Shown here one piece after another: positions 1 through 64,000 of a stretch of 64,000 bases of DNA. Positions within the stretch are counted from its first letter, which is position 1. Every line of letters begins with the position of its first letter. Made by a program: the position numbers and the translations under genes. Source of the DNA: Micrococcales bacterium KH10 (GTDB lineage: Bacteria; Actinomycetota; Actinomycetes; Actinomycetales; Cellulomonadaceae); the NCBI GenBank assembly GCA_900188465.1, contig FZPE01000003.1:124001-188000 (forward strand), given 5' to 3'. Below the pieces are notes generated by a model. The model ran no database searches. It saw only the letters and a list, made by a program, of their open reading frames with translations, and had not been told where the DNA came from.

Positions 1-147
1 GTAGGAGAGCGACTGCTGCAGGTCAACGATGTAGATGCCGTTGCGCTCAGTGAAGATGTAGCGCTTCATCTTCGGGTTCCAGCGGCGGGTCTGGTGTCCG
101 AAGTGAACACCGCTATCAAGTAGTTGACGCATGGTCACAACTGCCAT
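1..147 (-). CDS. rpsB: 30S ribosomal protein S2 (N-terminal part, runs off the window)
   Basis: Only the first 49 codons are present; the gene continues past the left edge. The translation begins [20 protein letters not shown] and continues with [12 protein letters not shown], the conserved N-terminus of bacterial uS2, a protein of the 30S head/platform junction. The ATG at 147 is preceded by a GGAA-type ribosome binding site about 8 bases upstream. It is divergent from the M23 peptidase gene, with about 480 bp between them. The order M23 peptidase - rpsB is common in actinomycetes. Identification is certain from the N-terminal signature. Confidence 0.95.
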
Positions 148-628
148 GACGTTCCTTCCCTTGGCGTGGCTGTTGAGCGCACGCCGTCAATCAATGCAGC
201 ACATACCAATGGCATCTGCTGCGAACGGTTATCTGGCGACACCGGGTTGGCATCACCCCTGGTGCCAACTGCGCCTTTACCGTTTCTCGTAGGAGAATCG
301 GACCGTTAAAGGCGGCATAGCGCTCATATGAATACAAGCAAGATGGCACGCGAAGTCAGCCGACCGAGATCGACTGCTCCCACCATGGTACCCGACGAAG
401 CGTGTCACCCAGGCCATCCCCGTGTTCTCGTTTTCGGTGCAACATGTGGTCTGCCCTGCCTCTCCCTGGTCCCGGCCGGTTTCTAGTGCGCTATTGCCCT
501 TCCTGCCCTGTTATATCGGGGGGGAAGTGCAATATAGGTGTAGGGAAGCGGGCGGGCCTGCTGCACGAGTTATCCACAATGGCTCTGTAGTCGTGCCCGC
601 GAGCAACTGACCGCGGCATCGTAGTCAT
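148..628. other. Divergent intergenic region between rpsB and the M23 peptidase gene
   Basis: No convincing gene is seen in these 481 bp. The short open frames lack ribosome binding sites and family signatures. The region must hold the rpsB promoter and 5' leader (including the stem-loop at 273-313) and the promoter of the M23 gene. A possible rpsB promoter on the minus strand is TTGCTT (336-341) and TATGCC (314-319), 16 bases apart; this match is weak. A perfect isolated DnaA-box 9-mer lies at 570-578 and is probably chance. Confidence 0.5.
273..313 (-). promoter_or_regulatory. Extended stem-loop in the rpsB leader
   Basis: The outer arms GCCTTTA (273-279) and TAAAGGC (307-313) pair perfectly. 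Inside them, CCG pairs with CGG, and TTCTC pairs with GAGAA around a four-base loop GTAG. The element lies about 125 bases upstream of the rpsB start. It could be an autoregulatory leader for S2, an attenuator, or a terminator-like hairpin. No U-run follows on the minus strand. The function is inference. Confidence 0.4.
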
Positions 629-1249
629 ATGTCAGCTCACTCTTTGACTGCGTTCCGACAACCATACGGATCACTAGCCGTAGTGTCGGCATCTGTCGCC
701 GCGCTCCTGCTGTTCTCGCCTGCTGCCCAGTTCACTCATGCAAGCAGCGCTAGACATCTGGTGACCGCGCCTCAGTCCACCCCGACGGCTTCACCGACGG
801 TGCAGCGGCACCCCTATCGACTCCCGTTGGCTGGAGCGAGCATCGCCGACATCACACGGCATTTCACTCCCGCGATGCGTAGATTCGGCCCGGGACATCG
901 CGGCATTGATCTGGGGACTGCCTGGGGCGCTGAAGTGATCGCACCCCATGATGGACGGGTGACGTTCTCCGGTCAGGTCGCTGGCAGGACAGTGCTGGTG
1001 CTGCGGCACGATGACGATCTGCTGAGCACGTTGGAAGCGATTGACTCGGACCTGGCGGTCGGTGATCTAGTGGTTCGCGGACAGTTGGTCGGTCACGTGG
1101 CAGCAGGGCATCGATGTGAGACGACCACATCGTGTCTGCACTGGGGCGTTCGGACCGGCCCCGACCGCTATATCAACCCGTTGCTACTGCTTGGCCCTAT
1201 GCAAGCTCGGCTACTAGCGGATGTCGAGATCGACGATCTTCGCCCGTAA
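629..1249 (+). CDS. M23 family metallopeptidase (LytM-like), exported
   Basis: This 206-residue protein has an N-terminal hydrophobic signal segment (about residues 15-38). It is followed by a Ser/Thr/Pro-rich linker and an M23 beta-sheet domain (about 60-195). The zinc site is visible as HRGIDLG (the HxxxD motif) and LHWGVR in place of the usual HLHFE; a further His lies in VGHVAAGHR. M23 enzymes cleave peptide cross-links in peptidoglycan, so it probably acts outside the membrane on the wall. It is convergent with the sigma factor gene, and the 3' ends overlap by 36 bp. An M23 gene sits between whiG and rpsB in other actinomycetes too. The ATG at 629 lacks a strong ribosome binding site. 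Confidence 0.85.
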   Translation: MSAHSLTAFRQPYGSLAVVSASVAALLLFSPAAQFTHASSARHLVTAPQSTPTASPTVQRHPYRLPLAGASIADITRHFTPAMRRFGPGHRGIDLGTAWGAEVIAPHDGRVTFSGQVAGRTVLVLRHDDDLLSTLEAIDSDLAVGDLVVRGQLVGHVAAGHRCETTTSCLHWGVRTGPDRYINPLLLLGPMQARLLADVEIDDLRP

Positions 1250-2197
1250 CTGCTTCATCGCCGCACTGTGCAACTGGGACACCCGTGACTCTGTGACACC
1301 GAAGATGCGGCCGATCTCCTGTAACGTCAGCCCTTCGAAGTAGTACAGCACCAGCATCAGCCGATCACGGTCAGACATGGATGAAACCAACTCGATCAAC
1401 ACGCGCCGTTCTTCGTGTCCGGCGTAACACTGTGCTGGGTCGCCACATAGTTCACGAGGATTATCCGATGGGGCGATACGCTGCTCCACCCCGTCACCGA
1501 GCGCAAGCAGCTCATCAAGCGCGACTACGGCCGTTGTCGCATTGACAGACTGAATGTGGTCGACCTCGTCCACCGATACGCCAAGATGCGACGCCACCTC
1601 AGCCCGCGTCGGCTCACGGCGCAGCACCGACTCCAGTTCGCCCACCGCTCGCTCCAGGTTGCGAGCCTTGGCGCGCACCGACCGAGGGATCCAGTCCATG
1701 GCCCGCAGACCGTCTATGACAGCGCCGCGAATACGGGTCTGCGCATACGTCTCGAAGCGGATGTCTCGTTCTGGATCGAACTTGTCGATCGCATCGATCA
1801 ATCCGAACATGCCATAGGAGACAAGGTCTGCCTGCTCGACACTGTTCGGCAGTCGCATCCCTACCCGTGTCGCGACCTGAGAAACGAGTGCCGCGTAGTG
1901 CAAGATGAGTCGTTCACGGGCTGCCTTGCTCGCCGTCATCCGGTAGTACGTCCACACGTCCGCGATAGTGCCGTGTTCTAGATCGACAACCTGCGCATCG
2001 TTCGAAATCTCAGCGCGCTTCGCTGGGGCGTTCTCAGTCTCGTCGCGTTTCTGCTTGACCTGGTCTCGCCGTGCAAACAGCAAACCGGATCGAGCCCGCG
2101 TCGTATGACGAGTCGATACCGGTGCAGCCTCGTCACTCTTGCTGGCCTCAGTGTCGATGAGGGCATCTGCACTTGGAATAGCTTTGCTGTTAAACAT
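1214..2197 (-). CDS. whiG: RNA polymerase sigma factor, FliA/WhiG family (sigma-28 type)
   Basis: This 327-residue protein has sigma-70 regions 2, 3 and 4. Region 2 includes DLVSYGMFGLIDAIDKFDP and FETYAQTRIRGAVIDGLR. Region 4 includes LTLQEIGRIFGVTESRVSQL, the helix-turn-helix that reads the -35 element. The pattern is that of the FliA/WhiG group, which directs flagellar genes in many bacteria and sporulation in Streptomyces. The neighbours dprA, xerC, M23 peptidase and rpsB match the whiG locus of Streptomyces-type genomes. No flagellar gene is visible here, so the regulon cannot be told. I chose the ATG at 2197 because AGGGAG lies 7 bases upstream; a TTG at 2215 in the same frame has no such signal. 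About 50 N-terminal residues are extra and low in complexity. The 3' end overlaps the convergent M23 gene. Confidence 0.88.
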   Translation of the reverse strand: MFNSKAIPSADALIDTEASKSDEAAPVSTRHTTRARSGLLFARRDQVKQKRDETENAPAKRAEISNDAQVVDLEHGTIADVWTYYRMTASKAARERLILHYAALVSQVATRVGMRLPNSVEQADLVSYGMFGLIDAIDKFDPERDIRFETYAQTRIRGAVIDGLRAMDWIPRSVRAKARNLERAVGELESVLRREPTRAEVASHLGVSVDEVDHIQSVNATTAVVALDELLALGDGVEQRIAPSDNPRELCGDPAQCYAGHEERRVLIELVSSMSDRDRLMLVLYYFEGLTLQEIGRIFGVTESRVSQLHSAAMKQLRAKIVDLDIR

Positions 2198-2218
2198 CGT
2201 TGTCTCCCTAGGCAATCG

Positions 2219-3184
2219 CTACGCGCGCGGATGCGCTTGTCGGTATGTGGAGCGCAAACGCTCCGGAGTCACATGGGTATAGCGCTGTGTGGTCGATAGG
2301 CTGGAATGACCCAATATCTCTTGCACGCTCCGTAAGTCTGCGCCGCCTTCGATCAGGTGTGTGGCAGTGCTGTGCCGCAGCGCGTGCGGTGAAATCTCGT
2401 TGACGGCAGCGGCTCGGCTGGCATCGCGGACCGCCTGACGGATCTGCCGGGTGCCCCACCGTCCGCCGCGCCGCCCGAGCAAGAGCGCCTTCGTACTCTC
2501 CGCGTTCTTCTTGGGTGCAGCGAACTGGTCACGCCCGTGGTCCAGCCACTCTGATATGGCTTCAGCGGCTACCGCACCTAACGGCACAACACGATCTTTC
2601 GACCCTTTACCGTGAAGCCGAACGAGGCGATCCAGCAGATCAACGTCGGCGATATCGAGGGAGCTGACTTCAGCGACACGGGCTCCCGTGCCGTATAACA
2701 ATTCCAATAATGCCCACAGTCGCAATGTCTCGGGCACGGTGCGGTCGATCTGTCCACGCGCATGTTCCATCAATTGCCCAGCAGCATCAGCCGACAAGAC
2801 CGTGGGGAGTCGATGCGGGATCTTGGCTGCAGCCAGACGAGTCAATTCGGAGGAATCCTGTTCTCCGACCGAGCGCAACCATGCATCATAGGCGCGAATG
2901 CTCGCGCGCCTGCGCGCCAGAGTGGAACGTGCGCAGTTGTTCTCTGCTTGATGCGCCAGCCATTGCCGCACTGCAAGTAAGTTCACATCGTTGCCAGTGG
3001 GGCTCTCGACCCCGATGAACGTCGCGAAATCTCTGATATCCGAGGCATAGGCTCGAACTGTCGCAGCGGCTAGGCCGCGTTGCTGGGTCAGATATTCCAG
3101 AAATGCCTCAGCCACCACATCGGTCGCATCACCACGTGATACGGCAGCTACGGTAACTAAGGCCATGTGGATACCGTGTGACAT
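2219..3184 (-). CDS. xerC: Tyrosine recombinase XerC/XerD
   Basis: This 321-residue protein has a core-binding SAM-like domain (about 22-105) and a C-terminal catalytic domain (about 128-315). The catalytic set is complete: Arg169 in GTGARVAE, the lysine of the GKGSKDR hairpin (193-196), His267 and Arg270 in HALRH, His293 in LGHSS, and the nucleophile Tyr302 in TQRYTH. Xer recombinases resolve chromosome dimers at dif. Its position between dprA and the sigma factor gene fits the chromosomal Xer gene of actinomycetes rather than a phage integrase. The start at 3184 has only a weak ribosome binding site; a second ATG six codons in is possible. The stop lies 21 bases before the sigma factor start. 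Confidence 0.92.
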   Translation of the reverse strand: MSHGIHMALVTVAAVSRGDATDVVAEAFLEYLTQQRGLAAATVRAYASDIRDFATFIGVESPTGNDVNLLAVRQWLAHQAENNCARSTLARRRASIRAYDAWLRSVGEQDSSELTRLAAAKIPHRLPTVLSADAAGQLMEHARGQIDRTVPETLRLWALLELLYGTGARVAEVSSLDIADVDLLDRLVRLHGKGSKDRVVPLGAVAAEAISEWLDHGRDQFAAPKKNAESTKALLLGRRGGRWGTRQIRQAVRDASRAAAVNEISPHALRHSTATHLIEGGADLRSVQEILGHSSLSTTQRYTHVTPERLRSTYRQAHPRA

Positions 3185-3269
3185 ACAGCACAGAAAATCA
3201 AGTCTCGTTACCCAGTTGGAATATTTTCCGTAGTAGAAATGACCTTTTTTTACTCAGCCATTACTCGTC

Positions 3270-4547
3270 CTAGGTGGAACTAGTTCGTTGCCAGCCTCGC
3301 CCCCGCCAGGCAGCGGCGCCACGCAACTCAAGTTCACCCAGTGCCGCTAACACCGTATTCGCCGCAAGACCCGTGGCCATGACGAGTTCATCAAGGCTTT
3401 GTCCTCGTCCGAGCCGTAACTGCGCGATAAGTGTCGTCATAGCCGTCGCTAACCAGGGCGGCGGTTGGAAATCGGCGCCACCCGTGAACTCGGGTCTGTC
3501 ATCAGTCGTTCTCCTAGTGTCCGCAGGGCGCGATGGAACCACTGGTTGCGGGAAGTAACTCAGCGGTGATTCTTCTTGTGACTGTCCGGCTTGTTGCGTG
3601 CTTTCAGTTGTCGAACTGCCAACCAACTCTGCAATATCGGACACTGATGTCACGCATACGGCAAGGGCATCACGAATGAGTGCGTGGCAGCCTTGCGAGA
3701 CTCGCGAAGTAATGGGTCCCGGAACCGCACCAAGGGGCCGTAACAGTTCACTGGCATGACGAGCAGTCGACATGGCTCCAGAGCGCATGCCTGCCTCGAC
3801 GACGACAGTCGCCTGCCCTGCCGCCGCGATCAGTCGATTGCGTCGCAGGAATCGCGAGCGCAATGGCTTCGCTCCGGGGCCAAGTTCTGAAATAACCGCT
3901 CCCGAAGATTGCGCGATATTGAGCAACGTAGTCTCGTTGGCTTTGGGGTACATGTTGTCGATGCCACCCGCCAAGAAAGCCACAGTCGTACCGCCGACCC
4001 CGTAAGCTCCCCGATGCGCCGCGATGTCGATACCGAACGCTCCGCCAGAAATGACCGCGGCACTTGAGTGGGCTAGATCTGCCGCAAAATCAGAGGCGAT
4101 GGCGATGCCATAGTTGGTGGCAGCACGTGCCCCCACTAGAGAGACCGCGCGTTGCGTGTCGCGCCACCAATTGACGTTGCCGCGCAGCCACAGGCAGATC
4201 GGGCGATCACCGTCTAGTGAGTCGCACAATGGGGGCCATTGCGGATCGGACGGAATCACCACCGTCGCATCATTTCGCGCGACATCGCGCCGCAACTGAT
4301 CCAGTCGGACCTGCTGCGCCTGATCGAACCATCGCAGCATCGAGCGGGTCAACCGTTGAGGCACATCGTGTGGTTGTTCGCTGGCGATGCGCTGACCGGA
4401 TTCGAGCATCCAGAGCCAAGCCTGTTCCGCTCCCATATGCTCTACCACCGCAATCGCGGGTCGCTCTCCTGGTTCGATGACCTGCGACCACGCCATCCGT
4501 GCTTCACGGTCGTCTTGCGGCATCAATTCGATTGATCTGCCCGTCAT
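3270..4547 (-). CDS. dprA: DNA processing protein DprA/Smf
   Basis: DprA loads RecA onto incoming single-stranded DNA during natural transformation. This 425-residue protein has the Rossmann-like core (about 105-300). The motif SLVGARAATNYG begins the fold, ISGGAFGIDIAAHRGA binds DNA, and LAGGIDNMYP, SELGPGAKP and FLRRNRLIAA follow. A C-terminal winged-helix domain (about 355-425) begins near PPWLATAMTTLIAQL. The start is the ATG at 4547, which overlaps the yifB stop as ATGA. The open frame extends upstream inside yifB, but that part has no DprA similarity. The yraN-yifB-dprA order is conserved in actinomycetes. Competence itself is not shown by anything else in the window. Confidence 0.93.
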   Translation of the reverse strand: MTGRSIELMPQDDREARMAWSQVIEPGERPAIAVVEHMGAEQAWLWMLESGQRIASEQPHDVPQRLTRSMLRWFDQAQQVRLDQLRRDVARNDATVVIPSDPQWPPLCDSLDGDRPICLWLRGNVNWWRDTQRAVSLVGARAATNYGIAIASDFAADLAHSSAAVISGGAFGIDIAAHRGAYGVGGTTVAFLAGGIDNMYPKANETTLLNIAQSSGAVISELGPGAKPLRSRFLRRNRLIAAAGQATVVVEAGMRSGAMSTARHASELLRPLGAVPGPITSRVSQGCHALIRDALAVCVTSVSDIAELVGSSTTESTQQAGQSQEESPLSYFPQPVVPSRPADTRRTTDDRPEFTGGADFQPPPWLATAMTTLIAQLRLGRGQSLDELVMATGLAANTVLAALGELELRGAAAWRGRGWQRTSST

Positions 4548-6121
4548 TGCGCCGGACCTCCAGCACGCAGTGCTAAGGCGGCGGACACGTCTGATCGGTC
4601 CGGAGCCGCTCGCCCCGCCAGATCGGCCACGGTCCATGCCACCCGCAAGATTCGATCGGCAGCCCGCATGGAAATGTGGCCGCGCGATATAGCCTGCTGA
4701 ACCGGTTCCAGCACAGCATCTCTGATGCTCCAGTTTTGCCGTAACCACGGTCCTGGAACCTGACTGTTCAGCGTCCATGGGGTGTCCTGAAGACGCTTAG
4801 CCGCAGCACTACGCGCTGCACTGACACGCAGTGCCACGCTCGCGCTGCTTTCCATCTGCTCTCCGGACATGTCACCCAATCGGATTCCACGCAGTTGACA
4901 GTGCAGATCGACACGGTCCAGTAACGGTCCGGACAGTCGGGAGAAGTAGCGTCGTTGCACTAGTGACGTACATTGACAACGCTGCTCATCCATACCGCAG
5001 GGACACGGATTCGCTGCCATCACCAGTTGGAATCGAGCTGGGTATCGCGCAACCCCACCGCTGCGGTGTATGACGAGCTCGCCCGCTTCGATCGGCTGTC
5101 GCAGGGTTTGGAGTACGCTGCTTTTGAACTCTGGACTTTCATCAAGAAACAACGTGCCGCAGTGCGCCAACGATACGGCGCCAGGTCGTGGCAGTCCTGA
5201 GCCGCCACCGACAATCGCAGCTGCTGTCGCGGTGTGGTGCGGCGCTTCAAATGGCGGGCGCCGTATCAATCCCAGGGATGGGTCAAGGGAACCCGCTAAG
5301 GAATGAATGGCTGTGACCTCCACTGCCTGTTCATCGGTGAGATCGGGGAGGATAGTGGGCAGTCGTTTCGCCAACATGGTCTTGCCTGCACCCGGGGGCC
5401 CCACCATGAGCATGTGATGACCACCAGCCGCGGCGATTTCAAGGGCGTAGCGCGCTTGGTGCTGCCCAACGACATCGCTCAGATCTCCCACATCAGCCCG
5501 GGGCACCGCCTGATCAGCGGTGATCACCGGACTGTCACTGCTGACCACATCACCAGGATCGGCACCCAGCAGCACCGCGGCGTCACCTAGCGATGCCACC
5601 TGATGGACTTCAGCGTCGGGAACGAGTGCGGCTTCTCGCGCATTTTGTGCAGCCACGACGATACGACGGTGACCTTGGGCCACAGCGGCCGCAACGGCAG
5701 GCAATACGCCGCGCACCGGATGGACCCTCCCATCAAGCCCGAGTTCACCAAGCATGACGAATTTCGCGCATTCTTGTGGTCGCACAATGCGCGCTGCTGC
5801 AAGCAGCGCCACTGCAATCGCCAGATCGAATCCAGAACCGCGTTTGGGCAATGACGCGGGAGCGAGATTGACGGTAATGCGGCGGTGCGGCAAAGCGAGT
5901 CCTGTGCTGGCGATCGCCGCGCGGACCCGATCACGTGATTCCGACAGCGCCGCGTCGGGCAGCCCGACAATGGCAAAGCCCGGCAGTCCCTGGGCGAGAT
6001 GCGCTTCGACCTCCACGACATGCCCGCGCAGACCGACCAGCCCCACCGATCGGCTTAGACCCAACCCCGATCGAGGTGCAGACGCGATACCATTCCCGCT
6101 CACCTTGGCGATAGCACTCAT
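4544..6121 (-). CDS. yifB: YifB/ComM family Mg-chelatase-like AAA+ ATPase
   Basis: This 525-residue protein has the three-part layout of the family: an N-terminal ChlI/Lon-like domain with GLPGFAIVGLPDAALSESRD, a central AAA+ domain with Walker A GPPGAGKTMLAKRLP and Walker B LFLDESPEF, and a C-terminal Mg-chelatase domain with SMRAADRILRVAWTVADL. ComM, the best-studied member, is a helicase that extends branch migration during natural transformation, which fits the neighbour dprA. The start ATG at 6121 overlaps the yraN stop (ATGA), and the stop overlaps the dprA start (ATGA), so the three genes are translationally coupled. Confidence 0.92.
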   Translation of the reverse strand: MSAIAKVSGNGIASAPRSGLGLSRSVGLVGLRGHVVEVEAHLAQGLPGFAIVGLPDAALSESRDRVRAAIASTGLALPHRRITVNLAPASLPKRGSGFDLAIAVALLAAARIVRPQECAKFVMLGELGLDGRVHPVRGVLPAVAAAVAQGHRRIVVAAQNAREAALVPDAEVHQVASLGDAAVLLGADPGDVVSSDSPVITADQAVPRADVGDLSDVVGQHQARYALEIAAAGGHHMLMVGPPGAGKTMLAKRLPTILPDLTDEQAVEVTAIHSLAGSLDPSLGLIRRPPFEAPHHTATAAAIVGGGSGLPRPGAVSLAHCGTLFLDESPEFKSSVLQTLRQPIEAGELVIHRSGGVARYPARFQLVMAANPCPCGMDEQRCQCTSLVQRRYFSRLSGPLLDRVDLHCQLRGIRLGDMSGEQMESSASVALRVSAARSAAAKRLQDTPWTLNSQVPGPWLRQNWSIRDAVLEPVQQAISRGHISMRAADRILRVAWTVADLAGRAAPDRSDVSAALALRAGGPAQ

Positions 6122-6510
6122 GATCCGACTCCCGCGATGTAGTCGCACTCAAATCGGTCGCCATGCGCGATCAGCGCCGCCACATCGAGTCTGATGGCAC
6201 CAGCGCGCTGGTGCGGATGTTCGTGGATCCACTGCCCCACCAGACGACGCAATCGCATCAGTTTCGAGGCATCGACCGCCTCCGCCGGATGTCCGAATAC
6301 CGCCGATGATCGGGTCTTGACCTCAATGAAGATCAGCGTGTCACCGTCACGGGCAACGATGTCCAACTCGCCGATCTTGCAGCGCCAATTGCGGGCAACG
6401 ACCTGCCAGCCCCATGAGACGATCTGGCTTACGACCGCATCTTCGCCGCGCTGTCCGAGCACCTGGCGGTGGTTCGTCGGTGCGACTGCGCCGTTACTGT
6501 TCTTAGTCAC
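6118..6510 (-). CDS. YraN/UPF0102 family nuclease-like protein
   Basis: This 130-residue protein carries the UPF0102 signature GELDIVARDGDTLIFIEVKTR, shown here as its two halves GELDIVARDG and LIFIEVKTR. These match the PD-(D/E)xK nuclease fold, with the Asp and the Glu-x-Lys as expected active-site residues. The cellular role of the family is not established. It opens the yraN-yifB-dprA coupled group. The start is a GTG at 6510; I see no strong ribosome binding site. Confidence 0.88.
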   Translation of the reverse strand: MTKNSNGAVAPTNHRQVLGQRGEDAVVSQIVSWGWQVVARNWRCKIGELDIVARDGDTLIFIEVKTRSSAVFGHPAEAVDASKLMRLRRLVGQWIHEHPHQRAGAIRLDVAALIAHGDRFECDYIAGVGS

Positions 6511-6611
6511 ATACTCACAGTGTCAAAGGTCAGCGCGCAGCGACTCGCTCAGTTGACCGATGTGGATAACTCAATGGCACCGGGCATGCTCGTCCCGAAA
6601 AGCTATGCGGT

Positions 6612-6911
6612 CTACAGGTCGATCTCGTTCTTCGCCAGTTCCTCGACGTTGACGTCCTTGAACGTGACTACCCGAACGGACTTGACGAACCGCTTGGAGC
6701 GGTATACATCCCACACCCAGGCATCGGTGAGACGAAGTTCGAAGTAGACCTCACCGGCCGCGGAACGCACCTGAAGATCCACCGCATTAGCAAGGTAGAA
6801 ACGTCGTTCCGTTTCGACTACATAGGAGAAGAGCCGCACCACGTCGCGGTATTCGCGATAGAGCGCCAGCTCCATGCTCGTCTCATACTGTTCCAACTCG
6901 TCTTCGTTCAC
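6612..6911 (-). CDS. DUF2469 family protein, conserved in actinomycetes
   Basis: This acidic 99-residue protein begins MNEDELEQYETSMELALYRE and includes FSYVVETERRFYLAN and YFELRLTDAWVWDVYR. The length and sequence match DUF2469, found beside rnhB and lepB across Actinomycetota, including mycobacteria. Its function is unknown. The start is GTG at 6911, 25 bases after the rnhB stop, so it is probably co-transcribed with rnhB and lepB. The 100 bp between it and yraN contain nothing recognised apart from an isolated DnaA-box-like 9-mer at 6561-6569. Confidence 0.88.
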   Translation of the reverse strand: MNEDELEQYETSMELALYREYRDVVRLFSYVVETERRFYLANAVDLQVRSAAGEVYFELRLTDAWVWDVYRSKRFVKSVRVVTFKDVNVEELAKNEIDL

Positions 6912-6936
6912 CTAACCATCATGGACCATCGAACCG

Positions 6937-7647
6937 TCAGTTCCGTGCAGGCAGCTTCCATGTCCTGCGGTGATAGTCAGTCGGACCGTGTGTGGTGAGC
7001 GCATCGCGATGGGCGGCGCTGGCATACCCCTTGTTGCTGTCCCAGGCGAACTGCGGATACTGCGAAGCGAGGTCGCGCATGTGCGCGTCGCGGTAGCACT
7101 TCGCCAGAATCGAAGCCGCCGCGACTGTCGCGCAGTGCAGGTCGGCTTTGACTCGGGTGCTCACGCGGTAAGAGGAACTTACGGCGCTCGAAGGCGTATT
7201 CCACAGGTCGAGGACCTCGTCGGAAGTGGCAACGCCGCGCGGTTCAGTCAACCAGTCGTGACTGCCATCGAGAAGCACCAGGTCCACCCTGCCGAAGGTC
7301 TGTTCGATCTGTGCGATTGCCCGCCGCCCGGCTAGCCGCAAAGCTCCTATGATGCCGTGGGTGTCGATCTCGCTGGCGCTAGCTTCACCAACCGCCCAGG
7401 CAGTGGCCCAGGCGAGAATCTGTTCCCGTAGCAGTTCGCGCCGCTTGGCAGAGAGCAGTTTCGAGTCCGTCATCCCTGCTGGCACCTGACACTCCAGGTC
7501 AGCGACCACAACGGCGCCGACGCATACTGGTCCGGCTAGTGCGCCGCGTCCCACTTCGTCCATACCTGCTATGACGAGGCCGTCTCGCGCAAGCGACTGT
7601 TCCACCAGGAGGGTCGCGTCGCTACGGGACATCAGCGAACACTTCAT
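6937..7647 (-). CDS. rnhB: Ribonuclease HII
   Basis: RNase HII removes ribonucleotides from DNA and RNA primers from hybrids. This 236-residue protein has the family motif MDEVGRGALAGP near residue 30, with Asp and Glu as metal ligands. It also has DSKLLSAKRRELL, the Asp in LVLLDGSHDWL, and VKADLHCATVAAASILAK with the last ligand Asp. The C-terminus includes WDSNKGYASAAH. The start is uncertain between ATG 7647 and ATG 7632; both overlap the 3' end of lepB (stop at 7622), and neither has a strong ribosome binding site. The overlap suggests coupling with lepB. Confidence 0.93.
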   Translation of the reverse strand: MKCSLMSRSDATLLVEQSLARDGLVIAGMDEVGRGALAGPVCVGAVVVADLECQVPAGMTDSKLLSAKRRELLREQILAWATAWAVGEASASEIDTHGIIGALRLAGRRAIAQIEQTFGRVDLVLLDGSHDWLTEPRGVATSDEVLDLWNTPSSAVSSSYRVSTRVKADLHCATVAAASILAKCYRDAHMRDLASQYPQFAWDSNKGYASAAHRDALTTHGPTDYHRRTWKLPARN

Positions 7648-8428
7648 GCGGATTGGTCATCCATGCCCACCTGTTCACCGGCCACATGCGGGCAAAGGTG
7701 GAACCGACGACGTTTTCGCGCGGCACGAAGCCTTGGCCCGGACCGTTGGAGTGGTATCGAGAATCTTGGGAATTCTGGCGGTTGTCGCCCATGACCCAGT
7801 AGTGGTCCTGCGGCACAGTCACATCGAATTCGACTTCGCTGGGCAATGAGCCGGGGCGCAGGTAGGTCTCGGTGATGGCGGTGCCGTTGACCTCGACTCG
7901 CCCATCCTCGCTGCAGCAGCGCACATGATCACCACCGACGCCAATGATGCGTTTGATCAGGAATTGGTCTGAGGCAGGTGGCAGCAGGCCCACTGTTGTC
8001 AGGACTGAGTTGATCGCTCGAACCGGCAGTGGACGGTCCTGCGCTCTAACCGGGGTGAGCCAGCAATCGCGGTCGTTACGGGCTTCAGTGGTGCAGCCAG
8101 GATCTTTGAAGACGATGACATCGCCTCGGCGCACATCCGAGATGGACACCGACAGTTTTGAGACCAGCACTCGATCGCCGACCGCCAGGGTGTCGTTCAT
8201 AGACTCGGAGGGGATGTAGAACGGTTGCATGAGAAACGTCTTGATCAGGAGTGATAGCAGCAATGCGCCCGCAATAACGGTCACCGTCTCGACAACTAGG
8301 CCGATCTTGCGGTGCTGGCGTAGCCAACGTGCTACCGGTCCGTTTCTGGGCTTCTTGCGGCGCTTGGGACGAGACGAGTCCTGTTTGGCTTCACTTGGTG
8401 TTTTGGCTGTGGGCAATGGCGATGTCAC
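7622..8428 (-). CDS. lepB: Signal peptidase I (first of two tandem copies)
   Basis: This 268-residue type I signal peptidase removes signal peptides of Sec-exported proteins on the outer face of the membrane. It has a basic cytosolic N-terminus, one membrane segment (about 42-66), and the S26 catalytic domain. The nucleophile Ser76 lies in IPSESMNDTL, and the general-base Lys lies in [26 protein letters not shown] is the conserved box E. It is a close paralogue of the gene just upstream (8554-9396), and 125 bp separate them. The two differ in their N-terminal tails and in the insert after VIVFKDPG. Confidence 0.93.
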   Translation of the reverse strand: MTSPLPTAKTPSEAKQDSSRPKRRKKPRNGPVARWLRQHRKIGLVVETVTVIAGALLLSLLIKTFLMQPFYIPSESMNDTLAVGDRVLVSKLSVSISDVRRGDVIVFKDPGCTTEARNDRDCWLTPVRAQDRPLPVRAINSVLTTVGLLPPASDQFLIKRIIGVGGDHVRCCSEDGRVEVNGTAITETYLRPGSLPSEVEFDVTVPQDHYWVMGDNRQNSQDSRYHSNGPGQGFVPRENVVGSTFARMWPVNRWAWMTNPHEVFADVP

Positions 8429-8553
8429 CGCACTACTGTAACGACCGTGACTGCGTATCGTCTGATTGCATCACGTCGAGTCGGGAATGGGTCTCAACCC
8501 TTCGACCTGCGGTAGACGCTGATCGAGTAGCGCATCGGATCGAGATCAATCGC

Positions 8554-9396
8554 CTATTCGTCGCCGTCAGCATCGGGGATGTCGTCGAAGACATCCGTTG
8601 GGTTGGTGTGCCACGTGAGTCGGTTGAGCGGCCACACCGTGGCAAACGCCGTGCCGACGACTTGGTCCTTGGCGACGAAACCACCACCGGGCGATCCCAT
8701 GTGGAATCGAGAATCGCCGGAGTTTTGGCGGTTGTCGCCCATCACCCATAGTTTGTCTTGCGGCACCGTGACCTCAAAGGGGATCTGGCTGGGTAGGGAA
8801 CCCGGCTTGAGGTAGTCCTCAGTGATGGCAGTACCGTTGACTGTCACTAAACCGTCATCGGTGCAGCACACGATGTGGTCCCCGCCGACGGCGATGATGC
8901 GTTTGATGAGATATTGCTCATCGGTTTCAGGGAGGATGCCGATGGTCTCGAAGAATTCACGAGCAAGATTCGCGTCTCGCGGCGGCACCTGACCAAGCCA
9001 ATGGTCAGTGTCGCGAAAGACCACGATGTCGCCGCGGCGCACATCCGAGATGGAAGTTGACAGTTTTGATACGACGACTCGGTCACCTTGGACGAAGGTG
9101 TCTTCCATCGATTCGCTCGGTATCACGAACGGCTGCATCAAGAATGTCTTGATCAGGAATGACAGTGTCAGCGCTATGACGACGATGACCGAGATGTCGA
9201 CGAACTGAGAGGCCCAGGGGTGGCTCTTGCGCCACTGCGCCATGCGGCCTTTGGGCATTTGGGCAGATGAGTCCGCCTGATCGCGGTCCTCGGCTGGCGC
9301 TGTCTGCTCGTCCACAATGTCCGAACTGTTTTCTGTGGACGCCAACGGCGGGCGATCGCCTGGATCGCCCGCCGTTGCCGAAGGTTCGTTGCTCAC
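8554..9396 (-). CDS. lepB: Signal peptidase I (second of two tandem copies)
   Basis: This 280-residue protein has an acidic cytosolic tail of about 60 residues, one membrane segment (about 66-86), and the S26 catalytic domain. Ser96 in [10 protein letters not shown] and the Lys in [13 protein letters not shown] form the Ser-Lys dyad. [14 protein letters not shown] is box E. The start is GTG at 9396, overlapping the rplS stop as GTGA, so it is translationally coupled to the ribosomal protein. Two adjacent copies imply duplication; different substrate preference is possible but not shown. Confidence 0.93.
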
Positions 9397-9755
9397 TTGC
9401 CGCTAGGTGCAGTTTCGCGCTTTTCCTTGATCTTCGCCTTCTTACCGCGAAGCTCGCGCAGGTAGTACAACTTTGCGCGGCGCACGTCACCACGGGTGAC
9501 GACCTCAAGTGACTCGATGGTCGGGGCGTGCAGTGGGAAGGTGCGCTCGACTCCGACACCGAAACTGATCTTACGCACGGTGAAGGTCTCACGAACCGAT
9601 GCACCCTGGCGGGCGATGACAACACCCTGGAAAGCCTGGATACGCGAACGGTTACCTTCAACGACCTTGACGTTGACCTTCACGGTGTCGCCTGGACGGA
9701 ATTCTGGGATGTCGTTGCGCAGTGATGCTGCCTCGACGTTGTCAAGCTTGTGCAT
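9393..9755 (-). CDS. rplS: 50S ribosomal protein L19
   Basis: This 120-residue protein begins [19 protein letters not shown] and contains [20 protein letters not shown] and [13 protein letters not shown], the bL19 core at the 30S-50S interface. The C-terminus is lysine-rich, as in the family. I chose the ATG at 9755, which has GGAGA 7 bases upstream and matches the usual N-terminus; the frame stays open upstream to 9794 without family similarity. The 180 bp between it and trmD (9756-9935) probably hold its own promoter. Confidence 0.96.
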
Positions 9756-9935
9756 TGCATTCTCCAGTACCTGCCACAGGTCAGGCATGATCATGGTGCG
9801 GGATTTGTCCCGAACCGTATGGTCTTGAGTGTGGCCGCGTCACCGTGTCGACAGATTCGACCGGCTAGATCCCGCGCAATCCCCCATGGCAGATAACACG
9901 GCACCGGCCAAGGTGTAACTTTACCGCACAGATCG

Positions 9936-10688
9936 CTATTCTTCGAATCCTTGTTCGCGCAGCACCTCGTAGTCTCGGCTGTCGAACCTTTCATCGTGCT
10001 GCAGCGCGGCGATCAGATCTGGTCGGCGTTCCTGAGTTCGCTGTAGCGCCTGGTCGCGACGCCATCTGGCAATTTTCGCGTGATGTCCGCTCAGCAGCAC
10101 TTCCGGGATGTCTCGTCCCTGCCAAGTCACCGGACGGGTATAGACCGGGTATTCGAGCAGACCAGCACTGCCGTGCGATTCCTCGACCAAGGAATCTGGG
10201 TTACCGACCATGCCCGGAATGAGTCGGGCAATGGCCTCGATCATGACCATTGCGGCGACTTCGCCACCATTGAGCACATAGTCACCGATCGAGACTTCGA
10301 GCACCCGGTAGCCTGCCGCGACATAGTGTTCCGCTACTCGGCCGTCGATTCCCTCATACCGGCCGCACGCGAAGACAAGGTGCTCGGAACTGGATAGTTC
10401 CGTGGCGAGCCGCTGGGTGAAAACCTGACCGGCTGGGCTCGGGATGATCAGGGTCGCGCTTTCGGACAGGGTGTCGTCGAGTGCCTTGCCCCAGATATCG
10501 GGCCGCATGACCATGCCGGCTCCCCCGCCTACCGGGGTGTCGTCAACGGTGCGGTGGCGATCAGTGGTCCAAGCACGCAGGTCATGTGCCTCGATCTCAA
10601 GCAGACCCTTTTCTTGAGCTTTGCCGACCAGAGACAGCTCCAGTGGTGCTAGATACTCAGGAAAGATTGATAGCACGTCAATCTGCAT
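9936..10688 (-). CDS. trmD: tRNA (guanine-N1-)-methyltransferase
   Basis: TrmD methylates G37 of tRNAs and prevents +1 frameshifting. This 250-residue protein begins [19 protein letters not shown] and has the SPOUT knot motifs: [32 protein letters not shown], and [20 protein letters not shown]. The C-terminal domain includes [18 protein letters not shown]. The ATG at 10688 overlaps the end of rimM by 11 bases; the frame runs open further upstream inside rimM but without similarity. The order rimM-trmD-rplS is the classic one. Confidence 0.95.
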
Positions 10689-11235
10689 CGCTACCCGATT
10701 CCTGTCCGCCATCAGCACTGTCAAGGTTTGCCGAGTCCGCCTCGAGCAATCCGCCTGGCGGGTCAATGACCACGCGTCCTTCTTCTGGCGCCACGACTGG
10801 GACGATTTGCCGCACGAACGGGATCAGAGTGCGCCCTCCCGGTCGTTCCGCGATGACGAGCATGTCTTGCGCCGGGAACTGTTCCAGCCCGATGACGGTA
10901 CCTGCCACGGTCCCATCGGGGAGTTCGACTCGTAGTCCTTCGAGTTCATGGGGGTACCAGGCATTTTCTTCGTCTGATGCCTCTGCGTCAGTGCTGAGGT
11001 TGATCCCGCGCAGTGCCTCTGCACCGTTACGGTCTGTCACCTCTTCGAATCGGACATACCAACGTCCCTTGTAGGTTCGCGCACTCGCCACGGTCAATGT
11101 GTCCACTTCGGGAGCGTCAGCGTGTAGTTCCGCACCCACGGCGAGCCGTTGTTCGGGCCTGTCGGAACGGACTGTCAAAGCAACCTCACCTTTGAGTCCT
11201 TGTGCGCGATCGATGCGCGCAACAATCAGTTCCAT
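10678..11235 (-). CDS. rimM: Ribosome maturation factor RimM
   Basis: RimM binds S19 and helps assemble the 30S head. This 185-residue protein has an N-terminal RimM domain with [17 protein letters not shown] and a C-terminal PRC-barrel with [16 protein letters not shown] and [17 protein letters not shown]. The last 25 residues are acidic and variable. It is preceded by a 128 bp gap holding a strong hairpin, so it may be partly uncoupled from khpA-rpsP. Its 3' end overlaps the trmD start. Confidence 0.93.
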
Positions 11236-11300
11236 GTGCGACCTTCCATGCCGGGTGCGTTCATCCAGTCTTCATAGTGTTACAAATTGCAGTTGATAGA

Positions 11301-11338
11301 CGAAGGTCCGGCCCTCTTGATACAGGACCGGACCTTCG
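11301..11338 (-). terminator. Hairpin between khpA and rimM
   Basis: An 11-base perfect inverted repeat, CGAAGGTCCGG at 11301-11311 and CCGGACCTTCG at 11328-11338, is closed by a 16-base loop. It lies downstream of khpA and upstream of rimM on the minus strand. No clear U-run follows, which is usual for actinomycete terminators. It may end or attenuate the rpsP-khpA transcript before rimM-trmD. Confidence 0.6.
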
Positions 11339-11363
11339 TTGAATACTGCACGTGGCGTGCTGA

Positions 11364-11603
11364 CTAGCGTCGGTCGACGTCAACGACGTCCACGCGAACC
11401 TTGCCGCCTGGTGCAATCGAGTTGATCACCGTGCGCAGCGCTCGTGCCGTGCGTCCGCCGCGACCGATCACTCGTCCTAAATCGTCGGGGTGAACCCGAA
11501 CCTGGAGGATTTCCAGGCGGTGCGACTTCTTGACGGTGACCGTCACATCATCGGGATGATCGACGATGCCGCGAACTAGGTGTTCTAGTGCGTCAGCGAC
11601 CAT
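11364..11603 (-). CDS. khpA: KH-domain RNA-binding protein KhpA
   Basis: This 79-residue protein is a single KH domain. The GxxG loop appears as VIGRGGRTARAL, and the sequence DDVTVTVKKSHRLEILQVRVH precedes it in two shorter pieces (DDVTVTVKK, LEILQVRVH). KhpA proteins bind small and messenger RNAs and often pair with KhpB. Its position directly after rpsP is conserved in Gram-positive bacteria. The ATG at 11603 overlaps the rpsP stop by one base (TGATG). A strong hairpin lies just downstream. Confidence 0.92.
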   Translation of the reverse strand: MVADALEHLVRGIVDHPDDVTVTVKKSHRLEILQVRVHPDDLGRVIGRGGRTARALRTVINSIAPGGKVRVDVVDVDRR

Positions 11604-12037
11604 CAGGCTTGCTCGTCCTGGCCCGCTTCGTCAGCGCTGTCGTCACTTGACTCGACAGCGGCGGCCTTAGCGGCGCTGGCGTCAGCCTTGCGCTTTTCGG
11701 CTTCACGCTCAGCGGCTTCGATGGCGACCTGCGGGTCGGCCTTGGCTTCCTTGACCTTCAAGGTGCCTTCAGCACCTGGCAGGCCCTTGTGCTTCTGCCA
11801 GTCACCGGTGACCTTAAGCAAGGCAAGTACCGGCTCGCTCGGCTGTGCGCCAACGCCAAGCCAGTACTGGGCACGCTCTGAGTCGATGTCGATCAGTGAC
11901 GGCTCTTCAGTCGGGTGGTACTTACCGATCTCCTCGATGACGCGACCGTCACGCTTGGAACGCGAGTCAGCGACAACAACACGGTAGTACGGGGCGCGGA
12001 TCTTTCCGAGCCGCTTCAAACGGATTTTGGTGGCCAC
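11603..12037 (-). CDS. rpsP: 30S ribosomal protein S16
   Basis: This 144-residue protein has the bS16 core in the first 80 residues: [19 protein letters not shown] and [17 protein letters not shown]. It then has a long Ala/Glu/Lys/Asp-rich tail, seen also in other actinomycete S16 proteins. S16 is an early 30S assembly protein. The start is GTG at 12037, with AGGAGAG about 9 bases upstream. The frame is open further upstream but without similarity. The 254 bp between it and the amidohydrolase gene show no gene and likely hold the promoter of the rpsP operon. Confidence 0.95.
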
Positions 12038-12291
12038 AGTAGTGGGCTCTCCTGGTTCTTCTTGGGATGAACGGCGCAACTCGACAGTGGGGCTGTCATG
12101 GTCGAATCGTTCGAGGACACAGCGTTGCTCGGAGAGAGGGGCCGGGCACGCGGAGTACAGCGAGACATTCTGCCAGAGTTTGCCCGCTAACGGCAAGTCG
12201 CCACAACCGGGTTGAGTCGGAGTCAGCCGGACGTGGGATGGAACCTGGACGAAGGGCAGCGTCGTTGAGGCCGCAGGAGCAGCGGGCAGTG

Positions 12292-13410
12292 CTAGACCAC
12301 TCGACGTCCGCGCAAGATCACGGCCTTGGGATGGGCCAGCACGTTGATGTCGCGGCGCGGGTCCTCGGGATAGACCACCAGGTCAGCGCTGGAGCCCTCG
12401 ATAATGTCCGCGACACCGACGAAGCGGCGCCCTTTCCAGGACGCTGCCGCCACGACCTCTCGGGCTGGAATCCCTGCCGCCACCAGTTCTGCGCATTCCG
12501 CCGCGATAGCACCATGCCCGATCGTGCCCCCGGCGTCGGTTCCGATGAGCAGTTGCACACCCGCCTCGTGCAGCATCCGCACTTGTTCATAGCGACGCTG
12601 GTACAGCGCGCGCATTCGCGCGGCGAATTTCGGGTACTTCTCGTCACCTTGCGTCGCGATCGCCTCGAATTGGCCGATCTGCAGCAAGGTCGGAGTCACC
12701 GGGATACCCCTGGAAACCAATGTATCGAGGTGCTCAGGCAAAATCCCAGTGCCATGTTCAATACAGTCGACACCAGCATGGAGCAGGTCATCGATGGCTT
12801 CAGTCGCGAATGTATGCACAGTGACCCGGACGCAACCGCGATGCGCCGCATTGACGGCAGTGACGAGTTGTTCTCGATTCCACAGCGGTGCCAGATCGCT
12901 GTCGGGACCGTCGGATCGATCAATCCAATCGCCGATGAGTTTGACCCAGCCGTCACCGTGCCGCGCTTGCTCAGCGACCACGGTCGCGAGATCGTCCGGG
13001 TCCTCAAGCTCGAGCGCATAGTGCTGGATATAGCGTTTGGGACGAGCAATGTGGCGGCCGGACCTGATGACTCGCGGTAGGTCGATCTCGTCGTCGACCC
13101 ATCGAGTCTCTCCAGGCGAACCCGTATCGCGGATCACAAGGACTCCGCTATCACGATCGGCAAGGGCTTGTTCCCTGGTGGTGTCGCGATCGACAGCCCC
13201 TTGGCCTCCCAGACCGACGTGGCAGTGCGCGTCAGTGAGCCCGGGAATCGCCCAGCCGTCAACGGTGATAGTGTTCAAACTCAGGTTGGCGGGGCGCGTC
13301 AGAGTGACTTTTCCGCGATGAATCCAAAGGTCTCCGACTTCGCGATTGTCGTCAAGCACAATCCGCCCGGTCAGGTGGATAGTCGGGCTAGGGGAAGTTT
13401 CGTCAGCCAC
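12292..13410 (-). CDS. Amidohydrolase family protein (imidazolonepropionase/prolidase-like)
   Basis: This 372-residue protein has the metal-dependent TIM-barrel amidohydrolase pattern. The HxH pair is in [12 protein letters not shown], a Lys likely to be the bridging ligand is in WVKLIGDW, and His residues occur in [10 protein letters not shown] and CIEHGTGIL. The metal-binding Asp is in LIGTDAGG. The C-terminal strand [12 protein letters not shown] returns to the small beta-sandwich. The substrate cannot be told; relatives hydrolyse imidazolonepropionate or dipeptides. It starts with GTG at 13410, overlapping the end of ffh by 8 bases, so it is probably expressed with ffh. No histidine-degradation gene is nearby. 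Confidence 0.82.
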
Positions 13411-15007
13411 GCAGGTATTTCTCCAAATCTGGCGGTAAGTTCAGGTCTTCAACGCTGGCCGGACCCGATGCATTGGCACCAAGCCCGAAACCATCGCCCG
13501 ATGCAGGCTGTGCGCCCTGTTGCTGAGCTTGGGCGGCCTTCTTTGCCGCCTTCATCGACTGAACAGAGGCACGACGCTGCGCTGCCTTGTTCTTCTTCCC
13601 CTTGCTCGCTTGCCGAGCACCAGCGCGCTTACCCGAGCCAGGCAACGCACCCATGCCTGGCACCCCGCCCATGCCAGGCAGTCCACCGGTCTTGCCCATC
13701 TGCTTCATCATCTTGCGGGCACTTTCAAAGCGTGTCAGCAATTGATTGACATCTGTCGTGGTCACACCGGATCCGCGAGCGATACGGGCGCGTCGCGAAC
13801 CGTTGAGGATCTTCGGATCACGGCGTTCATGCGGTGTCATCGAACTGATGATGGCCTCGACGCGGTCGATCTCGCGTTCGTCGAAGTTGTCGATGGCCTC
13901 GCGCATCTGGCCGACTCCCGGCAGCATCCCGAGCATTTTCTTCATGGAGCCAAGCTTGCGCAATTGCTGCATCTGTCCCAGGAAGTCTTCGAGTGTGAAC
14001 CCGTCGCCCGAGGTGATCTTGGAGGCCATCTTCGCGGCTTCTTCAGCATCGAAAGCCTTTTCAGCCTGCTCGATCAGCGACAGGATGTCGCCCATGTCCA
14101 GAATCCGCGACGCCATACGGTCGGGGTGAAAAGCCTCGAAGTCGGTCAACTGTTCACCGGTGGATGCGAACATGATCGGTCGGCCGGTCACCGAGGCGAC
14201 TGACAACGCCGCACCACCGCGCGCGTCGCCATCGAGTTTCGACAACACAACGCCGGTGAAGTCCACCCCTTCAAGGAATGCCTGTGCCGTGGTCACGGCA
14301 TCTTGACCGACCATCGCGTCGATCACGAATAGCACTTCGTCGGGGTTGGTGGCGGCTTTGATGTCAGCGGCCTGCCGCATGAGCTCTTGATCGACACCGA
14401 GTCGTCCGGCGGTGTCGATGATCACCACGTCGTGCAGTTTCGCACGGGCCTGCTCGACCCCGTCACGGGCCACTGCCACCGGGTCGCCGGTGGGTACCTC
14501 TGCTTCCGAGGCCACCCCTGGATGCGGAGCATAAACCGGCACACCGGCACGGTCGGCGACGACCGAAAGCTGGGTCACTGCGTTGGGGCGCTGCAAGTCA
14601 GCAGCAACCAGCAGCGGCGTGTGTCCGGATTCTTTGAGGTGGCGCGCCAGCTTGCCGGCCAAGGTCGTCTTACCGGCACCTTGCAGACCGGCCAGCATGA
14701 TCACGGTCGGTGGATTCTTGGCGAACTGCAAACTGCGGGACTGTCCGCCAAGAATGCCGACGAGTTCGTCGTTGACGATCTTGACGACCTGTTGCGCCGG
14801 GTTGAGCGCTGCCGAAACCTCGGCCGAAAGCGCGCGTTCGCGCACGTTGCCGGTGAACTCGCGCACCACAGGCACGGCAACATCCGCGTCCAGCAGCGCC
14901 CGCCGGATCTGACGCACTGTCGCGTCAATATCCGATTCGGACAGTCTGCCTTTGGTGCGCAGGTTCTTGAAGGTCGATGTCAGCCGATCTGACAAGGTCG
15001 CAAACAC
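13403..15007 (-). CDS. ffh: Signal recognition particle protein Ffh
   Basis: Ffh binds signal sequences and 4.5S RNA and targets ribosomes to FtsY. This 534-residue protein has the N domain, the G domain with GLQGAGKTTLAGKLA (P loop), DTAGRL and SKLDGDARGGAALS, then the Met-rich M domain (MKKMLGMLPG, RARIARGSG, ARKMMKQMG). The C-terminal 90 residues add Gly/Met and Lys/Ala-rich sequence, ending [11 protein letters not shown]. The start is GTG at 15007. The gap to glnD is only 69 bp. The cognate receptor ftsY lies 4 kb upstream. Confidence 0.95.
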   Translation of the reverse strand: MFATLSDRLTSTFKNLRTKGRLSESDIDATVRQIRRALLDADVAVPVVREFTGNVRERALSAEVSAALNPAQQVVKIVNDELVGILGGQSRSLQFAKNPPTVIMLAGLQGAGKTTLAGKLARHLKESGHTPLLVAADLQRPNAVTQLSVVADRAGVPVYAPHPGVASEAEVPTGDPVAVARDGVEQARAKLHDVVIIDTAGRLGVDQELMRQAADIKAATNPDEVLFVIDAMVGQDAVTTAQAFLEGVDFTGVVLSKLDGDARGGAALSVASVTGRPIMFASTGEQLTDFEAFHPDRMASRILDMGDILSLIEQAEKAFDAEEAAKMASKITSGDGFTLEDFLGQMQQLRKLGSMKKMLGMLPGVGQMREAIDNFDEREIDRVEAIISSMTPHERRDPKILNGSRRARIARGSGVTTTDVNQLLTRFESARKMMKQMGKTGGLPGMGGVPGMGALPGSGKRAGARQASKGKKNKAAQRRASVQSMKAAKKAAQAQQQGAQPASGDGFGLGANASGPASVEDLNLPPDLEKYLRG

Positions 15008-15076
15008 TTAGCCCGAGTCCTCACGTTGTCCAGTAACAAAGCCCACCGAAACCGATGCGCCATAACAAAAGTCTCG

Positions 15077-16807
15077 TTACAGGTTACCGGCATTAGGTGG
15101 CAACTTGCTCAGAGCACGCGCCACCAGTTCATCGACCAGGCGCGCCCGCCATGCCGTCCACCCCTGTTTGCCCAATGACGATGAGTCCGCTTCGGTCAGA
15201 TCGCGCAGCACCCACAGTAGTTCGGTGCTGCCGTTGACCGCATTCATCAGTTCTTGAACCGCGTCGTCATCGTCAGGGTCGGCGCCGAGGGCTATGCGCG
15301 ATAACGTCAGGTGTTCTCGTACCAGAAGCTGCACGTCATCGGCGATCCGCTGGTCGAATCCCATGCGCATCACGATTGTCGGGACGAGTTCGGCTCCGGT
15401 GCTGGAGTGATCGACTGCTCCCGCCCGTTTACCGATGTCGTGCAGCAGCGTCGCGAGATAAAGCACTTCGGGCCGGGTGATCTCATCGCGCGGTCGCGGC
15501 AGACGCGATACCGCCTCGATCATGTGTCTGTCGACGGTATGGCGGTGAGCCGCGGCACGTTGCGGCCGGTTTCGCACCCCTTCCCATTCAGGGATCCATG
15601 ACGTGATGACCCCGGCACGGTCGAGTGCCTCCCACACTGGAATCTGCGCAGGTCCCGATGTCAACAGGGTCATCAATGCATTTCTAGCGGCTTTGGGCCA
15701 GGGCGTTGGTAGCGGCGGACATTGCGCAAACTTGCTTGCGGTCACCGGCGACAGCACTAGCCCCGTACGCACAGCCGTCGCGGCCGCCCGGATGGGCAGC
15801 AATGGATCATCCAGCGGTTTGGCATCGATAGCCAGGACGAGTTCGCCATCGTGCTCCACAAGTCCATCCGCAACAGCACGCAGTCGCGGTGCACTCCGTT
15901 TGCCGCGGATCATGAAGGGCCGGGCCGCCAAGGACGGCCGCTGGAGCGACTGCCTGGCTCGCCGCACCGTGGTGTCCAGCGCGTAGGAGATTTCTCGTCC
16001 CGCATCGGCGAGCATAGCGAGGTAGTCGTCGCCGTCGGCGTATCCGCACAGTTCCGCCACTTCGTCGAGGTCTGCAAGCAGGAGTTTGTTGGTGTGCCTA
16101 CCGGTGGCGATATGCAAGGCATCACGGGCGCCCAGTAGTGCTTCACGGGCGTCGTCGACGGCACCGTGTGGCCGGTCGGTGAGCCATGTCGCGGCGAGCG
16201 CGCCGAGCACTACCGCGTCACGGATACCGCCGCGGGCCTCCTTCAGATCCGGTTCGATCAAATATGCGAGTTCGCCGAATCGCTCGGCTCGGGTTTTGAT
16301 GCTGGTGAGCAGATCCGGCAGGCGCCGCCGGGCTGCGGAACGCCAGTCGGCCAGTACCGCCGAACTGGCGCGATGCGCGATCACCATGTCGCCTGCAACA
16401 GCCCGGACGTCAAGCATGCCGACTGCGGCTGGAACGTCTCGTGACGCCACCTGGCGGCATTGTGCAAGGGTACGGGTGGAGTGGTCGAGGTCAATGCCCT
16501 CGTCCCACAGCGGATACCAGAGTCGTTGGGCGAGTTCTTCGAGCGTTTTCGTATCGAGGCTGCGTCCGTCGTGGATGAGGACGAGGTCCAGGTCGCTGAC
16601 CGGTCCGAGGTCGCCGCGCCCCAGGGACCCCACGGCGGCTAACGCGACTCCCTTCATCTCACTGCCCTCGGTGGCTTCGTGCCACAACTGTTCAAGGCGT
16701 GTAACGACGAGTTCCACCAGAGCCTGTCGGCGGTGCTCGCCCGATCCGGTCAGTGTCCGTGTTCCTGTCGGTGTCGTCATCACATCGCGCCGGGCGATAT
16801 CGAGCAT
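15077..16807 (-). CDS. glnD: GlnD-type PII nucleotidyltransferase lacking C-terminal ACT domains
   Basis: GlnD modifies the PII protein according to nitrogen status. The sequence shows the nucleotidyltransferase domain (VGSLGRGDLGPVSDLDLVLI), the GlnD helical linker (LIEPDLKEARGGIRDAVVLG) and an HD domain (HRHTVDRHMIE, LATLLHDIGKR). The protein ends about 100 residues after the HD motif, at LSKLPPNAGNL. It is about 576 residues against 700-900 in the family, so the tandem ACT glutamine sensors are missing. No ACT coding sequence follows in any frame, because ffh begins 69 bp later. The start is uncertain: ATG 16807 is the first after the hairpin at 16813-16853, ATG 16780 is possible, and the frame also stays open through the hairpin. 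It lies downstream of amtB-glnB. Confidence 0.87.
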   Translation of the reverse strand: MLDIARRDVMTTPTGTRTLTGSGEHRRQALVELVVTRLEQLWHEATEGSEMKGVALAAVGSLGRGDLGPVSDLDLVLIHDGRSLDTKTLEELAQRLWYPLWDEGIDLDHSTRTLAQCRQVASRDVPAAVGMLDVRAVAGDMVIAHRASSAVLADWRSAARRRLPDLLTSIKTRAERFGELAYLIEPDLKEARGGIRDAVVLGALAATWLTDRPHGAVDDAREALLGARDALHIATGRHTNKLLLADLDEVAELCGYADGDDYLAMLADAGREISYALDTTVRRARQSLQRPSLAARPFMIRGKRSAPRLRAVADGLVEHDGELVLAIDAKPLDDPLLPIRAAATAVRTGLVLSPVTASKFAQCPPLPTPWPKAARNALMTLLTSGPAQIPVWEALDRAGVITSWIPEWEGVRNRPQRAAAHRHTVDRHMIEAVSRLPRPRDEITRPEVLYLATLLHDIGKRAGAVDHSSTGAELVPTIVMRMGFDQRIADDVQLLVREHLTLSRIALGADPDDDDAVQELMNAVNGSTELLWVLRDLTEADSSSLGKQGWTAWRARLVDELVARALSKLPPNAGNL

Positions 16808-16812
16808 GGCAG

Positions 16813-16853
16813 CCCGCAGGCCCCGAACCGCGGAGTGGTTCGGGGCCTGCGGG
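16813..16853 (-). terminator. Very strong hairpin between glnB and glnD
   Basis: A 17-base perfect inverted repeat (16813-16829 and 16837-16853) encloses a 7-base loop. The arms are GC-rich and begin CCCGCAGG. It lies 88 bases past the glnB stop and immediately upstream of the likely glnD start. It has no U-run. It probably terminates or strongly reduces transcription from amtB-glnB into glnD. Confidence 0.7.
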
Positions 16854-16940
16854 CCTGCGCTGCTGGGGATGCGACCGTTCATCTTGCCGCCCCCTTCGAT
16901 CTAGATCAGCAACGCTGTGTTGATGTTTTGCGTCATTCGG

Positions 16941-18616
<1,676 letters not shown>

Positions 18617-18676
18617 CGAACTAACTCCCTTCACCGACGTATCTCGCCGGCCCACCCACTACGGTGGTCCATCAGG

Positions 18677-18714
18677 ATTTCGTTCGACGTAACGAACTGT
18701 TTCGGTTCCGTGAC
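18677..18714 (-). promoter_or_regulatory. GlnR-like operator upstream of amtB
   Basis: On the minus strand, four half-sites read GTCAC, GAAAC, GTTAC and GAAAT at 18714-18710, 18703-18699, 18693-18689 and 18681-18677. The spacers are 6, 5 and 7 bases. The GlnR consensus in Streptomyces and mycobacteria is GTNAC-N6-GAAAC repeated at about 22 bp, so the match is close. It sits 61-98 bases upstream of the amtB start, where activation of nitrogen-assimilation genes is expected. Confidence 0.7.
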
Positions 18715-18754
18715 GTCGTCGCGCGCTATGTAAAGAATATGTTTCGCGCAGCGG

Positions 18755-19957
18755 TCACTCCCCGAGCAGACCGTCGACGAACTGCTCGGGCTCGAAGGGC
18801 GCCAGGTCATCGGGGCCTTCTCCGAGACCGACGAGTTTGACGGGCAGGCCCAGTTCCTTTTGCACCGCCACGACGATGCCGCCCTTGGCGGTGCCGTCAA
18901 GTTTGGTCAGTACGATGCCAGTCACCCCTGCGACCTCGGTGAACACCCGGGCCTGGTTCAGTCCGTTCTGCCCTGTCGTGGCATCTAGGACGAGCAGGAC
19001 CTCGCTCAGCGGCGCTTCTTTGCCTATGACCCGAGAGACCTTGCCCAACTCGTCCATCAGGCCGGTCTTGTTCTGCAATCGCCCGGCGGTGTCGACCACC
19101 ACCACGTCAATTCCCGCGGCGCTGCCTTGCTTCACGGCGTCGAAAGCAACGGATGCGGGGTCAGCGCCCTCCCGATCGGAGCGCACGGTTTCGACACCGA
19201 CCCGGTTTCCCCAGGTGGTCAGCTGGTCGGCAGCCGCCGCACGGAATGTGTCAGCGGCGCCCAACAGCACACTCTTTCCCTCGGCGACCAGCACGCGGGT
19301 GAGCTTTCCCACCGTTGTGGTCTTGCCGGCGCCGTTGACTCCGACCACCAACAGCACAGCAGGTTTACGAGTGCCATCTCCTAGAATCTGCGGTGCCAGA
19401 TTGAGGGAACGGTCCATGTCGGGTCCGACTAGCGCTACGAGCTTCTCGCGCAGCAGTGCGCGAACCTCAGCGGCACCGCTGATGGACTTGACCCGCACCT
19501 CGGTGCGCAACTCTTCGACCAGATCGAGAGCAGGCCCGGCACCGATGTCGGCAAGCAGCAGCAGTTCTTCGATCTCATCCCAGTCGTCATCGCTGAGCGT
19601 GTCCCGCGACAGCACTGCGAGGAGTTTGGCGCCCAACGGCGACCCCGAACGGGCCAGACGAGCCTTGAGTCGGGTAAACCGTCCCAGCACTGGTTCTGGG
19701 GTTTCCACCTCGGGCTGTGCCGCTGCCGTGGGCGAAGACTCGTCAGCGATCTCAATCGCAACAGCATCGTCATCAATCGCTGAAGCGGCCGTTTCGCCGG
19801 TCGCCTCATCGACGCGGGGTCGCAATGCTCGTGAAGCCGCATCGTCGACCTTCTTGACGCGATCACGGCGCAAGAAGAATGTGCTCACTGCGACAATGAG
19901 CAGTGCCACAACAATGACGAGGACAGCAATTCCGAGCGGAGAATCCAGATTAATCAC
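18755..19957 (-). CDS. ftsY: Signal recognition particle receptor FtsY
   Basis: FtsY receives SRP-ribosome complexes at the membrane. This 400-residue protein has an N-terminal membrane segment (about 8-28), an acidic A domain (about 35-95), then the NG GTPase. Motifs are GVNGAGKTTTVGKLTRVL, DTFRAAAADQL, DTAGRLQNK, TKLDGTAKGG and GLGEGPDDLAPF. The N-terminal anchor is typical of actinomycete FtsY. It follows smc with a 28 bp gap, so both are probably in one transcript. Confidence 0.95.
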   Translation of the reverse strand: MINLDSPLGIAVLVIVVALLIVAVSTFFLRRDRVKKVDDAASRALRPRVDEATGETAASAIDDDAVAIEIADESSPTAAAQPEVETPEPVLGRFTRLKARLARSGSPLGAKLLAVLSRDTLSDDDWDEIEELLLLADIGAGPALDLVEELRTEVRVKSISGAAEVRALLREKLVALVGPDMDRSLNLAPQILGDGTRKPAVLLVVGVNGAGKTTTVGKLTRVLVAEGKSVLLGAADTFRAAAADQLTTWGNRVGVETVRSDREGADPASVAFDAVKQGSAAGIDVVVVDTAGRLQNKTGLMDELGKVSRVIGKEAPLSEVLLVLDATTGQNGLNQARVFTEVAGVTGIVLTKLDGTAKGGIVVAVQKELGLPVKLVGLGEGPDDLAPFEPEQFVDGLLGE

Positions 19958-19985
19958 GTGTCCAAGTCTGTCACGAATACGCCGG

Positions 19986-22900
19986 TCAGACCGCTTCGCC
20001 CAATCGCTGGGAAATCACCGTGGTCACTCCGTCACCGCGCATAGTGACGCCATAGAGTGCGTCAGCGATCTCCATGGTGCGCTTTTGGTGCGTGATCACG
20101 ATCAGCTGCGAGTCGGTTTGCAGTTCCCGGAAGATATCGAGCAGTCGCGATAGGTTGACGTCGTCCAGCGCGGCTTCGACCTCGTCCATGACATAGAACG
20201 GACTGGGTCGAGCCTTAAAGATCGCCACCAACATGGCGATGGCGGCCAGCGAGCGTTCCCCGCCTGAAAGCAGGGACAGTCGTTTGACCTTTTTGCCTGC
20301 CGGTCGCGCTTCGACCTCAACACCGGTACCCAGCATGTCTGACGGGTCGGTCAGAATCAGCCGCCCTTCACCGCCGGGGAACAATCGTGAGAACACTTGG
20401 GCAAACTGAGCCTCAGTGTCCGCGAATGCCTCAGCGAAGACCCGTTCCACGCGCTCATCGACCTCCCGGACGATATGCAGCAGATCGGCGCGAGAGCGCT
20501 TGAGGTCGTCAAGCTGCTCGGTGAGGAATTTGTGCCGCTCCTCGAGCGCTGCGTGTTCTTCCATCGCGAGCGGGTTGACTCGTCCCAACAACGTCATGGC
20601 GCGCTGAGCGGCTTTCAGCCGCTTCATCTGCTCTTCGCGCACATATGGCTGCTGCACGATCTGGTCGCCGTCGTCACCCTCGATTCGGACCGGCACCGGC
20701 AGGTGCGGGCCGTATTCCTCGATCAGCACATCAGGGTCGATGCCAAGTTCGTCCATGGCTCGTACCCGTACATGATCGAGTTTCGCCTCACGCTGGGTGC
20801 GCGCGATCTCCTCGCGGTGCGCCACGTCGGCGAGCTTTGCTTGCTCGGCTCGCAGTTGCTCACGTTTGGCGCGCACTTCTTCTGCTTGTCGTTGCAGCGC
20901 CTGTCGCTCGCGTTGCGCCTCATCACGGGCAACTGCCGCCTGGCTGAGCGAGGTTTCCAGTTTTTCTAGGACGAGTTCCACCTGGCCAGTGATGCGCCGC
21001 GCGGCGGCAATGTCCTGTTCGCGCTGTAGTGCTGCGGCGGCGGCCTCATCACGACGCTTCTTCTCTTCTGCGGCGGACCGCTCCAGCGATTCGGCGCGTC
21101 CTGCCAGCGCTCTCGCACGTTCTTGGTTGGTACGCAACACCAATTGGGCCTCGGTCTCGGCCGTGCGAGCTCGCGCTGCCGTGGCATCAAGGTTTTTTTG
21201 CTCCACCAATGCCTGGTCAATGCGTGCCTGCGACTCTTCAGGGTCCTCCGTGAATGCCTGCAGCCGCATCTCGGCGTCTTCCATGGCAGCCTGATGCACC
21301 TGGATCTGAGCCAATCGTTCTTCACGCTGTTTGGTCAGCCGATCCACGGTCGCCTGCGCGCGACGCGCTTCCTCTCCGATCCGCGCCAACCGAGCTGCCA
21401 CTGCCGAGATCCGGGCATCAGAATCATGCAACTGGGTCAAGGCGGCGTTGTACTCGTCACGGGCCCGGCTGACCTTCTCGGTCAGATCGGTCTGAGCTAG
21501 CTCGGCTTCTTTGATGCGCGCTTCGACTTCATCTCGGCGACGCGCCGTTTCGTCATACTCCGCTTGCAACTGCAGCACTGATGGGGCTCCAGTCGACCCG
21601 CCCAAAGCGTGTGCCGGACCAAGCAGGTCACCGTGGACCGTGACGATGCGCAGTTCGGGGTGTTCGGCGTGCAGCGTGCGGGCAGACGCGAGGTCATCAG
21701 TGACGAGCACATCTGCCAGTAACAACTGCACCGATGCAGCGATTGCCGCAGCAGGTTCGACCAGATCACTCAGCCGCCGCACACCTGCTGCATCTTGAAC
21801 TGTCGCAGCAACCTTACGTGCAGTGGCTGTGCTCGATACGACCAGTGCCGCTCGACCGGCATCTTGCTGTTTCAGCCACTGCAAAACCGTGGTGGCCTGC
21901 CGGTCGTCCTCGACCACAACGGCGTCAGCATACGGACCGAGTGCCGCATTGACTGCCGTCTCATACCCCGGTTCGACCCGCAACGAAGCGGCGACTGAAC
22001 CGCCGACATCGGGCGCATCAGGGTCACTCAGCAATGCCCCAGCGCCATCCCTGCGAGTCAGTGACAGGTCGAGCGCTTCAAGACGAGCACTCAACGTGGC
22101 TCGTTCCTGGGTCGTGGCACGCAGCTGGGCGGTGACTTGCTCTAATTCTGCCGCGAGCTCTTCGGTGGCCTGCTTCGCGGCTTCATAAGCGGCATCCAGA
22201 TCCACTTCACCCGCCTCGATATCGGCGACTTCCATCTCAACTGTGCGGTAGCTGCGCTCTGCTTCCGCGATGTCTTTATTGAGCTGGGCGATTTCAACGT
22301 CGATACGGGTGATCTCGTGCTGACCGGATTCCAACCTGCCTCGGTGCGCCTCGACTTCGCCTGCGAGTCGCGCATGTCCCTCGCGCCGGTCAGCGGCTGC
22401 ACGTTGCAGCCGCGCGATCTCTTGCGCGATCTTGGCGGCTTTGGCCTCGGCAGCCTCTTTGAACTGTGCCGCAGTCTCCAATGTCGCGGCTGCGGTGCGC
22501 ACTTCGGCTTCGAGCTCCGACTCGGCGGCCCTGATTCGTTTGGCCTGTGCAGCCAGTTCCTCGGGGTCTGCTCCCGGTGTCGGGTCTGACACCTCACTGA
22601 GTAACGTGACGCGTTGCGTGGCCAGCGAATGCAGGCCTCGCAGTCTCTCTCTGATCGATGAGAGCCGGTACCAGGTCTCGGCGGCCGCATCGACCTGGGG
22701 CGCGGCCTCGGCGATGCGCGCCTCTGCTTGTTTCATAGCAAGGTCGATCTGCTCAAGCTGCGCTGCCACCGCTTGCTGCTGGCGCTCCAGTTCCGTGAAG
22801 TCTGCCGATTCTTGCTCATGTGTCGCGATGGCCTGGGCAAGTTCATCGGCAAGCAGTCTGGCAGAAGCGTCGCGCAGGTCGGCTTGGATGACGCTGGCGC

Positions 22901-23540
22901 GTCGCGCTACTTGTGCCTGTTTCGCCAAGGGGCCGAGTTGGCGGCGGATCTCCGCGGTCAGATCCTGCAACCTGGTCAGGTTCGCGGCCATGGACTCAAG
23001 CTTGCGCAGCGCTTTTTCCTTACGTCGGCGATGCTTGAGCACACCGGCGGATTCTTCGATGAATCCGCGGCGTTCTTCTGGTGTGGCTCGCAGGATTGCG
23101 TCGAGTTGCCCCTGCCCGACGATGACGTGCATCTGACGGCCCATGCCCGTGTCGGATAGCAGTTCTTGCACATCGAGAAGACGGCATGCGGCGCCGTTGA
23201 TTGCATACTCTGAGCCACCGTTGCGGAACAGGGTGCGCGAGATCGTCACCTCGGAATAGTCGATGGGCAACGCGCCGTCGGTGTTGTCGATGGTCAGCGA
23301 GACCTCGGCTCGTCCCAAGGGCGCTCTGCCCGCCGTACCGGCGAAGATGACATCTTCCATCTTCCCGCCACGCAGCGTCTTGGCACCCTGTTCGCCCATC
23401 ACCCAGGCGAGTGCATCGACCACATTGGACTTGCCCGACCCGTTAGGTCCGACGACACAGGTAACACCCGGTTCGAATTGCAGCGTCGTCGCAGAGGCAA
23501 ACGACTTGAAGCCGCGCAGCGTCAGGGTCTTCAGATACAC
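19986..23540 (-). CDS. smc: Chromosome segregation protein SMC
   Basis: This 1184-residue ATPase is the core of the SMC-ScpAB condensin. The N-terminal head has MYLKTLTLRGFKSFA and Walker A GPNGSGKSNVVDAL. Long coiled coils (about 170-500 and 680-1000) flank a hinge (about 510-640). The C-terminal head has the signature LLSGGERSLAAIAML and Walker B YVMDEVEAALDD. The length and order are those of a full bacterial SMC. It lies between ndk (16 bp upstream) and ftsY. The smc-ftsY order is conserved in Gram-positive bacteria. Confidence 0.96.
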   Translation of the reverse strand: MYLKTLTLRGFKSFASATTLQFEPGVTCVVGPNGSGKSNVVDALAWVMGEQGAKTLRGGKMEDVIFAGTAGRAPLGRAEVSLTIDNTDGALPIDYSEVTISRTLFRNGGSEYAINGAACRLLDVQELLSDTGMGRQMHVIVGQGQLDAILRATPEERRGFIEESAGVLKHRRRKEKALRKLESMAANLTRLQDLTAEIRRQLGPLAKQAQVARRASVIQADLRDASARLLADELAQAIATHEQESADFTELERQQQAVAAQLEQIDLAMKQAEARIAEAAPQVDAAAETWYRLSSIRERLRGLHSLATQRVTLLSEVSDPTPGADPEELAAQAKRIRAAESELEAEVRTAAATLETAAQFKEAAEAKAAKIAQEIARLQRAAADRREGHARLAGEVEAHRGRLESGQHEITRIDVEIAQLNKDIAEAERSYRTVEMEVADIEAGEVDLDAAYEAAKQATEELAAELEQVTAQLRATTQERATLSARLEALDLSLTRRDGAGALLSDPDAPDVGGSVAASLRVEPGYETAVNAALGPYADAVVVEDDRQATTVLQWLKQQDAGRAALVVSSTATARKVAATVQDAAGVRRLSDLVEPAAAIAASVQLLLADVLVTDDLASARTLHAEHPELRIVTVHGDLLGPAHALGGSTGAPSVLQLQAEYDETARRRDEVEARIKEAELAQTDLTEKVSRARDEYNAALTQLHDSDARISAVAARLARIGEEARRAQATVDRLTKQREERLAQIQVHQAAMEDAEMRLQAFTEDPEESQARIDQALVEQKNLDATAARARTAETEAQLVLRTNQERARALAGRAESLERSAAEEKKRRDEAAAAALQREQDIAAARRITGQVELVLEKLETSLSQAAVARDEAQRERQALQRQAEEVRAKREQLRAEQAKLADVAHREEIARTQREAKLDHVRVRAMDELGIDPDVLIEEYGPHLPVPVRIEGDDGDQIVQQPYVREEQMKRLKAAQRAMTLLGRVNPLAMEEHAALEERHKFLTEQLDDLKRSRADLLHIVREVDERVERVFAEAFADTEAQFAQVFSRLFPGGEGRLILTDPSDMLGTGVEVEARPAGKKVKRLSLLSGGERSLAAIAMLVAIFKARPSPFYVMDEVEAALDDVNLSRLLDIFRELQTDSQLIVITHQKRTMEIADALYGVTMRGDGVTTVISQRLGEAV

Positions 23541-23556
23541 GTGTCAAGACTATATG

Positions 23557-23994
23557 TCAGGCACGAGCCGCCGCGGGAAACCACAAGGCGATCTCGCGTT
23601 CGGCAGACTCTAGTGAGTCCGAGCCGTGCACGATGTTCTGCGTGACGGCCGTATCCCAGGTGCGACCGAGATCGCCTCGGATCGTGCCTGGCGCGGCGGC
23701 TGTCGGGTCGGTGGCACCAGCCAGTGATCGGAAGCCTTCGATGACGCGGTTTCCGCTTGCCACAACAGCGAGCACCGGTCCCGATGCCATGAACTCCACC
23801 AGCGGCTCGAAGAACGGCTTGCCTGCATGCTCGGCGTAGTGCTCTTCGAGCAGATGGCGATCGGGCGTGCGGAGTTCTGCGGCTTCGAGGCGATACCCCT
23901 TGGCCTCCACGCGACGCAGCACTTCTCCGCTCAGTCCGCGGGCCACGCCGTCGGGCTTGACAAGGATCAAGGTACGTTCGGTGGTTGATGTCAT
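23557..23994 (-). CDS. ndk: Nucleoside diphosphate kinase
   Basis: This 145-residue enzyme transfers the gamma-phosphate between nucleoside triphosphates and diphosphates. It begins MTSTTERTLILVKPDGVARG and has the active site QNIVHGSDS with the phosphorylated His123. The C-terminus EIALWFPA is conserved. The family usually has 135-150 residues. I chose the ATG at 23994 by similarity; the frame is open upstream to 24105 without family sequence. Its location directly upstream of smc is unusual but may be co-transcribed. Confidence 0.95.
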   Translation of the reverse strand: MTSTTERTLILVKPDGVARGLSGEVLRRVEAKGYRLEAAELRTPDRHLLEEHYAEHAGKPFFEPLVEFMASGPVLAVVASGNRVIEGFRSLAGATDPTAAAPGTIRGDLGRTWDTAVTQNIVHGSDSLESAEREIALWFPAAARA

Positions 23995-24247
23995 AACTAC
24001 CAGCCTAGACGTTGAGCCTCCTCGCTCGCGAATAGCCGGGATCGAACGCCTCCCTTTGCACTTCGGATGACGGGCATTGATTGCGCCCCAAAGGGGTGGA
24101 ACCACCTATAAATAGCAAATATGGCATACATCACATATGAGGCATATCGTAAAGAAATCGGACTGGTTCATCCAGCGATGACTCGAGTCCCATTGAACGT
24201 TGCACAACGCCGTGCAACGTCCGCTTCTATTCGGTTTCGGAGGAAAG

Positions 24248-25645
24248 ATGAGAGTCCAGAGAAAGTCCATACTTGCGCTCCTGCTGGCATGCTGCCTTGC
24301 TGTCACAGGAGGACTGACCACGACGTCGGCCCATGCCGACGACACCGAGCCTAGTGTCGCCGAACTTCGTGCGGAACTTGGTCTCCTCGACATCTCCGAG
24401 TTCATCGACGTCCTTGAAGCATTGTCGTCTGAACTCGAATTCGATGACGTCATCTTGAGCCGACTGCTGTCGGGCAGTGATCTGGGCGATTTGCCCGATG
24501 CCGTCGCAGAACTCATCAGCGACCTGGGCTCCGACCCAGATTCCCGAGCAGATCTGCTGGCGCTCGTGACCGCTCTGCTCGACCAGACCGACAGGGGACT
24601 GCTCGCATCCATCTTGGGCAACGAATTGGGACTGAGTGCGGCCGTCGTCGTCATCGTCCTGGGTGTTCTTGACACTCTGGGCGTGGGAGAACTCGTCTCG
24701 TATCTCGTCGACACTCTGGGCATCTCTCTGACAAGTCTGGCCACAGCACTCGTGGGCGGGCTGGGCATGCCCACGACAGTCGACACGCTGGTCGAAACCC
24801 TGGGGCTGCTCGATTTGGCCCCACGACTGGGCGTGCCCGAACTCGCGAGTGCGATCGGACTACCCGAACTCATCGCACTGCTCGGTCTGGACACCATCAC
24901 CGCTATCATCGTCGGAGACGATGGCGAGCCGGGCGGCCCTGGAGAACCGGGCGGCCCTGGAGAACCGGGCGGCCCTGGAGAACCGGGCGGCCCTGGAGAA
25001 CCGGGCGGCCCTGGAGAACCGGGCGGCCCAGGCGAGAACCGCGCCACGGTCACCCTGTCGAATCTGCAGGTAAGCAAGTCGAAGCAGTTCTTCAAAGCCA
25101 AGAAGAAGCAACGTGTACAGCTCCGCGTCTCGGTCTCAGGAGCCAGTTCCGGCTTAGTGACGTTCCGAAGCGGCACGGCGACCCTCGCAGTCGGACAGAT
25201 CTCGGGCGGATCGGTTTCGGCCCAATTGCCGGCAAAACTCAAGCCAGGCAAGTACACCAACATCGGCGCCTACTTCGATGGAACCTCGACGCACGCACCA
25301 GCGGAGTTAAAATCCAGTCGGCAGGTCCAGGTCGTCAAGGCAACACTGAAGAAGGCCCCCAAGCTGGTCGGGAAGAAGAGCTTCCGTTCTGCCACACGAC
25401 CGACGGTGCGGGTGAAGCTGAGCAAGTTCCGCCAAGGGATGTGGCCGGTCGGCAAGGTCACAGTACTGGCTGGCAAGGAGAAGGTGGGCACTAAAGCAGT
25501 GCGCAAGAAGGCCAAGGGAAAGGTTCGCGTACGGTTGACCCGCACCTTCTCCTCGGATCAGCGATTCCGTGTCGTCTTCAAGGGAAAGAAGAAGACGAAC
25601 TTCAACACGTCAAAGTCGAAGCGCGTCCTCTACCGCGCCTTATAG
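24248..25645 (+). CDS. Exported protein with helical domain, collagen-like GEPGGP repeats and cationic C-terminal module
   Basis: I recognise no family for the whole protein. This 465-residue protein has a clear signal peptide (MRVQRKSILALLLACCLAV to about residue 33). A Leu/Asp-rich helical domain follows (about 36-220), with repeating LLGL/TLGLLDL patterns. Six perfect GEPGGP units (residues 226-261) form 12 collagen-type Gly-X-Y triplets. The C-terminal 200 residues are two Ig-like beta modules rich in Lys and Arg. The ATG at 24248 has GGAGGAAAG directly upstream; the longer frame from 24200 lacks one. A strong bidirectional terminator follows. No sortase motif is seen; the basic module could hold it to the anionic wall. 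Related basic modules occur on three other exported proteins of this window. Confidence 0.8.
   Translation: MRVQRKSILALLLACCLAVTGGLTTTSAHADDTEPSVAELRAELGLLDISEFIDVLEALSSELEFDDVILSRLLSGSDLGDLPDAVAELISDLGSDPDSRADLLALVTALLDQTDRGLLASILGNELGLSAAVVVIVLGVLDTLGVGELVSYLVDTLGISLTSLATALVGGLGMPTTVDTLVETLGLLDLAPRLGVPELASAIGLPELIALLGLDTITAIIVGDDGEPGGPGEPGGPGEPGGPGEPGGPGEPGGPGEPGGPGENRATVTLSNLQVSKSKQFFKAKKKQRVQLRVSVSGASSGLVTFRSGTATLAVGQISGGSVSAQLPAKLKPGKYTNIGAYFDGTSTHAPAELKSSRQVQVVKATLKKAPKLVGKKSFRSATRPTVRVKLSKFRQGMWPVGKVTVLAGKEKVGTKAVRKKAKGKVRVRLTRTFSSDQRFRVVFKGKKKTNFNTSKSKRVLYRAL
24923..25030 (+). repeat. 18-bp minisatellite, six units, encoding GEPGGP
   Basis: Six tandem copies of an 18-bp unit (GGAGAACCGGGCGGCCCT in the inner copies) lie in frame. 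The first unit differs by one or two bases (GGCGAG for GGAGAA) and the last ends in CCA. Near-perfect units of a multiple of three suggest length change by slippage without loss of frame. Confidence 0.95.
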
Positions 25646-25651
25646 CGAGCA

Positions 25652-25688
25652 CGTCGGGGGGGCGGAGACGTACTCCGCCCCCCCGACG
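25652..25688. terminator. Bidirectional terminator between convergent genes
   Basis: A 16-base perfect inverted repeat, CGTCGGGGGGGCGGAG (25652-25667) and its complement (25673-25688), encloses the loop ACGTA. It starts 6 bases after the collagen-like gene and lies 15 bases before the stop of the opposing DUF4233 gene. It can serve both strands. Confidence 0.85.
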
Positions 25689-25703
25689 GCTTCGCTTCTC
25701 AGA

Positions 25704-26153
25704 TCAGGCATTCGGCGCGGTATCGGGGTGGGCAGCGTCGTAGGCTGCACGCTCGCGGTCGATACGCGCGCCGACACGCAGTGACACGAACCAGATCGCG
25801 GCAAAGACCACGCCGACAATCAGCATCAGCGGCAGTACAAAAGCACTGAGCAATACCGGGATCTGCGCCACGGACCCTGCGATGTCTCCTGCAGTCGATC
25901 CCGCCAACCGCGAGAACACGATCAGGATCACCACCAGCGACCCACCAGCTAGCCACACGGTGCCAGCACTGGGCGGTTCTCCGTTCCACACCGTCGCAAC
26001 GGAACGCAACGTGTTCACCGCCAATGTGGCAAACAGCATCACCATCGCTTCAAGAATCAGGATGGTCTGAGCGAACTGGGCCTTCGCACTGCGCTTGGCG
26101 ACGATCCGGTCCCCCGGTTGCGATGGTCCCTTCGGCCCACTGGGTCGGCTCAC
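25704..26153 (-). CDS. DUF4233 family membrane protein
   Basis: This 149-residue protein has a polar N-terminus and about four hydrophobic segments (residues 30-50, 62-82, 90-125 in a long double span). The last 20 residues are polar and acidic/Ala-rich. DUF4233 proteins lie directly downstream of folC in many actinomycetes; their function is unknown. The GTG at 26153 has GGGGGAGAA just upstream and sits 17 bases past the folC stop. The longer frame inside folC is not needed. Confidence 0.85.
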   Translation of the reverse strand: MSRPSGPKGPSQPGDRIVAKRSAKAQFAQTILILEAMVMLFATLAVNTLRSVATVWNGEPPSAGTVWLAGGSLVVILIVFSRLAGSTAGDIAGSVAQIPVLLSAFVLPLMLIVGVVFAAIWFVSLRVGARIDRERAAYDAAHPDTAPNA

Positions 26154-26169
26154 TTCTCCCCCTCGGTTC

Positions 26170-27534
26170 TCACGCTTCGCGGCCGAACAGGATACGCGCC
26201 TGGGCAGCAAGCACCACCGAACCGGTCACCACCACGCCCGTGCCCAGACCCACCTGATCGGCGTCATATTGCTCGGCCACCGCTGCGGCAGCATCGACGG
26301 CATCCGGCAAAGTGTCGGCCACGCTCACACGGTCTTCGCCGAAGACATCCCGAGCGATCGTGGCGAGATCTTCACTGTCCATGGCTCGCGACGAATCCAT
26401 ATTGGTCACCACAATGTGGCTGACCTGCGGTTCGAGCACCGACAAGAACGCCTCGACCTCCTTATCGGCCATCATCGCAACCACCGCCACCAGATTCCGA
26501 AGCGTGAAGGCCTCGTCGATTCCGGTCAACATGGCCTCAGCACCCGCGGGATTATGCGCGGCATCCACGATGAAAGTCGGGGAGGACCGCACCACCTCAA
26601 GTCGGCCTGGCGACGTCACGGCGGCGAAGGCTGCCTCTACCAGATTGGCGCTGAGCGCTCGTCCCCCGCCTAATAGCGCCTCGACGGCACCGATGGCCAG
26701 CAGGGCGTTGTGCCCTTGATGCTCTCCATGAAGCGGCACGAAGACATCCGAATAGGTGGCGCCGGGGGTGCGCACCGTGATGACCTGACCGCCGACGGCT
26801 ACCGCACGTCCGACAAGGACGAGTTCTTCCCCGTCAACGAGCATATGTGCTTGATTGTGCTCGACTGCTTCGAGGATCGGTCCGACGGCTTCCTCAACCT
26901 GCGCAGCGCTGATCACAGTGGCCCCGGGCTTGATGATCCCGGCTTTCTCGGAAGCAATCTGCTCGACCGTATCCCCCAGCCAGGTGGTGTGATCGCGTGC
27001 GATAGGCGTGAGAACCGCCACAGCGCCGTCAATCACGTTGGTCGAGTCCCACCTGCCACCCAGACCCACCTCGATGATCGCGACGTCGATGGGGGCATCT
27101 GCGAAGGCAGCGAATGCCATCACAGTGAGCACTTCAAAGAAGCTCAGCCGAGGACCTCCCGCAGCCAGAGAGCGCTCGTCCACCATCTCGACGTAGGGGA
27201 TGACATCCCGGTAGGTCTCGACGAATCGTTCCTCGCTGATCGGGACCCCGTCGATGGCGATGCGCTCGGTCACGCTAGTCAGATGCGGGCTGGTGAACCG
27301 GCCGGTGCGCAGCCCGTATTCGCCCACCAGGGCCTCGATCATCCGAGCCGTGGAGGTCTTTCCGTTGGTTCCCGTCAGGTGGACTGTGCGATAGGCCCGA
27401 TGCGGATTGCCGAGCATATCCAAAACCTCGCGCACCCGTTCGAGCGTCGGGTCGATGTCATGTTCGGGCGCACGGCTCAGGATCTGCGCGTAGACCTGCT
27501 GCAGTTCGCTCGGGGTGTTCTCGACGCCGGTCAC
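26170..27534 (-). CDS. folC: Folylpolyglutamate synthase / dihydrofolate synthase
   Basis: FolC adds glutamate to dihydropteroate and extends folate polyglutamate tails. This 454-residue Mur-ligase-type enzyme has the P loop [15 protein letters not shown], the omega-loop region [28 protein letters not shown], and the C-terminal domain with [12 protein letters not shown]. It starts with GTG at 27534, overlapping the ileS stop as GTGA. So ileS, folC and DUF4233 form one unit under the T-box upstream of ileS. Confidence 0.95.
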
Positions 27535-30500
27535 AAGGACACCTTAGTAACACTGGCTGTCAGTTCGCCGCCCGGTACGACGATCACACTGGTCGACAAG
27601 GTCTCCTCCGCAATCAGTCGCTCGTGTGCCTGCACCGCAGCCAGCTGATCCGCCGGGACAGTGAGCGTCAACTCAATGCGGTCAGCCACGTCGAGGTCAG
27701 CAATCTTGCGGGCTTCCTGGACCTCACGGATCACGTCACGGGCATAGCCTTCGGCGCGCAGTTCATCGTCAAGCCTCAGATCGAGCACGATGAATCCGCC
27801 ACCTGGAAGCACAACAGCCGCCTGGGTTGGACCACCTTCGGTCTCTTCCATCGCCACGACCGTCGTCAGCTCGTATTCCGCTGGCTCAAGAGCGACCGGA
27901 CCGTCTTCGGTGTCAACGATGACCTGACCGGCCTCGTCCACTCGCCACGCACCCGTCTTGGACGCCTTGATCACGAACTGCACACCCCGGCCCAGTCGGG
28001 GACCGGCGGCACGGGCGTTGACGACGAGCTTTTGGGAGATCCCGTATTGCTCTCCTGCTTCTTCAGAGAACTCAGAGAGCACGATCTGCTTGATGTTTAG
28101 CTCGCTTTGCAGCAGCGGTGCGTAGGCCTGCAGTGCGTCAGCACCGGGGACGAGCACTGCCAGCGACGCCAGTGGCTGACGCACGCGTAGCGAGTGCGCT
28201 TTGCGCAGCGACAATGTGGCCGAGGTGATCGCCCGCACCTGCTCCATGCGGGTCACCAGGTCATCGTCGCCGCGCAGCACCTGCCCGAGGGGACCGGAAA
28301 GGTCCGGCCAGTCGGTCAGGTGCACCGAACGCCCGCCGGTCAGACCGCGCCACACCTCTTCGGACACGAGCGGCGCCAGCGGCGCGATCACGCGCGTGAG
28401 CACTTCAAGCACGGTGTGCAGCACATCGAAAGCGGTGCCGTCCTCGTCCCAGAATCGGGTGCGCTGAGTGCGCACGTACCAGTTGGTCAACACGTCGGTG
28501 AAGTCACGGGCCCGTTCGCAGGCTGACGGCACGTCGTAGGCGTCCAGGTCCGCTTGAATGCCCGCCACCAGATCCCGGGTGCGAGCCAACAAGTAACGGT
28601 CGATGTCGGGCAGTTCTGCGACACGCTCAGGGGTCAGTTCCTGGACCTGGTAACCCCGGCCGTCATTCACCGCGTTCGCATACAGGGTGAAGAAGTAGTA
28701 GGTGGACCACAGTGGCAGCAGCACTTGGCGAGTCGCCTCGCGGATACCCTCCTCAGTCACGATCAGGTTGCCGCCGCGCAGGATGGGACTGGCCATCAGG
28801 AACCAGCGCATCGCGTCCGCGCCGTCTCGCTCGAAGACTTCCGACACGTCGGGGTAGTTGCGCAGCGACTTACTCATCTTGCGGCCGTCGTTACCGAGCA
28901 CGATGCCGTGCGATACGCAGGACCGGAAGGCCGGCCGGTCGAACAGTGCGGTGGCGAGCACGTGCAGCAGGTAGAACCAGCCGCGGGTCTGCCCGATGTA
29001 TTCGACGATGAAGTCGCCCGGATAGTGGTTCTCGAACCAGTCACGGTTCTCAAAGGGGTAGTGAACCTGGGCGAACGGCATCGAACCGGAGTCGAACCAC
29101 ACGTCGAGCACGTCGGTGATGCGGCGCATGGTCGATTTGCCGGTGGGGTCATCCGGGTTGGGCCGGGTCAACTCGTCAATGAACGGGCGGTGCAGATCGA
29201 CTTCACCTTCGTGGTTGCGAGGCAATCGTCCGAAGTCGGCCTCGAGCTCCGCCAGCGAACCGTAGACATCAGTGCGCGGGTATTCCGGGTCGTCGGACAC
29301 CCACACCGGGATCGGCGAACCCCAGTACCGGTTCCGTGAGATCGACCAGTCGCGAGCGTTCTCCAGCCATTTGCCGAATTGGCCCTCTTTAATGTTCTCC
29401 GGTGTCCAGTCGATCTCCTGATTGAGTTCGACCATCCGGTCACGGAACTTGGTGACAGCCACGAACCAGCTGGTCACCGCCTTGTAGATCAGTGGTTTGC
29501 GGCAGCGCCAGCAGTGCGGGTACGAGTGTTCGTAGGAGGCCTGCCGCACGAGTACCGCACGCTCATTTTCCGGGCGCCGTGCCAGCGGGCCGGACCCGTC
29601 GCGCAAGTCGGTGATGATCGGCTTGTTGGCATCGAAGACCTGCAAGCCCTGGTAGTCCTGCACCTCGGAGGTGAACACGGCGCGCTCGTCCACCGGAAGC
29701 ACCGTGCTGATGCCTGCTTCGCGGCACACTGCCATGTCGTCCTCACCGAATGCCGGTGCGAGGTGCACCAGACCGGTGCCGTCCTCGGTGGTGACGAAGT
29801 CGCCGGTGAGGATGTGGAAGGCGTTCGGCCCAGGTGCCTCGTCCATGCCGCGATTCGCAAAATAGTCGAAGATCGGTGCGTAACCGCGTCCCGCCAAGTC
29901 TTTGCCGGTGTATTCGGCGACAACCGGCGGATTCTCGCCGAGTTCGCGCGCATAGGCGCCGACGAGTGCCTTGGCGAGGATCACTTGTTCCCCTGCCAGC
30001 GGTCCTTCGGCGGGTGCTACCGCGACGTATGCGATGTCGGGGCCGACTGCAATCGCGAGGTTCGACGGCAGCGTCCATGGCGTTGTGGTCCAGATCAGAG
30101 CTAGTTCGCCGGTTTCCAGACGCACCCCGACTGTTGCCGTGTTGTCCTGCCGCATCTGGTAGACGTCGTCGTCCATGCGCAGCTCATGGTTCGACAAGGG
30201 GGTCTGGTCGTTCCAGCAGTACGGCAGTACGCGGTGACCCTCATAGGCGAGTCCCTTGTCGTAAAGCTGTTTGAACGCCCAGATCACCGATTCCATGTAG
30301 GTGACGTCAAGGGTCTTGTAATCGTTGTCGAAGTCGACCCAGCGGGCTTGGCGGGTGACGTAGTCACGCCATTCGCGGGTGTATTTGAGCACTGACGAGC
30401 GGCATGCCTCATTGAACCGATCGATGCCGACGCGTTCGATATCGGCCTTGCCTTGAATGCCCAGTTCGCGCTCGGCCTCAAGTTCGGCAGGGAGGCCGTG

Positions 30501-30794
30501 GGTGTCCCATCCGAAGCGGCGTTCGACACGCCGGCCACGCATGGTCTGATAGCGCGGTACGACGTCTTTGGCGTAACCGGTCAGCAGATGGCCGTAGTGG
30601 GGCAGGCCGTTGGCGAAGGGCGGGCCATCGTAGAAGACGAACTCATTGGAGCCGTTCTCGCCGGCGTCGCGCTGCGCGATGGAGGCGTTGAATGTGTCGT
30701 CTTGTTCCCAGTAGGCCAAGACCTCGGTCTCGATATGAGGGAACTTGGGTGACGCGGGAACATTCGATTCGTCACGGTGACGGGGGTACGCCAT
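27531..30794 (-). CDS. ileS: Isoleucyl-tRNA synthetase
   Basis: This 1087-residue class I synthetase begins [20 protein letters not shown]. It has the HIGH motif as [15 protein letters not shown], the CP1 editing domain ([17 protein letters not shown]), the KMSKS motif [10 protein letters not shown], and a long C-terminal anticodon-binding region. The [11 protein letters not shown] and [11 protein letters not shown] boxes are typical of IleRS. The length and the closing domain suit the longer, eukaryote-like IleRS of many actinomycetes. I chose the ATG at 30794, with AGGAG upstream. Expression is probably controlled by the T-box leader. Confidence 0.96.
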
Positions 30795-30865
30795 GAGGCC
30801 TTTTCTCCTGCATATGAGTGTCACTACCGGTTTTGCGCCGAGGACGAGGCATGAAGCACGTACTT

Positions 30866-31055
30866 CATCCCCGCGGTACCACCCCGCTTGCCGCGGCAGC
30901 GCTCACTCAATCTTCCATTGCCGAGTTCTGCCGTGGCCACTCATTGCAGGCTGTCACGGGCCTACCCGTCCGGTTCTACTGGGCCGCTGGGGTCGATAAG
31001 AGCAGTGGCTGTTCTTCCGGAGACTCGCCGGTGATGGCCGGGTCAACGTCATACG
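30866..31055 (-). promoter_or_regulatory. T-box leader of ileS
   Basis: The T-box core GGGGTGGTACCGCGG lies on the minus strand (complement of about 30871-30886), with CCGCGG arms on both sides to form the antiterminator/antisequestrator helix. Upstream, the stretch CGGCCATCACCGGCGAGTC carries an ATC codon (complement of 31033-31035), the expected Ile specifier. The stretch CCAGTAGAACCGGACGG follows. A -10-like TAAGAT lies at 31067-31062. Actinomycete ileS T-boxes generally control translation; a short hairpin with ATGAAG/CTTCAT arms follows the core here. The ribosome binding site is about 65 bases downstream of the core. Confidence 0.88.
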
Positions 31056-31182
31056 GGCACTATCTTAGCGTGCCGCCGCCGGGTTTCCGACGAGTTCGCG
31101 TGCCCCGCTCCCCTGATCCTCGGCGGGCTCAGCCCCACAGACATCAGGCCTCCATCCCACGTGGCGAGACAGGTAGCACAAC

Positions 31183-31201
31183 TTAGATAAGGCTTACCTT
31201 A
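31183..31201 (+). promoter_or_regulatory. IdeR/DtxR-like iron box
   Basis: TTAGATAAGGCTTACCTTA matches 15 of 19 positions of the DtxR/IdeR consensus TTAGGTTAGGCTAACCTAA. It ends 10 bases before the GTG that starts the short-chain dehydrogenase remnant, a position typical for iron repression. The binding protein is not in this window. Confidence 0.6.
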
Positions 31202-31211
31202 TGATGCCGGC

Positions 31212-31732
31212 GTGAGCAAGGATGACCTAACCCTCCAGAGCGGTGGTGACGACACCGAGACGACGATGCCTTCGCACTGTTCGTCTGGCATTCCGGCAGC
31301 GAGTTCCGGCATCCCCGTCACGGTGATCACTGGTGCGGCTGGCGGCATCGGCAGCGCCGTGGCGACCCTGCTGCGATCCGCAGGACACCATCTCGCGCTC
31401 ATCGACTCCGACATGAGCCGGCTCAAGCAGCTAGCCAGCACACTGCAACAGCACAGTCCTTCCAGCGGACACCCGGATCGATCACCACTGATGCGATCGA
31501 CGTGGCCGATGATCGTGCGATGGCCGCCACAGCCGAGGCGATCATCGCGCAACTCGGCGTGCCACATGGACTCGTCCTTGCTGCCGGTGTCTTGCAGCCC
31601 GGCACCTTGACCACGACCACCCTGTCAGACTGGCACCGGCACCTATCGGTCAATGCGACCGATCATCATCTCGCCGTGCCCTCGGTGACCCGCGCCGACC
31701 GCAGGTGGACCATCGGCGACGATCGCAAGTGA
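31212..31732 (+). pseudogene. Remnant of a short-chain dehydrogenase (EntA/DhbA-like), frameshifted and truncated
   Basis: From the GTG at 31212 the frame encodes the Rossmann start VTVITGAAGGIGSAVATLL and LALIDSDMSRLKQLASTLQQ. Near 31455-31475 the similarity moves to another frame, which reads TPGSITTDAIDVADDRAMAA and then LVLAAGVLQPGTLTTTTLSD (the NNAG-type strand) up to the stop at 31730-31732. The catalytic Ser-Tyr-Lys part is absent. The pattern AAGVLQPG...LSDW resembles 2,3-dihydro-2,3-dihydroxybenzoate dehydrogenase of catechol siderophore pathways; that assignment is tentative. The iron box directly upstream supports a former role in iron uptake. A sequencing error could explain the frameshift but not the missing C-terminal third. 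Confidence 0.65.
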
Positions 31733-31874
31733 GTGGCGATCACCTCAGTGTTGGAGCACTGCTGGTCTCGTGCGACATAAGCGATCCCCCGACTGAAGCG
31801 TTACCGGAACTACTCTTGTGACCCACAAACGCTTAGGGCCGAAGTGCAACAGCAAGGGCCTCTCGCCATCGCAG

Positions 31875-32534
31875 TCAAACGCCGCGTCGACGACCCAGAG
31901 TCATGCGATCAATCGGACGCAATAACGCAAGCAGCGTCAACGCCAGCGCCGCAATACTTCCGATAACAAACCACTGTCTGGCTGTCGAGTTCTCATTGAC
32001 CGCCACCGCCCACCATCGTATCGGGCTCGTCCCGTGTGGTCGCCAGCCAAATTGCAAACTACACACAACCAACAGCGTGACCGGAAGCCAACTTAGTTGG
32101 ACTGCACCGAGCGCCACCATGATCGTTGCAATCGCGACGAATAGCAGCACATTCCGCGCGACCGCGGCCTGCACTATTACACCTTCAGAGGCGGCAGTCA
32201 GCATGGCACATACGATTGCGACCAGCCACCAGAGCAGACCCGTTGCCGCTCGCATAATTTGGACTCGCGGCGGATTAACAGCCGGCAGCGATGGCCCAAC
32301 CACTGCGATTGCGGCTGCAATCCCCCAAATCGCGGCGACAAAAACCAACATGGACACGGGCGACGGCAACGGCAGCGGCCCCAACCTCTCGATATAGACC
32401 GCACGACCGAAAAATCCGATGAGTAGTCCAACCAGCATCATGACGCCAGCAGTACCTGTTGGCAACACTGCGAACCATGCTCTTGCGACCCGCCACATTG
32501 TGGTGCGCTGGCTCGATATTACTTGCCGGTTCAC
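31875..32534 (-). CDS. Membrane protein of the ABC/secreted-protein cluster (small permease)
   Basis: I do not recognise a family. This 219-residue protein has about six hydrophobic segments (roughly residues 20-42, 55-78, 92-112, 116-136, 139-157, 185-203) and a polar C-terminus ending RPIDRMTLGRRRGV. The GTG at 32534 overlaps the stop of the previous permease gene (GTGA), so they are translationally coupled. A GTG nine bases earlier is also open. It is likely the second membrane subunit of the transporter whose ATPase is at 33814-34524. The 142 bp beyond its stop contain nothing recognised. Confidence 0.7.
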   Translation of the reverse strand: MNRQVISSQRTTMWRVARAWFAVLPTGTAGVMMLVGLLIGFFGRAVYIERLGPLPLPSPVSMLVFVAAIWGIAAAIAVVGPSLPAVNPPRVQIMRAATGLLWWLVAIVCAMLTAASEGVIVQAAVARNVLLFVAIATIMVALGAVQLSWLPVTLLVVCSLQFGWRPHGTSPIRWWAVAVNENSTARQWFVIGSIAALALTLLALLRPIDRMTLGRRRGV

Positions 32535-33814
32535 AGGTCGCACGTTGTCCAGCGACCCATAATGCCACTGACCTCATCGGGACTGAGTACCTCGTCTGCG
32601 GAGAGTTCAGGAAGATTGGGGTCGGTTATCCCGCTAATACTTAACCATGTCATCGCCGACGCTTCCAGATCGCGGAAGTACCGTTCTGGCGGCGCAGTAT
32701 CGGCATAGATCGCAGGGCAATGCGTAGGCATGAGCATCTCTTCGACGAAACTCGTATCGAATGTCGTCTCGTAGTCGAAGGTCGGCAGCGGAGCGATCCC
32801 CGAACCAGGTTCCGGCTCGTAACTTCGGCTAGTCTCTTCAAACCCGTCAAAGACAAATCCCGAATAACCATGCTGTTGAGCTGCGTCGTAGAGCTGGATC
32901 AGCGGAGGAAGCAAGTCCTCAGCGTACTTTGCATGTTCTGGGTAGTAGCACGCCAGTGTGTCACCATCATCGCTTAATGCCCAACATTCGTCCGGTCGCT
33001 CAGGCCTTTGCACCAGCGGTTCCCCTGGCACGAACGTGTTTGCCCCGATCAGTAATGCACCAACGCCTACGAAGGTGACCACCGCCATCACACCGGGGAC
33101 GAGTCGGCCCGCAATATTGGAGGAGCGAACTACCATCAGCATAACGGCAGTGCTCAACAAGATTGCGCTCTGGATGACCAGATGCGCAACGTTCCAGGTT
33201 AAACCGATCTGTGAGACAGAGGCCCCACTATCCCCCATAATGCTGAACTTTGGTGCCAGTAACGATGCTCCACCTAGCAACTGATACAGACCAAATCCGG
33301 CAATCGCACCAACCGCTCCCGACGCGAATACACCCAGATAGCGGCCTATCGCGGAACCAAACGCCACAAACCAGATGATGACCGAAACCTGCGCCAGAAG
33401 CGCCAATACGATCGGCCCCCAGCCCGGACGGGGCGACAAATCGCCGCCAATGAGCAGTACGCTCCCCACTAGCAACACATAGGCCAAGGTTGCGAAACCG
33501 GCGGTGATACCAGCCGCACGAAGAGATATGACACTGCGCCGCTGTGACACCAATATGAGGTGGTTAGCGTGGACTTGCGATAGCCGGGAAGCATCAATAG
33601 CGGCAGCAGCACAGCAAACGGGCACAATCAAAAACAGTGACAATGCGAACCACCTGACGGTCCACATCGCCTCCCCCAGATATGGTGCGTCACGGGTCAC
33701 AGCGATACCTACACCAAGACCGACCACTGATGGAACAGCGATATACGGTCCGAGTAACGTCGAAAAATCATACCGAAGCGCCCGAGTCATGTTGTGCACA
33801 AAAGCATTCATCAT
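32531..33814 (-). CDS. Membrane protein with C-terminal extracytoplasmic domain, ABC cluster
   Basis: No family is recognised. This 427-residue protein has six or seven membrane segments in the first 255 residues, in the style of ABC-2 permeases. A final hydrophobic segment is near VMAVVTFVGVGALLIGANTF. After it comes a soluble domain of about 170 residues with four cysteines (DECWAL, LACYY, THCPAIY, TTCDL), which could form two disulfides outside the cell. The ATG at 33814 overlaps the ATPase stop (TGATG); GTG 33817 is also possible. The soluble domain may handle the secreted partner encoded at 34609-35112, which is inference. Confidence 0.75.
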   Translation of the reverse strand: MMNAFVHNMTRALRYDFSTLLGPYIAVPSVVGLGVGIAVTRDAPYLGEAMWTVRWFALSLFLIVPVCCAAAAIDASRLSQVHANHLILVSQRRSVISLRAAGITAGFATLAYVLLVGSVLLIGGDLSPRPGWGPIVLALLAQVSVIIWFVAFGSAIGRYLGVFASGAVGAIAGFGLYQLLGGASLLAPKFSIMGDSGASVSQIGLTWNVAHLVIQSAILLSTAVMLMVVRSSNIAGRLVPGVMAVVTFVGVGALLIGANTFVPGEPLVQRPERPDECWALSDDGDTLACYYPEHAKYAEDLLPPLIQLYDAAQQHGYSGFVFDGFEETSRSYEPEPGSGIAPLPTFDYETTFDTSFVEEMLMPTHCPAIYADTAPPERYFRDLEASAMTWLSISGITDPNLPELSADEVLSPDEVSGIMGRWTTCDL

Positions 33815-34524
33815 CACTGTTTGGCACCATCCTGGATGGCGACGGCAAGGCCCCGCTCAAGTTCTGTCGCACCTGGAGCATCGTCACGAGCAAGCATTTC
33901 AAGTGCTGGAATACCATCCGAAAATACGATACGACCCTCCGCAAGCACCACGATATGATCCGCGATCCCTCGAACGTCTTCGACCAAATGCGTTGATACT
34001 AGGGTAGTGCGCTGTGCACTGTTCTCTCGGATGGACTCACGAAGAGTCGCACGCTGAACTGGATCTAACCCGGCTGTTGGCTCATCGAGTAATAACAAGT
34101 CAGGGCTGTGTAGTACCGATTGGGCAACAGCAAGCCGTCGCATCATTCCGCCAGATAGTTGTCGGATGCGTTTGCGTCTATGTTGTGCCAGGTCGAATGC
34201 GCTCAACACAGTGTCAATGGCACTTTCGATCTGTGTCCGAGGAATCTTCTGAGCCCACCCGACATATCGCAGATAGTCCTCACATCTGGCATTCCCAGGT
34301 AGATCCGGCTCTTGTGGTAGATAACCGATCTGCACATCTTCCGCCCCTTTCACGGATCCATGAGAGGGCTTTTGAATACCGGCGACAATGCGAAATAGCG
34401 TCGTCTTACCTGCTCCATTTGCACCAACCAGACAGGTGACTCCGGGCCTCAATGTCAGATCTATTGGCCCGAGCTCAAATCCACCGCGGTACTGAAACCT
34501 GATCCCAGCGCACTCAACCGACAT
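33814..34524 (-). CDS. ABC transporter ATP-binding protein
   Basis: This 236-residue ATPase has Walker A GANGAGKTTLFRIVAG, the Q loop near GYLPQEPDLP, the signature QLSGGMMRRLAVAQ, Walker B LLLLDEPTAGLD, and the H loop VSTHLVEDV. The type is that of export or ABC-2 transporters (antibiotic, bacteriocin or lipid export). An in-frame GGAAGG ribosome binding site lies upstream of the ATG at 34524. It is followed without gap by two membrane protein genes and preceded at 84 bp by a small secreted protein. GC content here is visibly lower than in the core genes around it. Confidence 0.9.
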   Translation of the reverse strand: MSVECAGIRFQYRGGFELGPIDLTLRPGVTCLVGANGAGKTTLFRIVAGIQKPSHGSVKGAEDVQIGYLPQEPDLPGNARCEDYLRYVGWAQKIPRTQIESAIDTVLSAFDLAQHRRKRIRQLSGGMMRRLAVAQSVLHSPDLLLLDEPTAGLDPVQRATLRESIRENSAQRTTLVSTHLVEDVRGIADHIVVLAEGRIVFSDGIPALEMLARDDAPGATELERGLAVAIQDGAKQ

Positions 34525-34608
34525 ATGCGATTGCCTTCCTATGTCGAGTCGATAGGTAGCCGCGACTCGTCCGTCGAAACCGTTGATGATCGCAAGATAG
34601 GCCCACTG

Positions 34609-35112
34609 TCAGTACTTCACGCCTTTGGTGTGCGTGGTGCCGCTCGTCGGGTCAGCTCTCCATGGGATGTCCAATTTCACGTTGATGGATGCGCGAGCGT
34701 AGTCAGCGATCCCAGGCACCCCGGTTGTGGCACGCTTAGTAAACCATTTGTTAGCTTTGTCGATTTTGCCCGAGTTGTTCCAATCATGCGAGTAGTATTT
34801 CTGCGTGCAACTGGTGTAGTCGCTGGAAAGGCATGTCCCCGCATTGACCAGGGTCTCCAACTTGGCATAGACCTTGTGATTGTCTGCGTTCTTATACTTC
34901 ATCGTGGCACCCAAACGAGACTTCGTGCCATCAGTTGAGGTCGAAACTGTCCAGTTTCCGTATCCATATCCCGTGCTGCCGAAACCAGTCACTGTCAGCG
35001 GCGTTGATGCAGAGTTCCAGTATCGGATCTTCGCGTGCGCTGTTCCAGCGGTGACAGAAAGCAGTAACGTCATAACCGCAACGATGACATGGACTTTTCT
35101 CAGATTCTTCAT
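34609..35112 (-). CDS. Small secreted protein of unknown function, first gene of the ABC cluster
   Basis: I do not recognise this 167-residue protein. It has a clear signal peptide with AXA cleavage after about residue 27 (TLLLSVTAGTAHA). The mature part of about 140 residues is rich in Tyr, Trp, Gly, Ser, Thr and Lys, starts KIRYWNSASTPLTVTGFGST, contains GYGYGNW, and has only two cysteines (GTCLSSDYTSC). That composition suggests a small beta-rich extracellular protein. Bacteriocins of the lactococcin 972 type are similar in style and are also linked to ABC genes, but I see no firm match. GAAGG lies about 8 bases before the ATG. A short hairpin (GAGTCG/CGACTC) lies between it and the ATPase gene. 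Confidence 0.75.
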   Translation of the reverse strand: MKNLRKVHVIVAVMTLLLSVTAGTAHAKIRYWNSASTPLTVTGFGSTGYGYGNWTVSTSTDGTKSRLGATMKYKNADNHKVYAKLETLVNAGTCLSSDYTSCTQKYYSHDWNNSGKIDKANKWFTKRATTGVPGIADYARASINVKLDIPWRADPTSGTTHTKGVKY

Positions 35113-35166
35113 GATATACCTTCAACTAGATACCGCGATGACTGGATCAATATACACAATCTCACA

Positions 35167-35204
35167 GATCCCAGCGACTCGATCCCAGGGATCCCAGCAA
35201 CTCG
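35167..35204. repeat. Imperfect direct repeat in the divergent promoter region
   Basis: GATCCCAGCGACTCG (35167-35181) and GATCCCAGCAACTCG (35190-35204) differ at one base and are 23 bp apart, about two helical turns. They lie between the secreted-protein gene and the copper gene. They could be a tandem site for a regulator; this is inference. Confidence 0.45.
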
Positions 35205-35263
35205 AAAATACAGCAGTGCCTCGGGTCAAGACCACGCACCATTGGTCCCATATAGGCGGTTTA

Positions 35264-35280
35264 ATACCCCCTTACGGTAT
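35264..35280. promoter_or_regulatory. CsoR-like copper operator
   Basis: ATACC (35264-35268) and GGTAT (35276-35280) form an inverted repeat around CCCTTAC. CsoR-type copper sensors bind G/C-tract palindromes of the form TACC-C-rich-GGTA. The site ends 5 bases before the ATG of the copper protein gene, where a repressor would block transcription. Confidence 0.5.
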
Positions 35281-35285
35281 TGCCT

Positions 35286-36704
35286 ATGGCAACCGGTCCA
35301 TCGATGACAGTGACTTATCCCGTCACTGGAATGACGTGCGCCAGTTGCGAGCGCCGCATCGAGAGATCACTATCGAAGCTTGACGGCGTCACCGCGGCGA
35401 CAGCCTCCAATCAGAAGGGCACGGTCCAGGTCACAAGTCAGCGACCACTCGATCCCGAGGACATCGCGCTAGCCCTCATCGACAGCGGCTACTCATTGGG
35501 GAAACCGCCGCGCAAACCCTGGTTGGCCAAAGATCGATCAATTTGGCGCGACTCCGCCATCGGGTTCGGCATCGTCCTGATGATCGTTCTTGCTTTCACC
35601 CTGCTCGATATCGACCAAGCAGCCAGCACATTGACCTCCGGTCGGATCAGCGGCGGACTAGCGGGGGTAGCGCTCCTGGGTCTGACCGCCGGATTCTCCA
35701 CCTGCATGGTGACCGTCGGCGGACTGGCACTGAGCATGGGCGCGCGGTATTCAGCGCGGTTCCCGGCAGCAAACGCTCGCGCGCGATGGGGCATACAAAT
35801 CGCCTTCAATGTCGGGCGCATCATGGCCTTCGCAGCGTTGGGGGCAGTCCTCGGCTCGGTGGGATCGGCAGTAGCCATATCTACCCGCATGGTCGCGGCG
35901 CTGCTCATCATCGCGGCTGTCGCCATGGCTCTGATCGGTATCAGACTTACCGAACTGAGCCCTCGTATGGCCCGCTGGTCCCCCACCCTGCCAGGGTCGT
36001 GGGGGCGACGCGTCCATGCGACGATCAACCGCTGGACCTCGGGCGATAATGCCGATTCAACTCGCCCGGTGCGCTGGTGGGCGGCTACCGCGGCATTAGG
36101 AGCGGCGACGTTCTTTCTGCCCTGTGCCTTCACACAAGCTGCCCAGATGCTCGCCTTCGCATCTGGTTCACCAGCGATGGCAGCGGCCCTGCTCGCCGTC
36201 TTCGCATTGGGAACTGCGCCCGGTCTTCTTACCGTTGCGGGGGTCTGGGCCACTCGTACCGGTATCGGCGCTGCCCGCTTTGCTCGAATTGCCGGAGTCA
36301 TCGTCGTGGCATTTGCACTCGTCACATCGAGCAATGCGCTGAGCCTGTGGCGATCCGTCCAGCCGAGCAGCACCACCATCAACGCTACGAAGATCTCCGA
36401 CAACGTGACGGTCAGCAACGGCGTACAGGTGATGCGCATGGAACAGAATCCAGGCGGCTACTCCCCCGCTCATTCGGTCGTCCATCTCGGCACGCCAGTG
36501 CGGTGGGAGATCACGTCAAGCGGCTACGGATGCGCCTCTATTCTGATCGCGCCACAGGCCGGGATTGACGGTGAACTCCTCGTCCCGGGGCAAACCTTCG
36601 TTGCCGAGTTCACTCCCACGACACCAGGAACGTGGGAGTACACCTGCTCAATGGGAATGGTCGGTGGCACCGTGACGGTGCTGCCGACACGGGTTGCCGG
36701 GTAA
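35286..36704 (+). CDS. Copper-handling fusion: HMA domain, TauE/DsbD-like membrane domain and cupredoxin
   Basis: This 472-residue protein has three parts. An N-terminal heavy-metal-associated domain (about 8-70) has the metal motif GMTCASC. A membrane domain of about eight segments (about 80-345) includes GLTAGFSTCMVTVGGLALS and FFLPCAFTQAAQMLA, each with a Cys in a Pro/Gly-rich turn as in UreH/TauE-like and DsbD-type transporters. A C-terminal extracytoplasmic cupredoxin-like domain (about 370-470) has ligands in YGCAS and YTCSMGM. The whole suggests copper export or insertion. The start is uncertain: ATG 35286, TTG 35280 or ATG 35304; none has a good ribosome binding site. The CsoR-like site upstream supports copper control. 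Confidence 0.82.
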   Translation: MATGPSMTVTYPVTGMTCASCERRIERSLSKLDGVTAATASNQKGTVQVTSQRPLDPEDIALALIDSGYSLGKPPRKPWLAKDRSIWRDSAIGFGIVLMIVLAFTLLDIDQAASTLTSGRISGGLAGVALLGLTAGFSTCMVTVGGLALSMGARYSARFPAANARARWGIQIAFNVGRIMAFAALGAVLGSVGSAVAISTRMVAALLIIAAVAMALIGIRLTELSPRMARWSPTLPGSWGRRVHATINRWTSGDNADSTRPVRWWAATAALGAATFFLPCAFTQAAQMLAFASGSPAMAAALLAVFALGTAPGLLTVAGVWATRTGIGAARFARIAGVIVVAFALVTSSNALSLWRSVQPSSTTINATKISDNVTVSNGVQVMRMEQNPGGYSPAHSVVHLGTPVRWEITSSGYGCASILIAPQAGIDGELLVPGQTFVAEFTPTTPGTWEYTCSMGMVGGTVTVLPTRVAG

Positions 36705-36713
36705 CGTAGAGTC

Positions 36714-37529
36714 ATGACTACAGTCGGATTCATCGGCGCGGGCAATATGGCGAGCGCCATCGTCAAAGGCATCGTGGCAGCGGACAACACGTCCCCGGAA
36801 AACGTGATCATCTTCGACACGCATCATGACTCGGCCGAAAAACTCGCCGCAGCAGTCGGCGGCGCTGAGGTCGCGGATTCCGCCGTGGCCGCGGCCGAGA
36901 AGGCAGACATTGTGATCCTGGCAGTCAAGCCCAATGTCGTACCGGTCGTCCTGCCTGAACTCGGCGATACCATCTCGCGCACTGGCGGTGTGGTGATCTC
37001 CATCGCAGCCGGATTGACATTGGCGCGCCTGGGCGAATTAGCAGGAGCCGAGATCGGCATCATTCGAGTGATGCCCAATGTCAACGCACTCGTCGGCGAG
37101 GCAATGTCCGCGCTGACTGCCAACGAGCATGTCTCACCAGAGCAGAAAACCTTGGCGCTGGACATTTTCAACGCCATCGGACGAGCCATCGAGTTGGACG
37201 AAAAGCAGTTCTCCGCTTTCACCGCCATCGCAGGCTCCTCCCCGGCCTTCACCTTCGTCTACATCGATGCATTGGCACGCGCGGCGGTCGCGGCCGGCAT
37301 GCCCAAACCCGTCGCAACCGAAGTCGCCGCACAGGCGGTGCTCGGCAGCGCGAAACTCGTCCTGGAATCCGGTACGCACCCGTGGGAGTTGGCCGATATG
37401 GTCAGTTCACCGGGTGGGACGACAGTCGCAGGTCTGCTGGCGATGGAGCACGAGGGCTTCTTCGCGTCTGTGGTTGCAGGCGTACGAGCCACCATTGAGC
37501 GCGACCAAGAACTCGGCAAACAAAGCTGA
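36714..37529 (+). CDS. proC: Pyrroline-5-carboxylate reductase
   Basis: ProC makes proline from pyrroline-5-carboxylate with NAD(P)H. This 271-residue protein has the dinucleotide motif GFIGAGNMASAI, AVKPNVVPVVLPEL, RVMPNVNALVGEAMSAL, and the C-terminal signature SSPGGTTVAGLLAMEHEGF. The length is typical. It starts 10 bases after the copper gene stop, at an ATG preceded by GTAGAG; it may share that transcript or have its own promoter. Confidence 0.95.
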   Translation: MTTVGFIGAGNMASAIVKGIVAADNTSPENVIIFDTHHDSAEKLAAAVGGAEVADSAVAAAEKADIVILAVKPNVVPVVLPELGDTISRTGGVVISIAAGLTLARLGELAGAEIGIIRVMPNVNALVGEAMSALTANEHVSPEQKTLALDIFNAIGRAIELDEKQFSAFTAIAGSSPAFTFVYIDALARAAVAAGMPKPVATEVAAQAVLGSAKLVLESGTHPWELADMVSSPGGTTVAGLLAMEHEGFFASVVAGVRATIERDQELGKQS

Positions 37530-37548
37530 ACCGCGCTCCGGAGTCGAA

Positions 37549-37746
37549 CTAAGCCGCGGTACGCGCCTTGGTATAGGCGTCGATGTCGCGCGCAATCAAA
37601 TGCTCGATACTGATGGTGCGGCGACGCTGTGCCGACTGCACAGCAGTCAGACTCTGAGTAGTGGCCACCGTGGTGGCTGATGTCTGAGCAGATGGCGTGT
37701 GGGTGTGTCCTGGAAAAGCAGCGGAGATCACGGGAATCCTCATCAA
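37549..37746 (-). CDS. Possible small protein
   Basis: An open frame of 65 codons lies antisense to nothing else and just past proC on the other strand. Its Ser/Thr-rich first half is followed by QRRRTISIEHLIARDIDAYT, which looks like a real helix-forming segment, and its codon choice is GC3-rich like the neighbours. There is no clear ribosome binding site and no recognised family. I list it as a candidate only. Confidence 0.35.
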   Translation of the reverse strand: MMRIPVISAAFPGHTHTPSAQTSATTVATTQSLTAVQSAQRRRTISIEHLIARDIDAYTKARTAA

Positions 37747-38179
37747 GATGTTGTCGAATGTTGAAGTGATGGCTGCGCGATGCGCTCTGAGCTTGAGGTT
37801 CGCTCAGCAACGAGCCGAACCGGGGCTACTTCAACAACAACACTGCTGCGAAGCGCACCGAGCACCGGACATTCGACAGGTCATGGCGACCTGTGCCGGG
37901 TTCATGGGTGCGTTCATGCTCTCCATGGTGGTTGCCGCAAACCGACCTGACAACCGATGTGGGCAATTTCTCACCATCTGATACGTCACTGCCACGAGGT
38001 CGCGGCCACCGCACCACACAGTTGAGTGCGCTTTTGGGGATCGGGTGAGCGTTTTTCCGGCACAGAACAGCACCTCAACACCCAAAACACTCACCCAGCC
38101 AACCTACGTGTTGCACTTCCGTTGAGAAACCAGGCGGGCTACTCAAGATCAAGGCTGCGCTGTGGAAGAATATTGACCC
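37747..38179. other. Intergenic region upstream of valS
   Basis: No convincing gene is seen. The one notable element is an imperfect inverted repeat, GGGTGAGCGTTTT (38043-38055) and AAAACACTCACCC (38084-38096), with 12 of 13 pairs and a 28-base loop. It may be a regulatory structure or a remnant of a small mobile repeat. The valS promoter must lie nearby. Confidence 0.4.
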
Positions 38180-40915
38180 ATGAGCACATCCCCTGCCACA
38201 AGTGAGTCCAGCGCGCCCCAAAGCCACCACACGGCTACCGTCACGGGAGTTCCGGACCGAGTCAGCACGGACGGACTGGAAGCGAAGTACGACGAGGCGT
38301 GGCAGTCGAACCAGACGTATGCCTTCGACCGCACCGCAGATCGCGACCAGGTCTACGCGATCGACACGCCGCCGCCAACGGTATCTGGCTCGCTGCACGT
38401 CGGGCACGTGTTCAGCTACACGCACACAGACGTCATCGCCCGCTTCATGCGGATGCGCGGCAAGCACGTGTTCTACCCGATGGGTTGGGACGACAACGGC
38501 CTGCCGACCGAGCGCCGGGTGCAGAACTACTATGGCGTGCGCTGCGACCCGTCACTGCCCTATGTCGAGAACTACGAGCCACCGCTCCAAGGCGCTGAAG
38601 GCAAGAGTGTGAAGGCGGCCGACCAGCAGCCCATTTCGCGCCGCAACTTCGTCGAGTTGTGCGAGCGTCTGACAGCCGAGGACGAGAAGCAGTTCGAGGC
38701 ACTGTGGCGTCGCCTTGGACTATCGGTGGACTGGGATCACACCTACCAGACCATTGGTGCCCGCGCTCAGAAGGTCGCTCAGGCCGCGTTCCTCCGCAAC
38801 CTTTCCCGCGGTGAGGCATACCAGGCTGAAGCACCTGGCCTGTGGGATGTCACCTTCCAGACCGCGGTCGCCCAAGCGGAACTCGAAGCACGCGACTACC
38901 CCGGTCACTACCACCGGGTGGCGTTCCACCCGACCGTCGGCGGAGATCCGATCTACATCGAAACCACTCGTCCGGAATTGCTCGCCGCCTGTGTCGCCCT
39001 GATCGCTCATCCGAATGACGAGCGCTATCAGCACCTTTTCGGCACCACGGTCCGTTCTCCGCTGTTCGATGTCGAACTCCCCGTTCTTGCCCACGGCGCT
39101 GCCGAGATGGACAAGGGCGCTGGAATCGCCATGTGCTGTACCTTCGGTGACCTGACCGACGTGCAGTGGTGGCGCGAACTGCAGCTCCCGACTCGATCCG
39201 TCATTCGCCGCGATGGTCGCATTGCAGCCGATATTCCCGAATGGATCGAATCGGACCGCGGCCGGGCACTGTACGAGGAGCTCGCCAACAAGACCACGTT
39301 CACCGCACGCAAGATCGTCGTCGATGCGTTGCGTGAGTCCGGCGACCTCGATGGTGAGCCGAGTGCCACCACTCGTAAGACCAACTTCTTCGAAAAGGGC
39401 GACAAGCCGCTCGAGATCGTGACCTCCCGGCAGTGGTACCTGCGCAACGGTGGCCGCGACTGGCTGAAGGACGATGGCTCCACTCGTGACCTTCGTACTG
39501 AACTGCTTGGACGCGGGGACGAGTTGGCTTTCCACCCGGACTTCATGCGGGTGCGCTACGCGAACTGGGTCGGCGGCCTGAACGGTGACTGGCTGATTTC
39601 TCGGCAGCGCTTCTTCGGGGTGCCGTTCCCAGTGTGGTACCCCATCGACGGCACTGGCGAGGTCAAATGGGACGAGCCCATCGTGCCGTCTGAAGCTGAG
39701 TTGCCCATTGACCCGTCGAGTCATGTTCCGGCCGGTTATGACGAGAGCCAGCGCGGTGAGCCGGGCGGATTCGTCGGAGACCCCGACATCATGGACACCT
39801 GGGCCACCAGCTCGCTCACGCCGCAGATCGCCGGTGGCTGGCTGGACGATGAGGACTTGTTTGCTCGCGTCTACCCGATGAATCTGCGTCCGCAGGGACA
39901 GGACATCATCCGCACCTGGTTGTTCTCGACCGTGGTGCGCGCACACCTGGAATTCGATGCACTCCCCTGGTCGCATGCGGCGATCTCGGGCTGGATCCTC
40001 GACCCGGACCGCAAGAAGATGTCCAAGTCCAAGGGCAATGTGGTGACCCCCATGGGGCTGCTTGAGGAGCACGGTTCGGACGCAGTGCGTTACTGGGCGG
40101 CATCCGCGCGTCTCGGTACCGACGCAGCATTCGAGGTCGGCCAGATGAAGATCGGCCGACGGCTGGCCATCAAGGTGCTCAACGCCTCGAAATTGGCGCT
40201 CAGTTTCGGCGCCCAGGAAGGCCAAGCACAGACTATCGTGCTCGATCCGACCTCGGTCACGGTGGATTTGGATCGCTCGATGCTCGCTGGGTTGGCCAAG
40301 GTTGTGGACGAGGCCACCGCTGCGCTCGAATCGTACGACCACACCAAGGCATTGGAAGTCACCGAGACCTTCTTCTGGACCTTCTGCGACGACTACATCG
40401 AGCTCGTCAAGGATCGTGCCTACGGCGAGGGCGCCGATGACGCCTCCGTAGAGGTTGTCTCGGCTCGTACCGCCCTGGCACTGGCCGTCGACACGCTGCT
40501 GCGGTTGCTCGCGCCGGTGCTGCCGTTCGCAACCGAGGAAGTCTGGTCGTGGTGGCGTGAAGGCTCGATCCACCGTGCCCCGTGGCCGGTGGCAGAACCG
40601 CTGCACACTGCATCTGGCGGAGTTGACCCTGAATTGTTGACGATCGCGGGTCACACGTTGGCTGTGCTGCGCAAGACCAAGTCGGAAGCCAAGGCGTCGA
40701 TGCGCACCCCGATCGAAGACGTCACCGTCGCCGTGCCCGCTGCGATGCAGTCTCATGTTGAGTCAGCGCTGAACGATGTTCGCAACGCTGGCCGGGTCAC
40801 CGGACCGCTGACCGTGGTAACTCCCGACGAAAACGAGATCGACTCTGCGGTACATGGCGGCATCGCGGTGCGTGAGGTCACTCTGGGCGAGGCACCGCCG
40901 CGTAAGAAAGGCTAG
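38180..40915 (+). CDS. valS: Valyl-tRNA synthetase
   Basis: This 911-residue class I synthetase has the HIGH motif as TVSGSLHVGHVFSYTHTD, then GWDDNGLPTERRVQNYYG, the editing domain, and the KMSKS motif RKKMSKSKGN. The anticodon-binding region follows (ATEEVWSWWREGSIH). It ends with a short globular tail and has no C-terminal coiled-coil arm. That layout, and the GLPTERRVQ box, fit the archaeal-like type 2 ValRS found in some bacteria including actinomycetes, rather than the E. coli type. The first 25 residues are Ser/Thr-rich and variable. map follows 9 bases after its stop. Confidence 0.94.
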   Translation: MSTSPATSESSAPQSHHTATVTGVPDRVSTDGLEAKYDEAWQSNQTYAFDRTADRDQVYAIDTPPPTVSGSLHVGHVFSYTHTDVIARFMRMRGKHVFYPMGWDDNGLPTERRVQNYYGVRCDPSLPYVENYEPPLQGAEGKSVKAADQQPISRRNFVELCERLTAEDEKQFEALWRRLGLSVDWDHTYQTIGARAQKVAQAAFLRNLSRGEAYQAEAPGLWDVTFQTAVAQAELEARDYPGHYHRVAFHPTVGGDPIYIETTRPELLAACVALIAHPNDERYQHLFGTTVRSPLFDVELPVLAHGAAEMDKGAGIAMCCTFGDLTDVQWWRELQLPTRSVIRRDGRIAADIPEWIESDRGRALYEELANKTTFTARKIVVDALRESGDLDGEPSATTRKTNFFEKGDKPLEIVTSRQWYLRNGGRDWLKDDGSTRDLRTELLGRGDELAFHPDFMRVRYANWVGGLNGDWLISRQRFFGVPFPVWYPIDGTGEVKWDEPIVPSEAELPIDPSSHVPAGYDESQRGEPGGFVGDPDIMDTWATSSLTPQIAGGWLDDEDLFARVYPMNLRPQGQDIIRTWLFSTVVRAHLEFDALPWSHAAISGWILDPDRKKMSKSKGNVVTPMGLLEEHGSDAVRYWAASARLGTDAAFEVGQMKIGRRLAIKVLNASKLALSFGAQEGQAQTIVLDPTSVTVDLDRSMLAGLAKVVDEATAALESYDHTKALEVTETFFWTFCDDYIELVKDRAYGEGADDASVEVVSARTALALAVDTLLRLLAPVLPFATEEVWSWWREGSIHRAPWPVAEPLHTASGGVDPELLTIAGHTLAVLRKTKSEAKASMRTPIEDVTVAVPAAMQSHVESALNDVRNAGRVTGPLTVVTPDENEIDSAVHGGIAVREVTLGEAPPRKKG

Positions 40916-40924
40916 TTGCCACTG

Positions 40925-41695
40925 ATGATCGAAATACTCTCACCCCCTCAGATCGATCGAGCACGCGCGACCGGTGCCCTTGTCGCGACCATCTTGCGCA
41001 CGCTGAAAGAGCGCGCGACTGTCGGAACCAACCTGCTGGACATCGATCGATGGGCCAAGGAGATGATCCTCCAGGGCGGTGCCGAGTCATGCTACGTGGA
41101 CTACGCCCCGTCGTTCGGGCGCGGTCCGTTCGGTCATTACATCTGCACGGCGGTCAACGATGCGGTGCTCCATGGCCTCCCCCACGACTACAGCCTGCGG
41201 GACGGGGATCTGCTCACCCTGGACCTTGCGGTGCTCAAAAACGGCGTGGCAGCAGACTCCGCGATCAGCTTCATCGTGGGAGAGGCTCGTCCAGCTCAGA
41301 GTGTTGAGCTCATCGAGGCGACGGAGCGTGCTCTGGCCGCGGGCATCGCCGCGGCGGGACCGCAGGCGCGCATCGGAGATATCGCTCATGCGATCGAGAC
41401 CGTGCTGACCGAAGCCGGGTACCCGATCAACACGGAGTTCGGCGGGCACGGCATCGGTTCGACGATGCATCAAGACCCGCACGTTCCCAACACGGGCAGA
41501 CCCGGCCGCGGCTACGCGTTGCGCCCAGGTCTGCTCTTGGCGCTTGAGCCCTGGGTCATGGCCGATACCGATGAACTGGCGATCGACGAAGACGGCTGGA
41601 CCCTGCGCAGTTCCACCGGATGCCGCACCGCACACAGCGAGCACACCATCGCCATCACCGATGACGGCGCGGAGATCCTCACTCTGCCACTGTGA
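40925..41695 (+). CDS. map: Methionine aminopeptidase
   Basis: MetAP removes the initiator Met. This 256-residue type I enzyme has all metal ligands: Asp100 and Asp111 (TLDLAVLKNGVAADSA), His175 (GGHGIG), Glu208 (ALEPW) and Glu239 (HSEHT), plus His83 in VLHGLPH. The family usually has GAIVDGYHGD where this has LAVLKNGVAAD, a divergent loop. The ATG at 40925 is preferred over TTG 40916 because AAAGG lies about 13 bases before it. It probably shares a transcript with valS and ends at a strong terminator. Confidence 0.92.
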   Translation: MIEILSPPQIDRARATGALVATILRTLKERATVGTNLLDIDRWAKEMILQGGAESCYVDYAPSFGRGPFGHYICTAVNDAVLHGLPHDYSLRDGDLLTLDLAVLKNGVAADSAISFIVGEARPAQSVELIEATERALAAGIAAAGPQARIGDIAHAIETVLTEAGYPINTEFGGHGIGSTMHQDPHVPNTGRPGRGYALRPGLLLALEPWVMADTDELAIDEDGWTLRSSTGCRTAHSEHTIAITDDGAEILTLPL

Positions 41696-41714
41696 CCTTC
41701 GGCTCTGATTCGAA

Positions 41715-41757
41715 AGACGGCCGCTGACTGGAGAATGTATCCAGTCAGCGGCCGTCT
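41715..41757. terminator. Bidirectional terminator between map and the glycosidase-like gene
   Basis: An 18-base perfect inverted repeat (41715-41732 and 41740-41757) begins AGACGGCCGCTGACTGGA and has the loop GAATGTA. The plus strand continues with CGCTTCCTT. It separates map from the convergent gene ending at 41776. Confidence 0.88.
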
Positions 41758-41775
41758 CGCTTCCTTGCGCACGAG

Positions 41776-42132
41776 TCAGCGGCGAACTTGGACTGTCACG
41801 GTCTTCTTCGCCTTCTTGAGGTTCTTCGTCGCCTTGTAGTTGACGCGGATCTTGGCCTTGCCGAGGCGATTGACCTTGATACGAGTTGTCGCCTTCCCGT
41901 TCTTCTTCACCTTGACGGTCTTGACCTTCTTACCGCCGACCCGGATGACAGCCTTGCTCTTGGCTGTCACGCCCCGAGGTCGCTTCACGTTGATCCGCAC
42001 CCGCATCCGGTCACCACGCTGAGCGCGCTTAGCCACCTTGACCTTCACCTTCGGCTTCGCCTTACGAACCTTCACCACAGCAGACACACTAGAACCAGCC
42101 AACCGCGACGAACCACCAAAAGTCGCAGAGAT
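41776..42132 (-). repeat. Copy 1 of a 357-bp duplicated 3' segment (cationic C-terminal module)
   Basis: This segment matches 45784-46140 in the same orientation with roughly 15 base differences by eye. It encodes ISATFGGSSRLAGSSVSAVV and the following Lys/Arg-rich module, ending VTVQVRR. Only three or four residues differ between the copies. Confidence 0.9.
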
Positions 42133-45100
42133 CGTGGTCGCTCCTGCTCGAGTCACTCGACCAAGCGAAACTCTCGCCACTGCGGAGCCGGGGACGTGGA
42201 CGTCGATGCGCCGTTTTCCGTCGATCGACAATCTGACAGTGGCAGGAATCCATCTGCCCGTCGTTTGTGCGCGCACGATGACATGAATCGTCTCCCCCAC
42301 CCGGGTCTTAGCGCTCGATGCTATCAAAGTCAGCGTTACTGGGTCTTGTCCTGGTTGCGGCGGGTTTACCGCTGACCCGACCGTCAACACCACCGAGGCT
42401 GATGAATACGGACCGTGGGCGGTCAGAGTGTGAATCCCCGTGATCCGCGGTATGACGACGCTACCGCTGAATGCTCCGTTAGTGTTTGCTTGCGCTGTCC
42501 CTAACTTCGATGTTCCGATGGCAAACTCGATACTTTCGTGCGCGCCAAATCCAGTGCCGGTGACCGTGACGGCATCTCCCGGTTTCACTTCGGTGGACGG
42601 CACAGTGATCCGCGCTTCTTTACCGACGCAATCGTCAAGCCCTGCGGTTTGGCCCGGTGTCAGAAGAAGCAGTCGGCAGCCGACGTTATCGGCTCCAGGA
42701 CCACTGAGCAACGCACCATCGTCAGTGAGGTCGATGTCAAAGCGCTGTCCCATGTTCATTAGCCCAGTCACACCGCCCTGCATGGAATCGGACAGCCGGA
42801 TCGCCGAAAGGTCACCCAAGTCCATCCGATAGCCGTTGTTGAGCCAGATATTCTCGATCAGGTTGGTGATGCCGAATATAGACGGGCGCACACCGCTGAC
42901 GCGCGGAGTTCCTTCGCGGGTCGAGCCCGCCTCGTGGTAGACCTCAGCGAACCACTGCGACCTGACGGTGTCCCGAATCGTTGCGTTGGTGAAGGTCCGG
43001 GCCTTCTCGAGATCGCCTCGACTAATGAGCCCATAGGTCATCAGTTGGGCATCCGGCGCCTTCTGGGCAACACGAGCGAGTCCCGCAAATTGCCGGTTCG
43101 GATCGTACTCTTGCATGAACCTCTCGACGACCCAGCCCATCTCCTCGTCTGCCAATTGGTCCATCACCATCGCTGTCGAGGTATAGAATTGGTGGCCCGA
43201 ATCAGTCCACCGACCCGTCACCGGGTCGCGGAAGACATTGATTCCGGACGGAGCACTCGTCCTGGACGTATCCAAGTAGATTTTCTGCACCGTGGGGAAG
43301 CCGCGCGTGCGACCATCGACGGGGAAGAACCATTCTTCGTAATTCCGCGCCAACCGTGTCTTGGTCTGGACCCATTCCGCAACGTGGGCGTCTTCACCTA
43401 GCAACGTGGAGATCTTTTCTGCGAAAGTCAGGTCGTAATAGAGCGACGCGGTGAACTCACTGTCGATCTCGTCTGGCTCGTCATGATCGGTGGACATCCA
43501 CCGCATGTTCTCCTCTTCCCAGCGCAGGTGCCGGATCAGGTCGTCGTAAGTTGCCGCGAGCCGATCCTTGTCTCCGGTGACTTGATACAGGATCCAAGCG
43601 GTTTGCGCCTTGCGAGACGGCAGAGATTCCCCAGCGAGCATCCCGTCATCGGCGACGAGCGCCATCATGCCCTCGAATGTCTGCCAGGAATTCTCCGGAT
43701 CCACGTGCACCAGCTGCTGGATACCCAGCAATGAATCCCAACTCGCGGAATTCGACACCCCGATGGTTCCCGTATCGTACAGCGACGCCATTCCAGTGCC
43801 CAGGCTTGAGAAATGGTTGCCCGTTTCAGGTGTGGGGGGCATCACATTCATATCCATAGTGAGCCAGCCCAGATAATACATCCGTTCGATCTGCGCCGGT
43901 GTCACACCGTCGGTGTCGATATGGTGCAAAGAGAAGTCCTGCGGGGCCGGAACCCGAGAGAGGAACTCGTTCCAGTAGGTCTCCCAATGATCGCGGGCAC
44001 CATCGGGATCATCGATAGCGGCCATGGCCTCGGCCCGCGCGTCTGACAGAGCGGCGGCAACCGTGGTCGTCCTCGCGATGAATCCCACTCCGACCGCTTC
44101 TATGGAGCGTTCCGGAATTAATGCCAGCCAACGGCCAGAGCCCTGTGCCGATGGAGTTGCAGCACCGTCGAACGTAGGCACAGCGCCTACGGGCAGCGCC
44201 ACGGCCACTGCCAGTGCGTCAGAGTGGACCTCATCGAAGATGGAAAGACCGTCGACAGTGTAGGTGATGGTGTTAGTGCCCGGATCGTAGGACGCGTTCT
44301 TCCCGACATGTCCGCGAACAGCGATCTGACCGCTGGTCACACCGGTGCTGTCAATGACGCGTGCGAAGGCATCGGGACTGGAAAACTGGTCCCGGCCCGC
44401 CACCTCCCCGGCAGAACCATATGCCGCGGTGAAGGTCAGTTCGTGGGGCGCCCAGGTGTTGATCACCTCCGTCGCATTTTTTAGCCACGGTTCGCCGGTG
44501 TGAATGGCAATGGAATTGAACGTCGTGGTCGAGCCCTGCGGTCCGATCTGGAATAGCCGGATTTCGAAGGAATGTCTGCCCGCTAGATTGTAGGTGCCCG
44601 CTAGGTCAACTGTGATCTGGCCTGTTCGATCAGTGTCGTATATCAATGCCGGTGCCAGGTCATCGCCTGATGAACCCCGGCGAATTTTGAGTGCCCACTG
44701 AGCTGTCGTGTTGGCCACGTCCACTGTGAGCAGCGGTGTGTTCTCAATATTCTGAACAGTGACTGTCTTCGCTACGGCGCCCCAGCCGCTCGATCCCTCA
44801 TTGGTAACCGTGCCGTCGGAGATCGTCACTGCGTGAGTGGAGGTCGCCCAGCCGTTCGAGGAGAAATCGTCAAAGTAGGGCGCATACCAGTCACTGATGG
44901 TGACCGAATCGAAGGTCGCCGAGGCACCAGAACCACCGGTCGCCCATAGCCGTATCTTCAGAGACTTCGCACCAGACCACCCTAGGGTTTGGGCGATGTC
45001 GAAAGTAAATGTGCCCGTCTCATCGGTATCAGCTTGGAACAAGGTGTCATAGTCGCTGCCCGTTGCCGGATTGTTGATCTTGACGTTCCACTTCTGGGAA

Positions 45101-45210
45101 ACATCAGTGACCTTGACAGTCAGGTACCGCGCTACCGCGATGTCCTCGACTTCGATAGTCGGACTGATGATGCTGCCCCATTGCTTACCGGCATCGGTGA
45201 CGATGGTCAC
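41776..45210 (-). CDS. Large exported glycoside-hydrolase-like protein, main part (split from its signal peptide by a frameshift)
   Basis: This frame of 1144 codons begins with GTG 45210 overlapping the stop of the preceding fragment (GTGA), but its own start has no signal peptide. It has two related beta-sandwich modules (about 30-105 and 125-215, each with YDTL/YDTD...GTFTFDIA-like strands). An (alpha/alpha)-barrel glycosidase-like domain follows (about 340-830), with WDSLLGIQQL, GESLPSRKAQTAW and FTASLYYDLTFAEK, resembling GH63/trehalase-type folds. Then come an Ig-like domain and a 118-residue cationic module at the C-terminus. The real product is probably 45743 to 41776 as one protein. 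The substrate cannot be told. The last 357 bp are nearly identical to the end of the upstream gene. Confidence 0.75.
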   Translation of the reverse strand: MTIVTDAGKQWGSIISPTIEVEDIAVARYLTVKVTDVSQKWNVKINNPATGSDYDTLFQADTDETGTFTFDIAQTLGWSGAKSLKIRLWATGGSGASATFDSVTISDWYAPYFDDFSSNGWATSTHAVTISDGTVTNEGSSGWGAVAKTVTVQNIENTPLLTVDVANTTAQWALKIRRGSSGDDLAPALIYDTDRTGQITVDLAGTYNLAGRHSFEIRLFQIGPQGSTTTFNSIAIHTGEPWLKNATEVINTWAPHELTFTAAYGSAGEVAGRDQFSSPDAFARVIDSTGVTSGQIAVRGHVGKNASYDPGTNTITYTVDGLSIFDEVHSDALAVAVALPVGAVPTFDGAATPSAQGSGRWLALIPERSIEAVGVGFIARTTTVAAALSDARAEAMAAIDDPDGARDHWETYWNEFLSRVPAPQDFSLHHIDTDGVTPAQIERMYYLGWLTMDMNVMPPTPETGNHFSSLGTGMASLYDTGTIGVSNSASWDSLLGIQQLVHVDPENSWQTFEGMMALVADDGMLAGESLPSRKAQTAWILYQVTGDKDRLAATYDDLIRHLRWEEENMRWMSTDHDEPDEIDSEFTASLYYDLTFAEKISTLLGEDAHVAEWVQTKTRLARNYEEWFFPVDGRTRGFPTVQKIYLDTSRTSAPSGINVFRDPVTGRWTDSGHQFYTSTAMVMDQLADEEMGWVVERFMQEYDPNRQFAGLARVAQKAPDAQLMTYGLISRGDLEKARTFTNATIRDTVRSQWFAEVYHEAGSTREGTPRVSGVRPSIFGITNLIENIWLNNGYRMDLGDLSAIRLSDSMQGGVTGLMNMGQRFDIDLTDDGALLSGPGADNVGCRLLLLTPGQTAGLDDCVGKEARITVPSTEVKPGDAVTVTGTGFGAHESIEFAIGTSKLGTAQANTNGAFSGSVVIPRITGIHTLTAHGPYSSASVVLTVGSAVNPPQPGQDPVTLTLIASSAKTRVGETIHVIVRAQTTGRWIPATVRLSIDGKRRIDVHVPGSAVARVSLGRVTRAGATTISATFGGSSRLAGSSVSAVVKVRKAKPKVKVKVAKRAQRGDRMRVRINVKRPRGVTAKSKAVIRVGGKKVKTVKVKKNGKATTRIKVNRLGKAKIRVNYKATKNLKKAKKTVTVQVRR

Positions 45211-45743
45211 CGCGCCTTCGCTGGCAGAAGTCGATACCTGATCAACCTGCCACCCTCGGCGGAGTCCATGTCGCTATGGAACGGCGTTGTCGTGGCTTCC
45301 ATTTGAGTCGCGGGCGGGTCGGTTTCGTCGGCGTGGAACAGTTCCAGGACATCGTCTATCCGAATCGCATCGTCATGGGCAAACACTCCGACGTCCATCG
45401 GAAGTGTTGGTCCTTGGTGCTGCACCAGTTCTGGACCGCCGCGTGGGTAGTCGTACGGATGCAGAACCATGCGTGAATTCGGCACCGACAACCATCGTTG
45501 CTGGTCATCGCCGGTTTGAGTGAGTTGGTCAACCGTCATACTGCCCGACTCGTTCACACTGGTCAGTGAACCGGCGCTGCTAGCGCCAGCTCCGGCAACT
45601 GCCGCAACTCCGCTTGTCGCAATCAACGCGGCACAGATAAGCGCCACGTGTGCTGTTCCAGACCGCCAGCCACCGCGCTTGTTTTCATCAGAGTTCCACG
45701 TGGCCTTGTTTACTCCGCTATACATCCTCGAAATCCTCGTCAT
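45207..45743 (-). CDS. N-terminal fragment of the large exported glycoside-hydrolase-like protein (frameshifted)
   Basis: This frame of 178 codons has a signal peptide (basic start, then VALICAALIATSGVAAVAGA) and the first part of an extracellular domain up to FHSDMDSAEGG. After that it reads an unlikely tail RLIRYRLLPAKAR and stops. In the frame of the next segment the same DNA reads WQVDQVSTSASEGAVTIVTD, which continues smoothly. One lost G in the run GAGGG-TGG (plus-strand 45253-45255) explains the break. It starts 40 bp after the 45784-49569 gene, so the two large genes are probably one operon. Confidence 0.75.
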   Translation of the reverse strand: MTRISRMYSGVNKATWNSDENKRGGWRSGTAHVALICAALIATSGVAAVAGAGASSAGSLTSVNESGSMTVDQLTQTGDDQQRWLSVPNSRMVLHPYDYPRGGPELVQHQGPTLPMDVGVFAHDDAIRIDDVLELFHADETDPPATQMEATTTPFHSDMDSAEGGRLIRYRLLPAKAR

Positions 45744-45783
45744 TGAGTTCTTCTATTAGCTTGAGTTGAAATGACAATGCGGG

Positions 45784-46140
45784 TTAGCGACGAACTTGGA
45801 CTGTCACGGTCTTCTTCGCCTTCTTGAGGTTCTTCGTCGCCTTGTAGTTGACGCGGATCTTGGCCTTGCCAAGGCGATTGACCTTGATACGAGTTGTCGC
45901 CTTCCCGTTCTTCTTCACCTTGACGGTCTTGACCTTCTTACCGCCGACCCGGATGACAGCCTTGCCCTTGGCAGTGACACCCTTAGGTCGCTTCACATTG
46001 ATCCGCACCCGCATCCGGTCACCACGCTGAGCACGCTTAGCCACCTTGACCTTCACCTTCGGCTTCGCCTTACCCACCTTGACCACAGCAGACACACTAG
46101 AACCAGCCAACCGCGACGAACCACCAAAAGTCGCAGAGAT
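45784..46140 (-). repeat. Copy 2 of the 357-bp duplicated 3' segment
   Basis: It is the counterpart of 41776-42132. The two copies are direct repeats about 4 kb apart and flank the frameshifted gene, so recombination between them would remove it and keep an intact tail on the upstream gene. Confidence 0.9.
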
Positions 46141-49100
46141 CGTCCGGTTGCGTGCCTTGACCAATCGAGGCAGTTTGACTTGGGTTCTTCCGGAAGCAGG
46201 CACGTTGACCACGTGGTCACCGCGCCACCCGGTGATCCGCACTGCACCGCCGGTCCATTTGCCTGGAGTTGACACGGTCACCGTGGCGGTTGTGGCGGAT
46301 CCAACCGTGGTGCGAGCCACCGCAAGCGAGAACGTCACTGGTGCCGGTACGACCTGCAAAGACACCGTCGACGATTGTCCATCGAGCCAAGTATCCGCAT
46401 CGGCGCTGTGGTACTGGGCGACGATCGAGTGGTTGCCCACCGCGAGGCTCGAGACAATGTCGAAGACTGCCGAGCCGTCGGCAACCGGCTGCTGCGCCAA
46501 GGTCACACCATTGCTGACCAGCCGAACCGTTCCTTGCGGCGGCAGCACCGAGTCAGCGCCGACGGTAACGGTGGCTTTGGCGGTGTTTGAACTATCCGCG
46601 ACGAGCGACCCTGGAGCAATGTTCAACGTCACCGAGGTGGTCACCGCTCCTGGCTCCGCTGCCACCGTCAGGTTGATAGTCCGGATCACGCCCGACTGCA
46701 CCCCTTCGATAGTGATCGCGTAGTCACCCGGCTCGTAAGGCACAGTTATCGAAACTTCGAAGGCACCGTCATCGTCGGCCGTGGCTGCGATCGACTCCCC
46801 GGCCACGGAGATATTCACTGTTTCACCGGGCTGGAAGCCTCGTCCGCTCAGCGCAAGCGCGTCTCCCGGTGCCACTGAGCGCTCGTCGATAAAGACATCG
46901 CCTTCACGGGTCACTCCCTCACGGGCGTTCACTTCCAGGCTCCACATGGAATAGGCCCAGCTGGTGCCACGCTCGTCACCCCACCAGCGCAGATATCGGT
47001 ATGCGTCCTGCTCGCCCTCATCGAGCGACAGAACTTCGTAACCACCCGATCCATTGGTACGAGTAAAGACGTCCTCCCAAGTCTCACCGTCATTCGAGAC
47101 CTGGATACGGTACGCCTTACCGTACGCACCCTCCCAATCAATTTTGACTGTGCCGAGCGGTTGCGCTGATCCGAGGTCGATCTCGGCCCATTGATCGTGA
47201 GCCGTGCGCGATTCCCAACGAGTTTGGTCTGATCCGTCAGTCAAGGACGAGGGCGTGTTGAACACGTTGTTCACTCCGCCGCTGGTGGTCACTCCACCAA
47301 CCGTGACCGGCTTGGAACGGGCTAGATCAGCAATCCGCGCTTCCATCGAACGCAGTTCAAAACCGCCGGCACCTTCGGCAATCGTCACCCGAATCCGCTG
47401 GGCGTCCCGCGCGGCAAAGTGAACAGTCTCGATACCGCCTTTGGACTGGACCGTGGCGGCATCCGACCAAGACTGGCCATCAAGCGAAGTGGCGACGGTG
47501 TATTCGTCTGGGAAGGTCTTGCCCCAAGCCATCGTGACCGAACCCAGTTCGTGACTACGTCCCAGATCGACAATGACGCTCTGGCCGTTCGCAGCCTCGG
47601 CGCTCCATGCCGTCGCCTCGTCACCGTCAGTCACCGCTACGACTGCTTCATCGTTTGGCGTTGCCGCCACTTCGGCGTTGCGTGCTAGATCACGGTGCGG
47701 GTCAGTGATGTAGGCGACGGGTGATGCGTCGGCGTAGACGATAGAACCATGGCGAACCAGTTCGACGCCGACAGGCAATTCGACGACTACGACTGACCCG
47801 GATGCCGGTACTGGAACTGTCACGGTCCCCTCGGCGTCACGCACCAGATACGTACCGGTTATCGCGTCATAGAGGTCGGTTTTGGCGCTGACTTCATAGT
47901 CGACATCGGCCACTGCCCCAGTCGGGTTGTAGATCAGCCAGGTCGGATAGTCGTTCTTGCCGTAACTGTCCAGGGCGTTGAGGTCCGTCTTGAGCACATT
48001 TTCGACATTGGTGGGTTTGATGACTGACATAAAACCGATCCACCCTGATCCGTACAGTCCCAGGCCTCGCGCATCCGGTCCGGTGCCCCAGTTGCCGGAG
48101 CGTTCTGGCACATCTGAGGTGGCCAGAATCCCACGAGTGGAATGCGGCTGCAGTCCCTCATAGGCGATCGCTGCTGCCCGGTCGTCCTTGTCCCAGCCGG
48201 TAGATGAGCCCGGTTGACCGGTTGAGACGCCATCGATGAAATCGGTGCCGTGAGTCTGTTCATTGGCAGTCATCTGATCCGCGAAGAACCAACGCGACGC
48301 ATTGTTGACGTTGAGCAGCCACTTTCCGATGGTGTCCGCGTATTGCGTGTCGTATTTGGCAGTTGCCGCCAACCAGGTGGTTGCGAAACTGTTCATCGCG
48401 AAGGCGTAGCCCGTCGTGTTGTCGTCGCCGTCGAAACCTTTGTCAGTCAGGCTTCCGGAGAGTCCAGCGACCTGTTTGCCACCCCAGGTGCTGATGCCGT
48501 CGTTATAGCGGTTCTTGCCGCCGACGGTTCCCCAGCCGTTACGGGTCTTGGAGTCGTGCATCAGCCACCGAATGTACTTGTGGATGTCATAGTCGGTGCC
48601 GTGCAGCGCGTTCATCCGTGCAGCGAGGTAGGGCAGCAGCAGCGGGATCATCTCGTAGTACGTGTTCTTGTCGGAGCGCTCTGCAGCGTCCATGGTCCAT
48701 TTGGCACCGGTCAGGTACTTCTCGTCGCCGAACCGCTCATGAGCCCAGAGCAGGACCGCGGCAGTCGCCGCCGCCAGTTCTACAGCTTGATCACGACTCG
48801 TCAGGTACTTCGCCTTTGCCTCGAAGTCGTAATCTTGCATCTGGAAGTCAGCGCTGGGGCCACCGATGTCCACGACCATGTCGTAGTAGTTGTCTGCGAT
48901 TCGGCGCAGCATCGTGTCCATGTTGGTCGCGTCCGGATACATGTCGCCGACCATGTAGTACAAGACGTTCGGCAGGAATTGATACCAGCCGTCTTGCGAC
49001 CCAGGAAGCCCTTGACCGTCTCCCGCCTTGCCCAGCAGCGGGGTGTTTCCCGCGACGCCGATGTCCTGGTGGAAGTAGGTCTGCAACATGTCCACGTAGT

Positions 49101-49569
49101 TGCAGGTGGTCAGATCGCCAAGGGTGCATTCCTGACTCGACTTATCGATTCCGACCAACGTGGCCGAGATGATCGAGGAGAACTGCGTCACCGACTCCTG
49201 GTAGCCGTCGCCGTCGTTCTCGCCCAGCCGCTGAACTCGGGTGTCGCCGTAGTAGGCAGGCATCTTGAAGGTGATCTCACCGTCCGGCATATTGTGAGCA
49301 GTCTCATCGGGCAGGATGGTCGTGTAGGACCCACGATCCGTGGCGTCGTATGCGAAGGCATCAAAGGCCCGGGCTCGCTCTACCCAGTCAATAGCAGGGT
49401 CATTGCTAGTACCGAATCCTGGTGTCGGAGCATCAGAGAACCCATAGACGCCAGCCGCCATGATTTGGTCGGGCGCTATGGCGTGGGCACTGGTAGGAAG
49501 CACGAGCGCTCCCGTGCAGACAAGGGCAGTGGTCGAGATTATGCGCCGAAGACGCCGATTCTGAGACAT
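45784..49569 (-). CDS. Large exported protein with alpha-barrel domain, two F5/8C domains and cationic C-terminal module
   Basis: This 1261-residue protein has a signal peptide (RRIISTTALVCTGALVLPTS, AHA at about 30). An (alpha/alpha)-type domain of about 550 residues follows, with WYQFLPNVLYYMVGDMYPD and GWGTVGGKNRYNDGIST. Its aromatic and acidic residues look like a polysaccharide-active enzyme, but I cannot assign a family. Two discoidin/F5/8 type C domains come next (about 640-770 and 775-910; AWSAEAANGQSVIVDLG, RWESRTAHDQWAEIDLG), which bind sugars. Two Ig-like domains and the basic module end the protein. The ATG at 49569 has AGGAG 6 bases upstream. A palindrome lies about 60-85 bases upstream. 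It is followed at 40 bp by the related split gene. Confidence 0.82.
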   Translation of the reverse strand: MSQNRRLRRIISTTALVCTGALVLPTSAHAIAPDQIMAAGVYGFSDAPTPGFGTSNDPAIDWVERARAFDAFAYDATDRGSYTTILPDETAHNMPDGEITFKMPAYYGDTRVQRLGENDGDGYQESVTQFSSIISATLVGIDKSSQECTLGDLTTCNYVDMLQTYFHQDIGVAGNTPLLGKAGDGQGLPGSQDGWYQFLPNVLYYMVGDMYPDATNMDTMLRRIADNYYDMVVDIGGPSADFQMQDYDFEAKAKYLTSRDQAVELAAATAAVLLWAHERFGDEKYLTGAKWTMDAAERSDKNTYYEMIPLLLPYLAARMNALHGTDYDIHKYIRWLMHDSKTRNGWGTVGGKNRYNDGISTWGGKQVAGLSGSLTDKGFDGDDNTTGYAFAMNSFATTWLAATAKYDTQYADTIGKWLLNVNNASRWFFADQMTANEQTHGTDFIDGVSTGQPGSSTGWDKDDRAAAIAYEGLQPHSTRGILATSDVPERSGNWGTGPDARGLGLYGSGWIGFMSVIKPTNVENVLKTDLNALDSYGKNDYPTWLIYNPTGAVADVDYEVSAKTDLYDAITGTYLVRDAEGTVTVPVPASGSVVVVELPVGVELVRHGSIVYADASPVAYITDPHRDLARNAEVAATPNDEAVVAVTDGDEATAWSAEAANGQSVIVDLGRSHELGSVTMAWGKTFPDEYTVATSLDGQSWSDAATVQSKGGIETVHFAARDAQRIRVTIAEGAGGFELRSMEARIADLARSKPVTVGGVTTSGGVNNVFNTPSSLTDGSDQTRWESRTAHDQWAEIDLGSAQPLGTVKIDWEGAYGKAYRIQVSNDGETWEDVFTRTNGSGGYEVLSLDEGEQDAYRYLRWWGDERGTSWAYSMWSLEVNAREGVTREGDVFIDERSVAPGDALALSGRGFQPGETVNISVAGESIAATADDDGAFEVSITVPYEPGDYAITIEGVQSGVIRTINLTVAAEPGAVTTSVTLNIAPGSLVADSSNTAKATVTVGADSVLPPQGTVRLVSNGVTLAQQPVADGSAVFDIVSSLAVGNHSIVAQYHSADADTWLDGQSSTVSLQVVPAPVTFSLAVARTTVGSATTATVTVSTPGKWTGGAVRITGWRGDHVVNVPASGRTQVKLPRLVKARNRTISATFGGSSRLAGSSVSAVVKVGKAKPKVKVKVAKRAQRGDRMRVRINVKRPKGVTAKGKAVIRVGGKKVKTVKVKKNGKATTRIKVNRLGKAKIRVNYKATKNLKKAKKTVTVQVRR

Positions 49570-49626
49570 CGATGCTCCTGGTTTATTGCGGCGAACATCA
49601 CCGTTGGTGTTCTGCAAGTACAACTA

Positions 49627-49654
49627 CTTCGTATAGCGATAATGCCATACGAAG
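49627..49654. promoter_or_regulatory. Palindromic operator candidate upstream of the exported-glycosidase operon
   Basis: CTTCGTAT (49627-49634) and ATACGAAG (49647-49654) are perfect inverted repeats around a 12-base spacer. They lie 58-85 bases upstream of the ATG at 49569. This is the usual place for a repressor of a sugar-use operon. The arms resemble those of loxP, but the spacer length differs. Confidence 0.5.
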
Positions 49655-49742
49655 CGTTTCGGTAATCTCACCGTAGCACGGCTACTAAACCGGTCCAATA
49701 AATGCACCGATGTGAGAACTCGGCTCTACTAGTAAAGCGCTG

Positions 49743-51017
49743 CTACGCCGATTTCTCGCGCGGTTCGCGTTTGCGGGTCTTGGGGACGATCGTCGGGTAG
49801 ACGTTCTCCAGCACTGTCTGCTCAGTGATGACGACCCGCTCAATGTCGTCACGGCTCGGCACTTCGAACATCACCTGCTGCAGTACCTCTTCGAGGATTG
49901 AGCGCAGTCCTCGCGCACCGGTGCTGCGCAACAGGGCCTGATCCGCAATCGCGGCGATGGCCTCGTCCGTGAACTCAAGTTCAACGCCGTCGAGTTCAAA
50001 CATCCGCTCATACTGACGAACAAGCGCATTGCGCGGCACTGTCAAAATGTTGACCAGAGCCTGCTGGTCGAGTTTTTCGACGTTCGTCACGACCGGGAGG
50101 CGACCGATGAACTCAGGGATCAGCCCAAACTTGTGCAGGTCCTCGGGTTTGACCTCAGAGAAGATATCGCCCTCGTCCTTCGAGTGCATCGGCGCATCGA
50201 ATCCGATACCACGCTTGCGTGCGCGCTGCGCGACAATGTCCTCGAGACCGGCAAAGGCACCAGCGCAAATGAACAGCACCGACGATGTGTCGATCTCGAT
50301 GAACTCTTGGTGCGGGTGCTTGCGCCCGCCGCTCGGTGGAACAGAGGCGACTGTGCCTTCGATGATCTTCAGCAGTGCCTGCTGTACACCCTCGCCTGAC
50401 ACGTCGCGGGTGATCGATGGGTTCTCTGCCTTACGAGCGATCTTGTCGATCTCGTCGATATAGATAATCCCGCGCTCAGCGCGCTTGACGTCATAGTCGG
50501 CTGCCTGCAGGAGCTTGACCAGGATGTTCTCAACGTCTTCGCCCACGTACCCGGCCTCGGTGAGCGCCGTGGCATCGGCAATGGCAAACGGGACGTTGAG
50601 CAACTTCGCGAGTGTCTGCGCCAGGTAAGTCTTGCCAGTGCCGGTCGGGCCGAGAAGAAGAATATTCGACTTAGCGATCTCGACCCGTTCGCTCTCGTCA
50701 TGAGCTAACTGGTCGCCGTGCTCGGCGCGCACTCTCTTGTAGTGGTTGTAGACGGCAACAGAAAGCGCCTTCTTCGCCGCTTCTTGCCCGACGATGTACT
50801 GCTCAAGGAAACTGTAGATCTCTTGCGGTTTAGGAAGCTCGAGCTCCTCGCCTGCCGCTGCCTCGTTGGCTTCTTCCGCGACAATCTCGTTGCAGAGTTC
50901 GATGCACTCGTCACAGATATAGACACCCGGACCAGCAATGAGACGTTTGACCTGCTTCTGCGTCTTGCCACAGAACGAGCATTTCAGCAGGTCCGAACTG
51001 TCGGACATTCGGTTCAT
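49743..51017 (-). CDS. clpX: ATP-dependent Clp protease ATP-binding subunit ClpX
   Basis: ClpX unfolds substrates for ClpP. This 424-residue protein has the N-terminal zinc-binding domain [14 protein letters not shown]...CDECIELC. The AAA+ domain has Walker [18 protein letters not shown], Walker [14 protein letters not shown], the pore loop near [14 protein letters not shown], the IGF loop region [10 protein letters not shown], and sensor GARGLRSI. I chose the ATG at 51017, with AAGGGA 6 bases upstream; GTG 51020 and ATG 51008 are alternatives. A terminator-like hairpin separates it from clpP2. Confidence 0.96.
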
Positions 51018-51080
51018 CACGTCCCTTCCTCACGCCAACTCGAAATCGCGGTGCGTTCTCTATTGCACACTACCGTGAAA

Positions 51081-51124
51081 GAAATGTCAGTGTGCCGCCC
51101 CGAGGGACGGCACACTGACATTTC
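51081..51124 (-). terminator. Hairpin between clpP2 and clpX
   Basis: A 17-base perfect inverted repeat, GAAATGTCAGTGTGCCG (51081-51097) and its complement (51108-51124), encloses a 10-base loop. It begins 3 bases after the clpP2 stop. It probably ends the clpP1P2 transcript, leaving clpX to its own promoter or read-through. Confidence 0.75.
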
Positions 51125-51126
51125 GA

Positions 51127-51810
51127 TTACACCTTGACGGCAACCGGCTTGCGGCTCTCGAGAACCTGGTCGACCAGACCGTAGTCCTTCGCCTGCTGGG
51201 CCGAGAGGATCTTGTCGCGTTCGATGTCCCGACGCACTTGCTCGACGTCCTGTTCGCAGTGCGCGGCAAGCGTAGTCTCCAACCAGGTACGCATCCGGTC
51301 CAGTTCGTTCGCCTGAATCTCGATGTCTGTAGCCTGCGCGTAGGAGCCTTCGTAGATCGCCGGCTGGTGAATCAGGACTCGTGCGTTCGGCAATGCCAAG
51401 CGCAGACCTGGGTGGCCGGCTGCCAGCAATACTGCAGCAGCTGATGCTGCCTGGCCCAGGCATACGGTCTGGATCCGCGACTTGACGAACTGCATCGTGT
51501 CGTAGATCGCTGTCATCGCGGTGAACGAGCCACCGGGCGAGTTGATGTACATCTTGATGTCTAGGTCAGGGTCCTGGCTTTCAAGCACCAGCATCTGCGC
51601 CATCACGTCATCCGCCGATGCATCGTCGACCTGCACCCCCAGGAAGATGATGCGGTCTTCAAAAAGCTTCGTGTACGGGTCCAAACGCTTCATGCCATAG
51701 GCGGTGCGCTCTTCAAACTGAGGCAGAACATAACGCGCTGCCGGCATCGCCAATCCGCGGTCGCCAGCAAGGCGGCGCGCTGTGGCGGCAAACTGAGATT
51801 CGATACTCAC
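51127..51810 (-). CDS. clpP2: ATP-dependent Clp protease proteolytic subunit ClpP2
   Basis: This 227-residue serine peptidase has [19 protein letters not shown], the nucleophile Ser123 in [15 protein letters not shown], His148 in VLIHQP, and acidic residues in ERDKIL. The longer N-terminus (about 40 residues before [13 protein letters not shown]) fits ClpP2 of actinomycetes, which pairs with ClpP1 in a mixed tetradecamer. The GTG at 51810 has GAGGAGA about 8 bases upstream and starts 35 bp after clpP1. The alternative open frame upstream overlaps clpP1 without similarity. Confidence 0.94.
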
Positions 51811-51845
51811 TATTGGTCTCCTCGGCAAATAGTCGATGACGGCAA

Positions 51846-52472
51846 TCAGGATTCGCGTGTGGTGCCGCCGCCACCGGCAACCGAGTGCGCACTGGCAACG
51901 ACATGGTCGATGAAGCCGTATTCCTTGGCCTCTTCGGCAGTGAACCAACTATCGCGGTCGTTGTCCTTCAAAATCTTCTCCACCGGCTGTCCGGTCTGTT
52001 CAGCGGTGAGTTCAGACAGCACTTGCTTCATGTGCAGGATCAGTTGAGCATTGATTCGCACGTCCGTTGCGGTACCGGCCACACCACCGGACGGCTGGTG
52101 CATCATGATGCGCGCGTGCGTTGTGGCATAGCGCTTGCCCTTCGCTCCCGACGAAAGCAGGAACTGTCCCATGGATGCGGCCAGCCCGACTGCTACCGTG
52201 GCGACATCCGGCTGAATGAACTGCATGGTGTCGTAGATCGCCATACCCGCGGTGATCGAACCACCCGGGGAGTTGATGTACAAGAAGATGTCTTTGTCAG
52301 GGTCTTCGGCTGCGAGCAGCATCAGCTGAGCACAGATAGCGTTGGCGTTCTCGTCACGCACTTCCGAGCCGAGCCAGATGATGCGGTCCTTGAGCAACCG
52401 GTTATAGATGCTGTCATTCAATCCGAATGTGGCACCGTCACCGCGTGCGGCTTGTGGCAATGAATCGTTCAC
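51846..52472 (-). CDS. clpP1: ATP-dependent Clp protease proteolytic subunit ClpP1
   Basis: This 208-residue peptidase has [19 protein letters not shown], Ser100 in [15 protein letters not shown], His125 in IMMHQPSGG, and Asp174 in [16 protein letters not shown]. The catalytic triad is intact. It starts at GTG 52472, preceded by GGAGACG. It is the first gene of the clpP1P2 operon; ClgR-like sites lie about 100-150 bases upstream. Confidence 0.95.
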
Positions 52473-52570
52473 ACCGTCTCCTCAACTCTCGTGCGTAGCC
52501 GCATCGGGCGCGGCATCGTGTGACTCACTTGATTCTGTGACCTAGTGGTCCTCGTGCGTTGACATTAGCG

Positions 52571-52619
52571 CGCTGACAGCTTCGAATCGTGCCCTCGCGC
52601 TACTGTTTCGCTGTCGGCG
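52571..52619. promoter_or_regulatory. Pair of ClgR-like sites upstream of clpP1P2
   Basis: On the minus strand, CGCCGACAGCGAAA (complement of 52606-52619) fits the ClgR pattern CGCY-NANR-GCG closely. A second, inverted near-copy, CGCTGACAGC followed by TTCG (52571-52584 on the plus strand), matches except for the last G. ClgR activates clpP1P2 in corynebacteria, mycobacteria and streptomycetes. Assignment rests on motif and position only. Confidence 0.45.
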
Positions 52620-52655
52620 CATACTGGCCCGCCAATGTTCACGCATGGCGATACG

Positions 52656-52693
52656 CCGAAGGCCCGATCCGCGGATACGGCTCGGGCCTTCGG
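52656..52693 (-). terminator. Terminator of tig
   Basis: A 12-base inverted repeat, CCGAAGGCCCGA (52656-52667) and TCGGGCCTTCGG (52682-52693), lies 80 bases after the tig stop. There is no U-run. Confidence 0.7.
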
Positions 52694-52773
52694 ATGGATC
52701 TTGGAGCGCATTTGGGCTTAGCTCAGGCTGGCGTGCCAGTCGGAGCGGACGAGTCCAACCAACGCGACGTTGA

Positions 52774-54099
52774 TCAGTCGTTGCTGTCCTCGTCGCCGTC
52801 GTCCTCGTCTTCTTCGGCCTGGTCCTCAGGCACGACGAGGTACTGCGACAAGTCGACCTCATTGCCTGACGGGTCAACCACAGTGACCTCGCGCAACGCC
52901 AGGACGACACTCTTGGAGCGCGCGACCTCGGCGACGATCGCCGGAATCTGACCGTTCGCGTCAACGCTCTGGATGAACTGGTTCGGGTCCTGGCCGTACT
53001 GGCGCGCAGCGTTGAGCAGGAACTCCAGGAGTTCGCCCTGCCCGACCTTGACCGCCAACTTCTCGGCAAGGGTGTCCAGCACGATCTGACGACGCAGACC
53101 TTCAGTGACCTCTTCGGTGACCTCAGCGCGGTGCGCATCGTCCTCAAGGCGACCTTCGCCTTCGAGGTGACGGCGCACCTCTTCCTCGATAACGCCCTGC
53201 GGCAGCGGGGTGTCGATCTTGTCGAGTTCTTCGAGCAGTGCGTCACGAGCCTGGGTGGCCTGCTGCTGTTCCTTCTGCGTCGCAGCTTGAGTCCGCAGGT
53301 CCTCCAAAAGCTCGTCCAGTGTGTCGAACTCGCTTGCGAGTTGGGCGAAGTCGTCATCTGAGTCTGGGAGCTGACGCTCCTTGACCTGCTCGACTGTGAC
53401 CGTGATCTCAGATTCGGTACCAGCGTTTTCGCCGGCGACAAGAGCCGACGTGAAAGTGGTTGACTCTCCGGCGGAAAGATCCAGGAGTGCATCGTCCAGA
53501 CCGTCGAGCATCGAGTTCGAGCCGATCTGGTAGCTCACGCCCTTGACGGAGTCGAGGACCTCGTCACCAGCCTTCGCGGTCAGGTCAATCACGACGAAAT
53601 CGGTGTCAGCGGCGGGCCGGTCAACGCCTACGAGGGTTCCGAAACGCTCGCGCAGTGCGTCGAGGCGCTCGTTGACATCCTCGTCCGTGACCTCAATGCT
53701 CTCGACGGAAAGCTTCAGTTCGGACAGTTCCGGAAGCTCGATCTCCGGGCGGACCTCAACCTCCGCGACAAAGTGCAGTTCACCAGTGGGGTCATCCGTG
53801 TCAGGAACGCGGGTGACCTCAACGTCGGGGCGGCCCAGCGGACGCAGTTCGGCCTCACGGGCAGCATCCGAGTAGAAGCCGCTCAGCGACTCGTTGACTG
53901 CGTGCTCCAGCACAGCCGCACGTCCGACACGCTGGTCAATGATGCGTGGCGGGACTTTGCCCTTGCGGAAGCCGGGCACTTGGATCTGTTCGGCGATGTG
54001 CTTGTACGCGTGGTCGATGCTCGGCTTGAGCTCGTCGTACGTCACCTCCACAGTCAGCTTGACCTTGGTGGGTTCCAGGGACTCGACAGAACTCTTCAC
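52774..54099 (-). CDS. tig: Trigger factor
   Basis: Trigger factor is the ribosome-bound chaperone and prolyl isomerase. This 441-residue protein begins MKSSVESLEPTKVKLTVEV and has the ribosome-binding signature VPGFRKGKVPPRIID, the FKBP-type domain (about 160-245), and the helical C-terminal chaperone domain. The tail is acidic (EEDEDDGDEDSND). I chose the GTG at 54099, with GGAG 9 bases upstream, because it gives the conserved N-terminus; the frame is open to 54138. It is upstream of clpP1P2 and clpX as in most actinomycetes, but with a terminator between. Confidence 0.95.
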   Translation of the reverse strand: MKSSVESLEPTKVKLTVEVTYDELKPSIDHAYKHIAEQIQVPGFRKGKVPPRIIDQRVGRAAVLEHAVNESLSGFYSDAAREAELRPLGRPDVEVTRVPDTDDPTGELHFVAEVEVRPEIELPELSELKLSVESIEVTDEDVNERLDALRERFGTLVGVDRPAADTDFVVIDLTAKAGDEVLDSVKGVSYQIGSNSMLDGLDDALLDLSAGESTTFTSALVAGENAGTESEITVTVEQVKERQLPDSDDDFAQLASEFDTLDELLEDLRTQAATQKEQQQATQARDALLEELDKIDTPLPQGVIEEEVRRHLEGEGRLEDDAHRAEVTEEVTEGLRRQIVLDTLAEKLAVKVGQGELLEFLLNAARQYGQDPNQFIQSVDANGQIPAIVAEVARSKSVVLALREVTVVDPSGNEVDLSQYLVVPEDQAEEDEDDGDEDSND

Positions 54100-54251
54100 T
54101 TCGATGATCTCCAACTGAAATTGGCGCATGTAGATCACTGCGCGCGGGGATGGTCCAGGACAACCTCACCAGTTTAGAGCACTTACTGAGTTAGTGCTGA
54201 AACCTGCGCCAGTTGTGTGCATCGCCACATCTGGCACACCCCAACCTGCTA

Positions 54252-54272
54252 TTGTAATGATTCTCATTCTCA
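54252..54272 (+). promoter_or_regulatory. Zur-like (Fur family) operator
   Basis: The 21-base site, whose core AATGATTCTCATT is at 54256-54268, has the inverted repeat AATGA-TTC-TCATT and matches about 16 of 21 positions of the Zur pattern TGAAAATGATTTTCATTTTCA. It ends 19 bases before the GTG start of a His-rich exported protein. Zinc control is inferred from the site and from the histidine content. Confidence 0.6.
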
Positions 54273-54291
54273 ATTAATGGAAAGGGAGACT

Positions 54292-56340
54292 GTGAAAATA
54301 GGAACACTGACCCGGGCGACGCTGAGCAGTGCGACGATTGCGGCACTGTCCGCAACGGCATTGATCGCGCCTACGGCGATGGCAGCCGACCACGATGACC
54401 ATCACGACCATATCGCCGCTGCATACACCTTGGAGTTGCTCGCCCCCGCCGCAACTGACACCTCTGCCACCGCACTGGGAATCAACGACACGGGCGATGT
54501 CGTGGGGCTCATCCGCCCCGGCACCGCGGCACAGCCGCAATTCACCGCGATCTGGGAGCGGCACGGCGATCACTTCCACCGCCACCAGTTGAACAACCTC
54601 GAAGGTTCCCAGTTTTCACGCGGCTTTGGCATCGCAGCTGACGGGACCGTCGCCGGTGAGGCATTCGACTCGTCCGGAAACACCATTCCCATTCGCTGGT
54701 CAGCCGACGGCACCCCGAACCACGTCACCAATCTGAACGAGTCAGGCTCAGGGATTCTCAACGACATATCCGAGGGCGGCACCGCCGTCGGAACGGCTTC
54801 GGGAACCGGCGTCACCTTGAGTTCGACCGGTGTGGTCACCGCCTTGCCCACTCCGACACCGACCGTTACCGGAGCAACAGTGTCCAGTTACTCCGCGACC
54901 AGTATCTCAGGCGACACCATCGGGGGCCGCGCGGTGGTATCCGAACCGCACGGGGATCACTCCCACGATTACAGCCATCCGGTCGTGTGGCGGGCTGGAA
55001 CGGTCGCACTGCTGCCACGCGCCGCCGGTGCTAGTAACACCACGGTCAGTGGCGTGGCAGCCAGCGGAATCGTGGTGGGAAGTTCGACTATCTCAGGCAG
55101 CGAGACAGCTCTGATCTGGGATACTGCGGGCGAGGTGTCGTCCCTGCCTCATCCCGGCCTCACTGATTTCCCCCACACCGCAGCCAAGGCGATCAACAAT
55201 TCACAGCTGGCCGTCGGATACGCGTCGAAATTCGCTGGTAACACCAGCTTCGGCGGTGCGGCGCTGATCTGGGATGCGCATAGTGTCGCAGACCTCAATG
55301 CCCTGGTGCCCGATCTTCCCGAAACCGTGACGTTGCAGTCTGCCTCCGATATCAACGAGGCAGGGCAAATCGTGGGAACAGCGACCACGTCTGACGGTCA
55401 GCGCGGGTTCGTCCTGACTCCGGTCTCGCACGAGCCTGTCGACACGACGCTGACAATCGCCGGAATCGCGGACCACTACCACCCCGGAGACGTTGTCACC
55501 CTCACCGCACAACAGGATCCGCAAACTGATCTCGACCACTACCACTGGTTCACTCGCCCGAACGCTTCGACTGACTGGTCCCTGGCACCAGAACCCGGGA
55601 TTTCGGGAACTTTCACGTTCACGGCGCAACTGGAACAAGACGGCTATGAAGTGTTGGTGCGACTCTATGACGACAACCACTCGGTCGTTGCTGAGTCGGC
55701 GCCCGTGACACTGCATGTCACCAATCACGGTGGCCCCGACGGACCAGGTCCGGGCGATCCTGCGGTTCCCCCCGCGACAATCGCCGCCAGCGACACCTCG
55801 TCTCGCTTCGGCAAGCGCGCCACGATCTCGGTCCGGGTCAGTGCGGCAGGCCGTGCCGCAACGGGCACCGTCCGTGTTAGCGGCACCGCCATCAAGCCGG
55901 TGAACTCAACCCTGGTCAACGGCGTGGCCACGGTACGGTTGCCGAAGAAACTGGCGGTCGGACGTCACAAAGTCACGGTGAGTTATCTCGGATCGGCATC
56001 CGCCAAGCCAGCATCGCGAACTGTGGCCGTGCGCGTTGACAAGGCGCGCACCAAGATCAAGGCCTCCGTCAAACCTAAGCAGGTTCGAGCTGGCAGGAAA
56101 CGACCACAGGTCAAGATCCACGTCCAGACCCCGGGCATCTCGCTGAAAGCCAAGGGCAAAGTACGGATCCAGGTGAACGGCAAGAAAGCCCGCACTGTGA
56201 AGTTGGTTCAAGGCAAAGCCACTGTTCGCCTGCCTCGTGTCACGAAAGCTCGTACGCTTCGCGTCAGGGCCGACTACGTCGGTACCAAAAACCTCACTCA
56301 AGCAAAGTCGAAGATCATCAAGATGAAGGTGCGTCGCTAG
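54292..56340 (+). CDS. Exported His-rich HAF-repeat protein with cationic C-terminal module, probably zinc-related
   Basis: This 682-residue protein has a signal peptide (residues 1-30, ending APTAMA), then at once a His/Asp run ADHDDHHDHIAAAY. Residues 45-370 hold about seven HAF-type repeats of the form ALGINDTGDVVG, AKAINNSQLAVGY, ASDINEAGQIVG, likely a beta-propeller. Extra His clusters occur in WERHGDHFHRH, EPHGDHSHDYSH, DHYHPGD and DHYHWF. The last part has two Ig-like modules and a Lys/Arg-rich module ending KMKVRR, like those at 24.2, 41.8 and 45.8 kb. The GTG at 54292 has AAAGGGAG upstream; an ATG at 54277 lacks one. The Zur-like box suggests expression when zinc is scarce, as a zinc-binding surface or secreted protein. 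No transporter is adjacent. Confidence 0.8.
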   Translation: MKIGTLTRATLSSATIAALSATALIAPTAMAADHDDHHDHIAAAYTLELLAPAATDTSATALGINDTGDVVGLIRPGTAAQPQFTAIWERHGDHFHRHQLNNLEGSQFSRGFGIAADGTVAGEAFDSSGNTIPIRWSADGTPNHVTNLNESGSGILNDISEGGTAVGTASGTGVTLSSTGVVTALPTPTPTVTGATVSSYSATSISGDTIGGRAVVSEPHGDHSHDYSHPVVWRAGTVALLPRAAGASNTTVSGVAASGIVVGSSTISGSETALIWDTAGEVSSLPHPGLTDFPHTAAKAINNSQLAVGYASKFAGNTSFGGAALIWDAHSVADLNALVPDLPETVTLQSASDINEAGQIVGTATTSDGQRGFVLTPVSHEPVDTTLTIAGIADHYHPGDVVTLTAQQDPQTDLDHYHWFTRPNASTDWSLAPEPGISGTFTFTAQLEQDGYEVLVRLYDDNHSVVAESAPVTLHVTNHGGPDGPGPGDPAVPPATIAASDTSSRFGKRATISVRVSAAGRAATGTVRVSGTAIKPVNSTLVNGVATVRLPKKLAVGRHKVTVSYLGSASAKPASRTVAVRVDKARTKIKASVKPKQVRAGRKRPQVKIHVQTPGISLKAKGKVRIQVNGKKARTVKLVQGKATVRLPRVTKARTLRVRADYVGTKNLTQAKSKIIKMKVRR

Positions 56341-56374
56341 CACCGCGACAGCGCACTGCTAGCGCTTTCGATGG

Positions 56375-56414
56375 GTGGCCCGTGCTCCGCAACGAGCGTG
56401 GGCCACGTCATTTT
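56375..56414 (+). terminator. Terminator after the His-rich HAF gene
   Basis: GTGGCCCGTGCTC (56375-56387) pairs with GAGCGTGGGCCAC (56394-56406) at 11 of 13 positions around CGCAAC. GTCATTTT follows, giving a short U-run. Confidence 0.75.
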
Positions 56415-56587
56415 GAGTGCCCCGCACCATCGAGTTCCGCCTGGATCAATCTCGGGTGCGATGTTCGGGTTGAGTGTTCCATATACGGGTGGGGCAACCC
56501 GGATATGGTGCCCGCAACCGCTCGTGACCGGAACGGTGCGGGCGAATTGAGCTGAGTGCCAAGTACTGACTGTGCTGCAATGAAAAT
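56415..56587. other. Short non-coding stretch between the HAF gene and tRNA-Pro
   Basis: No gene is seen. One inverted repeat, CCATATACGGGT (56479-56490) and ACCCGGATATGG (56497-56508), pairs at 11 of 12 positions with a 6-base loop. Its role is unknown. Confidence 0.35.
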
Positions 56588-56619
56588 GATGAGGGCCCAG
56601 CATTCGCTCGGCCCTCATC
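56588..56619 (-). terminator. Terminator of tRNA-Pro
   Basis: GATGAGGGCC (56588-56597) and GGCCCTCATC (56610-56619) form a 10-base stem. On the minus strand ATTTTCATT follows. It lies 7 bases after the tRNA 3' end. Confidence 0.8.
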
Positions 56620-56622
56620 ACA

Positions 56623-56699
<77 letters not shown>

Positions 56700-56867
56700 T
56701 GGCCTTATTCACGGCTGGTTTTTGCCCCATCCGTGTTCGGTCCGCTCGCAAGTGTAGCCATGGACTTGCCTCAAGTGCGAATCGGCACCCGCAGCAGGGT
56801 CGTGTACCGACTTGTGAAAAGATGTTGGTATAGTTTCTGGTCGAACCCTTCACGACGAGGGGATCAC

Positions 56868-56938
56868 GCGGATGTAGCTCAATGGTAGAGCCTCAGTCTT
56901 CCAAACTGATTACGCGGGTTCGATTCCCGTCATCCGCT
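56868..56938 (+). tRNA. tRNA-Gly (anticodon UCC)
   Basis: The cloverleaf has acceptor GCGGATG/CATCCGC, a D arm GCTCAATGGTAGAGC, anticodon loop CTTCCAA (anticodon TCC), and T arm GCGGGTTCGATTCCCGT. The discriminator is T and CCA is encoded at 56939-56941. A TATAGT box lies at 56829-56834, about 34 bases upstream. Confidence 0.95.
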
Positions 56939-57103
56939 CCAGTTTCCATGCTTGTCAAGGCGCGCTGCGCCATGACCCGTTCCGTCGCCTGCGATTGTTC
57001 CCCTCGCCTGCTCCCCTCGTTCTAGGTGCACCATCGAAAATCCCTGCGAAACGAGTCGGGCAACGCTCAGGGATGTCGAAGCAACTCGCGCAATAATTGC
57101 CCC

Positions 57104-57520
57104 ATGGGCGAGATCGATCCGTGGATGTCGGGACGTATGGGCGGCACCGGCAAAGAGAAGAACGGTGAATACAAAGTGCGTGACACACGCACGCACCTGC
57201 GCGGTGGCCAGAAAGGCCCTCGCGGCCTGTCATGGCGCGAAAAGCGGCGCATGCGTCAGGAGATTCGCCAGTTCAAGAAGACCGAATCATCTTTTGACGA
57301 TCACCCATCCCCCAGCGGCGCTCCCATCTCACGCCCTGTGACGCAGACGCCACAGGATCCAGTTGAACAGCGCCACGCACCTGCGCCACCCACGAACTCT
57401 GATAACCGTGACAGCAACAACCCCTATGCCGACAACCGCTTCACCCGCACGATGCGCATCACTATCGCACTGCTGTCATCCGCGTGTGTCGTAGTAGTGG
57501 CGGCGATGTACCTGACCTGA
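57104..57520 (+). CDS. Hypothetical protein with C-terminal membrane anchor
   Basis: This 138-residue protein begins MGEIDPWMSGRMGGTGKEKN. Its first 75 residues are very basic (WREKRRMRQEIRQFKK) and the middle is Pro/Asp/Asn-rich. One hydrophobic segment (about 116-136, ITIALLSSACVVVVAAMYL) ends the protein. It would be a tail-anchored protein with a cytosolic basic domain. I recognise no family. The start is the first plausible ATG; there is no clear ribosome binding site, and the frame is open upstream to 57026. Confidence 0.55.
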   Translation: MGEIDPWMSGRMGGTGKEKNGEYKVRDTRTHLRGGQKGPRGLSWREKRRMRQEIRQFKKTESSFDDHPSPSGAPISRPVTQTPQDPVEQRHAPAPPTNSDNRDSNNPYADNRFTRTMRITIALLSSACVVVVAAMYLT

Positions 57521-57619
57521 CCACGTGTCAGATCAGACCTGAACCTGCGGCAGTGGCGCGGCAGGCAGGGACCGCCGCAACCACATCGCGAGACAAAGCC
57601 CGCAAACACCCGCCGAACC

Positions 57620-57648
57620 CAGACAATTCGGCCCACTGCGGCTATGAT
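57620..57648 (+). promoter_or_regulatory. Candidate promoter of the cys leader and cysK
   Basis: CAGACA (57620-57625) and TATGAT (57643-57648) are 17 bases apart and match the -35 and -10 consensus at 4 of 6 and 5 of 6 positions. Transcription would start near 57655, about 60 bases before the leader peptide gene. Confidence 0.5.
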
Positions 57649-57716
57649 GAATACGGCGGTCAGCAGGAACGCTGTTACCGCCCTAGTTTCATGCCGACAA
57701 CACCAGGAGATTCATC

Positions 57717-57776
57717 GTGCGCACGCAGCCAGCAATGCTTTGCTGCCGCGCCGTGATGTGTTGTTGTAGCTGTTGA
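57717..57776 (+). CDS. Cysteine-rich leader peptide upstream of cysK
   Basis: A 19-codon frame starts at GTG 57717, with AGGAG 7 bases upstream, and stops at TGA 57774-57776. It encodes MRTQPAMLCCRAVMCCCSC, with six cysteines, five of them from residue 10 on and four in the last five codons. It is too short for a normal gene and ends 164 bases before cysK. Cys-rich leader peptides of this kind precede sulfur and cysteine genes in mycobacteria and related actinomycetes, where ribosome stalling on Cys codons relieves attenuation when cysteine is low. Function here is inferred from content and position. Confidence 0.8.
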   Translation: MRTQPAMLCCRAVMCCCSC

Positions 57777-57940
57777 TTCCAACAATCCACCGCGCCCTTG
57801 CCGATCCACGGGTGATCGCTCTCTATCTGGGTGCCCCGCCTCATCGACGCTAAGCCGTGTGCGCCAGCCCACGTCGTATCCATCAGCGCACAGTTCCATC
57901 TCACCCAACCCACACCACGAATGAAGGAGAAACGAGCATC

Positions 57941-58876
57941 ATGGCTCAGATCTACAACGACGCGACCGAACTGATTGGCCGCACTCCCCTGGTGCGACTG
58001 AACCGCATCGCAGAAGGAGCGAAGGCCACCGTGTTGGCCAAGCTCGAGTTCTACAACCCCGCAAACTCAGTCAAGGACCGGATCGGCGTTTCCATCGTCG
58101 ACGCTGCTGAGCAGGCAGGCGCACTCGGCCCAGGTGGCACCATCGTGGAAGGCACTTCAGGAAACACTGGAATTGCGCTGGCTTGGGTTGGTGCCGCACG
58201 TGGTTACAACGTTGTGATCACCATGCCGGAGTCAATGTCCAAGGAACGTCGCGCCTTGCTGCGCGCACTCGGCGCCGAGCTGATTCTGACCCCGGCGGCC
58301 GAAGGCATGAAGGGTGCGGTGGCGGCTGCGGAGCGTGTCGCCGCGGAGCGTCCAGGCGCCATCCTGGCAAGCCAGTTCGCAAACCCTGCCAACCCAGACA
58401 TTCACCGTCGTACCACGGGTGAGGAAATCTGGAACGACACCGACGGCAACGTCGACATCATCGTTTCCGGTATCGGTACCGGCGGAACGATCACCGGTGT
58501 CGGTCAAGCGCTGAAGGAGCGTAAGCCGGACCTTAAGCTCATCGCTGTCGAGCCCGCTGAATCCCCGCTGCTGAGCGAGGGCCAGGCCGGCCCGCACAAG
58601 ATTCAGGGCATCGGAGCGAACTTCGTGCCAGAGGTGCTCGACACCGACATCTATGACGAGGTCATCGCCGTTCCATCCCAGTTGGCGATTGACACCGCTC
58701 GTCAAACCTCGGCCAGCGAGGGTCTGTTGGTCGGAATCTCCTCTGGTGCCGCCATCAACGCCGCATTGCAGGTGGCCGCTCGTGACGAGAACGCGGGCAA
58801 GACCATCGTGGTGATCGTCCCCGACTTCGGCGAGCGCTACCTGTCGACCCCACTGTTCGAGGGTCTGGCAGACTGA
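57941..58876 (+). CDS. cysK: Cysteine synthase A (O-acetylserine sulfhydrylase)
   Basis: CysK makes cysteine from O-acetylserine and sulfide with PLP. This 311-residue protein has the PLP lysine Lys45 in [11 protein letters not shown], the substrate loop [12 protein letters not shown], the phosphate-binding [10 protein letters not shown], and SSGAA near the C-terminus. It starts at ATG 57941 with AAGGAG upstream. It is followed by cysE, which makes its substrate. The Cys-rich leader probably controls it. A hairpin follows the gene. Confidence 0.96.
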
Positions 58877-58883
58877 TCGATCA

Positions 58884-58919
58884 GCGTCGGTGGGCCCGCA
58901 GTACCGGACCCACCGACGC
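58884..58919 (+). terminator. Hairpin between cysK and cysE
   Basis: GCGTCGGTGGG (58884-58894) and CCCACCGACGC (58909-58919) form an 11-base perfect stem. AATTCTCC follows. It may terminate or reduce transcription into cysE, so cysE may be made at a lower level than cysK. Confidence 0.7.
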
Positions 58920-58965
58920 CAATTCTCCCATGCTGACCAAGCCGCACCGCATCGGAAGGAATGCC

Positions 58966-59559
58966 ATGTCACGACGCATCTCCTTGGCCACACTCATGCG
59001 CGAGGACATTCGAGCTGTTCGTCGTGGTGACCCCGCCGCCCGCACAGGTTTCGAGATCGTACTGACCTACCCTGGACTGCACGCAGTGTGGGGCTATCGC
59101 TTGGCGCACGCTGTTTGGCGCCAGCCAGGCGGAAAACTCGCGGGACGAGTGCTCTCGCACATCACTCGGGCTCTGACCGGTATCGAGATCCACCCCGGTG
59201 CCACCATCGGTCGACGGTTGTTCATTGACCACGGCATGGGTGTCGTCATTGGCGAGACGGCTGTCGTCGGAGATGACGTGGTACTTTTCCACGGCACCAC
59301 GTTGGGTGGCCGCTCAATGTCCAAGGGCAAGAGGCACCCCACAGTCGGCGATAACGTCGTCATCGGTGCCGGGGCCAAGGTGCTCGGCCCCATCTGGATC
59401 GGATCCGGCGCCCAGATCGGCGCCAACGCCGTAGTCGTCAAAGACGTGCCTGCCAATATGGTGGCGGTCGGTGTTCCCGCTCAGGTGCGGCCGCGCCGCA
59501 AGACCGGCGCCGAGGACCGATTGACCGATGCGGCCCTGCTGGTCGAGTACGTGATCTGA
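58966..59559 (+). CDS. cysE: Serine O-acetyltransferase
   Basis: CysE acetylates serine, the first step of cysteine synthesis. This 197-residue protein has a helical N-terminal part and the left-handed beta-helix of hexapeptide repeats: [32 protein letters not shown] and [17 protein letters not shown]. Catalytic His lies in [11 protein letters not shown]. It is shorter than the E. coli enzyme (273), as in other actinomycetes. I chose the ATG at 58966, with GGAAGGA upstream; the frame is open to 58930. The C-terminal tail does not end in Ile-rich Asp-Gly-Ile but in VEYVI, and Ile is the residue usually inserted into CysK. Confidence 0.95.
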
Positions 59560-59649
59560 ACTCGGCAGTGGCATGGACCCATCCCAAATGTGAGGTCAGA
59601 CCCGGAAAAATACCTGGCACACTGGCTCGATCCGCGCGACAGTGGAGGT

Positions 59650-60933
59650 ATGACCTTCCACAACTCGTATCGCGAAGTCCTCTTGGACCCCACCGACACC
59701 GATCGCATTTGGAACATCGACACATGGGCCTTCCCGAACACCGCCTCACCTGAGCAAATCAAGGCCTACCCGCTTGATTTGGAGGCTGGACGCACCTGGG
59801 GCGTGGTTCCCAACGATGCCCCTGACGACGCAGACCTCGTTGCCATTCATGGCTCATATGCGCAGGCTGACTTCACCGTTCCCGGCAATACCGTGTCCAG
59901 TTCCGGTCTCACGTGGGTCGGCGTACACCCCGGACACCGCCGTCGCGGCATTCTTTCCGCGATGATCGCCAACCATTTCAACCGCAGTCGGGAACGTGGA
60001 GAGATCATCTCCACCCTCTTTGCCGCCGAGATGGGCATCTACGGACGATTCGGGTTCGGGATGGCCGCCGACGAATTGGGTCTTTCTCTCAGCCGTGGCG
60101 CAGATCTTCGCAAGGTCGATAGCAGCGACAAGTTCGACATCCGGCTCGAAACCGCATCCGAGGAACAGCACGACGGACTCGTCCAAACCGTGCTTCAGCA
60201 GGCGGCTTCCGCCCCTTATGGCCTCGGAGTGAATCGGCCCGGATCTTTCAGCTATTCCACCGCTAGCCATCGTGCCCGGTGGTGGTTTGACTGCCAGTCT
60301 TTGCGCGACGGTTACGAACGATGGCGTATTGCCATTGTGGAGCGCAATGGTCAGCCGGAGGCATTCGCGCTCTTTCGTCGCAATGCCGATTGGGATCACA
60401 CTGGACCGCACAGCAAGGTCACCGTCATGGCTCCTGTCACCCTTTCGGTGGCGGCCGCACGAGCGCTCTGGTCGGTCTTGCTCGACCTGGATCTGACCGA
60501 ACAGGTCAATGTGCACCGGATGGCTGTTGACGACCCGCTGCCAGGATTGCTGGCCAATAGGCGTGGCGCTGCGCCTCGTATCGGTGACAACGTCTGGGTA
60601 CGAATCCTGGACGTGCGACAGGCGCTGGCAGCCCGACAATATCAAAGTGCTGTCGATGCGGTCATCGAGGTCAAGGACGAGCGCTTCCCTGACAATGCAA
60701 AGCGCTGGCATCTGGTGGCGGGTGCTTTCGATACCGCCGAGGTCTCCGAGACGGGCGCTGCACCGGATGTCACAGTGGACATCGCGACACTCTCTGCGGC
60801 TTATCTTGGCGGCGTCTCACTGGCTTCGTTGGCCACCGGCGGCCGTGTCACGACCGCGTCCGCGGATAAGTTGGCCGTGCTTTCCACCGCCTTCGGCTGG
60901 CCCTTGGCACCGCTCAGTCCGATGGTCTTCTAG
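59650..60933 (+). CDS. Eis-like GNAT family N-acetyltransferase
   Basis: This 427-residue protein has the layout of the Eis family: an N-terminal GNAT domain with the acetyl-CoA motif VGVHPGHRRRGILSAMI, a second GNAT-like domain (about 150-290), and a C-terminal sterol-carrier-like domain ending LAPLSPMVF. Some Eis proteins acetylate aminoglycosides; the natural substrate of this one is unknown. I chose ATG 59650 because it gives the usual N-terminus TFHNSYREVLLDP; GGAGG is only one base from it, so GTG 59590 remains possible. It ends 15 bases before the convergent nei-type gene. Confidence 0.85.
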   Translation: MTFHNSYREVLLDPTDTDRIWNIDTWAFPNTASPEQIKAYPLDLEAGRTWGVVPNDAPDDADLVAIHGSYAQADFTVPGNTVSSSGLTWVGVHPGHRRRGILSAMIANHFNRSRERGEIISTLFAAEMGIYGRFGFGMAADELGLSLSRGADLRKVDSSDKFDIRLETASEEQHDGLVQTVLQQAASAPYGLGVNRPGSFSYSTASHRARWWFDCQSLRDGYERWRIAIVERNGQPEAFALFRRNADWDHTGPHSKVTVMAPVTLSVAAARALWSVLLDLDLTEQVNVHRMAVDDPLPGLLANRRGAAPRIGDNVWVRILDVRQALAARQYQSAVDAVIEVKDERFPDNAKRWHLVAGAFDTAEVSETGAAPDVTVDIATLSAAYLGGVSLASLATGGRVTTASADKLAVLSTAFGWPLAPLSPMVF

Positions 60934-60948
60934 GCCGCTTGCCACAGG

Positions 60949-61857
60949 CTATGACGATGACTGGCAGGTCGGGCACCAATAGAGTTTCCGGCCTGCCAGT
61001 TCTGTCATGGCAATCGGGGTAGCGCAGACCTCACAGCCAAGGCCGGTGCGCTGGTAGACGTAGAAGGGCCCGGTTGGCGCCAACGACTGGGACAGATATG
61101 CAGTGAACCGAGAATGGTGCGGCGAGGTTTTGGTTGTGATGATTCGGCCGACCTTGACACCGTCAGTCATCAGTTCGACAAGGTCATGCCAGATCGCCAT
61201 TGCGTCCTCGATGCTCACAACATTCGAAGGCTTCATCGGGTCGACTCCGGCTCGAAATAGCGCTTCGGCACGATAGATGTTCCCGACGCCAGCGATCACA
61301 CTTTGATCCATGAGTGCTGCGGCGATCGGGATACGGCGCCGCTGCAACGCCACGATGAAGCATTCGGCATCCGCATCGGGATGCAACGGGTCGGGACCGA
61401 GTCTTGCAATGACTCGTTGCACCTCGTCTACTGTCCGCACCGCACAGGTGGTCGGACCGGTTAGATCAGCAACGGCATGTTTCTCAAGGATGCGCAGCCG
61501 CACTTGACCTCGCGGCGGAGGCGGAAAACTCTCATCGACGACCGCGAGCTCAACTTCGCCTTCACCCACTCTACGGCGCGGCGCACCAATCACCTCCGTC
61601 ACTTCGATGGTGCCGTCTCCGGCAAAGGTCCACGAGCCGTACAGCCCCAGATGCACGTGCAATGTGTGGGAGAACTCGTCGTCGAAATGAACGAAGAGAT
61701 GTTTCCCCCACGCCTGTGCCCGCACGATCGTTCGACCGGAAAGAAGCTCAGCGCCTGCGGTAAAACGCCCCTGCGGGCTGACGGTCTCGACAGCACGGCC
61801 CGCGAATAGGCTGTTGAATGCGCCGGCAAGCCGGTGGATGGTGTGTCCTTCGGGCAT
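60949..61857 (-). CDS. Fpg/Nei family DNA glycosylase (endonuclease VIII-like)
   Basis: This 302-residue enzyme removes oxidised bases and nicks the strand. The N-terminus MPEGHTIHRLAG carries catalytic Pro2 and Glu3, and Lys58 lies in WGKHLFVHF. The H2TH part includes DQSVIAGVGNIYRAEALFRAG. A C-terminal zinc finger has CEVCATPI...CPTC. The start ATG 61857 is fixed because Pro must follow Met; six codons upstream are open but not used. The sequence is closer to the actinomycete Nei2-type than to MutM. Confidence 0.93.
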   Translation of the reverse strand: MPEGHTIHRLAGAFNSLFAGRAVETVSPQGRFTAGAELLSGRTIVRAQAWGKHLFVHFDDEFSHTLHVHLGLYGSWTFAGDGTIEVTEVIGAPRRRVGEGEVELAVVDESFPPPPRGQVRLRILEKHAVADLTGPTTCAVRTVDEVQRVIARLGPDPLHPDADAECFIVALQRRRIPIAAALMDQSVIAGVGNIYRAEALFRAGVDPMKPSNVVSIEDAMAIWHDLVELMTDGVKVGRIITTKTSPHHSRFTAYLSQSLAPTGPFYVYQRTGLGCEVCATPIAMTELAGRKLYWCPTCQSSS

Positions 61858-61894
61858 GGCTAGTTCCGGCGGCAACGAGAACTGAGGTCGCTCG

Positions 61895-62359
61895 TCATCG
61901 TTGTTCGATGCGTTGTGACGACTCGAAGTCAGCGAGCTGATCGATACGGCGCTGGTGGCGCTCTAGTCCGGTGAACGGCTCAGCAAGGAATACTCGGACA
62001 AATTCCAACGCTTCCTCGGTGGTGTGCTGGCGCGCACCGATGGCGATGACGTTGGCGTCATTGTGCTGGCGCGCGAGCTTTGCGGTCTCAACGCTCCAAG
62101 CCAAACCTGCGCGTACTCCGATAACCTTGTTGGCCGCGATCTGCTCCCCGTTGCCGGAACCACCGATGACGATGCCGAGGCTGCCGGGTTCGGCGACCAC
62201 TGCCTTGCCTGCCGCGAAGCAGAACTCCGGGTAGTCATCATCGATATCGAAGGTGAGGGCTCCATGGTCGACAACATCGTGGCCATCGTCCGTCAACGCA
62301 GCGCGCAGCGCTTCCTTGAGTTCAAATCCGGCATGGTCAGTGGCAATGTGAACGCGCAT
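61895..62359 (-). CDS. rpiB: Ribose-5-phosphate isomerase B
   Basis: RpiB interconverts ribose-5-phosphate and ribulose-5-phosphate. This 154-residue protein begins MRVHIATDHAGFELKEALR and has VIGGSGNGEQIAANKVIGVRAGL with the phosphate and active-site loop, and NVIAIGARQHT. The usual catalytic Cys is replaced by Ser in GGSGNG, as in actinomycete RpiB. The ATG at 62359 is preferred to GTG 62365. It is 37 bp upstream of the nei-type gene and probably co-transcribed with it. Confidence 0.95.
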   Translation of the reverse strand: MRVHIATDHAGFELKEALRAALTDDGHDVVDHGALTFDIDDDYPEFCFAAGKAVVAEPGSLGIVIGGSGNGEQIAANKVIGVRAGLAWSVETAKLARQHNDANVIAIGARQHTTEEALEFVRVFLAEPFTGLERHQRRIDQLADFESSQRIEQR

Positions 62360-62389
62360 AAGCACTATTTTGCCCTAAAGACAGCAACA

Positions 62390-62429
62390 GGTCGCCGCGT
62401 CCACGTGATGAGATGTGGACGCGGCGACC
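62390..62429 (-). terminator. Terminator after the RTX-like gene
   Basis: GGTCGCCGCGTCCAC (62390-62404) and its complement (62415-62429) form a 15-base perfect stem with a 10-base loop. On the minus strand TGTTGCTGTCTTT follows. It separates the RTX-like gene from rpiB. Confidence 0.8.
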
Positions 62430-62490
62430 CAGAGTGCTAGTTCCGATGCAGTTCAGCCGCGATTCGTGAGGCTATGAACTGCTCCGGAGA

Positions 62491-63498
62491 TCAGCTGGTT
62501 GGCTGCTCGTTCTGGTAGATCTCGTCCTTGCCAGCGCCGCCGATCAAGATGTCGCGGCCAGTACCGCCCTCGATGAAGTCGTTACCGGGGCCACCATGGA
62601 TCCAGTCGGCTCCCTTACCGCCGTAAAGGATGTCGTGCCCCTTGTTGCCCCAGATCTTGTCGGGGCCGCTACCTCCGTCAATGGTGTCGTTTCCGGGACC
62701 ACCACGGATGATGTCTGCACCCTTGCCACCGTAGATGGTGTCATCGCCTTGACCGCCGCGGATGTCATCCTTGCCGGCACCGCCGTAGATGGTGTCGTCT
62801 CCCTTGTTGCCGCGGATCGTGTCGTCACCCGTCTGGCCACGGAGCACATCATTGCCTGGACCACCACGGATAATGTCATCGCCCTTGCCGCCGCGGATCT
62901 CGTCGTCGCCCTTGTTGCCGCGGAGGTTGTCGTTACCCGGGCCACCGTGGATGAAGTCATCATCGGGACCACCGCGAATGATGTCATCGCCATCTTCACC
63001 GTAGATCCGGTCTTTTCCTGCACCACCGCGGATGTTGTCATCACCAGCACCACCGTAGATGGTGTCATCGCCGTCGTCTCCGTTGATGATGTCGTTGCCA
63101 TCTTCACCGTAGATGGTGTCGTTGCCAGCGCCTCCGGAAATGGTGTCATTACCGGCGCCGCCGAAAATGGTGTCGTCCCCGTCACCGCCGTTGATGATGT
63201 CATCGCCCGCGCCGCCACAGATCGTGTCGTTACCGCCAAGACCGTTGATGGTGACGTTGGTGCCAAGTGCCACGATGACGTCGTCGCCTTCGGTGCCGTT
63301 GATGACGGTCTCATCTTCAGCGCCCACGATGGTTGCCTCGAGACCGTTACAGAGATGTACTACCGGTTCTTCAGCTGGGGGGTCGGTCGGCGCGTCATCC
63401 GCAAGGGCAGGCATCGCCCCGGCAACAGCCACAGCACCGCCTGCAAGCAGTGTCCCAAAAGTCATCTTCCAATGTTTCGTACTCATTCGCTTCGACAT
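62491..63498 (-). CDS. Exported RTX-like calcium-binding repeat protein
   Basis: This 335-residue protein has a signal peptide (TFGTLLAGGAVAVAGAMPALA, cleaved near residue 33) and one Cys pair (HLCNGLE, DTICGG). About 28 glycine-rich nonapeptides of the type GGxGxDxIx follow (for example GGAGNDTISGGAGNDTIYG). Such repeats bind calcium and fold into a parallel beta-roll. In this protein many units carry Arg (IRGG), which is not typical of toxin RTX domains. No catalytic domain or type I secretion gene is present, so a haemolysin role is not supported; a structural or adhesive exported protein is more likely. The ATG at 63498 has GAGGAA upstream. Confidence 0.85.
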   Translation of the reverse strand: MSKRMSTKHWKMTFGTLLAGGAVAVAGAMPALADDAPTDPPAEEPVVHLCNGLEATIVGAEDETVINGTEGDDVIVALGTNVTINGLGGNDTICGGAGDDIINGGDGDDTIFGGAGNDTISGGAGNDTIYGEDGNDIINGDDGDDTIYGGAGDDNIRGGAGKDRIYGEDGDDIIRGGPDDDFIHGGPGNDNLRGNKGDDEIRGGKGDDIIRGGPGNDVLRGQTGDDTIRGNKGDDTIYGGAGKDDIRGGQGDDTIYGGKGADIIRGGPGNDTIDGGSGPDKIWGNKGHDILYGGKGADWIHGGPGNDFIEGGTGRDILIGGAGKDEIYQNEQPTS

Positions 63499-63710
63499 GT
63501 GTATTCCTCGTTTCGTAGCCTTCAGTGGCACTTGCCACGCTAACGAGACTCGCGTCGCGTTGCACGACGAACCATGGCGATGTCACTGAGTCTTCACATC
63601 AACCACACATTCGGCCATTCATGGCCAGAATTGGGTCACTGCAGACCACGCGTCATCCCATCTATGCCCACCATCATGGCGTTGTCAGCCCTCACACGTA
63701 GGCTAGACAT

Positions 63711-64000
63711 ATGAGCATCTCCGAACCTGGCCAGGCGACCCTTCCCTCGGGAATCGCGCTTGACGCACTCGATCCCACTATCCGCCCGCAAGACGACCTC
63801 TTTCGTCATGTCAATGGCCGGTGGCTTGCAGCACACACCATCCCTGCCGACCGTGCAGTTGATGGAGCCTTTCGCGAACTAGCCGATCAGGCCGAAGTTC
63901 ATGTGCGTGAGATCGTCGAGGCGTGTTCGAACCGTACTCAGGACGAGGCAAGGACGAGTGATAACTTCGGGCCTATCAGCACAGCGATCGGCGCGCTCTA
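63711..64000 (+). CDS. pepO: M13 family metallopeptidase (neprilysin/PepO-like), N-terminal part
   Basis: Only the first 96 codons are present; the gene runs off the right edge. The translation begins MSISEPGQATLPSGIALDAL and continues with IRPQDDLFRHVNGRWLAAHT, the conserved N-terminus of M13 endopeptidases. The zinc motif would lie further on. There is no signal peptide and no ribosome binding site; TAGGCT lies 7-12 bases before the ATG, so the mRNA may be leaderless. Confidence 0.88.
   Translation, partial: MSISEPGQATLPSGIALDALDPTIRPQDDLFRHVNGRWLAAHTIPADRAVDGAFRELADQAEVHVREIVEACSNRTQDEARTSDNFGPISTAIGAL

What the first reader, a model, noticed from the sequence alone, without database searches (positions are those of the whole stretch)
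57717..57776. Cysteine-rich 19-residue leader peptide ahead of cysK
A frame with a good ribosome binding site encodes a peptide with six cysteines, four in its last five codons, 164 bases before cysK. TTGTTG within the Cys codons can pair with CAACAA just after the stop, so ribosome position could change folding. Cys-codon leader peptides are known in mycobacteria; the extent of the mechanism in this lineage is not known to me.
Basis: partly seen in the sequence, partly recalled or inferred. Interest (0 to 1): 0.75.

Follow-up and report, generated by a model that had tools for sequence, protein, structure and literature searches.

The report
Cysteine-codon leader peptide before cysK
A tiny gene ending in a run of cysteine codons sits just before the cysteine-making gene cysK in almost all relatives examined, and probably lets the cell sense cysteine shortage by stalling ribosomes; most relatives also carry an undescribed RNA hairpin that starts inside the tiny gene's stop codon.

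Summary
In detail: 57717-57776 (+) is a 19-codon ORF (VRTQPAMLCCRAVMCCCSC*) with a good Shine-Dalgarno site, 164 nt before cysK (cysK-cysE operon). It is not chance. In 124 cysK loci of the same family, 88 have a short ORF with at least 3 Cys in its last 8 codons in the 400 nt upstream, against 0 on the antisense strand and about 0.45 in shuffles; relaxed criteria raise this to 117. Both testable congeners have it, in the same place. It is best read as a cysteine-sensing leader peptide (ribosome-mediated attenuator), a kind known from mycobacteria, Propionibacterium acnes and Bifidobacterium.

New here: in most relatives the ORF ends in an almost invariant UGU-CNN-UAG and its stop codon opens a conserved, covarying hairpin (CUGUC-NN-UA-GAGCGYY...RRCGCUC), reported as absent from the mycobacterial leaders and absent from Rfam. 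It has no U-tract, and modelling gives no support for sequestration of the cysK ribosome-binding site, so the output step is open. The window's own genus lacks this hairpin. Cysteine response was not testable here.

The parts
57643..57648 (+). candidate -10 element TATGAT of the leader promoter (weak -35 CAGACA at 57620-57625)
   Evidence: scan (9 of 12 matches); TATGAT/TATCAT also found upstream of the ORF in the two congeners. Predicted only; would give a 5' UTR of roughly 60 nt, so not leaderless.
57695..57703 (+). CGACAACAC, can pair with the Cys-codon run GUGUUGUUG (57758-57766); competes with the downstream CAACAA
   Evidence: part of the predicted MFE fold; the leader as a whole does not fold better than shuffles (z 0.28); conservation weak
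57705..57710 (+). Shine-Dalgarno AGGAGA of the leader ORF
   Evidence: AGGAG(G) at 6-8 nt from the start in all three congeneric loci, and an SD in 108 of 117 family leaders
57717..57776 (+). leader ORF VRTQPAMLCCRAVMCCCSC* (GTG start, TGA stop), Cys run near the end
   Evidence: positional and Cys-run conservation
57761..57785 (+). local inverted repeats at the stop: TTGTTG/CAACAA, or TGTTG-ATTC-CAACA (57771-57784)
   Evidence: sequence; centroid fold; not conserved in congeners, z +1.13 for the local fold
57777..57940 (+). untranslated spacer, C-rich and G-poor (39% C, 21% G); possible Rho-loading region, untested
   Evidence: composition; no intrinsic-terminator-like site on the + strand
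57924..57929 (+). Shine-Dalgarno AAGGAG of cysK
57941..58876 (+). cysK, cysteine synthase A (311 aa, no cysteine residue)
   Evidence: TIGR01139 444.5 bits; 0 Cys
58966..59559 (+). cysE-like serine O-acetyltransferase (about 197 aa from ATG 58966, no cysteine), probable second gene of the operon
   Evidence: ORF, named by resemblance (hexapeptide-repeat acyltransferase sequence; no family search run); Cys count

Best explanation
The ORF is a cysteine-sensing leader peptide that controls the cysK-cysE operon by ribosome-mediated attenuation. Shown: a translatable ORF with SD, its Cys run next to the stop, and conservation of that layout upstream of cysK across the family; in most relatives a conserved, covarying hairpin that starts in the stop codon. 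Inferred: when Cys-tRNA is plentiful the ribosome runs through the Cys codons and leaves at the stop, and the RNA just downstream folds or is exposed so that cysK expression is kept low; when Cys-tRNA is scarce the ribosome waits on the Cys codons, covers the start of that RNA and lets cysK be expressed. In the relatives a ribosome with the invariant last UGU in its A site would cover the first five, most conserved pairs of the hairpin (a geometric inference from known footprint size). Whether the output is early transcription termination (Rho-dependent or an unusual hairpin) or translation of cysK is not settled. The window's genus keeps the ORF but not the canonical hairpin, so its downstream RNA step must differ in detail.
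For: ORF with at least 3 Cys in the last 8 codons in 88 of 124 family cysK upstream regions; 0 antisense, 0.45 in shuffles, 0 further upstream. Exactly one sense codon separates the last Cys from the stop in 114 of 117 leaders. SD in 108 of 117. Hairpin: in a set anchored without using stem positions 5-9, 93% of cells paired and covariation 0.292 against 0.147 +/- 0.015 in shuffles (0 of 500) and at most 0.130 when slid. The pattern of the element lies at cysK in 19 of 21 family hits, the other two inside coding genes. cysK and cysE lack cysteine entirely (about 3.7 expected for the pair; 152 of 163 cysK proteins have none), fitting enzymes that must be made during cysteine shortage. Precedent: Cys leader peptides in PMC1262725 and cysteine-responsive polycysteine sORFs in mycobacteria, cited in PMC9094748 and PMC13236596.
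Against: No expression, ribosome-profiling or cysteine-response data. In the window no U-tract terminator, no conserved anti-terminator and no unusual folding energy. SD-sequestration modelling gives no effect across the family. Only three loci of the genus are available, and their post-stop sequences differ.
Confidence: 0.82

Rival explanations
1. Translational attenuation as proposed for mycobacteria: the stalled ribosome frees the cysK ribosome-binding site from a sequestering structure.
For: It is the mechanism given for the mycobacterial polycysteine sORFs (Canestrari et al. 2020, abstract recalled from memory; described as translation attenuation in PMC13236596).
Against: Over 117 leaders the mean probability that the cysK SD is unpaired is 0.43 naked, 0.45 with a stalled ribosome and 0.43 with the leader shuffled. 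The conserved hairpin lies well upstream of the SD.
Confidence: 0.25
2. Rho-dependent transcription attenuation: ribosome release at the stop exposes a C-rich spacer that loads Rho; a stalled ribosome or the stop-proximal hairpin changes access.
For: Spacers are C-rich and T-poor (46% C, 29% G, 10% T in relatives; 39% C, 21% G in the window); only 2 of 83 have a T-run. The same idea was offered for mycobacteria in PMC1262725.
Against: Composition is a weak predictor of Rho sites; no conserved rut-like motif found; gives no reason for the conserved hairpin.
Confidence: 0.35
3. Transcription attenuation by the stop-abutting hairpin acting as terminator or pause signal, with direct occlusion by the ribosome stalled on the last UGU and no anti-terminator.
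For: The stem begins at the G of UAG, so that the five most conserved pairs lie under a ribosome stalled on the last UGU; strong covariation; one low-GC relative (L216) has TTTTTCTT right after the stem.
Against: No U-tract in nearly all others. The hairpin is missing in the window's genus and in genus g7.
Confidence: 0.3
4. Chance ORF: GC-rich intergenic DNA with TGY repeats.
For: Short ORFs with Cys codons do occur at low frequency (one other in the window).
Against: 88 of 124 against 0.45 expected, with 0 on the opposite strand and 0 further upstream.
Confidence: 0.01

Closest known systems
Mycobacterial polycysteine short ORFs (Ms5788A and Ms4527A Cys-rich leader peptides; Canestrari et al. 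2020)
   Same: short ORF with a Cys run near its stop, directly upstream of a cysteine-biosynthesis operon; expected cysteine response
   Different: here translation starts from an SD with a predicted 5' UTR rather than leaderless; the peptide does not match the NCBIfam models; relatives carry a stop-abutting hairpin; no support for RBS sequestration
[quoted passage not shown] acnes and of cbs in B. longum (PMC1262725)
   Same: runs of Cys codons near the stop of a leader ORF, no U-tract terminator
   Different: [quoted passage not shown] here a covarying hairpin is conserved in most relatives, and the target is cysK
Ribosome-mediated attenuators of the trp/ilv type in Actinobacteria
   Same: regulatory codons of the end product in a leader peptide
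   Different: no terminator with U-tract and no anti-terminator found
T-box leaders
   Same: amino-acid-responsive leader RNA
   Different: no Rfam match; sensing by translated Cys codons instead of tRNA binding

Membership tests
Cys-codon leader peptide (ribosome-mediated attenuator) in Actinobacteria | short translatable ORF with start, SD and Cys run near the stop | tested here: met
Cys-codon leader peptide (ribosome-mediated attenuator) in Actinobacteria | conserved position upstream of a cysteine-biosynthesis gene | tested here: met
Cys-codon leader peptide (ribosome-mediated attenuator) in Actinobacteria | expression of the downstream gene depends on cysteine supply and on the Cys codons | not testable with these tools
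   needs reporter or ribosome profiling
Mycobacterial polycysteine leaderless sORFs | leaderless start codon | tested here: not met
   SD 6 nt before GTG and candidate -10 about 70 nt upstream; transcription start not measured
Mycobacterial polycysteine leaderless sORFs | sequestration of the downstream RBS relieved by stalling | tested here: inconclusive
   no effect in ensemble folding; folding alone cannot exclude it
NCBIfam Ms5788A / Ms4527A Cys-rich leader peptide families | match to the profile | tested here: not met
   no match for the window peptide or for four leader peptides of its family and order
Classical transcription attenuator (trp type) | intrinsic terminator with U-tract between leader ORF and gene | tested here: not met
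   none on the + strand in the window; T-run in 2 of 83 relatives
Classical transcription attenuator (trp type) | mutually exclusive anti-terminator | tested here: inconclusive
   alternative pairings of the Cys run exist in the window (57695-57703 or 57780-57785) but are not clearly conserved
T-box riboswitch | Rfam T-box match | tested here: not met

The most novel reading that the evidence does not exclude
In Cellulomonadaceae-type actinobacteria and relatives, the cysK leader is a distinct attenuator class: the nearly invariant UGU-CNN-UAG places a ribosome stalled on the last Cys codon directly over the base of a hairpin that starts inside the stop codon, so stalling itself switches the RNA with no anti-terminator, no U-tract and no RBS sequestration. 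The invariance of the flanking C's and of UGU over UGC points to a further, unknown contact.
Probability: 0.35. Interest if true: 0.62.

Novelty: new variant of a known kind. Interest (0 to 1): 0.5.

Why it matters
It extends cysteine-sensing leader peptides to a broad group of actinobacteria, at cysK, and gives a conserved, covarying RNA element where the 2005 survey found Cys leader peptides in mycobacteria but no conserved hairpins, leaving the mode of regulation unknown. That makes the downstream step directly testable by point mutations. It also gives annotators a signature (UGU-CNN-UAG plus hairpin) to find unannotated regulatory ORFs.

Tried and rejected
SD sequestration of cysK by the leader: no effect in ensemble folding of 117 leaders. 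Intrinsic termination: no U-tracts. Pairing of the invariant CUGUC with a downstream GACAG: present in only 8 of 83. Free MAFFT alignment of the whole element misaligned the 3' arms; replaced by an alignment with collapsed loops anchored on a unique GCTC. Rfam: nothing but tRNAs. Poly-Cys ORFs before other Cys genes in the window's genus: none before the PF01507 (CysH/CysD-type) genes (one Cys-rich ORF in L240 lies inside longer ORFs) or before cbs. Pattern search for Cys runs in the own genome: no enrichment over the reversed pattern. The two element matches away from cysK are in coding genes. A cysK tree could not place the genus firmly (support 16), so loss versus absence of the hairpin stays open.

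Full report
Observation. The ORF at 57717-57776 reads VRTQPAMLCCRAVMCCCSC*: 19 codons, six Cys, four in the last five codons, AGGAGA six nt before a GTG start, 164 nt from stop to the cysK ATG at 57941. cysK is cysteine synthase A by NCBIfam; a serine-acetyltransferase-like ORF follows.

Is it chance? I took cysK loci from 59 relatives, 248 genomes of the order and 150 of the family, plus named genomes, and cut upstream regions. In 124 family loci, 88 have an ORF of 8-45 codons with at least three Cys in its last eight codons within 400 nt of cysK. The antisense strand gives 0, dinucleotide shuffles 0.45 on average, and the stretch from -800 to -415 gives 0. Allowing two Cys brings in nearly all the rest (117 leaders used later). 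Both congeners with a cysK locus have it (MRSIRATLSYRALPCCCCPSSR*, VRTQMAGTCLTARACCRCC*). An SD with good spacing precedes 108 of 117 ORFs, and many have a promoter-like sequence about 75 nt further up, so these are mostly SD-led leaders and not leaderless ones.

What else is conserved. The peptide sequence upstream of the Cys run drifts freely, but the nucleotides at its end do not. The last Cys codon is UGU in 114 of 117 leaders, although other Cys codons are 197 UGC to 140 UGU; it is followed by exactly one sense codon, starting with C, in nearly all; the stop is UAG in 101 of 117, while cysK itself stops with UGA in 50 of 52. Directly from the G of UAG a stem begins: GAGCGYY...RRCGCUC, with a loop of very different lengths. 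To avoid choosing the 3' arm by its complementarity I used only leaders with a single GCTC downstream and collapsed the loops (an artificial linker, for counting only). On 40 such sequences 93% of cells pair, with 37 changed on both sides; covariation is 0.292 against 0.147 +/- 0.015 in shuffles and at most 0.130 when the partner is slid. The first four pairs are fixed by the anchor and say nothing; the signal is in pairs 5 to 9. Cells are not independent events, but C-G to U-A and U-A to C-G changes occur in different genera. A swap test agrees (65 of 83 own helices score 8 or more, against 38% with other leaders' downstream DNA). Bowdeniella (L072) keeps an otherwise invariant pair as A-U. 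The core pattern occurs at cysK in 19 of 21 family hits; it is common in families f1, f9 and part of f13, and near background elsewhere in the phylum. No Rfam family matches.

The window itself. Its genus keeps ORF, SD, Cys run and position but not the canonical hairpin. One congener looks like a decayed form (CTGTC-CC-TCA-AGC-CGCTGACC). Neither is clearly kept in the congeners, and the folds are no better than shuffles (z +1.13 and +0.28). With three loci I cannot say what does the switching there.

Mechanism. That the Cys run sets ribosome position by Cys-tRNA supply follows from the layout, from the cysteine gene downstream, from cysteine-free products (0 Cys in cysK and cysE against about 3.7 expected; 152 of 163 cysK proteins have none), and from the mycobacterial precedent. 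The output step is open. RBS sequestration gets no support from ensemble folding; a classical terminator is absent; the spacer is C-rich and G-poor, as Rho sites can be. In the relatives a ribosome with the last UGU in its A site would, by its usual footprint, cover just the five most conserved base pairs of the stem; this is an inference.

Known or new. Cys leader peptides were predicted in Mycobacterium, P. acnes and B. longum in 2005, with no conserved terminator hairpin and mode of regulation unknown (PMC1262725); mycobacterial ones were shown to be cysteine-responsive (Canestrari et al. 2020, not held; cited in PMC9094748 and PMC13236596) and have NCBIfam models that this peptide does not match. 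The window ORF is a new member of that kind; the family-wide UGU-CNN-UAG plus stop-abutting hairpin is a new variant as far as the held papers and Rfam show.

Noticed in passing
L269 (upstream of a cysK/cbs paralog in genome G008), about 365 nt before the end of the stretch: A 10-codon, apparently leaderless ORF VLAPLSCCCR* (CTCTCCTGTTGCTGTCGCTGACC, TACAGT just upstream of GTG) close before a cbs-like gene, like the mycobacterial leaderless type; absent from the ten other cbs upstream regions looked at.
   Followed up: partly
L069, L070, L102 (cysK loci of other actinobacteria): A different leader ORF with a conserved peptide body (FTRRRVxDFGR...C.CC) ends 67-94 nt before cysK and weakly resembles NCBIfam Ms5788A (best E 4.9e-05, below its cut-off).
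   Followed up: partly
genus g7 loci L139-L141, L146, L195, L203, L210, L212, L213, L224: Leader ends CTGTCGCTGACGACC with UGA and no GAGCG stem; GUCG-CUGA-CGAC could be a small hairpin over the stop. A conserved GTCGACAGAAGAGGAA precedes cysK.
   Followed up: no
83 non-redundant leaders: The invariant CUGUC just before the stop has no complementary GACAG downstream in most leaders and is not explained by Cys coding.
   Followed up: partly
57941-59559: cysK and the following cysE-like gene encode no cysteine at all; 152 of 163 related cysK proteins also have none.
   Followed up: yes
56623-56941: tRNA-Pro(TGG) on the minus strand and tRNA-Gly(TCC) on the plus strand upstream of the cysK region; tRNA genes also lie near cysK in most relatives checked.
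   Followed up: no
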